Shown here in pieces: positions 1-64,000 of a stretch of 64,000 nt of DNA. Source of the DNA: Balamuthia mandrillaris. Its lineage: Eukaryota; Discosea; Longamoebia; Balamuthiidae. Positions within the stretch are counted from its first letter, which is position 1. The number at the start of each line of letters is the position of its first letter. Under the pieces are notes generated by a model. It saw nothing but the letters and a program-made list of their open reading frames with translations, was not told where the DNA came from and ran no database searches. The stretch lies in the NCBI GenBank assembly GCA_031835245.1, contig JAVKOQ010000031.1:124001-188000 (forward strand), read 5' to 3'. The position numbers and the translations under genes are program-made.

Positions 1-1069
1 CAAGAGCGGCGTCAGGCGATGCTATCTGCTGAGAGAACCGCTCAGCAGCACTACGAGACTTGGCCAACAGGAGAATGCCTGAAGTCAACCTATCCAACCT
101 ATGTACACCTTGCGTTTGTTTTGCCACAATTATAAACCGGAAAGAGAGCAAGAGAAGAAATAAGAACAGAGGATAGAGGGAAAACCATGAGAACAAGGAG
201 TGAGAATGTTGCAAACAAAAGAGAGAGTAATAAGAGATATGCTTACAATGAAGGTTGCTAAGACCGTGCTCCTTTGCTAAAATGAAAAGCACCGTGTTGT
301 GGCGATACCGCCCACACGGATGTACCTATTTGTTGTCATAGACGTAAGCGTTTGAAACGAAGAAAGACAGAAAGAGGTTACCGGAATGGAGGGCGGCTTG
401 TTCACAACGACCAAGTCCTCATCCTGAGCGAGCAATTGGATGGGTTCGGCGGAGACAGGAGGCTCATGGCGGTGTATGCGGTGCACTACAAGGTCGTGCC
501 TCTGTATGATGGTGTCTGGACCCACCGTCTTCCCGTTTACAGAGATGTCACCCCTTTCAATCGCTTCTTGCTTGGGTAGTTGTTAGAGAATAGTGAAGAG
601 AGGTCAAAGAGAAAAGCGAACGGCAGAAGCACTAGACTAAAGGAAGGAGAGAAGGGAAGAGATCACTAGAAAAGAAAGAGAGCAGCGGAAGGGATGAGAT
701 GAAATGATGGAAAGGTTTGCGACATACGTAGTAAGAGGGGGTATGACCACGAAACTCGGTGAGAAACAGCTGGAGCAGCGTCTTGCCAAGCCAACGTTCC
801 TTTGCATGGACCTTAAAGTCATAGTAATACGGCCGCACGAATCGCAGCCCATCCCGAAAGAAGTACTCCGTCTCCTCGCGCTGCTCCTCTGGGACGGTCC
901 CGCCTGCCCTCAATCGTTTTTGCTCTCTCTTGTTCTTCCGCCACTGTTTGCGTTGGGACTTGGAAGGTCGCTCCCTCTGTCGCTTCTTCTGCTGTGGTGG
1001 TGCGGAAGGGCTGGTCGCTGCTCCCTCCTCCTCCTCCTCCTGCTGCGGCGCCTTCTTCTCTTCTTGCAT
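1..1069 (-). CDS. RluA-family RNA pseudouridine synthase (5' part)
   Basis: Isomerises uridine to pseudouridine in RNA; closest in layout to the eukaryotic RPUSD2/Rib2/Pus9 group (family knowledge). Exons read on the minus strand are 1069-728, 570-382, 325-247 and 108-<1; all junctions are GT..AG and keep one frame. The first exon has a Glu/Lys/Arg-rich tail of about 70 residues, then the N-terminal RluA segment (VRPYYYDFKVHAKERW). Exon 2 carries an S4-like stretch (GDISVNGKTVGPDTIIQ) followed by LLAQDEDLVVVNKP, exon 3 HPCGRYRHNTV, and exon 4 the catalytic motif HRLDRLTSG with the active-site Asp near residue 209. The C-terminal half lies outside the window. Family assignment is firm; the RNA target cannot be inferred. 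Confidence 0.9.
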
Positions 1070-1088
1070 TTTCTCTCTTCCGCTTTTG

Positions 1089-1436
1089 TTACAATCGGGA
1101 CGTCATGACCATACCGGCACTGGCAACGAGCGGAAGGCTGCAGCTCACCCAGCGGTTTGTTCTCAGCCGACTCAAGAGGCTCCAGAGTTCTGCCGTGTGG
1201 TTTAAACACATGTGGTCCACAGGTGGTTTTCCAAGCTCCAAGAGCACCCCTTGTTTCTTTATCCTGCTTGCACAATCCTTCAGAGAATTCCTCCGCACAA
1301 TGCTTCTCTCCACAGCGTCAAACTCATTGACGAGTCTATCCACAACGTCATGCCTCAGCACAACCTCCCGGTACCAAGACCACATAATGCAAACGATGAG
1401 CGTGAAGGAAGGACAAAGCAGTAAAAAAACAAGCAT
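1089..1436 (-). CDS. Hypothetical small membrane protein
   Basis: Uninterrupted 115-codon frame on the minus strand, ending 20 bp upstream of the pseudouridine synthase start. Residues about 2-22 form one hydrophobic segment (LVFLLLCPSFTLIVCIMW), followed by a charged helix-like stretch (DRLVNEFDAVERSIVRR). No recognised family. The last third has low-information composition and might be 3' UTR of a shorter spliced product. It could be a tail-anchored or N-terminally anchored protein, or a chance frame in the promoter region of its neighbour. Confidence 0.3.
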   Translation of the reverse strand: MLVFLLLCPSFTLIVCIMWSWYREVVLRHDVVDRLVNEFDAVERSIVRRNSLKDCASRIKKQGVLLELGKPPVDHMCLNHTAELWSLLSRLRTNRWVSCSLPLVASAGMVMTSRL

Positions 1437-1530
1437 GAACAGTTTTGAGGGATCAAGCGAAAAATAGTATTGGTGAATAAAGAAAAAGCGAGACCAGTCA
1501 TTGCTGAGAGGTTATATCATCCTTCACATG

Positions 1531-3240
1531 TTACTCTGCCTTGATGGGAGCAACTACGGGAACATGGTGGCAAGGGCATCTGCACTCAGAGCATCCATGA
1601 CGTCCACCACCACGATGCCATCTCCCTTCTTCCTTCCTGGTCTTCCATCCACCATAGCGAGCGGAGTTCTCCAGCTTCCACAGCTTCTTCTTGGCTTTCC
1701 AGGCTTGCTTCATCCCCTCTCGGGCTTGCTGCCATTGCTGCTTCTCCTCCTTCCTCTGCCACTTGGCCTCGCGGCGCAGCAGAGCCTCCACCACTCGCCC
1801 CACATCTCCGTCGTGCTTGTTCAGCAGGCGAAGGTTCAGGCCTTGGCGAGTGAATCCCATGCTCTCCAGCTGATGAAGGGCCGCCTCCCGCTCTTCCAGA
1901 TGGGCTCTGACCTTGTCCACGTCTCCTCCGAACTTGGCCAACAAGCGGCGGTTCTGCTGAGGGCGGTTGTGGAACCCCGCATCCCTCAAGGCATTCATCT
2001 TTTGGCGCAGCAGCTTGCGTTCCTCCCTTCGGCTGCGGAGGAAGGCCGAGACCTTGTCCACGTCTCCATCGAACATGATGAGCAAACGTTGGTTGCGTCT
2101 CCTTCTCTTGAACCCTTGTTCTTCCAGAGTCTTCAACGCTTTCGCCATCTCCTTATCCACCTTGTTTGGGTGGCTATCCTCGCTGTCTTCTTCAGAAGAG
2201 GAGGAAGAGCAACTCTCCTCTTCCGTGCTGGTACCAGACGAAGCAGATGAAGAGGAAGAATCGTCCTCGGAAGAAGTGACCTCCGTGCTACTTTCCTTCT
2301 TCCCTTCTAGTCTGTCGGCAGTGGCGGTGCAAGGAGAAGGGAGGTCCTGGACAAGTTGCTTAGCCTCCACTTGTGGTTCTTCCTCCTTCCTTGCCTCTTC
2401 TTCCTTCTTTTGCTTCTCCGCCAAGCGTTGCTCTTTCAACTGCTGGCGTTGCAATTTCCTTTGCTCTTTCTCTTTCTGCTTCTCGGCCTGTCGCTGCAAT
2501 CTCTGCTCTCGTCGGTGCAGTCTCTCTTGCTTCTGCTTCTCCGCATCTTGCAAGAAAGCCACCACCTGGCCCACATCCCCATGGAACCTGTTCAACAAGG
2601 CGATGCGTCGGCCTTTGTTCTCTCCAAGGCCCAGGGCTTGCAGCTCAGCCAAGCCTTGTTCTCGTTTGTGAAGGGCTTGAAGGTGGCTCTGCACTTGAGA
2701 GAGGTCTCCTTGGAAGCGGCTCAGCAAACGCTTGTTCTGCGGAGCGTTGGTGAATCCCATCTTCTCCAGTTCTTCCAGCTTCTTCCTCTCTTCCTCATCC
2801 ACCACTGGCGCTTGCTGCTCGTTCTTCCTTTCCTTCACAACTTCGGCCACAGCAGCTGGGTTCAGTCGGGTTATCACCGCTTTCTGCTGCTTCTTTCGAG
2901 AGACGAACATGCGCAGCGTTGCCCCTTCCTCCTCCTTTCCACTCTTGTGGTGGGAGAGAAGCTGGTGAAGGGCCTCTTGCAGCTCGGCATCGTTGGTGAG
3001 GGTAAGGAGGTCCCCTTCGTTGTCGGTGTATCGAACCAGCAGGTTTTGCCTCTTCCAAATGCCGAAAGCGGCTTGCAACTGCCCGGCCAGCTCTTGAAAG
3101 GAACTTCCGCTGGCCTTCACAGTGGTTTCAAGCATTGCCGGTGAGGCAGCCGTGGCGGTACCGGTGGTGGTTGGTTGGACGTTGAGGAACGTGGCCACCA
3201 CACGCACAGTAGAGGTCTTGTTGTTGTTGTTGCTTTGCAT
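1531..3240 (-). CDS. PB1-domain protein with five UBA-like repeats
   Basis: Single-exon gene of 569 residues. Residues about 35-115 look like a PB1 domain: a basic cluster (WKRQNLLVRY) and an acidic OPCA-like motif (YTDNEGDLLTLTNDAEL). Five related three-helix repeats follow at about 155-189, 197-231, 369-402, 414-448 and 453-488, with the shared pattern L..LE.MGF....N.RLL..F.GDV..V...L, which resembles UBA domains. Between repeats 2 and 3 lie a Gln/Lys/Glu coiled coil (about 232-290) and an acidic Ser-rich stretch (about 316-356). PB1 domains mediate PB1-PB1 oligomerisation and UBA domains bind ubiquitin, so a scaffold role in ubiquitin signalling or selective autophagy, like p62/NBR1, is possible (inference). 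The C-terminal tail has four Cys/His residues of unknown role. The gene is divergent from the secreted-protein gene at 3938. Confidence 0.85.
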   Translation of the reverse strand: MQSNNNNKTSTVRVVATFLNVQPTTTGTATAASPAMLETTVKASGSSFQELAGQLQAAFGIWKRQNLLVRYTDNEGDLLTLTNDAELQEALHQLLSHHKSGKEEEGATLRMFVSRKKQQKAVITRLNPAAVAEVVKERKNEQQAPVVDEEERKKLEELEKMGFTNAPQNKRLLSRFQGDLSQVQSHLQALHKREQGLAELQALGLGENKGRRIALLNRFHGDVGQVVAFLQDAEKQKQERLHRREQRLQRQAEKQKEKEQRKLQRQQLKEQRLAEKQKKEEEARKEEEPQVEAKQLVQDLPSPCTATADRLEGKKESSTEVTSSEDDSSSSSASSGTSTEEESCSSSSSEEDSEDSHPNKVDKEMAKALKTLEEQGFKRRRRNQRLLIMFDGDVDKVSAFLRSRREERKLLRQKMNALRDAGFHNRPQQNRRLLAKFGGDVDKVRAHLEEREAALHQLESMGFTRQGLNLRLLNKHDGDVGRVVEALLRREAKWQRKEEKQQWQQAREGMKQAWKAKKKLWKLENSARYGGWKTRKEEGRWHRGGGRHGCSECRCPCHHVPVVAPIKAE

Positions 3241-3510
3241 GATGATGCTCTAAGAGTTTGTTGTCGAGTGTTCGGTTTGAAGAAACCTTTTGTTAACAAA
3301 GACAGTCACTGAAGAGTGAGTTTGTTTGTGTTGTTGTTGTTGAACGAACGAGAGAAAAAGAATCCCACACCGGTGTAGTTTTTATAGTTGTCAAGCCTTG
3401 CCTATCGTAGTCGGGGGTAACGCACGACATTTATCGCGTCGCAGAGGTTTCCGTGTCGTGGGGTCGCTTTCGTTGCCTTTTTTCGCTCTTTCCGCGAAGT
3501 TTCCCTCGCT

Positions 3511-3516
3511 GTCGAC
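3511..3516 (+). promoter_or_regulatory. GTCGAC promoter element, copy 1
   Basis: GTCGACAAAATAT, lying between the divergent PB1/UBA and secreted-protein genes. It is one of 13 intergenic copies in the window that share the core GTCGAC and an A-rich flank. Confidence 0.5.
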
Positions 3517-3734
3517 AAAATATCTGACCCCGACATTCCATGCATTGTTGTAGACATACAAAACAGAAGCAGAGCTGCAATGGGTGTTTGTTGTGCGGCT
3601 CAATCAAGTGGACCTCCTCCCCCCCTCCCCCCCCCCCAAATTTTGGAGAGAAAGGTAAAACATGCATAGACTGATCACAAAGCGGCGTCTGAGGAAGATG
3701 GTTGGGGTAAGCACCACGTCCTTGTCCGTCCTCC

Positions 3735-3740
3735 GTCGAC
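3735..3740 (+). promoter_or_regulatory. GTCGAC promoter element, copy 2
   Basis: GTCGACAAAAATTTAG, about 200 bp upstream of the secreted-protein start and in the same orientation as copy 1. The flank closely matches the copy at 35209. Confidence 0.5.
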
Positions 3741-3937
3741 AAAAATTTAGACGTTGGGTTCATTCCTTTTGGTAAGCAAGAAATGCCCCTTCGTGGATGT
3801 GTCGATAGACAACGAAAACGTGCTCCTAAGGAGATGATTCTCTTCGAAGATTTCCACCTTAAAATGCTTCGCCACGCGGTGTTATTTTGTTTTTTCTGTT
3901 GGTGACTTCTCTCCTTTCGCTCTCACAGTCAAACGTG

Positions 3938-5222
3938 ATGCTTGGCACCAAAACAAAAGTAGCGATGTTGCCTTTGGCCCTGCTTGCCTTGTTCATCAGT
4001 GGTGGTCTGGCGTGGGAGGCACCTGTTCCATCTGTTGGCGCCGTGACCGGCCGCGTCTTCTGGCAAACCCGCACGGATCTGCTCAAACGTGACACAGGAA
4101 CCATTCGTAAGTCTTGTCTTCTCTTCTCTTCGGCCCTTCCAGTTGGTTGTCCTTGCTCATACTTTCCGCATCAGAGATTAGTTCTGCTAAAGTCGATGGC
4201 ACTGACGTACAGCATCACTTCCAACTGTCCGGGGTTGCTGGTGGTACTGCTCCCTTTGGTGTGGACAGGTCTGGAAACGTTTATTTTGCTCTCTACGACC
4301 AAGCCTCCAGTCATATCGATGTCGTGAGATTCGATCTGAAGGGTACACGCAAGGGCGTAGTCTCCAGCAACGTAGGTGACCTCCGCAACATACAAGTCAG
4401 GAACGGATACATCTTGCAGTTGATTTGCGACAACTCAGGCGATGAGCTAGCAGGAGATATTCAGCTGAGAGACTCTTGCACCAGCGTCAGCGTAGTATCC
4501 GCTCCCACCAACAGCTCAGCGGCAAAGAGGATCTTTTTAGTTCGGTCCAACTATCTTTCGCTTCCCAATGGTAACAATTTCTAGCTATCCATCATACTCG
4601 TTGTTCCTTAACCCATTTCTTTAGCTGTTGACATTTGTCACTCCGTCGAGAGCTGCAAGACGTGGGACAACGCCATTGGCGTCAGCGGCAGGGGTCCCCA
4701 GGGCAATGGGGTAGTGGTCATCGGCAGCATGCCCTCTGGCAGCATTGATGGTGTCTTCAGCCTTCCCCCCACGCAGAGTGGTGGTGGAGTCTCAGTTCAC
4801 AACAACGAAGTCTACTATACCTTTTTCGAAGATAAGAACTTCAGCGGAGGACAATCTTACCTCGCGAAGGTGAAGTTCTGTTTTCTCTGCTTTATCATAG
4901 TTTCTACTATGTCTACCTCCTATGCCCAGTCTTCTTTTCTGAACTGAATACAGGTAGGAGGGGTTCCTGTGTGCTCTGCCCCACAAAACTGGGATTCTTC
5001 GTCCCATAACGCCCTCGCTCAAGACTTTGAGGCTGGATTGCTCTTCTACGGAGCTGGCCAACAGATCATCAAGTACCACTTCTCTTCGGGCAAGTGCTCT
5101 CCTCTTGCAACCGTTCAAGGTAATGTCCGTTGCTTAACGAAGTGTTGTTTGTACCTTTTAAACCTGGTTTTATTTTTTTTGAAACAATAGGAGAGCTGGC
5201 CTACATCGCTACAGTTGAATAA
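3938..5222 (+). CDS. Secreted protein, possibly beta-propeller
   Basis: Five exons (3938-4106, 4175-4570, 4625-4869, 4954-5119, 5191-5222) give 335 residues. The start was chosen because it opens a classic signal peptide (hydrophobic core AMLPLALLALFISGGLA). The mature part has repeated short strands with the look of propeller blades (DRSGNVYFALYD, VHNNEVYYTFF, GLLFYGAGQQIIKYHF) and four to five Cys. No family was recognised. Likely secreted or lysosomal, role unknown. The stop codon overlaps an AATAAA at 5218-5223, so the 3' UTR may be very short. Confidence 0.75.
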
Positions 5223-5545
5223 AGTGAAAGAGAGCTTTGTTCCAACAATAAACGGTTTCAATATCAAGAGAAAGAGAGGGTGAGGGAGAAGTTGGAAGTG
5301 AAAAAAGAGGAAGCAGGAAAAACGACGAAAGAAAGAGAAAGCGGGTCACATAAGTTAGTAGAGAATCGCTTCCTTTTATTGTCTTTTTTGATGAGATGAA
5401 TTTATGTTGATATGATGAATGAGTGGCTAATAAATGGCTTTTATTAACACATATCGGAGTAGAAAGCAAATCTTAGGCCAGCAAACTCTGCCATCATTCG
5501 CAACTTTCCATTCAACGTTGAAGGACTTTGCAGCCGAAAGCACCA
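5223..5545. other. Short intergenic region
   Basis: 323 bp, A/G-rich in its first half, between two genes on the plus strand. It contains AATAAA-like polyadenylation signals and the start region of the next gene. No other structure seen. Confidence 0.5.
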
Positions 5546-8500
5546 ATGGGTGTAACTGATTTTTTTTGTACCTTCTATATACTGTTTTCTGTGCTTACCA
5601 CTGCGATGGTCCATGCGCAAACCGGTGCGTTCATTTTGGGGCCTTTCGTAGTCTCTTCGCTGACCCCTTTCTTCCCTCTCTTATGTTGCTTGACCAAGGT
5701 TACTTCACTCCTGATGGAAGAGGAGTGTTGGATAGCTGCACTAACAAAGAACCATGCGGCAACCTTACTGGGGCGTTGTTGCTTCAAGAGTTTGAGGAAT
5801 ATGTCTTGGCTTCTGGTCAGTACGCTTTGGAAAGCCCTATATTGTTTTTCCGTCCAACAACTATTCGGTAACAGCAGGCGCTTGCCCCTTTTCGTTATTA
5901 TTATTATTTTTTGCTCATTCTTACCGTCCTTTGGTTTGGTCTCTTCTCTGATTCTCTCTTCATGCCTGCCTCTGCGACATGAATAACAACCATCTTCCTT
6001 TACACAGAAACTGGAGGGAACTCCAGATGCCAGGACAACCTCTCATCAGCAGCACGATCTTCCTTCCTGCCTGCTTCGCCATCGATGCTCCCCAATACCT
6101 AGAAGATATGGTCCAGCTGATTCTCCAAGGAGTTATCTTGGAATGTGAGGGCAGCACAGCAATAGACTTGCTGGCGCTGCCCATGCCGGCCAGAGTGGAG
6201 CTGATGGATGTGACCATCCGAAATTCTGTGAATGGGTTGGTGGCGAGCCACGACGAACCAGAGGCCGGTAGACTTGGGTTTAACCTTTTTCTGTCGAACT
6301 TTAAAGTGCAACAGGTGAACGAGGCCAGTTTTGGAGGTACAAGGAATAATTATTCTGTTCTTATTCTTTTTTTTTTCATTTTCTTATTCTGGTTTGCATG
6401 GCAACTCCCCCTTTTTTCAGTCCTTTTGTTCTTCTGTCCTAGTGTTTTCGTCTTGTCTTTCCTGTTTGTTGCTATAGTTTAAAAGGCCTTTGTTTCTCAC
6501 ATTACTCCTAATGCAGCTTTACATTTGATGGACGTGGTACTAGAGTTTGAGGGATACCTGCTCTTCGAGAACAACTTTAACTTGCAACCACTTCGTAAGC
6601 ATTACCAGAGCATGAGAAGTTTTTCTGGAAATGTGTGCTGACGTATTGGCTGTGATGGCCAGCCCTTGTGACTTTGAACAGGGTGAATGCCACGGGCCAC
6701 GATGGTGTGCTGTCATTCGTACGGAATGATAATGGTCTTGGCCCACTTTTGTTTCTCAGCGATAGTAGGTTCCATTCCTACGATGTTTCAACCGAGATTA
6801 TTGGCAATACGAATGTAGGCCAGACAGGTTCGTATATTCTTCTTATTCTTGTTCTTCTTGTTCTTGTTCTTTTTCTTCTTTTTCTTCTTTTCTTCTTCTT
6901 GTAACGAAAACAACTCCAAAGCACAACTGATAGACTCCATATGGCTGAGCAACGCAAGGACTGTTTTCCAGGAAAATACAGCTGTTAATCTGGTACAAAC
7001 CTTGGGATCATCCACATGGACAAGCGTTGCTGAAGTTATCAATCGTGACAACCTTGTCGATCAAATGGAATTTGATTGCTCCCTTGACTCTGAATGCTGC
7101 TTCACTCCTTGTCCTGATGGCAGTGCCTGCGATTGCCCACATCTTCCTTCGCTATCGTGGCAGAGCGTCTTCATTCCACCCAATGAACAACAACCAGTGT
7201 TGGAGTTCCCAGCCACCCAAACTACGATCAACGTTTCTGTGTCTTCATCCATAGAAATTGCAAGCGATGATCAACACGTTCCATTCGTGTTGGAAATGTC
7301 CCATGGTCTTCAACACGGAGTTCATTTTGTAGTTTTTTGCGACGTGATTGTTGAAGAGGAGAGTTCACCAACAGACCCCGTTCTCCATTTTGTGCTCCTT
7401 CTTTCGCGTGGATCGACTGTAGCTCAATTCCAAATAGAAAGACTGGAAGCTGCGTCTTTAGGTCGAAAGGAGTATCTCACTATCTCACCTGCTCTTTCTT
7501 CATCATCAGCACCGTTCTTCATCGATCCACTGAACATCGAATACTTTCTTTCCTCTTCGCTGTCAAGGAATCCGCTGAAAGTGGTATTTTATCCAAATGC
7601 GCGGAGCTACCTTCCCCCTGAAAAGGGCTTGGCTTTAGGCTTTCCCTCTGACCGACCTGACCATGTTATCTCGCTTATCGACCAAATCGATAACAACGCT
7701 TTGACCGTCGCTTTTGGCTCTTTGATGGAAGTTCAAGTCTCAAGCGGCAAAGAAGAAGAGGACGAGAAAGTGATAGTGGTTGCTTCCGCTTCATTAACGC
7801 AAATTCCATTCGTTGCTGAACAACTGGTGAACTTTACAGATGGCTCTTCCATCACCAATGGCCAAACTCTCATCTCTTTTCTTGCGACCATTTATCAACT
7901 TGAAGAGCTCACACGCAACGAAACAACAACTATTACCACACTGGCACAACCGATTCAACTGCGGTTCAACTTCAGCATGTTTTTGGAGGAGACGGTAGTC
8001 GAGTTTGGGGGAGTGGAACAAGCCATCCAACCGAACAGTATCAAATGGACGCTGCACATTCAGAGCTGGCCCTTTCAACATTCGTCCAACTTTTTGCGAC
8101 TTCAACTGCCGTTTAGGAGCAAAGACGGGCCTATCTCGTTACTTCAACAAGAAATCGTAAACGGAACAACATTGGTACTGGTGACGAACAACACGGAGAT
8201 TCCTTTTCGGACGTTTCCTTTGGCTGTTGTGGATGGAGAGGAGGAAGCGCCTGTCAAAGCTCTGTGGCAGGGAGGAGAAGACGGCTCATCGGTGGTCCTA
8301 CAGTTACCCTGGTTCAGTCAGTCATTGTTGTTGGATCCGGATATGTCTATGTTGTTGAGGGACAGAGATGGAGACGAAAACGGAGATGATGAAGGAGAGG
8401 ATGGCGACTTGTGGTGGAAGATTACAGTGCCACTGTTGTTGGTGCTGGCCGTCCTGGTAGTAGTTGCAATTATCCTCTACATTCGCTTTGGTAGAATCAG

Positions 8501-8564
8501 GAAGAACGAGTACCTCCGAAAACGAGCTCTCACCGAGCGGATCAAGTCGTTGAACGACGATTGA
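5546..8564 (+). CDS. Type I membrane protein with likely beta-helix ectodomain
   Basis: Six exons (5546-5624, 5699-5867, 6008-6336, 6517-6594, 6663-6827, 6922-8564) encode 820 residues; every junction keeps phase. A signal peptide (residues 1-25) is followed by a Cys-containing segment (VLDSCTNKEPCGNLTG). Then come repeated strand-turn units such as VELMDVTIRNS, LHLMDVVLEFE, VTLNRVNATGHDG and QLIDSIWLSN, typical of right-handed parallel beta-helices. A Cys-rich spot lies near the start of exon 6 (CSLDSECCFTPCPDGSACDC). A long ectodomain precedes one transmembrane helix (ITVPLLLVLAVLVVVAIILY) and a basic tail of about 30 residues. Probably a cell-surface receptor or adhesion protein (inference). 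The family is not recognised beyond the fold guess. Confidence 0.8.
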
Positions 8565-8848
8565 AATGTTTTTTTAGGTTCGGATGAATACATGACTGAA
8601 AAGAAATGGCAAGGGAAAAAAGGGCAACAAAAAAGCCCCTCCGCTTCCCCGCTACTTTTAGCGAGACAAATCAGTGTCGACAAGGACCACTGCCACACCA
8701 AACCATTGCGCGTTAGTTCACATACAAATAAAGTAATGATAATAATTTTATTAGGCTAATGATCCAATATTTGATTTTTCGTTGGTTGTTTGAATACATC
8801 TGAAAAATCTGTTCTGCAAAGAAAAGAAAGACAAGAAATAAAGAAAGA
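8565..8848. other. Intergenic region
   Basis: 284 bp with AATAAA-type signals near 8727 for the upstream gene, and a GTCGACA element at 8676. No coding frame. Confidence 0.5.
8676..8681 (+). promoter_or_regulatory. GTCGAC promoter element, copy 3
   Basis: TGTCGACAAGG, about 170 bp upstream of the histidine phosphatase start. Confidence 0.45.
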
Positions 8849-11015
8849 ATGGAAGAGGCCATGGCGGCGGCTGCGGCAGAGCACAAAGCAAGGCCAGAAA
8901 TGGCAGCGCTCACGCCGGAAGAGATGAAGGCAGAATACGAGCGTTTGAAGGTGGAGGTGGAGGCCTTTGAGTTTGTTCACCCTAGCTCGGGTGAGCAACA
9001 GAGAGAGCAAATCAAAGAAGCGTTACAAAAACTTGAAGTGGTCGCTTCGAAGGTTCCTTTTTTTTCCTTGCCTTTGCTTCTTTTTTTTTCCACCTTTTCA
9101 GGGATGACCTTCTTCTTGTTGCTGAACAGGAGCGTTTATTGGACAAAAAAGAACTGTTTAAATTGGGACAGCTGTTTCGGGTTCCTCTGTCAGAAGAAGA
9201 GAGTGCAGTGTTTACCTCCAAACGTATTCCCACTGACAACAAAGACAAAGCCGACCTTGAGGTGTGCTCCCTCTTTTTCTCTGCATCTTCTCTTGAAACC
9301 TCTCCTTCTCCTTCTCCTTCTCCTTCTCCTTCTCCTTCTCCTTCTCCTTCTTGTTGTTGTTCTTGTTCTTGTTCTTGTTGTTGTTCTTGTTCTTCTTCTT
9401 GTTGTTGTTGTTGTTCTTGTTCTTCTTGTTCTTCTTCTTCTTCTTCTTCTTCTTCTTGTTCTTGTTCTTCTTGTTCTTCTTCTTCTTCTTCTTCTTCTTC
9501 TTCTTCTTGTTCTTGTTCTTCTTGTTCTTCTTGTTCTTGTTCTTCCTCTTCTTCTTCTTCTTCTTCTTCTTGTTCTTCTTCTTGTTCTTGTTCTTGTTCT
9601 TCTTCTTGTTCTTCTTGTTCTTCTTCTTGTTCTTCTTCTTCTTCTTCTTCTTCTTCTTCTTCTTTCTCTTCTTCTTCTTCTTCTTTCTCTTCTGCTTCTT
9701 CTCATGTTATGTTGCCTTTTTCCTCTTTGTTAAAAAAAAAAGGAGTTTTGTGGTTGGTGTGTTGAAACCTTTCCCACATGGAGTGGCGACAAGTTAGATT
9801 TTATACGTATGAAGCTCAGAGCAACAGCCCTGCCCCTTGAACGCGTCAAAGGGGTGAAGAAGCTATCCTCCACTGCATTCAGCCACTGGGCAAAGCTCCG
9901 AGGGGTCCTCAAAGTGGCGAGATACTATCGTACCTACTGGAAGCCAGCTCCTCGCACCGAAAAGGGATGGCAGGAGGTGCAACAGGCGGCACGAGAGCAG
10001 GGCAAGCTCATCAATAGGGTCACCTTTGTGAGACATGGCCAATCTACGTCGAATGCCGGATGGGACGTGCACGGCTGCGAGCCATTTATCTTTGATGCCG
10101 AGCTTACTGAACTGGGAAGACAGCAAGCTGCCCAACGGTACCTCGTCACAAAAGCTTCCTCTGTTTTGCTTTCTCGCTTGTTCTCATCGCTTCTCTCTCC
10201 CCTTCTCCAAAATAAGTGCGACAAAAATGTTGGAACAAAAACCCATCCAATTAGTTGTGACGTCCCCATTAACAAGAGCGGTTCAAACGTGCGACATTGT
10301 CTTTGGCAATTTGAAGGGAAAGGTGCCCTTCATCATGCATCCTCTTTGCAGGGAACAAATGTCCGGAGCTGATGACCTTGGAAGGTACTTTTGTTCGTTC
10401 GCTCTTGCTTTCACCCTCTTGTTTATGCTTAGCCCTCTTGTTCTTCTCTCTTGTTCTTCGTACTTGCTAAAAACTAACACACACCAAACAGATTGAAGGA
10501 AGATCTAAAGAAAGAGTTTGAGGGATATGACATGGGGTTAGTGCCGGAGGGCTTTTGGTGGTACATTCCCACAGAGCGTAGAGTGGAGGGAGAAACATTG
10601 GAGGAGCATTATCATAGATACAAAGAAGCCAATTGTTGGACGGAACCTGGCAGAGTTCTTGCTGAACGCATTCGACAATTCGAAGTACGGTTTTATCTTT
10701 TTTTTTTACTTCTCTTATCTCTTTCTTTTGGTTTTTGTTTTTGATTTCTGTTATGTGTAATGCTTTTCCTTTTCGAACAGGCGTGGATTGTGGAGAGGCC
10801 GGAGATCGAAATAGGAGTAGTAAGCCATGGCAACTTTATCGAACGTATGTGCAATATTCCAAGAATTGGTACGCACCGCCATTCACAATACCCCTTTTTG
10901 CTATTTCCAATTGTTCCTCATCATTCTCGCTCTCTTCTCTCACTTAGCAAATGGAGATCAATTCATTTTGGAGGTCGACCCATTGAAACCCATCAACCCC
11001 TCTGAAGAGGATTAA
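8849..11015 (+). CDS. Histidine phosphatase (phosphoglycerate-mutase-like)
   Basis: Seven exons (8849-9052, 9130-9261, 9794-10137, 10217-10384, 10492-10684, 10781-10868, 10948-11015) give 398 residues. Residues 1-112 are helical and charged, with no known domain. From about 185 the histidine phosphatase fold is clear: the RHGQS motif with catalytic His193, then GRQQA, VVTSPLTRAVQT, and the second catalytic His in SHGNF (His363). These enzymes transfer phosphate through a phospho-histidine; the substrate cannot be read from sequence. Intron 2 (9262-9793) is mostly a TTC/TTG repeat. It could be a PGAM-like metabolic enzyme or a regulatory phosphatase. Confidence 0.88.
9301..9700 (+). repeat. 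TTC/TTG trinucleotide repeat inside an intron
   Basis: About 400 bp of TTC units interspersed with TTG, filling most of a phosphatase intron. Pyrimidines are on the coding strand. Long open frames on both strands (poly-Ser/Cys, poly-Arg) are artefacts of this repeat. Confidence 0.95.
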
Positions 11016-11027
11016 CAATCCTTTGTA

Positions 11028-11065
<38 letters not shown>

Positions 11066-11640
11066 GTTTATCAGCCGTCCAAGGCTCTGGACTTTTTCTC
11101 CACTGCCCAACCTGTTGCTCTATTTTTTTTGAGGGGAAAAGCTCTTGCCGTCAGTTCGTTAAATGTGGAGGAAAGAAGAAGAGGCAGAACCCAACCTCGG
11201 AAAGGAGCGTTTTCTCAATAATATCTGCTGCAAGGACATGGGGGTACTTTTGGAAAACAGAAAAGTTACGGCCTTGCTTTTCGCTGAGCGGCCAGTTGTC
11301 GTTGCCTTTCCTCCTTTTCTTGTTGTTGCTTTTCCTCTTGTTCCTTCTCCTCCCTTTCTCGTTTCTTTTTTGCTCGCCATGTCGCCTTGCGTAGGGCTTC
11401 TTTTCGTCTTTGATCTTCCATCTCTAGCCTTATCCCAGTGTTTATCTTTTTATTTGTCCCAGTTAGCAGGGAAACCCATACAAAACCAGCGTTCTAGAAC
11501 GCCCTGCTATTTTGCGTGTGTGTGGTGTTTTTTGTTTGCGCCTGAGGAGGGGTCGACCCCCACACCAGCGCGAAGTACTGATCAAGGACGAACTGTTGTT
11601 GGTTCTGTCTTAGAAATTTCTAAGATAAAAGCTGAACGCA
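11016..11640. other. Non-coding region downstream of phosphatase
   Basis: Starts with a (CT)n run at about 11030-11063 and then becomes mixed-composition sequence without a convincing gene. It contains the palindrome at 11489-11502. Confidence 0.4.
11489..11502. promoter_or_regulatory. Heat-shock-element-like palindrome
   Basis: GCGTTCTAGAACGC is a perfect 14-bp palindrome whose centre TTCTAGAA is the inverted pair of nGAAn units that defines a minimal heat shock element (known for HSF sites). It sits 140 bp before the decayed coding fragments at 11640. Only two units are present, so binding is uncertain. Confidence 0.3.
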
Positions 11641-12834
11641 ACCTCTTCTCCTGTACTCTTACAGCAAAGAAGGGCTGGACAAGTTACCGCCTGATCTTCC
11701 AGGTCTTGGTTGACATCAAGAGTAGTTTGGCCGATATCAAGAGCACTTTGGACGACCACACGGTCGCTACGGTGGCAGAGGTAACTGCTCTCGACCTGAC
11801 GACGAAACGACTGTTAAACTAGGTGTGCAGTATGACCAGAATGGTGGTGGGGAAAAAAGCAGCTGTCAACAAGCCACAGCCCTCTATGACAAGCTTAAAC
11901 CAGAGTACACCCGCCTTCGAGGGCTCATTGGGGAGAGGGTCTGCCAGTGGTTGTGAACTCTGCGATGACGGTGCCTTTTTCACTATCACTGGCAGTAGCA
12001 TTGCCCTATTACGTGCTAAGCTGAAAGAATCAAACGATTAGAGACCATCGAGTATAACGCCATTGGTGACAGTGAAAAGGGCACCGTCATCGCCGAGTTC
12101 ACAACCACCACTTTTAAACGGGGCCACCTTATAGAGCCAGCAGAGGTCTCGTCGGTTTGAGTGGTACCAAGTTGCCTTGCTTGCTCGCGCAACTGGAATG
12201 ACAAGTGACTGCACTGGCTGTTGTTGAACAAGCAACCCCGCTTTTCGCTTGTCTGGTGTTTTATCGCTCCGATTTAAGCGAGCAGCAGTTGGATACGTTG
12301 GCCGCAATCTTGCTCTTCCAGGGGAATATAAGCTATCACAGCAACAAAGGTTTCACATGAGCGCGTGGTGCCTTGATCTGTACGTTTTGTTCTCCCTTTC
12401 GTTTTTCTTTCCTCCTTGGCTCAAGCCTCCTCCTTTACTTGCATTTGAAACACCAATCCAGACAACAAATCGGATCCAGCACACCGCGATTAACCATTGT
12501 GAATATTTCTGAACTATAACATCTCATTCTTTCTCTTTTTCATTTTGTGTAGCGGCGTCTCGCCCACCCTAGATGCCCAAGACGTGTAAGTATCTCTCTT
12601 GGTACCAGGAGATTGTCATAATGGAGTGACACGCGACGGCAACAACAACCCACCTCAGCCTACAGAAAAATTATTAGTGGGATTCACGTGCAAACGTCTC
12701 GGTCAGAATGGCGACGAATTCGACACAACTATTGTTGGAGCATATAAGAGCACATCGCTTTTGAAGTTCAAACTTTGTCATTCTTTCCGTTTCAAAATAC
12801 ACAAAAGAAATGTCATTACAATGTAGTTACTTTC
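11640..12834 (+). pseudogene. Decayed or unresolved coding fragments
   Basis: Several short plus-strand stretches have coding character but lie in shifting frames and are split by stops: VLVDIKSSLADIKSTLDDH (about 11700), QYDQNGGGEKSSCQQATALY (about 11830), NAIGDSEKGTVIAEFTTTTF (about 12060), FEWYQVALLARATGMTS (about 12160), VFYRSDLSEQQLDTLAAILL (about 12258) and a C-terminal-like frame at 12599-12826. Canonical introns could join a few of them but no model connects all. It may be a pseudogene, a gene with several introns missed here, or a sequence with errors. No family recognised. Confidence 0.35.
11947..12108. repeat. Imperfect inverted repeat, 43-nt arms
   Basis: The arms 11947-11989 and 12066-12108 are reverse complements with three mismatches (40 of 43), separated by 76 nt. 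Core: GTGGTTGTGAACTC.GCGATG. It could form a long hairpin. Both arms fall within the decayed coding fragments. Confidence 0.8.
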
Positions 12835-12975
12835 TTTCTCTGCCTTTTGCTCGTTTGAAGGAAATGCTTGTTGATGCTTGCTTGCAATCACCTGTTCCTT
12901 CGGCCAGTTCTTGCTCTGCTCTATGTGGTGAAGTTACTACTCTTCTCCTTTTAGTGTTTGGATAACATGGAAAGG

Positions 12976-14088
12976 TTAACCCGAAAGAAAGGATACGAAA
13001 GTGGGGGGATAAGGAAAGATAAGGTACCGTCCAACGAAAGAATACGAACTTTTTTGCTTCGGATGGGTTGACGTTGTAGTAACAGCTCCAGTCAACCTCT
13101 CAAGCATTGCCATAGAAGAAGAGGCTACAGCAGTCGGAACAGGAAGCACAGGAACTGTCCATCCCTTGATAGATATCAGCTCTTGTTCTTCTCTTCTTCT
13201 CATCTCTTCGGAAACTCTCTTTCCTCCTCCCGCCACTCCACCTCCTGACCCCGTTTCTTCTTTTTCTTCTAGCTCTCTTTCTTCTTCCTTCAGACGGTAA
13301 GCGTCAAGCAAAATCTGAAAGTTCTGGTTACGCAAAAACTCTTCATCAAGCTTCTCCCACTTCTCACGTCCTTTCATCCCGTTGACCTTCTTCTCCCTCT
13401 CCCTTACGTTCATGATGTACTCCATCGCACGAGAGACCTGACGCCGCCTGCCGCAGAGGTGAACGAGGTTCACAAAGGTAAGAAGATCCGGCTCTGTTCC
13501 TGCGTGCGTCTCCATGAGATCCACCAACCGAAAGGCCCTCTCCATTGCATCCTCTTTCTCTGCGCATGCCGCCACCATTGCATTGAGTACTTGTGGATCT
13601 TGTAAAGCTTCACAGGAAGAAGCAGATGAAGAAGAGGATAAGTTTCGTGGAAGTTTTCGCCGTGAAGCAGAAGAATGAAGTATTTTGCCTTCTTCTTGAA
13701 CAAAGTGGGAGAGCTGGTCAAGCGCTTCATGCTTCAGGAGGCCAACGAACAGGTTGGTCAGAGTCTCTCTGGTAGGATGTAGTGTTCTTTCTTGAATTGC
13801 TTTCATGACACTTTTGGCTGTCGCCTCAAACTCTGCGTTTCTGCTCTGACAACCTTGAAGAAGAACGGCGTTCCATTGTGCAGCTATTGAAGCTTTATCT
13901 TTCGGAGGAGAAGAGTTGTTTTTCGTAGGTTGAGGATATGGTTTTGTGGCTCTGTGGCTCCTTTTAGGGGTGGATGAGAAAGCACTTCGTTGCGGCAGTG
14001 GCGAGCAAGAAAGACACAAACGGTTTCTCGTGCAGGCAAAGCAGCAGGACGAGCTGGAAGACGGAGCTAACGCAAACGTAAAACGCAA
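12976..14088 (-). CDS. PPR-like organellar protein
   Basis: Single-exon gene of 370 residues. The N-terminus is rich in Ser, Arg, Cys and Pro with almost no acidic residues for about 60 positions, as in mitochondrial targeting peptides. Helix-turn-helix repeats follow that resemble pentatricopeptide units (HPTRETLTNLFVGLLKHEAL, DPQVLNAMVAACAEKEDAME, EPDLLTFVNLVHLCGRRRQV, NFQILLDAYRLKEEE). PPR proteins bind organellar RNA to control processing, editing or translation. The repeats are degenerate, so the family call is moderate. A Glu-rich and Gly-rich spacer lies near residues 280-300. Confidence 0.65.
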   Translation of the reverse strand: MRFTFALAPSSSSSCCFACTRNRLCLSCSPLPQRSAFSSTPKRSHRATKPYPQPTKNNSSPPKDKASIAAQWNAVLLQGCQSRNAEFEATAKSVMKAIQERTLHPTRETLTNLFVGLLKHEALDQLSHFVQEEGKILHSSASRRKLPRNLSSSSSASSCEALQDPQVLNAMVAACAEKEDAMERAFRLVDLMETHAGTEPDLLTFVNLVHLCGRRRQVSRAMEYIMNVREREKKVNGMKGREKWEKLDEEFLRNQNFQILLDAYRLKEEERELEEKEETGSGGGVAGGGKRVSEEMRRREEQELISIKGWTVPVLPVPTAVASSSMAMLERLTGAVTTTSTHPKQKSSYSFVGRYLIFPYPPTFVSFLSG

Positions 14089-14454
14089 TGTTCAGCAGGC
14101 CTTCAGAACAAGAATAAAGACTTACCCAAAGAAAGAGTGCCATAATTCTTCCTCACAAACTTGTGAGAGGGTCGTCCAGAAGCAGATACCAGAGAAGAAA
14201 GGCACGTTCGTTTCCACATGTTTTTGGTGTTCCAGTTTGCTTCTGTCTCTCTCCCTTCGCTTTTCTGTCTCTGTTGAATTTAATTGTAAAATTAACCTTT
14301 TATAGATGTGACCTCGCGTTTATGGTAATGAATTTCACGCTCTCGTATCCGGGCTCGTATCCTCTCTCACGTCCATATCAAAACTCCGTTTAAATTCCGG
14401 TCCAATCACGATGCCAGCTGACATCACACAGCTCATTCTGATTGGTCCACATGA
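14089..14454. other. Intergenic region between minus-strand genes
   Basis: 366 bp between the PPR-like gene start and the transporter stop. No convincing coding frame, repeat or GTCGAC element seen. Confidence 0.5.
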
Positions 14455-15227
14455 TCAGTTGACGATCTGGAAGACCACCGAAAGCAGGTCGTAAAACACA
14501 GCAAAGGTGAAGTAGAAGAGCACCGGCCATCTCAGCTGGAACAACCAGGCGGGCAGCACGTAAGGGATGGAGAGGTTGTGCTGGAGGAGACGCGACGTGC
14601 CCAACATCACCACCACCAAACAGCCAGACTCGATGTTGAGCGCCAAGGAGGTGACCACTTCCATCACCACCAAAAAACTCTGTTTTACCATCAGCATCGG
14701 TCAAAAAGAACCCGACGAAAAGATGATCCAATGAATGAAAAAACAACAAACCTTTGGGTTGGCTTGAGCAAAGAGCATGACGATGCCAAAGCAGATGGAA
14801 TAGAGGAAGCTTTGGCGGTAGAGAGGCGGCGCGTTCCAAAGCCTCTCCAAGATAAAGTTGGTTTTGGCGGAGAACCACTCAAAATGGAAGTCCCTTGCTT
14901 TCCAATTCTTAACATAGCCATCCACTATTTTAAGAAGAGAAATGAAAACAAGAAAAGAATAAAAAAGGACAAGCAGAAAGAACGTACGGGTATGTTTAAG
15001 ACCAATGCCAACAGTGATGAAGCTAACGGTGACGGAGACCATTATGAAGACGTCTACCAGTACAGCGATCCAGCGATACTCTGGAAAGTCCCTTCTTATG
15101 ATGTCGATGAGAGGTACTGTCGCTATGTGGCCTTCCTCTCCTGCCCTGGAATCGATCGTTTTGAAATGTGGAGATGTTATTTGAAGATAAACGCGAGGAG
15201 AGAAGAAGCGAGAGAGAGGGAGAGGGA

Positions 15228-15271
<44 letters not shown>

Positions 15272-18140
15272 AGTACAGTTCGAGAGAGATGGAGCCTCCG
15301 TGTTGAGGGACGATTTTCAGCACATAGTAGCACCAAATGATATTGAGCACATCTAAGGAGTTGGGCGAATGTAAAGTTGCATGACAAAGCTTAGTTCATT
15401 ATGAAAGTTACGCGACAAGAAAGACAGAACAATAAAAGAGACACTGAAAGAAATAATAAGCACAAAAAAAAAGCAGCATACATGTGGTAAATAGCCCAAG
15501 CACGGTGGCTGCAGTTAGCTTTATCATGTCCTTCCGGTGGAAGCCAATCTTTGCAAATACCACTGGTAATGTGTTGGCTGCTCCGCCTTTACGTTTCGTG
15601 ATTCATTATAGGTTGCACAAATAAATGAGTTAAAGATAATACTCAAAACAAAAGAACGGCAAAAACAAAAGGAAACAAGATGATGGCTAGAATTTAAATC
15701 AAACCTAAAGCCACAGTTCCGATGAGGAATGGTTGTCCAACATAACGCCAATTATTGGAGATTGGATGGTCAGCCTCTGCACCCACTATTCCTGTCACTA
15801 CCACCTTTAAATTAAAGAAAACTGTGTCAATATAAAACGATAGCATTTTTGTAAAAAAATAACACGTACCATCATGATAAGAAGGAAACCTTTGCCCAAC
15901 GTGAGAAAGGAAATGATCCCACTGAAAGAGAATTCTTTGTTTAGTCCTGAGAAGGAGAAGGAGAAGGAGAAGAAGAAGAAGAAGAAGAAGAAGAAGAAGA
16001 AGAAGAAGAAGAACAGGTAGAACAAGAAGAAGAACAAGAAGAAGAAGAACAAGAAGAAGAAGAAGAACAAGAAGAACAAGAACAACAACAAGAACAACAA
16101 CAAGAACAACAACAAGAAAACCTTATAAATAAAGAACCAAAAATAACAACACTGCCGAAAAGGATGATAAACGGAAGGATAAGAAGGGTATGGGGCACAT
16201 TCATAATATGTGCATAGGCTTCCGAAGCCGCCAAAGAATAACTGATCAATATAGAAATACTGCAATTGGTTCAATAAAATAACGATCACTGGTTAATAAA
16301 GAAGAAAGGAAGAAAGGAAGAAAGGAAGAGAAAGCGTTGCGTACAAGTGTAGCATAACGGCAGCATCAAAGACATGTCGTAAATAACGTCCTAAGAAGAG
16401 CGAACCCATCGTGTGCAGATCAGGTCCTTTCTCCAACCCTCCAAATTCCTTTCCGTAACATTGAAGATAACCTTCTTGCTCAGTCCCTGCCATTTGGACG
16501 TATCTTATTCTTCCTAATTCACGACGTCTATGACTGCCTCTCCGGATTCGACCACTCTCAAGCGCGTCATGTTCTTCTTCTTCCTCCTCCTCTTCATTTG
16601 CTCCATATTCTTCTTCTCCTTCAAGATATTCATAATCTTCATCTGCTAATTCAATGGGGACAAACTCTTCGCTATCCCTCACTTCAGTTGATGTCGACCG
16701 TCTGCTTTCCTCTTCTTCGCTTCCGCTAAGATAATAGTCTTCTTCGTCAGGCATCTCTTGACGTTTGTGTGACCGTTTATGCCGTCGCTCTTCATCTTTG
16801 ATTGTTGATGTTCTCGCTGGGTTAAATTGTAAAGGCGTTATAAAACCTAATTCTTGGTCTCGTAGCTGGTGTAGCACCATAATGTAGATTATGTCAGAAA
16901 CAAGAAACAAGAAACAAGAAACGAGAACGAGAACGAGAACGAGAACGAGAACGAGAAACAAAGGACATATAAAGCAGAACTAAGTATGACATACACTCGC
17001 ACGACTGAGCTGAGTTCGCTGCTGGTTCTGCCTGTCCTGCTGGTCCTGCACGATCTTGGTCCGCTGTAGCAGCTCCACCATGAAGAACAGTACCAAGGCC
17101 TGCATGACTACACCCCACGTATAGGTCAACAGCATGGGCGTGAAGCCGCTGTCCGCCACTCGAATGGGCAAGCCCAGAATGCCAGTGCCCAGCACGGTGG
17201 CCACCGTCACGAAGAAGGCCGTCACAAAGGGCCACCACGAAGCAAAGCGTCCTCGCTTTGGTTCTTCTGGTTCTTCTGGTTCTTCTGGTAGTTGATGCTT
17301 CTCAGAAGAAGCAGAGAGTTGTTGTTGAGCAGAATGAGAAGACGAAGACGAAGAAGAAGAAGACGGCAAGAGGCCGTCGCTGCTGGTGCTGAGAAGCAGA
17401 GCGGTGGAAGTACGCTTGGCGTGGTGCTCGTTGGAGGAAGAGGAGAGAGAGGGTGAGTCGCCTCTTCCTTGGTTTGCTTCTCCTTCTTCCTCTTTGACAT
17501 TGTCTGAAGAAGAAGACGCAGAGCCAGAGCCAGAGGCATACCCAGAAGAAGAGGAGTACGGCCTTTCTTCTTGGCCTTCGCGCTTCTCTTGCTCCTCCTC
17601 CTCTTCTTCTTGAGGTTTGGAAGGGTCCTGTTTTCTTTTGTGGTGAGGGTGGTAGTCCCTTCTTCCGCCTAACAGCTGTTTCTTCTCTCGTTGGTGTCGT
17701 CGCCGCTGCTGCAAATTTTGAAAGGAGAGAAACCTCTCCTCTTCCTCCAGTTCATCTTGAGAGCGCTGTTGCAGCACTCTTCTGGGCAGCATGTCCTCAT
17801 CGTCCTCCTCCTCCTCTTCGTCTTCCTCTCCACCAACGAGACCACCCGATGCTGCCAACGCTCCTCCTCCTTCCCCGTTCGCTTCTTCTTCTTCTTCTCC
17901 CTCTCCCTCTTCTTCCTCCTCGTGGTCGGACATGACCACAAAGTCAAAAGCGTCGTCCTGGTCTCCACCTTCCTTCTCGCTGAGGTAGTGCTCCACGACT
18001 TGTCCCTCCTCCCCACCTTCGCTCCCCGAGGAGACCCTGACAAAGTCTTCCTCGCTTTCTTCGTCGTCGTCGTCCGAGGCAGCATACCTTCTCTCCATGT
18101 TTTTCTTCTTTTTCTTCTTCACCTTTTTTTTTTCGTTCAC
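14455..18140 (-). CDS. AAAP/SLC38-type amino-acid transporter
   Basis: Ten exons on the minus strand: 18140-16995, 16865-16345, 16259-16122, 15921-15870, 15804-15705, 15586-15482, 15352-15277, 15145-14988, 14924-14752 and 14679-14455 (897 residues; a second Met at 18098 would give 883). The first 300 residues or so are a highly charged, Asp/Glu/Ser/Lys-rich disordered region. Then come TM1 with the family signature GTGILGLPIRVADSGF, TM2, a second acidic insertion of about 130 residues, and the remaining helices, including GGAANTLPVVFAKIGF and VDVFIMVSVTVSFITVGIGL. The family performs proton- or sodium-coupled amino-acid transport across vacuolar/lysosomal or plasma membranes. Three introns carry (CT), (TTC/TTG) or hexamer repeats on the sense strand. 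Confidence 0.88.
15211..15269. repeat. (GA)n/(CT)n microsatellite
   Basis: GA on the plus strand, CT on the sense strand of the transporter, inside an intron just upstream of a 3' splice site. Confidence 0.9.
15951..16116. repeat. GAA/AAC trinucleotide repeat in intron
   Basis: Interspersed GAA and ACA units; TTC/TTG when read in the transporter's sense direction, matching the repeat types in two plus-strand genes. Confidence 0.9.
16911..16960. repeat. GAGAAC hexamer repeat
   Basis: About six tandem GAGAAC units in a transporter intron; pyrimidine-rich on the sense strand. Confidence 0.85.
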
Positions 18141-18189
18141 CTTTTCTCTATTTTTTAAGTGGACAATTTTTTCCTTTTTTCATCACATT

Positions 18190-18216
18190 GTCGACACCTC
18201 ATTTTTCCGTGTCGAC
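18190..18216. promoter_or_regulatory. Paired GTCGAC promoter elements
   Basis: Two GTCGAC cores at 18190-18195 and 18211-18216, one reading GTCGACA on each strand, so they form an inverted pair 15 bp apart. They lie 50-120 bp upstream of the transporter start. Confidence 0.5.
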
Positions 18217-18709
18217 GTTAGACTGCGTTTCGTTGGTTCGAAGCAGATCTCCAGCTTTTTTTTATTTCTGGTTTTTAATTTATTTATTACTTTTTATTTA
18301 TTTCTTTATTCTTATTTATTTTTTTTTTTTTTTTGAAGTGTGGTGGCTTGGCTTGCGGAGCTTTTGCGTGATGGAGCAACGGGAATGGGGGTACGGTAAG
18401 GAGATACCAAGTGAACCGCAACGAGGCCAATGAAACACGAATATCGAAAAGTGCAAAGAAGAAAAGCATGACAGGTCAAAACAAGCAGTTGCTTGTCAAG
18501 AACTCAGATTTTATTCTGTTCAGCTCCAATCATAAAAGAGATGAACCCACAGAAGATGAACAGATAAGCCAATAAAAACCTCCACAATGGACAGTTCCGC
18601 CTCGTTCTTGTCAAAGATTTCACGTTTGGGTCCACTTTATTGTTTTCGTTTGTTGCTCATTTAAAGTAAATGTAATGGTGTCTGTTCGCTGTTGGGAACC
18701 TGATGAAAC

Positions 18710-18717
18710 TATAAAAA
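18710..18717 (+). promoter_or_regulatory. TATA box of the metalloprotease gene
   Basis: TATAAAAA 76 bp before the start codon, followed by a plausible initiator around 18740-18750. It is one of the few clear TATA boxes in the window, which suggests a regulated or highly expressed gene. Confidence 0.55.
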
Positions 18718-18792
18718 CTCAACGGCTCGCCTGAGCTCAGTCACTCATCTTCAACAAAAACTAAAGAAGAGCAGCTCTTCCGGACAAAAACA

Positions 18793-20302
18793 ATGGCAAT
18801 CTCTACTGTGAAGTGCGGCGTTCTCTTTGCCTTGCTCTTCTTCTGTTGTACCACTTACACTTTTGCATCATCTGACTATGCTGACATTGTTGGTTCGGTT
18901 TTTTCACTCCTCTTTCTTTCGTTTTTGCCTCTAACGTTGTTCTCTTCACAACCAAATAGCTCGTGCTCAATCTCTTCCAGAGACAAAAGAACTGCTGTCC
19001 ACCATTCCGTTCACCATCACTTATCCTTCTTCCTCTGAGATCCAACGAAGGACGGTCGGCGATGCCACTTTTCACAGCCGTCGGTCGATGAAACTTTCTT
19101 TCACCGCTCTCTCTCGCAGCTTCTCCGCTGAGCTTCACCACAATGCTGAGCTCTTTGCTGACGATGCCGTCATCTCCGAGTTTGAGGACGATGAGCTGGT
19201 AGCTGAGAGCTTCGCCCCAGAAAGCAATGCCTACTTGGGAGAGGCCTGGATCGACGGAAAGGAGAGGGCCATCGTCTCTGCTGTGCTGGTGGATGAGGAG
19301 AAGGGCATATTCCACATGAGCATCACCAACGAGGAGTCCGGAGAGAGCTACGTTGTGGAGCCGACCTACTTGCACCCCACTCTCTTCCGTAGGAGCGTGG
19401 AGCATGAGTTGCACGATCAGTTTGGCAATCATATGGTTGTCTTCAAGGAGAACGTGCATGACTTGAACAAGTTCTTGCACAACGTCGGTGACGTTGAGGA
19501 GGAAGAGGAGAAGAGAAGCAAAGAGCAGACCTACTGTGGAACTGAGGAGACTGACGATGCTGAAGCAGAGGAAGAGGCGAGCTTTGCGGATGCCTCAGCC
19601 ACCTCCAGCTGTCCCCCTCGCAGCACCACCTACCTCCAGATGGGAGTAGCCACGGACAACCAGTACGTCCGCAAGGCCGGTGGCAGCTCCGGAGCTCGCA
19701 ACACCATCTCCTACGTCTTCAACACCCTCCAGACCAAGTACTACTCCGCCGTGCGCAACAAACCCGTCATCAAGTCCCTCCAGATCTACTCCACGGCTTC
19801 TTCCTCGCTAGGCTTCAACACGGCCAGCTGCCCCTCCGATGTGCAGTCCCGCCTCACCCCCTTCTGCTCCTGGCGGACTAGGCAGACTGACCGTTCCATC
19901 GGTCTGTGGCATCTGTTGTCCGGCTGCCTGCCTGACCGTAGCGGCGTTGCCGGAAGGGCCTACTACAGCGCCGTTTGCCTGTACTCCACCCGAGGCTGCG
20001 GCATCACCGGTTACATGGGAGGCAACGCTCGGTGGGTCATCCCGGCTCATGAGATTGGACACAACTTTGGAGCACGGCACAGCAGCAACATCATGGCTCC
20101 TTCTGTCAACAGCAGGGCCACGGGTTTCCCTTCCACAGCGATCTCTCAGATGTGTCAGTACACGTTCAGGGTATCGGCCAGAACAGCCTGCTTGACCACC
20201 ACGGCTCCCAGCGGCACCTCCTCCAGGAGGCTCGGCGAAAGCGAAGAGGGTGGTGAGAAACAAGAGTCTTCCGCTGCTCCAGCAGCCATGCCTTTCTGGT
20301 GA
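18793..20302 (+). CDS. Secreted metzincin metalloprotease (reprolysin-like)
   Basis: Two exons (18793-18892, 18960-20302) give 480 residues. A signal peptide (CGVLFALLFFCCTTYTFA) is followed by an acidic propeptide-like region (about 30-235) with an Asp/Glu-rich end. The catalytic domain starts near CPPRSTTYLQMGVATDN. The zinc motif HEIGHNFGARH spans residues 397-407, with catalytic Glu398 and three His ligands, and is followed at once by NIMAP, a likely Met-turn. The EIGHNFGA wording is closest to reprolysins (M12B); the very short gap to the Met-turn is more like matrixins. Cys residues in the catalytic domain suggest disulfides. Likely role: extracellular or phagosomal protein breakdown (inference). 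Confidence 0.88.
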
Positions 20303-20717
20303 AAACGCTGTTTTTTTTTTGTTTTGTGCCCATGTAAATATTGTTTTTTGCAAAAATTTGTTTGGCTTGAGTACCTTTCTTTGTGTCTGTGCTGGTGGTT
20401 CTAGCATGAGTCCCCTTTCTCTTCATGCATTATTTCGTCCACGATTGTTTCATATCGATAAAACGAGATCTTCCACGTCATAAATTTCCATAAAAGGTGC
20501 AGCTGCAAGTGGCTATGTCTACAAAATTGCCTTTTATAGGTTTATTTCATGAAAATATCGGGATGTATATTAACTAATTTTTTGAATATTTTGTTATGGT
20601 TGTTAGGTATCCGAAAAGATACCGTCTGGAGGAGAGAGAAATCAGAGTGACGAAAGGAAAGGAAGAAGAAGGAGCAGCGAGAAGAGAAAACAAAAAGTAG
20701 GAAAAACAGACGACAAA
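20303..20717. other. Intergenic region
   Basis: 415 bp between two plus-strand genes, with T-rich sequence after the protease stop and A/G-rich sequence before the RhoGEF start. No GTCGAC element or coding frame seen. Confidence 0.5.
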
Positions 20718-22205
20718 ATGGCGGAACTGGTCGAGTCCTTGACGGAGACGATGGCCAAGAAGCAGGCGGCAAAGTACGACCCGGCCTTGGAGGCCGACGC
20801 CAGATCCTTCTTGGTCGGTTTGTTCGGAGGGGAGGCCGCGTTTGGGGACCTCGTGGCCAAGCTCTCGGCTGGCGAGAAGATGCAACCGCTGCTCAAAGAT
20901 GGCGTTCTGCTTTGCCAGTACGTTTCTTTCTTTTTTTGTGCTGGCTATGGCTGTTTTTTAAACAGTTCGTTGCTACAGTGCTGCCAACAAAGTTTGTCCA
21001 GGGTTAGTTCCAAGGGTCAACAGCTCTTCATTGCCATTTAAACAAAGAGTACCTCTTTCCATCTTCTACTTTGTTGTTGTTGTTCTTCTTCTTGTTCTTC
21101 TTCTTGTTCTTCTTCTTCTTCTTGTTCTTGTTCTTCTCCTTCTTCTTCTTCTTCTTCTTCTTCTTCTTCTTCTTCTTCTTCTTCTTCTTCTTCTTCTTCT
21201 TCTTCTTGTTGCGTTTTCTTCTTCTGGTTCTTCTTGTTCTTCTTCTTGTTCTTCTACTTCTTCTTCTTCTTCTTCTTCTTGTTCATCTTCTTGTTCTTCT
21301 TCTTCTTGTTCTTGGTTTTCTTCTTCTTCTTTTTCTTCTTCTTCTTCTTCTTTTTCTTCTTCTTCTTCTTCTTCTTATATTGCTTTCAAACGAAAAGGAA
21401 AACATATCGGGTTACTTAACAGGCTGCGAGAAGTTGGGCTTCAACTCGGCTGAACTCTTTGAAACGGTGGACTTGTTTGACGACAAAGACATGATGCGTG
21501 TCTTTAACTCTTTGCGTGTGCTGAAGACCTACAAAGAGAAATATGACCCTGAGACGCTAAAGTTTGTTTTCCTTCTCTCTTGCTCTTCTCATTTCTAATT
21601 CTGTTCTGCCTCTCTTTCTTGTAACTTCTTTTACGTATCTTGTCACTTCTGTTTCTGTTCTCTTTCTTTCTTTCTTACGGCCAAAGTTTCTATTTGCTGT
21701 TCATTCGCGAAACAGAGAACGGCTAAGCAAAGCAACAGAAAAGAAAGCGCCAGTTACCGCCAAGCCGACTGTGGCGGTAGGATCACCAGCACCTCGCCGC
21801 GTTGTTACGACACGTTCATCTTCTTCTCTTGCCAGCAGCAGCAGTCCAGTTGCCTCTCCAACAATCCAACGAAGAAATCCTGAAGCCCGTACGCTTTGTC
21901 GTACTAATTCTTATTCTTCTTCTAGTTCTTCTTCTTCTTCTTGTTCTTCTTCTTCTTCTTCTTATATTGATGAAACTCAAACATTATAGCTCCATCTGTT
22001 TCAAGTTTGGAGAATGACATAGCTGTTGCAAATGAGTTCAAGTACAGCGTAGAATTGGAGCGCATTGCATGCGATTGGATGGGAAAGGTACTTGATAAGG
22101 ATCTCGCTACACCTTCTTTCATTGAATGCATTAAATCTGGCGTTGTTCTGTGCGAGTACGTGATCTCTGTTTGTTATTTCGTTTCTTCTTCCTCCTCTCT
22201 CTCTC

Positions 22206-22236
<31 letters not shown>

Positions 22237-22243
22237 CCCTCTC

Positions 22244-22286
<43 letters not shown>

Positions 22287-25051
22287 CCTTGGTAGGTTGC
22301 TCAACAAGATCAAACCTGGAACTGTGACAGCCAAAATTCACGACTCTCGAATCGCCTACCGTCAGATGGTTCCTTCCCCTTATTCTTTGATCTATTCCTC
22401 CTTGCTTTTATTTACACCACTACTTTTGCTTAAAGGAAAACATAGGCAACTATTTAAAAGGCTGTGAGGCACTAGGCATGCGACAAACCGATCTGTTCAA
22501 TACGGTTGACCTCTTCGAAGAGAAGAATCTGCACCTGGTCATCAAGAACATTGTCGTTCTAGGCAACACTGTCCAAGGCAAGGACTACTACTCTGGCCCC
22601 AAAATAGAAGACGCTTCCAAGACAAAGAACCTCTGGTCAGAATCCTTGGCCATGACGGACCTCAGCAAAGAAGTCGACGAGGATGACTTGAAAGAAACTC
22701 CTCCTGAACATCAAGAGTGGGTAGATTGGATCAACTCTCAGCTCATCCGATTGGAGCCTGGTTCTGCTGTTCCGCCTGTTCGTAACTTGACCTCAAACCT
22801 CCGTTCTGGCGTGGTGTTGATGCGACTGGTGGAAGTCCTCACGGGGCAGTGTATTCATGCCTGGGAGAAAGAGCCGCAGTATCTATGGCAGTACATGAAC
22901 AATGCCTCTGCCGTGCTTCGATTCATTACTAGCATCACTTTCGAGGTTGTAACTGTTTGTAAAGCTCGAGGTAAGAGTTCTTCCAACAAATCTCTTTTAT
23001 ATGTTTTGTAACCTTCCATGTTTGTCTCATTTGTTTTGTGCAGATATTGTTTCGAAGAACACAACCGCTATAATCGCTCTTCTTCAAATACTGAGAGATA
23101 AGTTCGATCTCGACTTTCTTTTCCAGAAAATTCTTTCAGAGGAGTTGGACGACTCTGAACGTGAAATACATCGTCACCTCTTCATCTCTGTGCCACCTTC
23201 CGATACACCCTCGCCTATGCCTCGTTCTCCTCGTGGTGAAGATGAAGGAGAAGAAGAAAGAGTAGTAGTAGAAGAAGCTGACAAACAACCATCTCAATCA
23301 GGACATCAAGCCGCTCACCAAGAGCAGAAAGGAAAAGAAAAGGATGAAGATGAAGGAGCAAACAGTACCAAGGCTCCTACTCCTTGTAAATTCGACGAAG
23401 AGCAACAACAAACAGGTACCATGGTATCTCCAGGAATTCAGACTCAGCAGCAACAACAACAACAACAAGAAGGTCAACAACAACCGCAAGAGAAGATTGC
23501 TTCTCCAAGAGAGATAGTTAAACCACAAAGTCCCAAAAAAGTCACAGAAGAAAAAGACGTACAACCAACTACTCCCAAATCAGAAGCAAAACAAGAAGAA
23601 GATGAAGAAGACGAGGAGGGACAAGAAGAAGAGGAACAAGATGAGGAGGAAGAAGAAAATGAAGACGAGGGAGGAGAGAAAGACAAACAAGATGATACGC
23701 AAACAACTGAGAAAACGGAAAGCAAAGACATTGATGTAAACCAAGATCTAGAAAAAAAAGAGCAAAAGAAAGTAACAGAGGAGGAGGCAGCACAAAAACC
23801 AAAGACGAAAAAGAAGAAAAAACAGAAGACCGAAAGCACCACAGAAGATAAGAAAAAGAAGACGAAGAAAACAAAGAAGATAAAGAAAAAGGGATCCTCC
23901 GAAGTGAGAAGTAGAAGCAAGATTCGCCCGTCGGAATCTGCTTCCTCGCCTACCACACAAAGCGAGATTGTGGTCACTTTGCCATCTTCAATGTCATCCA
24001 CCGATGTGCAGACAAAGAAGACAAAAAAGAAGACGGGATCTGGCTCAAAAGCAAAAGCACGACCCAAGTCTTTAGGTGAGGACCAAAGCAAAATCATCGG
24101 TCAACTGCTGACGACATCGGAAGACAAACAAGCTTTAACAGGCAAGAAAAAGAAGTCAAAGGCAGGATCAGGATTTGTATCAGGCTCATCAAGTGCGTTA
24201 GCCGTCAAGAAAGAGAAGAAGAGAAGAAAGAGCTTTGGACCTACTACAGGCAAGTCTATTGTTGTTGAGGAAGACCCAACAGCAGCAGCAGCAACAACAG
24301 CGGAAAAGGAGAGCTCTAGCAAGAAGGGTTCAGCAGTAAAAGAAAGGAAGAGCCGATCTAAACGAGGTAAACCGTCTTCGCAGAAGAAAGCGATCGTCAA
24401 GAAACAGCAGGAGGAACCACCGAAAGTGGAGGACACGACCACAGCAAATAATGAAAATGAAGAGGAGACTAAGCTACCGGAAACGAAGGAAGAAGAAAGT
24501 AAGGAGAAAGTAGCAGAAGAATCGAAAGCAACACCTTCTTCTCCACAATCTCCTTTAAAACAAGAAGAAGAAGAAGCGAAGGAAAAAGAGCAACCTCCTT
24601 CGCTCGAAGAGCAAAAGGCTCCTTCACATCCACAGCCACAAAAGTCTACAGAGAGCACAGTAACAGCAGCAGCAAGTGCTGACAGCAGCAATGAAGGCAC
24701 CCCTCGCGAGGATAGCCCTTGGGTTGCAGCCAAGCCACCCGTTAGAGTAGCTAAAGTACTGCCTACACGAGCCACGTCTCTTTCTGACATTAATGGTTCT
24801 ATCTTTTTCTCTACTATGTTCTTCCCTCTTTTTCATTTCGTCTGTGCATTCTCTAACTTTGTATTTATTAAAAGCCATCAAAATGGAGCGAGCTAGGAAC
24901 GTGGTGAGGAAGCGTGTCGCCACAGAGATACTCACTACCGAAATGAGCTACGTTGATAGCTTACAAACATTAGTCAATGTACGTCCTCCCTCTTTTCCTC
25001 GTTGTTCTATCTCTTTTAAACGAAGCTTACCCTTTTTTAAAAAAACAATAT

Positions 25052-25093
<42 letters not shown>

Positions 25094-26148
25094 CAAGTGG
25101 TAGTACCATTACAAAAGAGCGCGATGCGCGTTCTTACCGAAACAGAGCACAAAAATCTCTTTTGGAACCTCGACCGCATCCTCAATGTGCACGAGGAGTT
25201 CCTCGTCGTGTTGCAGCAGAAGCTGAAAGGGTGGTCCACGGAGACCACTATCGGAGATGTGTTCCTCTATCAGACAGCCTTCTTGGAGGAGTATAAGGAG
25301 TACATGCAAGGATATAACGCCAGTTTGGTCCTGTTGCGACATTTGGACAAGCGAAAGCCTGCGTTTAAGCAAGTTCGAGAGGTACGCATTTCTTTTCATT
25401 TTTCTTTTTTTTTTATTTTATTTTTTTTTTTCGTTCTTAGTACTTTTTAACGTTTATTCTCTAAAATAATAACAAGGCGTTCGAGTTGAAGCAAAAGACA
25501 AAGACGTGTCTACCACTTGATGCATTCATGATAATGCCAATCCAAAGGGTGCCGCGTTATGCACTCCTCCTTCGCGAACTGCACAAGTACACCAACCCGC
25601 TCCATCCCGATTATAATCTGCTAGACCAGGCCGCCACGCACATCAATCGCAAGTTGGAGGTGCTAAACAAGGGTGTCGACATGGAGGTCGCTTCACGCGC
25701 TCAGAAGATCAACAGCATTGAGGACAGCATTGAAGGAGAGATTATTCCCGGAGAAGTTTGTTTTCCTCCTCCACTGTGTGGTTACTTGTGGCTTATTTTT
25801 CTCTTCTCGTTATCAAAACAACAGAGTTTGTTCCATCCAGACCGAAAAGTGCTGAAAGAAGGACCGCTGAAATGGCAAGCATCTGGAGAGACCTCCAAGA
25901 AGCAAGTGTACCTCTTCCTCTTCAACGACCTCTTGCTCTGCTGCCTCAACAAGAAGAAGAAAGACAAAGACGGCACGTCCTTCACCATTCTCTTCACTCA
26001 ACGCATGAAAGATATCGCGCGCATCAACGACGATAAAGTAGACAGCGGATCGTTTGTTTTGGAGGTGAACACCGGAGACAAACACCTCGTTCAAGCAAAG
26101 AATAAGACAGAAGCTTTGTTGTGGATAAGTGTATTAAACATGCGATAA
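20718..26148 (+). CDS. RhoGEF with three calponin-homology domains
   Basis: Twelve exons (20718-20917, 20979-21048, 21398-21561, 21716-21888, 21990-22155, 22296-22368, 22436-22970, 23044-24795, 24875-24978, 25094-25381, 25477-25755, 25825-26148) encode 1375 residues. CH domains lie at about 25-140 (FLVGLFGGEAAFGD, GYLTGCEKLGF), 212-330 (LLNKIKPGTVTAKI, NYLKGCEALGM) and 373-490. A 550-residue Lys/Glu/Ser/Pro-rich disordered linker follows. The C-terminus has a DH domain (about 1050-1240; EILTTEMSYVDSL, MPIQRVPRYALLLRELHKY) and a PH domain (about 1255-1375, ending in the aromatic helix ALLWISVLNM). DH-PH pairs activate Rho-family GTPases by nucleotide exchange, and CH domains bind actin or regulate. 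It ends tail-to-tail with the RegA-like gene 165 bp away. Confidence 0.92.
21071..21377 (+). repeat. TTC/TTG repeat in RhoGEF intron
   Basis: About 300 bp of TTC with TTG and TTT variants filling intron 2 up to near its 3' splice site. A second, shorter TTC tract lies at about 21910-21965 in intron 4. Confidence 0.92.
22195..22281 (+). repeat. (CT)n microsatellite in RhoGEF intron
   Basis: CT repeat with occasional CCT interruptions, ending about 15 nt before the 3' splice site. Confidence 0.92.
25050..25092 (+). repeat. (TA)n tract running into a 3' splice site
   Basis: About 20 TA units that end directly in the acceptor TAG of RhoGEF intron 9, replacing the usual pyrimidine tract. Confidence 0.85.
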
Positions 26149-26313
26149 AACAAAAATAATATAATAATAAAACTAAGAAGTAGTTTTCAAGAAGAATAGA
26201 GTTCATATTGTAGTGTTTCGCGTTTGGATGGAAGAAAGAAGCATCGTTCATTCGTTTGTTCGTTTAGCGAAGAAGAAAGGAAAAGTTTGCAAAGGAAGGA
26301 AACAGGAAGGGTT

Positions 26314-28373
26314 TTAGTTGTTGTTTTTTGAAGAGGTCGAAGGAGAAGATAGATGAGCCGGTGAAGAGGGGCGCGGTGAAGTTGGAGAAGAAGAACAAGA
26401 AGAGGAAGAATCAGCCCCTTGTGATGGCGTTAAAGAAGCAGCAATAGCAGCGTTGTTGTTCTCTTCATCGGTTTTGGCTTCAGCATCCAACAAGGCGGAC
26501 CATTTCTCTCGGGTGATGAGAAGATGCTCCGAGCAGACGCTCATCTTTGGTAAAAGTTTGCTGGTCACAGAGTAGAGGGGGGAGACGAAAAAGTCAATGA
26601 AACCGGCCGACATTTTGGCGGTAGCAGGCGTTTGCCGGTCCATGAATGGACTTATGGGGAGTCCTCTTGCTTGCTCTATGTCTCCCTATTGTTTTGTATT
26701 TTTGTTTGTTAAAATACGATAGAACGAGGATAGGAGAGAAAGATTATAGAAAAGAAAAACGCAAAGAGTAAGCAAAGAGGACGGGGGTGGCATTACTTGA
26801 CAAAAGAACTCCTCTTGAACCATGTGAGCCCAATAGAGAGCGATGCTAGCGGGCCGTGCTGGGTTGGAGATGTCAGCGCACTTGAGCAACACCTCCAAAA
26901 GGCATTGCCTGTGCTCTTTGTTGTCTCTGGTAAAGGTCTCGAGCACAGCTGAGAACCTGGACACTGTTTCCATGTGTCTGGCCATGTCTGTGGCAAGGAT
27001 GCAATTGATGATCAGTTTCCGAAGCTCACGAAACTCGGCCTCTGTTAAGTTTTGTAATATTTGGTTTTCCGGTTTACGAAGAATCTGTGTTTATGTGGAT
27101 TTTGTTAGTTGGAAGAGAAAGGAAAGAGAAGAGGTTGTAGAAAGAAAACAACGAAGAGCAAACCTGGAAGGTAGAAGCACAGTGATAATTCTCGAGGATG
27201 GACTTGTCATTGTATCTTATAGCTAGCGCCGAGTCCGTATTCACCTGAAAGTTGTTGTTCAAGCCAGGGTGGTCATAGTCATGACACAACGCAGCAATGA
27301 GCAACGCAAAGATCTCAATCTGTGTGAGAAACTCTGACGCCCCTCCCGTCGTCAAGAAGAAGTAACAGGCTTGAGTGACGTCGAAAGCATGACGAAAGTT
27401 GTGATAAGGGTTCGTCTTGTGATATCCAGAACGGACGTCCAGAATGAAATTGCGAAGTTTCTCGGGTGGCACCTTAAAGCGGTCTATCAAATCAAAATCT
27501 TTGAACATCTCTTCCAACAGAGGCAAGAGGTCCTCTTCCTCATAGGACCAGACGTCGAACTCCCAATCTCGCAGGATGGCAGTTGTCTCGGTGGCGCTTT
27601 GTACTCCTATAGCTGGCCATTGGTGAATCTTTTTCTCCTCCTCTTCGCCCATTCGGTCGTAGGTCAGCTCTCCGCTTAGCCACTCTGTTTAGTGTAGATT
27701 TGTTGGTCCAAAAGATGAAAGAAAGGACAAGAAACAAAAAGAAGGGAAGAAAGGCTAACCCCGAACGGTATCATCGATTTGAACACCATCATCACCAGAG
27801 AGAGCTTTGTTGAAGGCCGGTCTGTACAGATTAGAGGAGCCCAATGCCTTCACTATTTGGGAGAGGGCCACTCTGACTTCTTCAGTAAGACTGTCGCTCA
27901 TGCTGATGGACGCCACTGTCTTTGTTATCACGTTGATAGGAGTTTCCACCGCTTCAGAAAACTATTAAGAATTTTTTTTTGTTAAAGAAAGCAAAAAAGA
28001 GAAAGAGAAAGAGAAAGAGAAAGAGAAAGAGAAAAACGAGAGAACGAGGGAATAAGAGGAGATAAGTACTTGACTCTGTAGCGCTTCAATCTGTTTCTTC
28101 AAGCCCAACATCTCCTTGTCCACTTCCCTTCGTTTCTTTTTCTCATCGCTTAGCAGGTGGACATAGTCCCGCTCTTTTCTTTTCCGCCACACGTTCTGCC
28201 AAAGGTTCTTTGCTGCGCTCAGTTGGATCGGTTTTATGATATAGTCATCCGCTCCATCTTTCAGGCATTTGTAGACCATGTCCAAGTCTTCTGTTGCTGA
28301 TACCACTTTTGCAAAAAACGTTATATTGTTATTAAGAACGAAAGAGGAGAGAGAAGCATATAAAGAGAGAGAA

Positions 28374-28420
<47 letters not shown>

Positions 28421-28730
28421 AAGAAAGAGAAAAAAGAAAGAAAAGGAAAAGAAAGAGAGAGGAGTTACATACTGACTATGGGGACGTCCTTATGGGCGTC
28501 ATGTCGTTTACGCACTTGCTGTACGACGCCGATGCCATCAAGGTCGGGCATGTGCAGGTCACAAAGCACCAGGTTAAATTCCTGTTTGTCCATCAATGCC
28601 AGTGCTTGCTTTCCTCCCTCCACCACCGTTACCGCTGTTGAAATACGACACGCGAACAAAAAAGAAAAATAAAAATTATTTTCAGAAAGAAAAAAAAAGA
28701 AAATAAGAGAGAGAGAGAAGGTGAGGGAAA

Positions 28731-28780
<50 letters not shown>

Positions 28781-29032
28781 CAAACCTCTATAGCCACATT
28801 TTTTGAGGACACGGGCAGCGATCAGTCGGGCGGTGGACTCGTCGTCGACGACCAATACGTGAATGTTTTTGGGGTTCCACTCCTGCAAGAAAGCGCTGTT
28901 CTTGCGGCCAAACTGAGCCGTCGACGAGGAGGAGGAAGAGGAGGAGGAGGAGTGCTGGTCGTCTTCGCTGACGTCGGTGTCTGTGTTGTTCGTGCTGCTG
29001 TTACCCTCCTCTCGGTTGCTAGTTTTACTCAT
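26314..29032 (-). CDS. regA: RegA-like response regulator/cAMP phosphodiesterase
   Basis: Seven exons on the minus strand (29032-28786, 28634-28473, 28305-28070, 27961-27760, 27684-27164, 27084-26797, 26685-26314) give 675 residues. After a Ser/Asn-rich start comes a receiver domain with all key residues: acidic pair Asp63-Asp64 (VVDDES), phospho-acceptor Asp108 (LVLCDLHMPDLDG), Ser139 and Lys161 (DYIIKP). A coiled coil (about 165-215) leads to a class I phosphodiesterase domain with metal-binding HNFRH (377-381), HDYDH (417-421) and CADISNP. The layout is that of Dictyostelium RegA, in which phosphorelay to the receiver activates cAMP hydrolysis and lowers PKA activity in development or encystment. 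The C-terminus is a low-complexity Ser/Pro tail. Orthology is likely but not proven. Confidence 0.93.
28361..28777. repeat. (GA)n tracts in two RegA introns
   Basis: GA runs at about 28361-28440 and 28725-28777 on the plus strand, i.e. CT on the sense strand; a GAGAAA hexamer repeat at 27996-28033 lies in a third intron. Confidence 0.9.
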
Positions 29033-29668
29033 CTCTGTGTTACGGTTTCTTCTGTCTATAGGATTGTTTGTTTTGACCGTTTGTTTATTTTTTAAACACA
29101 GAAAATTGTTGTTGTTGCCGGTAGAAAAAAGAACAAAGAAGAAACAACAGACAAAAAAAAGTTGGTGGAAGGACTCTCCTTCAGTTTTTTTTTTGCCGGA
29201 CCGTTGTTGCAGCGAAGAGAAAAAAAAATTCAGGGTAAGGTGGTTTTGTCCATATCGATGTGTGATCTAATTTTGTATCCTTGCAGACTCTCCTAAAAAG
29301 GGTTTATCTTATCCTAGCAATCATACAACATTTCCCTAGCAACATAATGAGATTACAACTATTGTCGGCGTTTATTTAAAGGAATGTGCGTTCTTGACAT
29401 TCCGAGAATTGCATATCGACAAATTACTGACATTCCTTTGTCGACGTTTTTTAGACATTTGCATTTTTTACATATTTTGCACCTAATTTTGGTATTCGTA
29501 ATAAAAAAAATTAGAAGAAAGGGAAGAAAGAAGCCGAGGAGGAAGCGTTGGCGAGAGAGAGAGAACAAAGCAGAATTTGTTTTTTCTCTCTTGATTTTTT
29601 TTTTTTTGGTGTGTAGAGCAGTTTCTTTCTTCCCCCACGTTTCTTTCTTTGAAAAGAAGGAAACAAAG
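29033..29668. other. Divergent promoter region, regA-like/RhoGAP
   Basis: 636 bp between divergent genes; A/T-rich, with a GTCGAC element at 29440 and a near match ATCGACAAATT at about 29415. No coding frame supported. Confidence 0.55.
29440..29445 (-). promoter_or_regulatory. GTCGAC promoter element
   Basis: Reads GTCGACAAAGG on the minus strand, about 230 bp upstream of the RhoGAP start and 410 bp from the RegA-like start. Confidence 0.45.
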
Positions 29669-30748
29669 ATGGAGAATAATAAAAAGAGTGACAAGGCTGC
29701 TACGATAAGCAAAGTGGGAGGGCGACGCCGTGTCTTTGCCTTCGATCCACGCTCTCTTCCCAAAGGACTGAACGCCCAACAGCAACAACAAGATCAGCCC
29801 TTGGCCCCACCAGGTACCTTTTACCTCTTTTTAACCTTTCCATCTTTTTTTTGTTTGATTCAAAGAGAGCCAGTGCTACTTTTTATCGTTCTCTCTTTAC
29901 TGTTTTTTGTTCTCTTTCATTGTCACTTTCTTTACTTTCTCTTCTTCTCACCTCTTCTCTCTCTCTCTCTCTCTCTCTCGCTCTCTCTTTCCTCATTGAA
30001 ACAACGAAAAATCTCAAAAATTAAGAAGATGAAGCTTCCCAACAACAACTTGACTTGAAGCTTTCAGCCTCAACCGGCTCTATCCCCGTTCGCTCCCAAT
30101 CCAGCCCTTCCTTCCTTCAGCAAACCGCAACACCAACAACGACCGCTCTTCCAAACGACTCTTCTTCCTCTTCTGTTTCGCCAACAACAGCAACAACAGA
30201 TGCTACAAGCGTTCCTGCGGCCCCTCCTTCTCACGCCGCCGTTTCGAGACTGGCAAAAGCGCAACGAGCCTCTCGTCGTCTTTCTATGTCCCTCGGCAAA
30301 CAGTTTAAACGCTTTGCTTCTGCTTCTGCTTTTACTTCTACAGCTTCTACCCCTTCATCTTCTGCTGCTTCAAATGCTGAAGTCAACAATAACGGAAACG
30401 ATGCCTCACCAACGCGAAAAGAGGGTGAAGAACTGATTCCTGACAACAGTACTAATGCAACAACCGGAACGACAGCCGCCAACAAAGCGAAACGGCCGCA
30501 ATATAGCGAATACAGAGATATGTTGCAAGCGGCTCGAACTGTACGTTTTAAGCTCATTCCCTTTCTTTCGTCTTTATCTCATTTGCATTTTTGTTATAAC
30601 AGCAAGACTTTTCGGATCTAGACCCCTACCATTTAGTTTACAAGTCAGGTATGTCTCTCTCTCTCTCCTTTTGCTCTCTCTTACTTTCTCTACAACGTTC
30701 CCTCCTCCGTTCAGGAAAAGACGTCTATGGAAGGTTAGTTCTCATTTC

Positions 30749-30787
<39 letters not shown>

Positions 30788-32946
30788 ATCAGTCTCACTT
30801 GCCGTCTTGTTTTATTTTTCTTTGGCAGAACGGTGATTGTGATGGCGCCAGCAAATATGCCAATCATGCCAGATAGCACCGCTTTGGACCTTGATCGAAT
30901 GCTATTGTATCTCATCAAAACAATGGATCAAGTGGTGGAGAAAGAGTACTGTCTCGTCTTTTGTGTGACAAACATGACCAACGCGCATAGGCCTGGTCTC
31001 GCGTGGTTCCGTCGTGCCTATAACTTTTTTAACCGCAAGTAAGTGCTTTCTCCTCTGTGCCTCTTACCTCTGTTCTTTTTTTTCTCCTTCTTTATCTATT
31101 CTTTCGATATAATTATTGTGCGTTTGTTTTATTTTAATTGATGACTGCTTCTTGTTTGATAAAGATACAAGAAAAATTTGAAAGCTCTTTACATCGTTCA
31201 TCCGACGTGGTTTGTCAAAGCAACGCTCAAACTCTGCAAGCCTTTCATCAGCAACAAATTCTGGAAGAAGTTAGTTTACATAGATAACGTTACCGACATT
31301 TACCAGTATATCAAGCCAGACCAAATCTCTTTTCCTGATTTTGTCTTAAGGTTTGTATACGTCTTTCATTCTTCTTGCTGCGTTCTTCAGTTTATCTTTT
31401 TTTTTTCTCTCTCTCTCTCTCTCTTTATTTATTTTATTATATTTTTTGGTATAACTTTTATTTGCTACTAGTTATCGAAGAAGAAGAGGTGACTTTGCAA
31501 GACCAATCTTTGGTGTACCTTTAGAGGAGGCCGTCATTCGGACAACCACTCACTCAGGCCTTCCTGTTGTCTGCGAGAGAGCATTTCAGGCCTTGGACGC
31601 TGCGGCATTGGAGACAGAAGGTCTCTTTCGCATTTCCGGCAGTAATGCTGACATCAATGATCTCAAGAAACGCTTCGATCGTGGCGAAGATGTGGATCTA
31701 ATTGGATGGGATCCCCATGTCGTTGCTGGATTGCTAAAACTCTTTCTAAGGTTCGGATTTTTGTGTTTTGTCGTTTCTTATTATTTTTCTAAACGTTTTT
31801 CTTTGTAGAGAAATGCCAGAACCACTATTTACGCATGAACTCTACGACGAGTTCATCAAACTGCTTGGTTAGTTGTTTCTTTCCTCTATTACCTCTATTT
31901 TTCTCATCTCAGTTCTCTGGTTCTTTCCTCCTTTTACATTCTCTTTTTCTCATCACCAACTCGTAATTTGCTTTTTAAACAGCGGATCCTTCAACGGCAG
32001 AGATGCAAGAAGCGACTGCCACCAAACTTCGCGAGCTGTTGGCTTCTCTCCCAATGCACAACTTCCTGTTGTGCAGACGTCTCTTCAAGTTGCTAATGCA
32101 AACCGCCGCAAAATCGGAGGTCAACAAAATGGGAAGGTTTGTTTCTCTTTTCTCCTCCTTTTGTCTCGTTTCTCTTTCTTGCTCATTTTGTTCTTTACAA
32201 CCAAACAAACAAAACCCTCACAAATGCCAATTAGTTCCAATCTCGCTATTGTGTTTGGGTAACCTTTTCTTCCCCTTTTCCTCCTTTTTCTCTGCCCTTC
32301 TTCGCTTGTTCCCTTCTCTTCTTCTCTCTTCTTATCTTTCGCTAACAAAACCGAAAAAACAAACAGTCCCAACTTGATGAGGGCTCCAAAAGGGGCAGAT
32401 GAGAATCGTCGCTTGATAATGGACACAGCCACCATCACAAGACTTATCGTACTTCTCATCGAGCATTACAACGTGCTTCTCCGAGGGCTGATGCCCAAAT
32501 GGTTTGCAGAGGATCAACAGTCGTCTTCAACCATCGCATTGACCTTTTCCGATACTACTTCGGTTTCGAATAGTAGCAGCGTGAGCAACACTCCAGAAAG
32601 TAGTCCGCGTCTTTTTCCGACAAATGAGCAGAAGAAGAAGGAAGAAGGAAAATGTAAAGAAAGAGTGGAAGAAGAAGATGATGAAGATGAGAAAGAAGAG
32701 GAAGAAGGCAAAACAAAGGAAGAGAACGATAAACGAGAAGAAAATGGAAGAGAGGAAGATGAAGAAGAGAAGGAAGAAGGCAAAAGAAAAGAGAAAGAGG
32801 AAAGTGAAGAAAATGGAACAGTTGAAGAGGATAGCATCAAAAAAGAAGAAGCACCGATAACAATGACGGTACAAAAAAGAAGAAAGAAGAAAGAGAAGAA
32901 AGAACGGAAAGCAAAAGGACAACAAGGACGGACAGAACAAATGTAA
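29669..32946 (+). CDS. BCH/Sec14-like RhoGAP (p50RhoGAP type)
   Basis: Eleven exons (29669-29813, 30029-30540, 30603-30648, 30715-30733, 30829-31038, 31165-31350, 31472-31750, 31809-31867, 31983-32136, 32235-32258, 32367-32946) give 737 residues. The N-terminal 220 residues are low complexity (Ser/Thr/Ala/Pro). A CRAL-TRIO/BCH domain follows (ALYIVHPTWFVKATLKLCKP, FWKKLVYIDNV), as in ARHGAP1. The RhoGAP domain has the arginine finger in TEGLFRISG (Arg426), GLLKLFLREMPEPLF and SNLAIVFGPNLMR. It speeds GTP hydrolysis by Rho/Rac/Cdc42-type GTPases; the BCH domain may bind lipid, prenyl groups or partners. The C-terminal 120 residues are Lys/Glu-rich. Exon 4 is only 19 nt and exon 10 only 24 nt, yet phase is preserved. 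Confidence 0.92.
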
Positions 32947-33051
32947 TAATACAAAGGGGGGAAAAAAAGAGCAAACTATTTGAAAAAAGGAGTCTTCAAT
33001 TTGAATGAAACTAGTACATGAATGAAAGAAGAGCGGAAGGACAAAATGTGT

Positions 33052-34496
33052 TTAACCGTAAAAGATGATGCTGCAGCTCTTGCAATACAGCTTGTTGTCG
33101 TGATAGTAATATTCATTTCCTGTCAACTTCTTCTTGCAGTGGCTGCACACAAAGTGTTGTGGATGATACCTGATGTGTTTTTTTCTCAGTTGTTTAGCAA
33201 AGAATAGAAAAGAAAGCGACAAGAAAAAGAAAAAAAAGAACCTTTTTCCTTTGGCATTTACGCATTTGCCGATAATGGGTCGCTCGCATTCAGGGCACAA
33301 CAGGCCCATTGCCTCGTAGTAATGTTTCTCGCAGTAAGGGTTGCCCTCGTTCTCAAAGAATGTGCCATGGAATGGCTCTTTGCATGAGTGACACACAAAA
33401 CAGGATGGATGCCATCTGAAAATAGTGGAAGTGATAAAGGTGTCAGCGATAACGGTGTTAGTGAGCGTACATTGGAAAAATGGAGGAAAAGGCAGAAGGC
33501 AGAAGGCAGAAGAGAAGGGAGGAGAGTGAGCAATGACGCACTGTTTTCCAAGAGCGTTGGTGCATTCTCCTTGAATAGGTGAAGAACAGGCGCTGCACTT
33601 GGGAGCAAAGCGCTCCAGATAGTCCGTTTGACAGTAGGCCTGTCCATCGTTGCCCTCTACTACTGGTACATCGTTCTCCAAAAAGTTCCTGTGGCAAACA
33701 GCACACGCCAAATGCTATTTCGTAACATATCATCAAATTCATCAGCCCAAATACATAAACATAAATACAAAGAAACATACCTCTTTATGCCAAGACATGC
33801 CGAATGCATTCAACAGGTTGCTCTTGACCGGCTCTCCGCAGGCACCGCAGGTGGGATAGTTAGTGGTGGTAACGCCAAGATCAAAGCCCAGGCCTAGGTC
33901 CTTCAAAGGGTCATAAGCCAAACCGCCAGCACCACCACCGCTGCCGCCATGTCGGGAAGAGGCTCCGCCAATGTCTGCTTGGAGTTGGTTGAGCAAAGCG
34001 TCGAACTCGTCTTCAGTAGCTGGTGCTGCCAACGTGGATGGGGGGGATGAGAACGACGCCGCAGAACCGGCGGGAATGCCGCTCACCGGTCGTCTTGCTG
34101 CTGGGGGAGGAGTGGTAGGGAGAGGAGGAGCGCCTCTACCGCCTCCGGGAGTGGGACGTGGAGGAGGCACGGTGGGGGGAGGTCGTCTTGCGCTACCCGC
34201 GCCACCGCTGATGTTCAAGGAGTTGAGACCGCTTGCTAGACCATCTGCTGACTACGAAAGAATAGCACAAAAAAGAGAGCAAAAAGAATGAGGAGGAGAG
34301 AACCAGGAACTTGGGTGACTACGTACAGCGGAGCGGATGGTAAAGGTGACGTTGGTGCCGTGTTGCTTGTGGATGGGGAACGGCTTTTCGTTGGGACCAA
34401 GGAGATGCTCTCCTATGGTCATAGTGGTGTTGGTTTTAAAGAGACGAAATAAGAGCGTCACGAAAAAGAAGCCAACAGTAGAGAACACAAGCAGAA

Positions 34497-34528
<32 letters not shown>

Positions 34529-34604
34529 TGAAAAGCAACAAAGAAAAGGAGAAGAGAGAGAGAGAGAGAGTATAAGAGAGAGGAGGAGTGAGAGGAGGAG
34601 AGAG

Positions 34605-34643
<39 letters not shown>

Positions 34644-34846
34644 TAGAAAGCATAAGGCCACAGTAAAAGCGGTAAAAGAAGCAAACCTTGGCTGGTGGTT
34701 TTCCAATAGAGGCAAAAGTTTTCCGTGGTGTTCATTTTCTTTTGTACCTGGTCCATGAGGTCAGCGGTGGTAGTGCTGCCCAACACGAGGAACGTTTTGA
34801 AGGTCTTGTCCCCTTCAAAGTACATACGGATCATAGCCTTCTCCAT
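33052..34846 (-). CDS. Three-LIM-domain protein with N-terminal ubiquitin-like/RA-like domain
   Basis: Six exons (34846-34687, 34412-34327, 34251-33781, 33714-33542, 33415-33242, 33169-33052) give 393 residues. The N-terminal 82 residues (MIRMYFEGDKTFKTFLVLG ... HGTNVTFTIRSA) look like a ubiquitin-fold RA or FERM-F0 module. A Pro/Gly/Ala-rich linker holds a short acidic helix (TEDEFDALLNQLQADIG) resembling a paxillin LD motif. Three LIM domains end the protein; visible zinc-ligand clusters include CGACGEP..WH..CAVC, CSAC..WHPSCFVCHSC and CPEC..HPQHFVCSHC. LIM proteins of this type are adaptors at actin or adhesion sites. It converges with the RhoGAP gene 105 bp away. Partner GTPase or kinase is unknown. 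Confidence 0.88.
34498..34640. repeat. (GA)n tracts in LIM-gene intron
   Basis: Three GA runs within the first intron of the LIM gene; CT on the sense strand. Confidence 0.9.
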
Positions 34847-35208
34847 TTTTTATTTTTTCTGAGAGAAGAGACACGAGAGGTAAATCTAACAAAGATCGCG
34901 CGAGAAGGGAGTAGCAAAATAAAATAAAAAAGCAAAGCAACAAAATCGGGAAGGAAAAAAAAAAAGAGAACGAGAACGAATCACAAACCCCAAAGTCTAC
35001 GAAAACGAAACAGCTCAGTCCTTGTGTTCCACTGGTTTTTGTAAAAATAATCGCTGTGTGGCCGGCGGAGGAGAGAGAGGGAGCAACAGCGCGCCACTAC
35101 TTTTTGTTTATTTCTTTCTTTTGCGACAGAACAATTTGTTTATTTGAAATGTTTGAAAAGACCGAAATTATCGATATAAGTACATCAATTATTGAGATTA
35201 TCTTGTGT

Positions 35209-35234
35209 GTCGACAAAATTTGAGCGTGACGTCA
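35209..35234. promoter_or_regulatory. GTCGAC element next to a CRE-like site
   Basis: GTCGACAAAATTTG at 35209 is followed 12 bp later by the perfect palindrome TGACGTCA (35227-35234), the consensus for CREB/ATF bZIP factors. It lies about 360 bp upstream of the LIM gene and 60 bp before the small plus-strand frame. Confidence 0.45.
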
Positions 35235-35293
35235 CACATTATGTGCCTCTTCGCTCGCTTCGTCTTCTCTCTCCTCTCTCCTCTCTCTTCTCT

Positions 35294-35407
35294 ATGGCGC
35301 TGTTGCGGATGGGTTTCTGGTGGCAGATGACGGAGGAGGAAGAAGGTGTGGAAAGTTGGCATGAAATGTGGTCTTATCGGCGCGAAGCACTGGCACGTGG
35401 CGAGTAA
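35294..35407 (+). CDS. Possible micropeptide or first exon
   Basis: A 37-codon frame beginning MALLRMGFWWQMTEEEEG and ending ARGE. It starts 60 bp after the CRE-like site, and its stop TAA overlaps a good 5' splice site (GA|GTAAGG), so it could instead be exon 1 of a gene whose next exon was not found. Weak evidence. Confidence 0.2.
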   Translation: MALLRMGFWWQMTEEEEGVESWHEMWSYRREALARGE

Positions 35408-35487
35408 GGTTCGTCCATGCAACGGCTTCCCTCTGTCCTACATAATGCATGTTCTGACAATACACCTATCACTTGATGTTAGGACAT

Positions 35488-35531
<44 letters not shown>

Positions 35532-35592
35532 ATAGCAGCAGCACAAGAGAAAGAGAGACAAGGAGCCAAACAAAAAAAGAGGGAGAGAGTTG

Positions 35593-36305
35593 CTATACTT
35601 TGTTGTGCTGAAAGCAAAGGCCGTCCCATCTACCCGGTTTGTTTGCTCCCAACACAGACGCATTGGTGAGCCACAGCCGTCCGTTCCTATGCTCAAAGTC
35701 TTGGTCCCGCAAAAGCAACGCAAAACACTTTTTGCAACGCAGCCCTTTGTGTTGTTTCTTCTCCGAAGGCTTATCTGTTGTTCCTTCAGCAACACCAGAA
35801 GACTGTTGCGGCTGGTTGAAAGCACTCTACGCACACATACAAAGAAAGGAGGATATGTGAGTAGAATGACAGTGGATGAGAAGAAGGTGATGAAGACGAA
35901 GATGATTACGTCTTGGGGTCTGCGGAAGGAAGGATCGGGGTCAGGAAACAGTTTGGCGAGAGGACAAGAGGAGGAAGATATGTTTTCTTTGGCTGCTTCA
36001 GCAGCCTCCTTCTTGAGCGCACATATTTCCTCCACATTTAGACACACACCATACATCCGTTTCTTCTTCTCGTCGTGCCGAGGAGCGTCTGCTTCCCTCT
36101 CGCATTCTTCCTCCTCTTGTTCGCTGCGTTCTTTGCCTTCCTCCTCTCTCAATTTGGCCTCCTCCCTTCGCTTCCTCTTCCGTCGTAGCTTTTTTCTCTG
36201 TTTATCCCTTTCTTTGGCTCGTTTCTTGCCAGCGCCTAGGCAACGCCCACCTCCACCTCCTCCTTCATGCTTGCTTTGTTCTTTCTTTTCTGCTTCGTTC
36301 TCCAT
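35593..36305 (-). CDS. Hypothetical charged protein with CxxC motif
   Basis: Two exons (36305-35910 and 35826-35593) give 209 residues. The first 90 residues are very rich in Lys, Arg and Glu, probably a nuclear or coiled-coil region. The second exon encodes a compact C-terminal part (GLRCKKCFALLLRDQDFEH ... GRWDGLCFQHN) with CxxC and a later Cys/His pair, possibly a small zinc-binding fold. Family not recognised. It shares a 119-bp head-to-head promoter with the gene at 36425. Confidence 0.6.
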
Positions 36306-36424
36306 TTTCTGTCGGTATGCGAAGTATGTACATTTTTGTAATTCTTCAACATTTTTTGCGATTTTAACATTCTTGATATTAAAGTCGACAGAAAATCAAA
36401 GAAGAAAAGAAAAGAAAAAAAAGA
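36306..36424. promoter_or_regulatory. Bidirectional promoter with GTCGAC element
   Basis: 119 bp between two divergent start codons. A single GTCGACAGAAAAT at 36384-36389 is the most prominent motif, about 80 bp from one start and 40 bp from the other. Confidence 0.5.
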
Positions 36425-36997
36425 ATGGAGGCTCTGCGCGGGTGTGTTACGTCCATTACGGAGGCCATTGAGGAGGTGGCGGACGAGGAGAGGGAGGCGG
36501 GATCTCCTGAAGAGAGGACCATTGAGGTTTCGAAAGAATTGAGCAGCGATCTTTTGGCCTTTATCACTTCGCTGGAAACATCTGCCAAAAAGGATATGGT
36601 GAGTGCTAGGTCTGGTCTGGTTCTTTCTTTCTCTTTCTCTTGTTGCTTTTGGCAAACGAGTGCTGCTGTTAAAAATAATAGATAGTAGGCACCAGAAAAA
36701 TATCAACAACACTCACCAACCTGGTCGACGCTGCCAACGGCATGTCCGCCAAGAACAAGGATAGAGGAAACCAAGAAAAGATCATAAGGTTCGTCTTTCA
36801 TTTCGTTCACCTTGTGAGTTCTTTTTGGAAACCAAGCCATCACTCCACCTGTTAATACCTTTAAAAAAAAACAGTGCTGCCGTGAAAGCACGTAAAACTG
36901 GCGTTAATCTCAAGGTGAGGCGAGAGAACAAGAGGAGCAGCAGAAAAGAGGGACAGGAGAGATCAGAACAGAGAACGAGAACATAATACAAGAGAAG

Positions 36998-37038
<41 letters not shown>

Positions 37039-37227
37039 ACCAGCTTAACATTGCTTCTTCGTTTCATAAAGATCTTGACAGCGATGGCAGCGGCCGGAAC
37101 GGATGCCGGGAAAGAAACCACGCAAAACATGGAAAGGATTGAAAATGCGGTGGAGGAGCTCTGCGAGTCGGTGGTTAAGCTCATAGAGCTCACCAACGTT
37201 GGTCAGCTGGAATGGGTCACTGTATGA
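36425..37227 (+). CDS. Small all-helical protein, unknown function
   Basis: Four exons (36425-36598, 36682-36788, 36875-36914, 37072-37227) give 158 residues predicted to be almost wholly helical. Heptad-like segments (SSDLLAFITSLETSAKK, KISTTLTNLVDAANGMSAKN, NMERIENAVEELCESVVKLI) recall vinculin/talin-type helical bundles. No family motif is certain. The third intron carries (GA)n on the sense strand, opposite to all other intron repeats here. It ends tail-to-tail with FHIT 111 bp away. Confidence 0.6.
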
Positions 37228-37338
37228 TCCTCTAAGTTTTCTTCAAGAGAATGAAGAGCGAAGAAGAGAAGAAGATATGAGACAACTTGCACGGTACTGT
37301 CTTTGTCGTTGTATTATTGTTTTCAAAAAAAAAACTGT

Positions 37339-38312
37339 TCATGAGGATGAGGAAGAAAAGAAAGAAGGTCGTTCTTCGGGACGAAAAGCGGCTGCGAGCA
37401 TGGCGGCTTCTTTTGCCATGTCCTCTTCCGTTCGTGGCTCCCGTTCTCTGTCCATTGCCAACTGAAAAAATGGAATCAACAGTTAGAAGACAAGGCAAAC
37501 AAGAGATGCACAGAAGAAGGGAGAAGAGAGACAAAGATAAGCGAAACCTCTTTGTAGACATCGTCGTTCCGTTCAAAGTCACCTTTGCTCCGAGGAAGGA
37601 TGTGCACGTGAACATGTTCTATTGAATACAAATTTAGCCATTGAAAGTAGAGAGAGAGAGAGGCAGAAGAAGAAGAAGAAAACATACCAACAGTCTGACC
37701 AGCAGCACTTCCATCCTGAACAGCCAAAGTCAGGGACTCTGCAGCGAACCTGTCTTCTATCACTGTGCCTATTCTTTGAGCTTACAAAGAAGAATTCATG
37801 AGAGAGAGAGAGAGAGAGAGAGAAGACAAAGAGTTTCGGATGAAAGAAAGATCGGTGACAGTGGCTGAACAAACTACGAACCAGAGAGAAAAAGATCTCC
37901 AACTTCTGCAGGAGTCAAATCTCGAAACCGGAGTACTGAGAGGTTACAATGAAGAACAAATATGAGAGCTCATGGTACAAAAGGTGGATAGGAGTTGAAC
38001 CAACCTCGCCTCTGAGGAATAACAAGTACATGACCTTGGCAGCGGTTTCAAAAAAAAAACGAACATGAAATCAAATCATACGTCAATGAACAGCATCACG
38101 ATGTTGCTACGCGAAAACGTACCGGGAACTACCGGCATCAAGTTGACCAGCCCGAATGACAGCGGACTTTTGAAAAACACTTGGGATGCCCTGATGGTAT
38201 GCTGATGGCAGTATCAAAGGGTCAGACCAGGGTTTTTAGTTGGAACAAAAAAACAAAAGCAGCATTTGCTACGCTTTCCTCCTACCTGACCAAACCGGAT
38301 CGTTTCTTCCAT
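37339..38312 (-). CDS. FHIT: FHIT-type bis(5'-adenosyl)-triphosphatase
   Basis: Seven short exons on the minus strand (38312-38286, 38201-38123, 38034-38005, 37935-37882, 37780-37688, 37618-37548, 37461-37339) rebuild a 158-residue HIT protein; human FHIT has 147. Visible signatures are [69 protein letters not shown], and the catalytic histidine triad HVHVHILPR with His96/98/100. FHIT hydrolyses diadenosine triphosphate (Ap3A) to AMP and ADP. Exons 1 and 3 are only 27 and 30 nt, so this gene is easily missed. A GTCGAC element lies 67 bp upstream. Confidence 0.93.
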
Positions 38313-38378
38313 CTTTTTTTGCTCCAAAACAAAAAAAAAAAGAGTAGCAAGAAAATCATGTCGTCATGAATCATGTCA

Positions 38379-38384
38379 GTCGAC
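38379..38384 (+). promoter_or_regulatory. GTCGAC promoter element upstream of FHIT
   Basis: GTCGACATAAATT, 67 bp upstream of the FHIT start and downstream of the TMEM144 cluster's next gene boundary, in a 162-bp gap. Confidence 0.45.
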
Positions 38385-38474
38385 ATAAATTCTGTTCTTT
38401 GTTTTTGGTTTCTTATTTTTTTCTTTTCTTTTTCGTTGGAGAAGAAATCTCACAAACCAAAAAAAAAACTACTC

Positions 38475-39760
38475 TTACACTCCAACCTTGGAAATGGTGA
38501 TGAGGACCACCGCAATGATGTTGAAGCAGCAAGCAATGCTAAAGGGAACAAGGTTGCGCCAGCCAGTGATCTCCTTGAACAGGAAGATGCCCCAGAGAGA
38601 GCCCACGGCGCCGGGTCCCGTAGACACGATGGGGAAGGAGACGGTGAAGCCCAGCTCTTGATTTGCCACAAAGTAGGCTATCTGGGCAATGCCCCACATT
38701 ACTCCGCTATGCGAACAGAAGAAGGTTATGGAATGTGTTATTTGTTTGGAACTCGAAGCAAAACAAAAAGAAGGAGAAGGGGGCGGGAGAAAGAGGCAGC
38801 AAGACAACCAGAGAAAATGATAGAGAGAGAGAGAGAGAGAGAGAGAAGGAGAGAAGGTAGAATCAAGGAGAAAGCGTAAAAGAAACAAAAAAAAGAGACG
38901 AACCTGATGAAACCAGGTAAGATGATGCTGGGATAGATCAACGGCTTGTTCCGCATGAGAATAGCATAGACGAACATGAAGAAGGTGGCTGTCATCATGA
39001 TGCCGCAAAACTGGGAGAAGACATAGTCCAGGCCATTGGAGCTGCCCTTGTGGTGATCTATCTCCCATTGGGCAGGGTCAAAGTTAAGGCCGTAGCAACA
39101 GCCGGAGAACAGGGACAAGCTCACTCCAACGATGCGCTTCTGCATGGGACCCAACCGGTCAAAGATACGATCCAAAGGGTTCGTCTCGGTCGGGGCCTTG
39201 GGCTCTTGCAGGGTTTCGAGGTCGGAGTTGATAGGGAGCAAGCCGTCCGTCTCTCGCTCGCCTATCTCCAAGGAGGAACCAGAGGAGGAGTCCTGGATGG
39301 TGGCGATCTTCTTGGTGGTGCCCTTCTTGCCTACCTCCGGCTTCACAAAGGCATAAATGCAGACGGAGAACAAGGCAATGCTCACTCCCAAATAGTTAAG
39401 CCAGGAGATGGCCACCGAGTTCTTGTTCAGCCCAAACAAGCCAAAGTTGCCGCTGGCCCAGCCCATGACTAGGGCCACCATGCCCCAGATGAGGAGACCC
39501 AGGCCTAGGCCTATGGTCTTGACGATGGGGACCACGGTGAGGTTGCCGATACACCACATGACTCCGCCGATAAGGCCGATGGCATTGAACTCGGACTGGC
39601 GGATGAACTGGACGATGAGGCCGTCGAACCAGATGCCGGCGCAGAGGATGAACTGGAAGAAGATGCCATCGCCCGCTTCAAACTGCTTCACTGGGACGTA
39701 GTTGCTCCCGAAAAAGATCACAGCCACCGCTGCCGCCAAGAAGCCAACCCACTCAGCCAT
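38475..39760 (-). CDS. TMEM144: TMEM144-family membrane protein
   Basis: Two exons (39760-38904 and 38706-38475) give 362 residues with about ten hydrophobic helices. Recognisable stretches are GFLAAAVAVIFFGSNYVPVK, FFQFILCAGIW, GGVMWCIGNLTVVPIVKTIG, SGVMWGIAQIAYFVANQELG and SLWGIFLFKEITGWRN, all typical of TMEM144, a member of the drug/metabolite transporter superfamily related to sugar carriers. Substrate unknown. A hydrophilic loop of about 70 residues lies mid-protein. The intron contains a (GA)n run, CT on the sense strand. Confidence 0.88.
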
Positions 39761-40469
39761 CCTTTCTCACTGCCGCTTTTTTTTCTCTTCACCACCCTAA
39801 AAATAAAAAATAGTGCTGTTACGCAGCGAGAAGAAGCAAGCGGGCAACAAGAACAGCAACTACTTTTTCTTGCTTTTCTGCCTTTTCTTTTTTCCTCCTT
39901 CTTTGGTTTTATTGCGCAGGTGGCACTGCAATCAAATAAATGACCAACGCGCAATGGTCTGGTTTGGCGGTGGTCCTTGTCGACACATATTTTCCCGCTA
40001 AAAGCAACAGGGAAGCGCAGGGACGTTTTTGCTGCCCTTTTTTCCCTTGCCATTTCTCTCCAGCCAAATACAAGAGCGGGGTACGTCATGCCTATCATTT
40101 TAGGAGATTGGAACAATAACGATCTCACAATGACGTGTGAGGGATTGAAATAGGATAAACTGGTGATGACAATGGTAGATCGTAAGGTTTTGGCGGGAAA
40201 AGTGCAAAGGGAAAAAAAATAACAAGAAAAAAAGGGAGGGCGGCAAGAAGGGGGAAAAAAAAATAATGGAGGGACCAACTTGGCTCTTTACAAATGGGGA
40301 CAAAGAGGAAACTGGAATCGTTTGGTACGTTTTGTTGGTGTGGTTGCAAGTAGCAGCTTGAACCAAGATCGCTCATAGATTCTAATGCACACCATAATGA
40401 ACGCGTAGCAATGGAAAGAGTGGCGGAGCGTTTGATGATTTCCTGTCAGGCCCCGCTTTGATCGATCCA
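39761..40469. other. Divergent promoter region, TMEM144/POLD2
   Basis: About 710 bp between divergent genes with one GTCGAC element at 39979 and several A/G-rich stretches. No supported coding frame. Confidence 0.55.
39979..39984 (+). promoter_or_regulatory. GTCGAC promoter element
   Basis: TGTCGACACATATTTT, about 220 bp upstream of TMEM144 and 490 bp from the POLD2 start. Confidence 0.45.
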
Positions 40470-42474
40470 ATGAACCACGGCGCAGAGCCGATGAAATTGG
40501 AACGAAAGACCCTACCGACAGAGTTCACTCACCAACGCTTCGTCATTAAAGAGAAGCAGCATCTCAATCAGCAGTACGCTTCGCTCTACGACCATCGCCT
40601 ACTTGCTCTGAGGCCCGTTGTGGCTGAGAAGGCGAACGCCAAATGGAGGCCCAACGACGACAGCACCAATGAGCCGAGACACCACACCAAGATCCTGGAG
40701 ATAGCACCAGGAGAGAAGTGCTTCGTCACAGGAACGTTGTACCGGGACATGCCCCTGCGGCCAAACATTCTGGAGTCATACGCTAAAGAGGTATGTTTTT
40801 TCTCGTTGGTCATAAGACAAACTAGAGATGAAGTGAAGAGGAGATGTTGAAGAGAAGAAAGCAGGTCTGAGGAGAGAAAAGCGATAAGGGAAGAAAGAAA
40901 AAGTCACACCCTTCTTATAATGCCTTATGCAGAGAACGATTATTCCACCACCGGTCCATGGCACTTATGCAAGCGACCAAGACAAGTTCATCTTGGAAGA
41001 TGATTCTGGTCGTTTACGTCTTTTGGGCACTATTGAATCTGAGTACTACGTAACAGGTAGGCTTTTTCACCTCATAAGGCTTTATCCTTCTTTTCAGATT
41101 CTTTTTCTTAACTTCTCTTATTTCTTATTGCAGGAATGGTTGTTGCTGTCAAAGGAGTTGCTTTGGATGGCGGTGAATTCCAAATCGAGGAAATACTTCT
41201 GCCAGACTTACCTCCTCAACCCAGATTTGTTCCAGGTAAGTGAAGCGAAGAAAGGACTTGAGATTACTGAGAGAGAGCGCTCCTTATTATTTTTTTTTCT
41301 GACAAAATTTAAATAACATTGTCCTTCTTTTTCTAGCTTGTTCAGATGACTGCTACGTGGCCTTGGTTTCGGGATTGTGTGTCGGTGACTCCACACACAA
41401 TCCTCTATACTTGGAAATGTTAGTAGATTACATTTCGGGTCATATTGGCTCCTCTCTGGTTCGTTGATACTACCCCTGTCCATTTCGTTCTGCTTCCACT
41501 TTTTTTGTTGTTTTTGTTTGTTTTGTTGCGCACATTTTCATACTCTTTGATTGAAATGCAGGAACAAAGCTTCGAAGCAAAGATAGTCCGGGTGATCCTC
41601 GCAGGCAACTCCCTTGTTGCTCCAGAAGAAACCCCCGAAGGAGCTAAGCTTCGCAACTATCAAAGAGTACTATTCTCTCTCTGTCCTCTTTGTCTCTTTT
41701 TTGCTCTCTTTACTTACTCTACTTTTCTCACAGAAATTAGGATCAAGACAAGAAAAGTCCAGTGTAGTGTCACCTCTCCGCCTCTTGGATCAGTTAGTTT
41801 CACAGCTGGCCTCAAGTGTGCCTGTGGATTTTATGCCGGGCGAGAATGATCCCTCCAACTTTTCGTTGCCTCAACAGCCGCTCAGCCGGTGTTTGCTTCC
41901 TACCTCTACTAAGTACTCCACATTCACACCAGTGACCAACCCCTACGAGGTGAATGTGGGAGGAGCCCTGTATGTGTTCTCCTTCTTATCTCTTTTCCTT
42001 TTATCTTCCTATTCCTCCTCGTCTTTCTCACGGTTGGTTTCTTTTGACAGGCTTTTAGGAACATCGGGTCAACCCGTTGATAATATTAGCAAATATGTCA
42101 AGCAACCAGATCCGCTGTCCTACATGGAAGCAACCCTTCGCTGTAGGCACATAGCTCCCACTGCTCCCGATACCCTTGGTACCTACTTTCATCCTTTGAC
42201 AAAAAACCCCTCTTTTTTTCATTAAACTGCGTTAACTTACAACAATGTAGGATGTTATCCATTCACCAAATTTGATCCTTTTGTATTGGAAACCTGCCCT
42301 CACGTTTATTTCGTTGGCAACCAACCACGCTATGAGACCAAATGTATCGAAGGAAATGAAGGACAGGCCATGCGGCTCATCACCATTCCTCGGTTCTCTG
42401 ACACTCATACCATTGTGTTGCTCAACTTGCGCACTCTCAACTGCCACCCCATTACATTCGATCTACCATTCTAG
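40470..42474 (+). CDS. POLD2: DNA polymerase delta small (B) subunit
   Basis: Eight exons (40470-40790, 40933-41056, 41134-41235, 41337-41458, 41562-41666, 41734-41969, 42051-42178, 42251-42474) give 453 residues; the human protein has 469. Diagnostic stretches: KQHLNQQYASLYDHRLLALR, ILEIAPGEKCFVTGTLYRDM, YVALVSGLCVGDSTHNPLYL, VDFMPGENDPSNFSLPQQPL, GTSGQPVDNISKYV and VYFVGNQPRYETKC. The fold is an OB domain plus an inactive calcineurin-like phosphoesterase, which joins the catalytic and PCNA-binding subunits of polymerase delta in nuclear replication and repair. Confidence 0.95.
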
Positions 42475-43163
42475 GAAAAAAAAGGTTTCCATCATATCTC
42501 ATTGTTTTGTACTACCAATACCATTTCTTTCATTCCCTCTGTTTTTCATGCTCCTCTTGCAAGAAGAAAGAAACAGCAGCTAAGTAAGTAAGCCAACCCA
42601 TGCACAAAAAAGCAAAAAAAAAAAACAAACAAACAAACAAACAAACAAACAAACAAAAAAGCCTGGAGTGGATTTTAACCACCATCAACCCCAACTTGTT
42701 TTTGTTGTCTTTGAAGACGGGTTGGCTAACTTTGAGCCGCACCAGGCTGACCGCTCCCACGCCTCATTTCGCTGTTTTGCACAGCCATCCAAAGCGAGGC
42801 GGACCACATTATGGGAATGCAATTAATAATGTCTACAACAAATCCACGTGGCATGAAAATAATAATTGTTGTCGACGGTTCTGACGTGGCTCCCTACGGT
42901 TACTTTGGACGATAGGCACCAAAGCAGTGATGACGTGGTCGCCACTTTTTTTATTTTTTGTTTTTGTGTTTTTGGAGTCAAAATTGGAAAAAAAAGGAAA
43001 GAAGGAGCAAAGAGGGAGAGAGAAGCGTCTCACCACCAACAAATCTTTCTCTTCTTTTTTTTTTTTGGGATTTCGAAAAGAAAGCAAAAGAAAAAGGGGG
43101 GAAAGAGAAGGAAAGCACACACAAAGGGTTTTTTTTTTAAAAAAAGCAAAAGAGAAATCACAG
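42475..43163. other. Intergenic region upstream of SEC31
   Basis: About 690 bp with a (CAAA)n repeat at 42622-42656, a GTCGAC element at 42871, and two TGACGTGG sites near 42881 and 42931 that resemble bZIP/ACGT boxes. No supported coding frame. Confidence 0.5.
42871..42876 (-). promoter_or_regulatory. GTCGAC promoter element upstream of SEC31
   Basis: Reads GTCGACAACAATTATT on the minus strand, 290 bp before the SEC31 start, with two TGACGTGG boxes just downstream. Confidence 0.4.
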
Positions 43164-46100
43164 ATGTTGAAGCAAGTGAAGCGCAACGCCACTGCAGCGT
43201 GGTGCCCTGTGCAAGATGGCAAAAACTATTTGGCTCTGGGCACTGTGGCTGGATCGATTGGGGATTTCAGCACTGACACTGCCCTCGAGGTTGTGTCCCT
43301 CCAGACGAACGACTCCCAAGATTTGAGTATGCCCACTGTTGGAAACATTGAGGTTCGTTTTTGTGTGCTACGTTTTTTTTGTTTGTTGTGATGCCTTTGA
43401 TTGAAGTGTTACACAGCTCTCTCTCTCTCCCCTCTCTTCACTCATTGATTGTTTGTAAATGTAAAAGTGTTGCTACTTTTAGTTTGATAGGTTACAAATT
43501 TATTTTTCAAATCTTTCTCATTATTAATCTTCCTTCCTTTGATTTATTTAAATAAAAAGGTTGGAAGCAAGTTTCACTCTTTGGCATGGGGCCAGTCGCC
43601 TAATGCTTCCTATTCTCTTGGCCTCATTGCTGGAGGCATGGAAGATGGTTCTCTTTCTCTGTGGGACCCCTCCAAACTCGTTGCCAAGTACGTTTTTTTG
43701 TTAAAAAAAAACTCATTCTTTCTTTTTATACTCACAATGATCTTTACAGTAACAAAGAAGCGGCAGTTGTATCCAGCACAACAAAGCACAGTGGCCCTGT
43801 TCGTTCTCTTGACTTCAACCCCCTGCAGTCCAGTCTATTGGTCACTGCTGGTAGCAACTCAGAAGTGCGTCTCTTTCCCTTTCTCCCTCTCCTCTCTGTC
43901 TCTCTTCTCCCTGCTCATCTTTTTTTTTCGATGACTTACTCAAACTACCAACAACTCAGATTTTCATTTGGGATCTGACGAACCCTGCTCAACCCAAAGC
44001 CTTCAAGCCTGGAGCGCAAGTTCAGCATCACACCGATATTTACAGCGTGATGTGGAACAAGAAAGTGCAACACATTTTGGCCTCCGCTTCTTACAATGGC
44101 CTCACCGTAGTGTGGGATTTGAAGGCCAAAAAGCAGGTTCTTTCCTTTGCTGATCCTTCGCGACAGTACAGATGCAAGAGCATAGCCTGGCATCCGAAGG
44201 AAGCCTTGCAGATCGCAACCGCCTCGGAAGAAGACGACTATCCTCTGATCCAACTTTGGGACTTGCGTAATGCCTATTCCCCGGCTGCTGTACGTACTAA
44301 GACCAAACTAAAAGAAACGAGCAAATAGCCTGATTCTTGTTTGTCTTAATTAATGCAGGTTTTCAAAGGACATACTAAAGGCGTTTGGTCCTTGTCTTGG
44401 TCTGGTATTGAGCCTAACCTTTTGTTGTCCAGCGGAAAAGACAACGAACTATTTTGCTGGAACACTTCTACGGCGCAGCTCCAGTGTGTGGTTGAAACAA
44501 CTACGGGCTGGAATTCTAACATCCAATGGTCACCAACTCAGCCTGCTATTCTTTCCACATGCTCACTTCAGGGACAGGTAAATATCCTCCATTCTTTCGT
44601 TTCCTGTTCCTTGGGTCTTATACTGTGATACCTGTATTTATCAATAGGTGAAAATTTTTGGCCTTCACGATCCTACTCGCAAAGTTACTCGAGGTAGTCA
44701 CTCAGACGATCAAATAGATTATTCTCGTCCTCCGCAATGGATGAAGGTACGCTCCTTCCCTTTTTCCATTCTTAGAATGTCTACATGACACTATTTTCCC
44801 CAAATGTTCACAGAGACCCGTTAGTGCTGCTTTTGGTTTTGGTGGTAAGCTCTTTGCATTTGGCTCTGGTCACGATAGAGTTTTGAATGTGAGTTTTTTT
44901 ACTTTTCATGTTTAACTTAGTTGATTCTTCAACTGACGCCCTCCTTTAAAGGTGCATAACGTCACAACAAATCCCTCTTTGATTGAACGAGCCCGAAGAC
45001 TTCAACGAGCCCTGAAAGAGGATGAGCACAAGGAGTTTTGCGACGAGAAGGTCTCTCCTTTCTCTCAATAGCGCGTATTTTGAATTTTCTTATTAACAAT
45101 CTTCAATTGCTCATTTCATAGGTCCAATCAAGCGAGAACGAACAAGAGCGCGCTGTTTGGAGTTATTTGCGAGTTCTATTTGAATCGGTACAATTAAGTC
45201 TTACCCAGTACAAAAAAAACATGATTTCTGATCGCGTTTTATTTAGACACGTGCTGAATTATTGGCTCACCTTGGATACGATCCAGAGTCAACGAACGCT
45301 CAAGTTTTGGCGGTAAGTTCAGTATCAGCAGCAAATACTCTAGTCATCAGCTCTAATTCTTTCGTTTCCTCTTTTTGGGCGACCAGTATTTGGACACACT
45401 CAAGAACACAGAAGAGAAAGAGGAAAGCGATAAAGAAAAGGAGGAAGAGCCAGGATCTCCCTCTGAAAGCAACCAAAACAAGGAAGGACCTGAACACTCG
45501 GAAATTTCTGAAACGAAGAATGAAGAAGAAGATGTCTCTGGACTTTTTGGTAATGATGAAGCTCCCTCTAACCTCTTTGGAAATGGCCAACATACCGAAG
45601 AAGAGAATGCATTCGCTTCCATGCAACACCAACAGGTTTTCCCTTTCTTTTCTTTATCTTTGTTCCTAAGCTTACTTTTTTTTCCTCTCTCACTTATAAC
45701 AATAAAGGACGAGTCTGATCCATTTGCTCAGATTGGACAACAACACGCTGCTAACCTTAAGGCACAGGAGCAGGAAGCTAAACAACAAAAGCCGTCTCCT
45801 TCCGCCAGCTTGGCAGGTACTTATTTATTTAGGCAGCAATGTTAGTCACACACCCACAAACCACTGAACGTTTCTTTTGTTGCAGCAATGGTTGCACTTT
45901 TGAGCAAAAACACAAAGCCTATCAAATTTGACACGGAGGCTGAAGGCACAGAGAGCATGATCACTCGCTCCCTCATTGTTGGCAGCTTCGAGTCCGCCGT
46001 CAATATTTGTGTTAAGTCCGGAAGGATGGCCGATGCCCTCGTCCTTGCTGCTTGCGGAGGTCCTGACTTGTGGGCCAAGACACAGGAGATCTTCTTCAGC

Positions 46101-46907
46101 AAGAACCAGCTGCCTTTCATGCGGGTTAGTAATCACCCTTTACATTTTTTTCTTTTACCGTTTTTTTTTTGTTAATCATGATATGAATGATCTCTTCGTA
46201 GTTGATTTCCTCTATTGTGAAGAATGAACTGCAAAACTTGGTCGCACAAACAGAGTTGAGCTCATGGAAGGCTACCCTTGCCATCCTTTGTACCTACGCC
46301 AAGAGCGAAGAATTCCCCGTTCTTTGCGGTAGCTTCACCCCTTTCTTTATCTCCTATTTTTCCATATCGAGTAACTTTTCTTTATTGCAACTTACAACTA
46401 GATCTTTTGGCTTCTCGTTTGGACGATGCTGGTCGTCACGACTCTGCTGTGCTCTGTTATATTTGTGCCGGCAACGTTGACAAGACCGTGGAGGCCTGGA
46501 GCCGCGCCTCTGCCACCTCCGAGAAGGACAAAGAAAAGGAGAACGAGGAAGGTCCTGTAGACAGAGATCAGCAGTTGCTCGAGCTCTTGGAGAAGGTCAG
46601 CATCTTCCGCAAGGCCATTGACAACAACGAACTCAGCGAGACGCTAGCTGAGAAGTACAGCCAATGCGCTGAGATTCTTGCGGACCAAGGAAGTCTTGAC
46701 ACTGCCCTTTCTTATCTTTTGCTCTTGAACGAACAGGTTTGAAACTCCTCTCCTCTCTTCGCGCTTCTCTCTTTGTAAACTTTGCTGTTGGTTCTAAATG
46801 TTCTCTCTCTTGGGTTTCTTGTGGTGCAGAAATCTATTTCTAAGAAGGGGCAATTCCTGTTGGACCGAGTCTACTATGCCCTCCCTGAAAGGCCTCAGGT
46901 TGTTACT

Positions 46908-46938
<31 letters not shown>

Positions 46939-48216
46939 AACGATGAGTGTGAACGTTTTTTTTTCCAATCCACGCACGTGTGTACTTACAACGCATCTCA
47001 ACTAGGATATCAAACCGCCTGTCACCCCTTTCGAGACCTCCAGCGTTCACGAATTTGGTAATTCATACATACATACACACACCCTCTCTCTCAAGTTTCT
47101 CACGCCTTCTCTATTCTCAGCCCCTTCAGCCCAACAAGCTGCTACAGCGGCCGCCGCCAGCAGCAGCGCGTACGGCAGACCTGCTGCCCCTATTGGAGGC
47201 CAGAGCGATGCCTTTTTCAACGCAGCAGGTTTTGCACAAGGTGGCCCATCCGCTGGACCCTTTGGCGCTCAGCAACAGCGCTTCCCACCAGCGCCATCCG
47301 CACCATCACCTTTCCCACCCCAACAACCACAACAAGGTGGTCTCTCTCCATTCCCACCTCAACCGCAACAACAAGGTGGTGGCTTCTCTCCTTTCTCTCC
47401 TCAGCCACAACCTCCCTTCATGCCTGCTGCACAAGACTCGATGGGTCCTACAGGAATGTCTCTTCCTTCTCCTGGAAGAACACCCGCTGCTGGACCTTTC
47501 CCGCCATCTTCGCCTAGCTTCGCGCCAGCAGCACCTGTTGGAGGTGCCCCCAGCTTCACCCCTGCTGCTCTTGGCGGACCTCATCCATCCTCTCCTCCTA
47601 CTTTCTCCTCTCAACCCCCTCCTCATTCCGTTCCTCCCCTTCAACCTCAACCTCAACCCCAACCCATAGGGGGAGGCTTTGGCGGAGCAATGGGAGGCTC
47701 CATCCCTTCTTCTGGAGGAGCACAGCAGCCAAGCCCTTCCGGCTCCTTCCGATCGCCTCCTGGCTCCACTGGCGCATCCATTCCTCCTTCCGCCGCAGCG
47801 GCCGCTCATGTGCCTGCCGGCAAGCCCTCCGAGAAGGGACAAGCCATTGTGGCCAAGCTGCAGGCTGCCTTGGAGAGCTGCGCCGGTCGTGTGGCTAGCG
47901 ACGCCCGGAAGACACGAGCCCTCACCGACGCCAAGGGACGACTCCAGGAACTCTTCTCCAAGCTCAACAACAATGAGTACTCGGCCGAACTGGAGGACAT
48001 TCTCTTCACCTTTGCCACTGGTTTGTTTTTTTTGTTTTCTTTTTTCTTTTTTCTGACTTCTCTTCTGTTTTTGTCATGACGAAATAAAAAGCGTTGGAAA
48101 GTGGAGACCGAAACCAAGCGCAAGATGTGCATAAGGGCGTGCTTACCAAGAATCACTGGGGAGATCTTGGCGCGCGTGTTATGATTGGCCTAAAGAGGCT
48201 GGTTGAAACCTACTAA
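43164..48216 (+). CDS. SEC31: COPII coat outer-shell protein SEC31
   Basis: Nineteen exons give 1196 residues: 43164-43352, 43560-43687, 43750-43864, 43960-44289, 44359-44577, 44648-44746, 44814-44888, 44952-45050, 45122-45187, 45247-45312, 45387-45635, 45708-45816, 45886-46124, 46202-46328, 46402-46736, 46830-46898, 47006-47057, 47121-48020 and 48092-48216. The N-terminal WD40 propeller (about 1-330) has repeats such as LASASYNGLTVVWDLKAKKQ and GHTKGVWSLSWSGIEPNLLL. The alpha-solenoid/ACE1 region spans about 580-840 and the Pro/Gly/Gln-rich linker that contacts SEC23/SAR1 about 855-1095. The conserved C-terminus ends HWGDLGARVMIGLKRLVETY. With SEC13 it forms the cage of ER-to-Golgi vesicles. 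It ends 91 bp from MSH2, tail-to-tail. Confidence 0.95.
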
Positions 48217-48307
48217 AACATTTTATTTTTTTGTTTAAAAAAAAATGAAAATCGAAACAACAAACACCAATAAAAATCGTTTTTTAGCTTAAATCCGTTG
48301 GTGCTCA

Positions 48308-52740
<4,433 letters not shown>

Positions 52741-52939
52741 CAAGCTTTCTTCTTCGCTACTTACTTTTTGTTTTTTAACTTTCCCGCCTTTTTTTATATT
52801 TATTGGAATTTTTTTTTTGTCCAATGAAATGCTTCTTGTGAATAAATGTCGACAAGTAAGTGCTTTTTCATTTGGCTCCTCGTGTTTCTTCGAATTTTTT
52901 GGAGATTAATGTCGACAGAAGAAACGACAAGAAAGAAAG
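52741..52939. promoter_or_regulatory. MSH2/RPP40 bidirectional promoter with two GTCGAC elements
   Basis: 199 bp between divergent start codons. GTCGAC cores lie at 52848-52853 (GTCGACAAGTAAG) and 52911-52916 (GTCGACAGAAGAA), the second 24 bp before the RPP40 start. A TATA-like run lies near 52793-52803 on the MSH2 side. Confidence 0.55.
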
Positions 52940-54931
52940 ATGGAGTTCTTCGGGTTTGCAGCGCCGAAGGCCAAGGTGGTGGTGTGGCGCTCTTCCTTTG
53001 AGCACCCAAACTCGTGTCACAAAGCGCTCGTTCAAACGCACTGGTTTAATTACAAGGTGAAGATCACGTTTCAAATCGATCCAGTTTGTTTGTTCGATTT
53101 TATCTCGCTCACTCCCTGTTTTTTTCTTCTTCTGCTGTCGTTCTCGCAGGTGGAAGTCTTTTTTCCTTCGCCTGTGGTAAGCAGATCAGAAGAAGAATTG
53201 GAAGAAGAAGAGCAACAGAGCCAAAGCGACAGGGCAAAGAAACGGAAGGCCATCGAGGAGAACGCAGACTTTATTAGCGTGGCCGACAGTTCGGAGGAAG
53301 AAGAAGAAGCGGAAGGGAGCTCCTCCACAAACGCAAAGGACGATACAAAAGACACCTATCATCACGACCCTGTCCACCAGCTTCTCTCTTCTTTCTCTCC
53401 CTACAGTGAAGGTAGTTTCTTCTCTCGTCTCTCGTCTCTCGTCTCTTTTCTGTTCCTTCTCCTCTTCTATGCTATCCCCTCTCTTATCTCGAAAAAATAT
53501 CCACAACAGAGTCTTCGCCCAACGACATCTTTTACTTTTTGCCAAACTGTTCTCTTTCACGACTGCTGGAGCCCTCCTTTCTCAACGCTCACGTTCGCCA
53601 AGGAGAGCTTCGTGCGATATCCATCGGCTCTCGTATCGATGCACAGAACGTATGTGCCATTCTGCCTAACGGCAAAATGTTGCTCTCTCTCGACAAAGAC
53701 ACGTACGAGCAATTGGGTTTGACAGGAAGGAAAGCCGCCTTTCCTCCTCGACATTCCCAGGAGTGGGGTAAATCTCTTGCCTCTCTTTTCTTCTTTGTAT
53801 TGTTGTTTATCTAATGCTGCCTTTCTTTTAAAAAACTGTAAAAAGATGTAAGCTTAGATTTACGTGCTGCTTCATTTCGACCAGGCAAAAACCTGTACGA
53901 CCGTGTAAAGTGGTGCTTAGGAGAGGATCGCCTTGCTGGTATTGATTTGTTGTTAGCGTGGTGCCCTCAACTAGGTTTGTTTATTCTCTTTTATGTTTCA
54001 TTCTCGTCCGTCGTTTCTCTTTCCCTATTTGCAACTTGCTTACTTTCATTGTTGTAGGCTCTGCTCCGGCAGAGATGACGTTTCCAGAAGAAGTGCAGCA
54101 CAAACAACTGCGGTTAAAGTCTGAACAACACTTTTTCAAGAGCATCCGAGTGCCGATTTTGGAGCAGCGCGTACTGGATGAAGCTCTGATCTACGAGACG
54201 GATCATCGTCGTCGTCACAAGAAACAAAAAGACAAAAAGAATCACAACAACAAAGGAAAGAGTGGTGCAACAAATGCAAAGAAAAAAGATAAAGAGAAAG
54301 CAGACAAGGAAGGGGTGTCAGAAAAAGAAGAGAAAGAAGAGGAGGAAGAGGAAGATGTGTTAAAGACAGAGCTAACAAAGCAAGACAAAGCCGGTGCGGA
54401 CACGGAACAACTCAAAGGTAAACTCGCGGAAACAGGACAACTCTTCCTCCTCGAATTGTACGAATGCATTGGCATGATTTCTTCCAGGGCAGAAACGTAC
54501 TATTCTCTCCTCTTCTCTTTCCTCCGCTATCTCTCTCGTTATGAAACCGCCAACCCTAACTCTCATTTCCAAAACAATCAAGTCTTTCATCACCGAATGG
54601 CATGCTCTCACCTTCCTCCGACTCCCCCTTCACCTTCACCTACCTGAACGAGTTCTACGAGGCCTCTCGCGGCTACTCCTTCTCCTGGCGCGGCCTCCTC
54701 CTCCCTCACCACATCACCCAATGCTTGAACCTCGCCAGAAAGCACGTCCGCGAGGGGATCGTCCCTTTTGCCATTGTGTCCGTTTGGGGCTTCCAGGACA
54801 GCCCGGTCTCTTGGGGCAAACATCAACACTCGTTCCTCTACGGCGGCGAGAACGACTACACGTTCGTGGTGCTCCCGCATGAGCAGTACCTGCTCTACCT
54901 CGCCACCGGAACGTTTGATACGTTCTCTTGA
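52940..54931 (+). CDS. RPP40: RNase P/MRP subunit RPP40-like
   Basis: Six exons (52940-53056, 53150-53411, 53510-53767, 53885-53974, 54058-54496, 54583-54931) give 504 residues. The conserved C-terminal block VWGFQDSPVSWGKHQHSF, then GGENDYTFVV, matches the RPP40 signature; other family-like stretches are FLLELYECIGMISSRAE and RVKWCLGEDRLAGIDLLLAW. RPP40 is a protein subunit of nuclear RNase P and RNase MRP, which process tRNA and rRNA precursors. Two charged low-complexity insertions (about residues 50-100 and 270-330) make it longer than the human protein. The last junction was set by phase and restores the signature. Confidence 0.85.
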
Positions 54932-55161
54932 AAAGAAAGAAAAAAGAAAAAGAAAGGTTAGATGACTTATTTTATTTTTTTCCTTTTATAAAATGAAATC
55001 TCGCTGAAAACACGTCCTAATTTAGTATGTACTACCAAATTAGGTTATGACCGCGTCGCTTGGATGAACAAGACACGAAACCTGCTTTCTGTTCGCAACC
55101 TGTTTTGGTTGTTCTCATCCTCCCGGTTGGGGAAAAGAACGTTGTAAAAGACGGGGGAGCA

Positions 55162-58100
55162 ATGCAGGAAGCTGAAGACGTTGTTCTGTCGTTAGGGATT
55201 TCTACGAATGGAGAAAGTTGTGCAAAACTCTATAGAAGCAAGACGCCTCCTCCTGCAAGTCCAAGCCACAAAGAGAAACGTATCTTAGCATCTCCGACGA
55301 AACGGAACTCTGCAGTTCGACTGGCCACAAAGGTAACCCAACGGAGAAAACATCAAAAAGCCAACGAGTCGAATGATTTAGAAGATAAAGCCAACAGCTC
55401 CATTGGTGAAGAAAAGCAGACGGTAATATCTAACGAAAGAAACGACGTCCCGAAGGAAGAAGATGCAAGGGCCAAGTTAACGAATGGAGGAAGGTTCTGT
55501 ACAGATGTAAATGTGGTTAGAGCCGTTTTGCTTCGTTCGAGGATGCAACTGGTTACACAGTTGTGCCGAAGAACAGATGCAGAGGAAGTCTCGGTGCTTG
55601 CAAAACTCTTGGTTACCGTGTTTGAGCATAACGGATATATCATGCAGTTAATGGAGTGGGCCATTGGTTATGAAGTCTCTGCCTCAGGTTTTGTTCTGTC
55701 TTTTAAGTTTTTCGGTGGTTTTTATCTGCTAACTTCTGTCTTCCAACAGTGGATCCAGACACTCTTCTTCGAGAAGATAGCCTTCCAAACCAACTTTTGG
55801 CTCAATACTTTGTTTTAGTGGGAGCGGACTATTTGAGGAGCACACTTCGTGGGGAGATAGCTAAAGTGCTGCGCAGTCCTCCAAACAGCGACCGAAAGGT
55901 GCGCGATGCTGCCTCTTCGTTTCTAAAAGAGATATGCAACTCCGTTGCCATATGCCCTCCGTACGTTACAACAACTGGTGTTTTTGCAATATGTGTTTTT
56001 TGCGTTGACAAAGTATTTTTCCAACAGCGAAATAACATATTTATGCCACATGTTGGGCAAAACCATCAACCAACGGTTCTCATGGTACAACACATCCTCC
56101 GTTGTGGGAAGCTTCTTTATGCTGCGTTTCATATGCCCTGCGCTCGTTTCTCCAGATAGAATTGGTTTTATTGAGGATCAAGGTAACGCTTCCTTCTGTG
56201 CCTTTCGCATCAGGACACTTCCCTTTCTCCCTTGTACTTTCTTTGTTTCCTCATTCACTTTTGAGCGTTTAATTCTTATCTGACATGTCCGTTCTCTCCA
56301 ACAGCAGGCAAGCAGTTGGCATCAGAAGTGTACAGAGGATTGGTTGCTGTAGCAAAGCTATTGCAAGCCCTAGCAAACCCGGATGAGATACAACAGCAGA
56401 CTGAGCAACAAGTACTGTCCAAATGGGATCAGTTTCTCAACTCTAAGAAACCGAACTACACCCAATTCATTACCGCCATAATCTCCATGGTGCGTTGCCC
56501 GCTTTTCCTGCTTAACTTTGCCTTTCTGTCTCTTATGTATTCGCTTTACAGAGCCCAAGATTGATGAAGGGTGAGCATTTTGCTTCAAGCCATACCCTCG
56601 TAAGCAAGGAAGAAGAGGTGGCTGCCCTGAAGTTATTACAAGAGCTCGTCATTGCTACCGACCAGAGAGAACGGGAAAAGAACGAGGAAAGAACTACTGC
56701 AAAGCTGAACTCTTGCTCCTCTTCCGCCTCATCTTCTCTGCCTTATGCAGCGGCAGAAACGATTTTCATCTATGAAGAAACAGAAGATAAAGAAGTTGGA
56801 GAAGGCGACCAACAACACACAGACGAAAAGCAAGAAAATAAGAGCCTTGTTTCTGGGTGTGTGGTTTTGCCAGAGCGATACAAGTCCGTTTTCAGCAACG
56901 CAGAAAAGGCTGTTCTTTATTGCTACAAACGGCTGAAACAGGACCGACAACAAAGCATCATTCTCTTTTCCAACAATCGAAAAGAAAAGAATCCAACATC
57001 ACCAGCAAAAATGTCGCCAACTCCTGAAGAACAAGCAACTACTTCTCAAACCGTTTCTTCCACAAAACTTTCCCCAGTTGGTCAGGAAAGAAGTTCCCCA
57101 GCATTTGTTCGTGAACGTTTTCTTCTCCTCAGCGACTCGTTGTCAGACATTCTGTTTGGGGTACTGAGAGGTTATTTCTCTGCTGCCCCTTCTGCCGCTC
57201 TTAAAACCACCGTTTCGCTAGAAGAAGTTTCAGCCCAAATCGCATCCGACCTGCTCTATGACATTGCTCACAGTATTGGCAAGAATGATTCTAGGTTCGT
57301 TAACATTTTGTTTGCAGTTTGTGTTTGTCATCGTTGCTGGTTTAAGTCCTTTTCTTTTGTCACTTTTGCACAGAATGTTTAGAGGAGGAATGGGATTAGA
57401 TACGCCAGCCTTCAACCTGGCAGTGGGGATGACCAACATAGCCACAATGGGATGGGGGAGAGTTCATATTCTCCCTGAAAGCAACTTGGACCAACGTGAC
57501 AACAACTTTTTTATCCTGGGCCGCTTCGAGCACAGTTTTGAAGCCCACTGCAAAACGAACGGGGTGGATAATGTACTAGAAGGAGATGTACGCAAGAGCA
57601 ACAGACAGCCTGTGTGTATAATGACTGGAGGTTATTTGAGCGGATGGTGCGAAGAGAGTTTAGGCGTGGAGCTGTTGAGCGCGGAGATAAGGTGTAGAAG
57701 AAGAGGGGACGGGGAGTGTTGCTTCATCATTGCACCTCCCAACATGATCAAGCAGCACATTAAAGCGATTCTGTTTCCTATTGACGAAGATGGAATCATC
57801 GTTCCAAGCGAAGAAGAAGATGTTGATGGTAAAATGGATGGAGCAGAAACAGAAAGGATGGACATGGAGAACACAGAACTGCCTTGTTCCTCAAAGAATG
57901 AAAGGAGATTCTCTAGTCCTCTATGTACGTTGGCCGTAGTTTCTGGGATTCGCAAAGAGAGAAACTAACATCCTCACTCTCGTACTTGTGTAGGCCAAAG
58001 AATTAGCAGATTGTTTATTAACTCTCTGCACGGGCCTGATGTAGTAACCAACAAAGGAGGAACGATTTCTTCCCTCTCCCACTTAGACCGATCACGTTAT

Positions 58101-59332
58101 CTCACGAGCATTCTTCCTTCAGGCTCCTCTTTTGTCTCTTCCTCTTCTTCTTCTTCTTCTTCTTCACAAGAAAGTATCAGAAAGTTATTCTCAGATGTTC
58201 GACATCATCATTCTTCAGGAACTTTGCTACTGTCAAATGGCAACGACAGAGCCATTCTAGTACGATCCAAAGCCTTCTCTTTGGGTATTTTCGCTGTATT
58301 GCAAGCCCTTTTGAAGGATTTCGGAACTCCTGCAGCTTTCTCAAAGAATACACTTTCAACGAACAATTCTATCCAAGTACAATCGACAATAGCAGAAAAC
58401 AAGACAGAAGCAGAGGTGGATGAAACAAATGTACATGCGGGTGAGACAAGAGGAGTGGGGAAGAGAGGCATAGGCAAGAAACAAGAGAAGAGCATGATGA
58501 AATGACCCAGAAGCAACACTCCGTGTGTGTCCGGGTATTACCTACGGCTTATTTCCTCTTCACTTCCAAATTATTGTTCGACGTGGCACATGCTTTGGCT
58601 GCAAAAGATGTTCGTTTGATGCTTTCAGATAGTTCCTCTTCTTCTTCTTCAAACATTTCTTCGACAATCACAAGGAAAGAAGCAACGACCGCTTTCGCTG
58701 CATTTCTCTTTCATCGTGGATGGAGCAGAGTGCAACCAAATCCGCTATCATCTGGTGAGGAGGGAGCCGCTATCGCTGCTCAAGACTTTTACTTGTTCTT
58801 TGATGCATTTCACAGTTTTGAAGTTGAACATTCTGGTAACGCCTTCCGTTGAGTTTCTCTTTATTCTTTATTGTTAACGGAATGTGAACAGGAGAGAAAC
58901 GGAGGATTGATAAGAACGCGGAGGAAGCGGAGAGCACTGTGTGCTTCATGCATGCTGGCTATTGTAGCGGTTGGTGGAGCACCGTCTTCGGAGTACCGAT
59001 GGCTACCGTTGAAGTTTCTTGTTGTGCGGTGGGCGCTCCCTCCAACGATGGATGTTGCAGGGTACCCTTGTTCTTCTTTTTATCTTCTTTCTCTTGCTTT
59101 ACTTCTCTCTTGTTTCAGTAGTGGCTAACGTTACAAACAAAAGTTCATATGTGCACCTACTCACATGGTAAAGCATTACGTCGATACGTTCATGATGGCA
59201 CAACGAAGAGAAGATCAACTATCAACCCTCTCTACGTTGCGTTTCTATGATAGCTCTTCAAATGAGCACGACGGGTCTTATTGTCATCATAGCAGAGCTT
59301 GGATGCACGATATGTTTCTCCAAAGCAAATAA
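55162..59332 (+). CDS. RasGAP fused to two V4R-like (phenol-sensor-type) zinc modules
   Basis: Ten exons (55162-55687, 55750-55960, 56028-56182, 56305-56489, 56552-57294, 57374-57924, 57994-58430, 58511-58835, 58892-59061, 59144-59332) give 1163 residues in this model. Residues about 115-400 are a RasGAP domain: arginine finger in TLLREDSLPNQLLAQYF (Arg183) and the hallmark FFMLRFICPALVSP near 270-285, so it should speed GTP hydrolysis by a Ras-like GTPase. After a charged linker come two related modules at about 547-745 and 945-1125. Each has a helix (SDLLYDIAHSIGKNDSRMF; SKLLFDVAHALAAKDVRLML), a GY.SGW turn and a Cys/Glu zinc-site pattern. The first site is Cys688, Glu711, Cys714, Cys722; the second Cys1062, Glu1085, Cys1088, Cys1099/1100. 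That pattern matches V4R domains of bacterial DmpR/XylR/MopR. The upstream frame to 55051 is open but lacks a Met, so a short 5' exon is possible. Confidence 0.82.
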
Positions 59333-59440
59333 TAAAATAAACGAAAAGCAAAACACTGATGTGTGTACAAAACTTTTTGAAAGAGAAACATGCATTGGAG
59401 AAAAAGAACAGCAGATAAAAGAAAGAGCAAAGAAAATGGT

Positions 59441-60182
59441 TCATCCGTTGTGCGTGGAAGAGGTCGACATGGCAGAAACAGCGTTGACGGAGAGAGGGAC
59501 ATATCCAGCGAGCCTAGCCTGTGTGTCTTCCCTCTCACTGTCGAACCTGTAGGCGCTGCTTGAGTAGAACTGCCTTCCTCCTCTCCTCTTTCGCCACCTG
59601 ATGCAGCACAAGGCTACCACAACTATGCTGCATGCGCAACAGAACAGAACCAGAAATGAGACGACCGATATGATTGCAATGGCTGGCTTTGTTAGTGCAG
59701 TACCTTTTATTAGAGAAACAAAGTTAGTGGAAGAAAGAAGAAAGAAGAAAGAAGAAAGAAAGAAGGAAGAAGAAGGAAGAAAGAAAGAAGAAAGAGAACG
59801 AAGAAAGAGAGGTGACGAAGAACACGACAAATAGGAGAAGAGAAGCAGAACAAAGAAGAAGAGATGTAGTTACAGCAGTCAGCGTCGTTTTTGCCACAAG
59901 AGGAGTGTTCCACGAGGATAGTGTCTTTGTAGCAGTGAGATGTGGTGCAACAACTGATGCCACTGGCACAGCTTTGGGCGCAACGAAAGTCATTGGGTGG
60001 GTATGCTTCACTAATACCTATGAGGCTGATGAGACAACAATGAGTTGATGTTGGGCAGAATTCACAACCACACTATAGCAGCAGGTAATGCTGCTTGGAA
60101 CAAAAAGGAAGACGTAAAATAAAATGTCAACGAACCTCAAGATGGAAAGAGTGACGACAACAACAATGACTCGCACCACCAT
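59441..60182 (-). CDS. Cys-rich type I membrane protein
   Basis: Three exons (60182-60136, 60025-59874, 59703-59441) give 153 residues. Phase and splice sites select a signal peptide (VVRVIVVVVTLSILSLIGIS). A 50-residue ectodomain with ten Cys follows (CAQSCASGISCCTTSHCYKD, CGKNDADCC), then one transmembrane helix (AIAIISVVSFLVLFCCACSI) and a basic tail (IRWRKRRGGRQFYSSS). The Cys pattern with CC pairs suggests a small disulfide-knotted fold. Family not recognised; likely a surface or endosomal protein. The exon-3 acceptor lies just after a GAAAGAA repeat on the plus strand. Confidence 0.6.
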
Positions 60183-60360
60183 GGTGACTTGTTACGTTGG
60201 CCTGAAGCAAGAGATGAGAAAAACGGCAACCAAACTCCTTCCCTTCTTTTCTCTTCGGTTTCTTTTTTCGTCAAATTTTTCATAATTAGGCTTTATTCCA
60301 TGACGACGCGAGTAAAATTTCCATGACGACGTGAATGAAATTAATAACATAAGTACTACT

Positions 60361-61434
60361 TCAAACGCCCACGAGAAGCTGGGTGAAGAAGTATGTGGAG
60401 GAGTAGGGATCCTTGAAGACGCCTATGCCACAGAGGTTGCTGTGCGAAAGAAGATTCCTGCAATGTCCTGGTGACCTCTGCCAACCTATTCACGCAACAA
60501 AGTAAGAATGAAAGCAGACAAGAAGAAGACAGAAGGAGAATGAAGAAGAATGAAGAAGAAGAGAATGTGAAGAATGAAGAATGAAGAGAACTGATAAAGG
60601 TGATGTACCTTCCACAGTCCTTTGAGCAATATCATCGACATCGTTGTGGAACAACGAAAAGGAGTGAGGATTGGACATCATGGCAACGTTCTCCGCAAAA
60701 GAGCGCCATCGAAACGGCGTTTGAGCCATGCGCTCCTGGAAGCCATCATGCCCCATTGGCACTCTTCCTTCCCCCATATCTTTTTTTTTCGTTTTTTTTA
60801 CAACTGTTATTTTTGAAATTTTTTCTAAAAAGAAAAGAAAAAAGAAAAAAGAAAAAAGAAAAAGAAAAGAAAAGGAAAGAAAAAAAGAAAAGCAAAAAAA
60901 ATAAGGAGAATAAAGCAGAATAAAATAGAGCACAGACCGATAGAATGGGCGAGGGCAATGACAGCCAATTGAGAACTCCACTGCAAAGCCGGCAGGCCAC
61001 GGCTCTCTCTGAACGCGTTGGTGAACAGCAAGCACCCTTTCGCTATCATCTCCTCTTCTCCTTCCGGGTCTCTTTCTTCTTCCCCTCCTCCTCTCTTCCG
61101 CTTCTTCTTCCTCTTCCTCTTCTCAGAAACGAAGGACGAAGAAAAGAATGTGAAGAGGAAGAGGAAGGAGAAGGAGGAGAGGGATAATGAGAGGAGAAGA
61201 AGAAGCAGAGGGAAAGAAAGCACGAGAGACGGAAGGAGGAACGACGAGTGAGAGAAAGAGTTCGTGTTGGTGGAGCTCAGTGGCCAGGCGCTCCTTGAGG
61301 ACAGGAACCTTTCTGGCGAACCACTCCTCCGCTTTTCTCTTTCGCTCCTTCAATCGCTGTTTTCTGTGCTGACGAGTGTTGCTGCTTGCCTGTTCGTTTG
61401 TTGCCAGTCTGTTGTTGTTGTGTGCTTCTTCCAT
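60361..61434 (-). CDS. CAP-superfamily (SCP/PR-1) protein
   Basis: Four exons (61434-61246, 61121-60938, 60779-60609, 60485-60361) give 222 residues. The last three carry the CAP domain: NAFRESRGLPALQWSSQLAV, GHDGFQERMAQTP, FAENVAM, and the C-terminal CAP signature GWQRSPGHCRNLLSHSNLCG with FFTQLL. CAP proteins include secreted PR-1 and allergen types and intracellular GAPR-1; many bind lipids or sterols. The first exon is Lys/Arg-rich with no signal peptide, so this one may be intracellular, but the first junction uses a weak donor (GTCGTT) and an alternative 5' end could change that. Confidence 0.78.
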
Positions 61435-61561
61435 TTGCTTCTCCTTGTTATGGCTGGTTCTTACTTATCTCTTTCTTTCTTTCTTTCTGTCTTCTTTTTA
61501 TATTGGAGATATAACTATTCACTTCTTCTTTCTTTCGATTTTCTATATTCTTTCTTTTTCT

Positions 61562-61609
<48 letters not shown>

Positions 61610-61651
61610 AAGATATCCTGTATCTTCATCATCAAAAGAAAGTGTATTCCC
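61435..61651. other. Short gap with (CT)n repeat
   Basis: 217 bp between the Nudix stop and the CAP start. It contains a (CT)n run at about 61566-61608 and T-rich sequence. Confidence 0.6.
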
Positions 61652-63042
61652 TCAAAGCCTCGAAGAACCATCTTTCGAAGATGAAGAAGAAGCGGATGAA
61701 GAAAGAGAGGAAGAGGAAGAGGAAGAGGAATGGTAATACAGAACCTCAGAGCCAGGACGAAAGACAACCGGCAACGACTCCCCAATGATGCCAACGTAGG
61801 GAGGATCGGCCGTGGCGCTGCTCTCTGCTATCTCCAACATTTTCCGATAGAGTCCTTTATAGTGTGGCAGCTCCATAAACTCCTTCATCTGTTTTTTTTT
61901 TTGTTGAATTCGTTTACGTTAGAGAAGAATAAAAACAAGAGAACAAGAGACATAGAAGGGGCAGAGAATACATACAGGCATCCACTTGCAATCAGCGATT
62001 TCACTGGCTTGCATTTGGATGTTGGTGCTCAGTGGTTTTAGCTTGCACACAAAGTACAAGTCGGACCTGTTATGAGATTGTCAGACATGAAAGAGGGTGT
62101 GGAGAGAGAGAGAGGGAGAGAGAGAGAGACCTTCCAAAGGAAGCGGTGACATTCTGCCTAAAGCAAAGTATGGATTGAAACTCCTATGAGAGAGAAGGTA
62201 AGAGTTTGCAACGGAGAGAGAGAGAGAGAGAGAGGAGAGAGATAAGAACCGTATCAATGCCAGTCTCTTCTTTAACCTCTCTGATGGCAGCTTGCCACAA
62301 CTCCTCTCCGGCCTCCACCATTCCACCTGGAAACTGTTGTTGTAGTTGATCAGGAACACGAATAGAAGAGAGAGAGAGAGAGAAGCAGAGAGAGAGAGAG
62401 AGCAGAAAGAGCGAGAAGACAGAGACAGAGACAGAGACAGAGACAGAGACAGAGACAGAGACAGAGACAGACAGAGACGAGACAGAGACAGAGAGAGAGA
62501 AGCAGAAAGAAGCAGACCTTCCAAAAGCCAGTGATAGGTCCGTTCTTCTCTTTGATGACAAGGACTTCATTGCGCTCGTTAACAACAAAGCCACCCACGC
62601 CCACGTAGTGCGAACAAAAATCAGGCAGCGTGTTGGGTTGCCCCTCCGGCAGCCACTTTGTCATCATCACATAGTCTTTGCCGGTGTGATGGAAGGCAAA
62701 GTCAAACTTGTTTTGTTTTTTCAGTCATCAAAGAAAGCGAGAAGAAGAGAAGAGAGAACAATGAAAGCAGAGGAATAGGGATCAGAAAAAAAGAGGGAGA
62801 TAAAGCAGAAAGAAGAAGGCAAAGAGAGGAGAAAAGAACACCTCGGCGGCGATGCTGATGAGGTGGGACTTGGCGATGGGGATCCTCAGCCAGACGCCTC
62901 GTCGCCCTTGCCGCTTCCACTCCGCCAAAGCGCGCTCCAACAGCTCGCCAAAGAGAAGCAGGTCGGAGGGCAAGCTCTGCTCCTGCACCAACACGCCGTT
63001 GTAGGCGTCCACCTTCCCCTCCAGCTGCTGCCGCTGCGCCAT
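61652..63042 (-). CDS. Nudix hydrolase (NUDT6-like)
   Basis: Six exons (63042-62842, 62706-62518, 62333-62250, 62183-62131, 62066-61976, 61888-61652) give 284 residues. The N-terminal half resembles the pre-Nudix domain of NUDT6 and plant homologues (WKRQGRRGVWLRIPIAKSHL, DFAFHHTGKDYVMM). The Nudix box is complete: G134-GMVEAGEELWQAAIREVKEETG-I156, the metal-binding helix that cleaves nucleoside diphosphates linked to X. Substrate cannot be inferred. The C-terminus is a poly-Ser tail. Four of the five introns carry (GA)n or (GACAGA)n repeats or A/G-rich runs, pyrimidine on the sense strand. Confidence 0.9.
62365..62517. repeat. (GA)n and (GACAGA)n repeats in Nudix intron
   Basis: GA runs at 62369-62402 and about ten GACAGA hexamers at 62418-62480 fill one intron; CT/TCTGTC on the sense strand. 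Confidence 0.92.
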
Positions 63043-63264
63043 TCTTTGCTTGAGAGACTTTTTGATGATCTCAACGATCAATATTTCTGAATTTTTATTG
63101 GCAGATTGTTCCTATCTCTTCTCCTCCATTGCTTATCTCTTCTCCTCTCTCATCTCTCGAAGACTTGCGTGCTGCTTGTTTTGTATTGTTATTTTGTGGG
63201 GTTGGCATCACATGCAACGCTAGCGTTCTTCTTGTTTAAACAATGTCACAACACTCTTTCTCTT

Positions 63265-63302
<38 letters not shown>

Positions 63303-63325
63303 GTTTTTTTGTTTGTTTTTGCTTT
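63043..63325. other. Intergenic gap with (CT)n
   Basis: 283 bp between two minus-strand genes; T-rich, with (CT)n at about 63268-63299. No GTCGAC element seen. Confidence 0.5.
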
Positions 63326-63948
63326 TTACTTGCTTCCCTTCACACTCTTCACGGCCGCATCCAGAGCATCCAAGAACTGGGCAGCGTGTTTCGGCTGGAA
63401 GATCAGCTGCGGGCGAACGCGAATGCTCTTATCGCCACAGGCGCCAGACTCCACGCCCTTGACTCGAAGGGTGTCAACTAGCTTATCCCTGTCTCCCACG
63501 GTTGAGCAGTCAAAGGCGCAGAAGGTGCCCACGCCGCGCACTCTAGACACCATGTCGGGATATTTGTCTTGAATCTCTTTAAGGCCGCTTTGGAGGAACT
63601 CTCCAGTGATGCGAGTGTTTTCAAGCAGCTGCTTCTCCTCAATCTCCTTGATGATGACTTCAAGCTGCAAAGCGCGCACTGGATCGCCCAACCATGTGTT
63701 GAAGTTACGGTAGGCCTTTTTAGTTTTTGTTGTTTCATGTTAGGAACAAGGATTGAAAAACAAGGATCGAGCCAAAAAGAAAGAAAGCAAAGAAACAAAA
63801 AGCATACCTGAGGAGGGCGGTTACGGAGGGAGTGATAGAAGCCAGCAGCTTGCATTTTCTTGGAGAAGGTCACAAAGTCGGGAGGAGTAGTCAGTCCCCA
63901 GTGTTCATGTGCCCAAAACTTGCCAGTTGCTCCCACTCCCGTTTGTAC
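63326..63948 (-). CDS. ABAT: GABA transaminase-like aminotransferase (3' part)
   Basis: Two terminal exons (63948-63808 and 63715-63326) encode the last 177 residues of a class III PLP-dependent aminotransferase. VQTGVGATGKFWAHEHWG and PDFVTFSKKMQAAGFYHS, with the PLP-binding Lys in SKK, are typical of eukaryotic 4-aminobutyrate aminotransferase. FNTWLGDPVRALQLEVII and GVGTFCAFDCSTVGDRDKL follow. The enzyme moves the amino group of GABA to 2-oxoglutarate in mitochondria, feeding succinate semialdehyde to the TCA cycle. The 5' exons lie beyond the right edge; 63949-64000 is intron. Confidence 0.9.
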
Positions 63949-64000
63949 CTTGTGGAATTAGGAAATTAAGCAAGTTAATAGAGTTGAGAGAGATAGGGCC

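What the first reader, a model, noticed from the sequence alone, without database searches (positions are those of the whole stretch)
55162..59332. A RasGAP carrying V4R/phenol-sensor-like zinc domains
Seen in sequence: one continuous exon-phase model joins a RasGAP domain (Arg183 finger, FMLRFICPALVSP) to a module with Cys688-x22-Glu711-x2-Cys714-x7-Cys722 and a GY.SGW turn. From knowledge of the family: the V4R sensor of bacterial NtrC-family regulators DmpR, XylR and MopR binds a structural zinc through Cys, Glu, Cys, Cys (as I recall C155, E178, C181, C189 in MopR) with the same 23, 3 and 8 spacing and holds phenol/toluene-type ligands. Inference: a eukaryotic Ras switch-off enzyme that may be gated by a small aromatic or hydrophobic ligand. 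I know of no described RasGAP of this kind.
Basis: partly seen in the sequence, partly recalled or inferred. Interest (0 to 1): 0.95.

Follow-up and report, generated by a model that had tools for sequence, protein, structure and literature searches.

The report
Ras switches wearing bacterial chemical sensors
In the amoeba Balamuthia, an enzyme that should turn Ras signalling off carries a sensor domain of the kind bacteria use to detect small chemicals, and the same kind of sensor is also attached to enzymes that should turn Ras on.

Summary
The window is Balamuthia mandrillaris, and 55162-59332 encodes a RasGAP (Pfam 1.4e-22, Arg183 finger) followed by V4R modules (Pfam 2e-10, two stretches). 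Cys688, Glu711, Cys714 and Cys722 align with MopR's zinc ligands. NCBI already predicts the protein (960 aa, RasGAP plus V4R); my searches found no paper on it. The finding is larger than reported: I count at least 13 loci with such modules in this genome. Seven carry RasGEF (Ras on), four RasGAP (Ras off), two no recognised enzyme. Outside Balamuthia, the closest sensor sequences found are prokaryotic (with histidine kinase, GGDEF or PAS/GAF/STAS domains); the window's first module is 38% identical to one. The 11 second modules compared group together whatever their enzyme (moderate support), so the pair seems to have moved as a unit. Zinc ligands are kept almost without exception, but MopR's phenol-gripping His and Trp are absent from all 23 modules compared, so phenol is an unlikely ligand; another hydrophobic molecule is possible. 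Ligand gating is inferred. The first module's join to RasGAP is solid; the second's has weak splice signals.

The parts
55162..55687 (+). exon 1: start codon, N-terminal region and beginning of the RasGAP domain
   Evidence: GT-AG model; same in NCBI protein P0001
55540..56489 (+). RasGAP domain (residues about 127-359), exons 1-4 with three introns
   Evidence: Pfam PF00616 1.4e-22; neurofibromin 5.9e-16 over 127-359, p120GAP 8.5e-12
55770..55772 (+). codon of Arg183, the arginine finger
   Evidence: aligns with TLFRGNSL of neurofibromin; position 183
56116..56154 (+). FMLRFICPALVSP, the FLR/PAxVSP motif of RasGAPs
   Evidence: aligned to FLRFINPAIVSP of neurofibromin
56858..56940 (+). predicted helix LPERYKSVFSNAEKAVLYCYKRL before the sensor (ends approximate)
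   Evidence: lines up with VP..AE..V..YF of the RasGEF relatives and, by eye, of prokaryotic sensors
57113..57773 (+). first sensor module (residues 547-740), exons 5 and 6, intron 57295-57373
   Evidence: 38% identity over 195 residues to P0008; Pfam V4R; 40% to L048 over 174 columns
57615..57719 (+). zinc-ligand codons Cys688 (57615-57617), Glu711 (57684-57686), Cys714 (57693-57695), Cys722 (57717-57719)
   Evidence: aligned to MopR Cys155, Glu178, Cys181, Cys189
57994..58505 (+). exon 7: linker and N-terminal helix of the second module; NCBI's protein stops at 58505
   Evidence: exact 3' end unresolved
58511..59332 (+). remaining exons of the second sensor module (about 58511-58835, 58892-59061, 59144-59332); the join to exon 7 is uncertain
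   Evidence: V4R 3.3e-6, 27.5 bits, on window:58888-59121

Best explanation
The gene encodes a Ras GTPase-activating protein whose C-terminal half is a sensor of the XylR_N-V4R type. SHOWN by sequence: a RasGAP domain with its catalytic arginine; one complete zinc-site sensor module in the same protein; a second module in the following exons; similar modules behind RasGEF domains at seven other loci and behind RasGAP at three others; nearest relatives of the sensor found outside Balamuthia in prokaryotic signalling proteins. INFERRED: the module came from a prokaryote, was duplicated in the Balamuthia lineage, and the pair was then moved between Ras-activating and Ras-inactivating enzymes. MECHANISM (inferred): the modules dimerise and bind a small nonpolar ligand beside the structural zinc, and the change passes through the helices flanking the modules to raise or lower GAP activity. 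With both GEFs and GAPs so equipped, the same or related chemicals could push Ras up or down directly in the cytosol. The ligand is unknown and probably not phenol itself.
For: Domain hits. RasGEF and V4R hits on the same strand of the same contig, 1.1-2.6 kb apart: C18 (three genes), C55, C54, C14, C126. RasGAP at C94 (two genes) and C143 from crude exon joins: 1.8e-15, 8.6e-18, 1.8e-7, beside modules found with a prokaryotic query (3.0e-18, 4.8e-15, 2.2e-13). Homology to solved sensors. Prokaryotic relatives with histidine kinase, GGDEF or PAS/GAF/STAS domains. Zinc ligands in 23 modules from 12 of 13 loci: Cys155 23 of 23, Glu178 22 of 23, Cys181 23 of 23, Cys189 22 of 22 where the position is present (some modules joined by eye across introns). 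Pocket positions: 4 of 296 residues charged, against 566 of 2527 elsewhere; 0 of 5000 random column draws as low. Tree of 34 modules: Balamuthia against prokaryotes 96/93; second modules together 92/84; one clade of all RasGAP-borne modules rejected, p 0.019.
Against: No ligand, structure, expression or biochemistry. The phenol dyad is absent from 23 of 23 modules. The window's second module is joined only through weak splice signals and NCBI leaves it out. Pfam V4R stays under its cut-off in the C94 and C143 RasGAP exons (0 to 22 bits), and no NCBI protein for those three genes came back. Low charge at pocket positions is expected of any buried core. First modules are not one clade (p 0.048), the second-module clade is not in the tool's strongly supported class, and many branches are long, so the order of duplication and shuffling is not settled. 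The Acanthamoeba RasGAP relative P0002 shows no V4R, though its model may be truncated.
Confidence: 0.6

Rival explanations
1. The V4R pair is a dimerisation or membrane/lipid-holding scaffold, as in the related Bet3 family of the TRAPP tethering complex, and does not sense changing ligands.
For: V4R and Bet3 are homologous and Bet3 proteins act as homo- or heterodimers (PMC2253512, passages read). Pocket residues vary a lot between modules.
Against: The nearest prokaryotic relatives are joined to signalling domains: histidine kinase or PAS/GAF/STAS in 9 of 9 reading frames scanned, from 12 loci found, plus P0008, P0010, P0011 and P0012. The module profile matches MopR, DmpR and PoxR chains at 3.5e-12 or better, the archaeal V4R protein MJ1460 only at 0.12, and no Bet3 chain is among the five hits up to E 1.
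Confidence: 0.2
2. The cysteine-zinc site itself is the sensor: oxidation or metal loss changes GAP/GEF activity, as described for the archaeal regulator MsvR.
For: MsvR's NCBIfam model matches 5 of 9 modules (best 1.1e-6; curated cut-off 220 bits, 17.2 bits for the window's first module); the phenol regulator model MobR matches 7 of 9 (best 9.7e-6). Redox-sensitive MsvR modulated by cysteines: PMC3729527 (title and start of abstract only). The cysteines are almost invariant.
Against: In MopR and DmpR zinc is held by three Cys and one Glu, called structural (PMC7264223 and PMC10715001, passages), and the spacing and Glu here are those of that site.
Confidence: 0.12
3. Two neighbouring genes, or a degenerating gene: the RasGAP with one V4R ends at 58505 and the second V4R is a relic or a separate gene.
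For: NCBI's model stops there; every in-frame bridge has poor splice scores.
Against: The second module's first helix lies before the stop and the rest after it; four RasGEF relatives (P0003-P0006) have two V4R stretches each in NCBI models. It does not touch the RasGAP plus first-V4R fusion.
Confidence: 0.25
4. The fusion is an assembly or annotation artefact.
For: None found beyond the lack of transcript data here.
Against: RasGAP or RasGEF beside V4R modules recurs at 11 loci on eight contigs; exon 5 runs from the linker after RasGAP into the first V4R without a break.
Confidence: 0.02

Closest known systems
MopR / DmpR (CapR) / PoxR phenol sensors (NtrC-type activators)
   Same: Homologous sensor module; same zinc ligands and, in the first module, the same spacing
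   Different: No AAA+ or DNA-binding domain hit; no His/Trp phenol dyad; 20-25% identity
Prokaryotic XylR_N-V4R signalling proteins with histidine kinase, GGDEF or PAS/GAF/STAS domains (P0008-P0012, L045-L054)
   Same: Closest sensor sequences found: 38% over 195 residues to the window's first module; the pre-sensor helix is inside the alignment with RasGEF relative P0006
   Different: One V4R stretch in each protein scanned; signalling domains are bacterial, not Ras regulators
Neurofibromin / p120GAP RasGAPs
   Same: RasGAP domain with arginine finger and FLR-type motif
   Different: By recall these carry other regulatory domains; the RasGAP chains listed are named neurofibromin, p120GAP, IQGAP and SynGAP
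Balamuthia RasGEF-V4R proteins P0003-P0007
   Same: Same kind of sensor and pre-sensor helix
   Different: Opposite enzyme: they should load Ras with GTP
TRAPP Bet3 family
   Same: Eukaryotic proteins related to V4R (PMC2253512, passages)
   Different: Not among the PDB hits of the module profile; vesicle tethering, not Ras

Membership tests
RasGAP (PF00616) | score over the Pfam cut-off | tested here: met
   81 bits against 28.3
RasGAP (PF00616) | arginine finger and FLR motif | tested here: met
   Arg183 and MLRFICPALVSP aligned to neurofibromin
RasGAP (PF00616) | stimulates GTP hydrolysis by Ras | not testable with these tools
   needs an assay
V4R (PF02830) | score over the Pfam cut-off of 31 bits | tested here: inconclusive
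   41 bits with both modules in the 1163-aa model; 27.2 and 27.5 bits for each alone; 25 bits in P0001
XylR_N-V4R sensor of MopR/DmpR/PoxR | four zinc ligands Cys, Glu, Cys, Cys at spacing 23, 3, 8 | tested here: met
   first module: Cys688, Glu711, Cys714, Cys722; the second module has the same ligands but four extra residues before the last Cys (alignment)
XylR_N-V4R sensor of MopR/DmpR/PoxR | phenol-anchoring His106 and Trp134 | tested here: not met
   Ile/Phe and Leu/Ala in the window; 0 of 23 Balamuthia modules
XylR_N-V4R sensor of MopR/DmpR/PoxR | Pfam XylR_N hit | tested here: not met
   none in the full model at E up to 1; 2 of 9 Balamuthia modules, best 8.7e-4
XylR_N-V4R sensor of MopR/DmpR/PoxR | AAA+ sigma54 domain and DNA-binding domain | tested here: not met
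   only RasGAP and V4R found at E up to 1
XylR_N-V4R sensor of MopR/DmpR/PoxR | same fold with ligand cavity | not testable with these tools
   structure prediction switched off

The most novel reading that the evidence does not exclude
An amoeba took over a prokaryotic chemoreceptor module, doubled it, and wired it to both arms of its Ras switch. Its RasGEFs and RasGAPs would then be direct intracellular chemoreceptors: small hydrophobic or aromatic molecules, for instance from bacterial prey, would set Ras-GTP levels without a membrane receptor or G protein.
Probability: 0.45. Interest if true: 0.9.

Novelty: new variant of a known kind. Interest (0 to 1): 0.78.

Why it matters
Known Ras regulators take their input from proteins, lipids, calcium or cyclic AMP (recalled). 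A prokaryote-type ligand sensor fused to both the on and the off enzyme would be a new way to couple chemistry to Ras, found in a free-living amoeba that can infect people. It would give a directly testable case of sensor capture by a eukaryotic signalling pathway, and a natural design for Ras switches controlled by small molecules.

Tried and rejected
Phenol as ligand: set aside because the His/Trp dyad is missing from 23 of 23 modules. XylR_N in this genome by Pfam: no match, but none of the 14 control genomes rang either, so absence was not shown. PP2C-type output for the C233 protein: suspected by eye, Pfam gives nothing up to E 10. V4R in the Acanthamoeba RasGAP P0002: none by Pfam up to E 10; the end of that model looks truncated to me, so this is open. 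Relatives elsewhere: the three protein searches returned only Balamuthia proteins, P0002 and P0008-P0012, whose source organisms are not named; each scored only the 8000 candidates sharing most words within a length window, so absence elsewhere is not shown. A genome scan with one exon of the window found nothing; the scan with the prokaryotic alignment used two short peptide patterns, so its 12 loci are a partial list. Literature, open-access library only: no paper holds V4R with RasGAP or RasGEF, '4-vinyl reductase' with amoeba, or 'V4R domain' with sensor and 'hydrocarbon binding'. Of the two holding V4R with Acanthamoeba, one is a haptophyte paper where V4R is part of a primer name (passage) and the other a Blastocystis review seen in the listing only. 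One paper holds Balamuthia mandrillaris with RasGEF (on insulin in Acanthamoeba; listing only); 17 hold Balamuthia mandrillaris, genome and Ras, of which 10 were listed and none opened. Rows left out of the tree: L045 (start not recognised by my script), L053, L055 and L056 (partial or short), P0009 and P0010 (not included), the middle C18 gene, MopR and DmpR as far outgroups.
Full report
WHAT WAS CHECKED. The window lies in a 64.8-Mb assembly (contig C30). NCBI protein P0001, named Balamuthia mandrillaris, comes from a contig of the same length, 324560 bases, and has the same residues as my model up to 936. I rebuilt the gene from the DNA. Six GT-AG introns join exons 1-7, and the same six reproduce P0001.

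DOMAINS. Pfam finds RasGAP (1.4e-22) and V4R (2e-10, two stretches) in the 1163-aa model. In PDB the RasGAP part matches neurofibromin (5.9e-16) and p120GAP (8.5e-12); the arginine finger and the FLR-type motif align. Each V4R alone scores about 27 bits, under Pfam's cut-off of 31, and P0001, which holds one whole module, scores 25 bits, although its record lists PF02830. A profile built from nine Balamuthia modules is more sensitive: MopR 7.8e-16, CapR/DmpR 2.4e-13, PoxR 3.5e-12, MopR being matched over profile positions 34-175, so beyond the 62-position Pfam V4R core.

THE SECOND MODULE. The first helix of the second module lies before the stop at 58505 and the rest after it. Bridging introns exist in frame, but none scores like the 28 introns recovered from this gene and three relatives: the best sum is 6.2, the best that keeps exon 7 to 58430 is 4.9, and the exact 1163-aa join is not in the ten listed, while known donors score 3.0-10.8 and acceptors 0.8-12.0. 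The RasGAP plus first V4R fusion is therefore firm; the second module's membership of the same protein is likely but unproven. Four RasGEF relatives have two V4R stretches in NCBI models.

THE FAMILY. A six-frame search with Pfam V4R gives 9 matches in this genome. A search with a prokaryotic module gives 38 matches, which I group into 13 loci plus apparent second copies on five other places (the grouping is mine, and the tool calls such counts lower bounds). RasGEF matches lie on the same strand 1.1-2.6 kb from V4R matches at C18 (three genes), C55, C54, C14 and C126. Five NCBI proteins, P0003-P0007, show RasGEF at 1e-51 or better; V4R is over the cut-off in P0003 and P0004, under it in P0005 and P0006, and weak (0.02) in P0007. 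For the middle C18 gene, crude exon joins give RasGEF 2.5e-51. RasGAP relatives are two neighbouring genes on C94 and one on C143; there Pfam V4R stays under its cut-off and the modules rest on the match to a prokaryotic module (3.0e-18, 4.8e-15, 2.2e-13), and no NCBI protein for them came back. The remaining two loci have no recognised enzyme: C233 (long C-terminal region, no Pfam hit up to E 10) and C10. NCBI names for the RasGEFs, such as 'Rap guanine nucleotide exchange factor 4' or 'bud5', do not mention the sensor.

ORIGIN. A profile of five module pairs finds, after the Balamuthia proteins, P0008-P0012 at 8.4e-51 to 6.0e-45; their organisms are not named. P0008, P0010, P0011 and P0012 carry a V4R followed by PAS/GAF/STAS, GGDEF or histidine kinase domains, and a helix before the module like that of the amoeba proteins (by eye; inside the P0006-P0008 alignment). 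P0008 and the window's first module are 38% identical over 195 residues. A scan of named prokaryotic genomes found 12 loci, among them Desulfuromonadales, Methanosarcinales and Methanophagales archaea, Rhodocyclales and several Bacteroidota. Of nine reading frames scanned, six hold histidine kinase domains and the other three PAS, GAF or STAS domains; nine of nine have V4R and eight of nine XylR_N at 0.001. In a tree of 34 modules (23 from Balamuthia, 11 prokaryotic) the two sets stand apart (96/93), the 11 second modules form one group (92/84, in 94% of 200 bootstrap trees), and a grouping by RasGAP is rejected (p 0.019). First modules are not one clade (p 0.048), sisterhood of the window's own two modules is not rejected (p 0.118), and several branches are long. 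The simplest reading is one capture, a tandem duplication, then exchange of the pair between Ras enzymes.

POCKET AND ZINC. One paper names MopR His106 and Trp134 as the residues anchoring the phenol hydroxyl, lists the other pocket residues, and gives three Cys and one Glu as zinc ligands (PMC10715001, passages); another gives the same picture for DmpR, noting that the His is Tyr in the toluene/xylene sensor XylR (PMC7264223, passages). Mapped by alignment, the zinc ligands are kept in nearly all of 23 Balamuthia modules (one Gln for Glu, one position missing at a sequence end), while the dyad is absent from all 23. In 12 of 12 prokaryotic relatives aligned the two positions are Phe and His, and the first modules of the two C94 RasGAPs keep Phe and His. 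Thirteen pocket positions carry 4 charged residues of 296. This fits a nonpolar cavity with another ligand, but also any buried core.

MECHANISM. The DmpR paper proposes that phenol binding shifts the last helix of the sensor and the linker behind it, in an intertwined dimer (PMC7264223). I propose the same kind of coupling here, with the flanking helices acting on RasGAP or RasGEF. This step is inference.

NOVELTY. No paper was found that holds V4R together with RasGAP or RasGEF, within an open-access library. The protein itself and its two Pfam domains are already in public records. Both parts are known kinds; the combination, and its use on both sides of the Ras switch, appears undescribed as far as these searches reach.

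Noticed in passing
window 53946-54931 (+): The gene just upstream looks like the ribonuclease P subunit Rpp40 (Pfam 5e-21 on window:54560-54931).
   Followed up: partly
L039 (G000:C233:47500-57000) and L044 (C571): A V4R-pair protein with a long C-terminal region that Pfam does not recognise; by eye it resembles a PP2C-type phosphatase. Two contigs carry very similar copies.
   Followed up: partly
L079 (G000:C10:287000-296900): A V4R pair with a long N-terminal region and no recognised enzyme domain, possibly a regulatory partner.
   Followed up: partly
G000, whole genome: Very many Ras regulators: 109 exon-level RasGAP matches and 188 RasGEF matches, some of them second copies on other contigs.
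   Followed up: no
L077 and L080, first and second modules: By eye, open frames break at about the same place of the module (after the G-R/K-x-D helix) in both modules of the C94 and C143 RasGAPs and in the window's first module, hinting at an intron older than the tandem duplication.
   Followed up: no
L046 and L047: Close relatives of the module occur in Methanosarcinales and Methanophagales archaeal contigs as well as in bacteria; their ligand is unknown to me.
   Followed up: no
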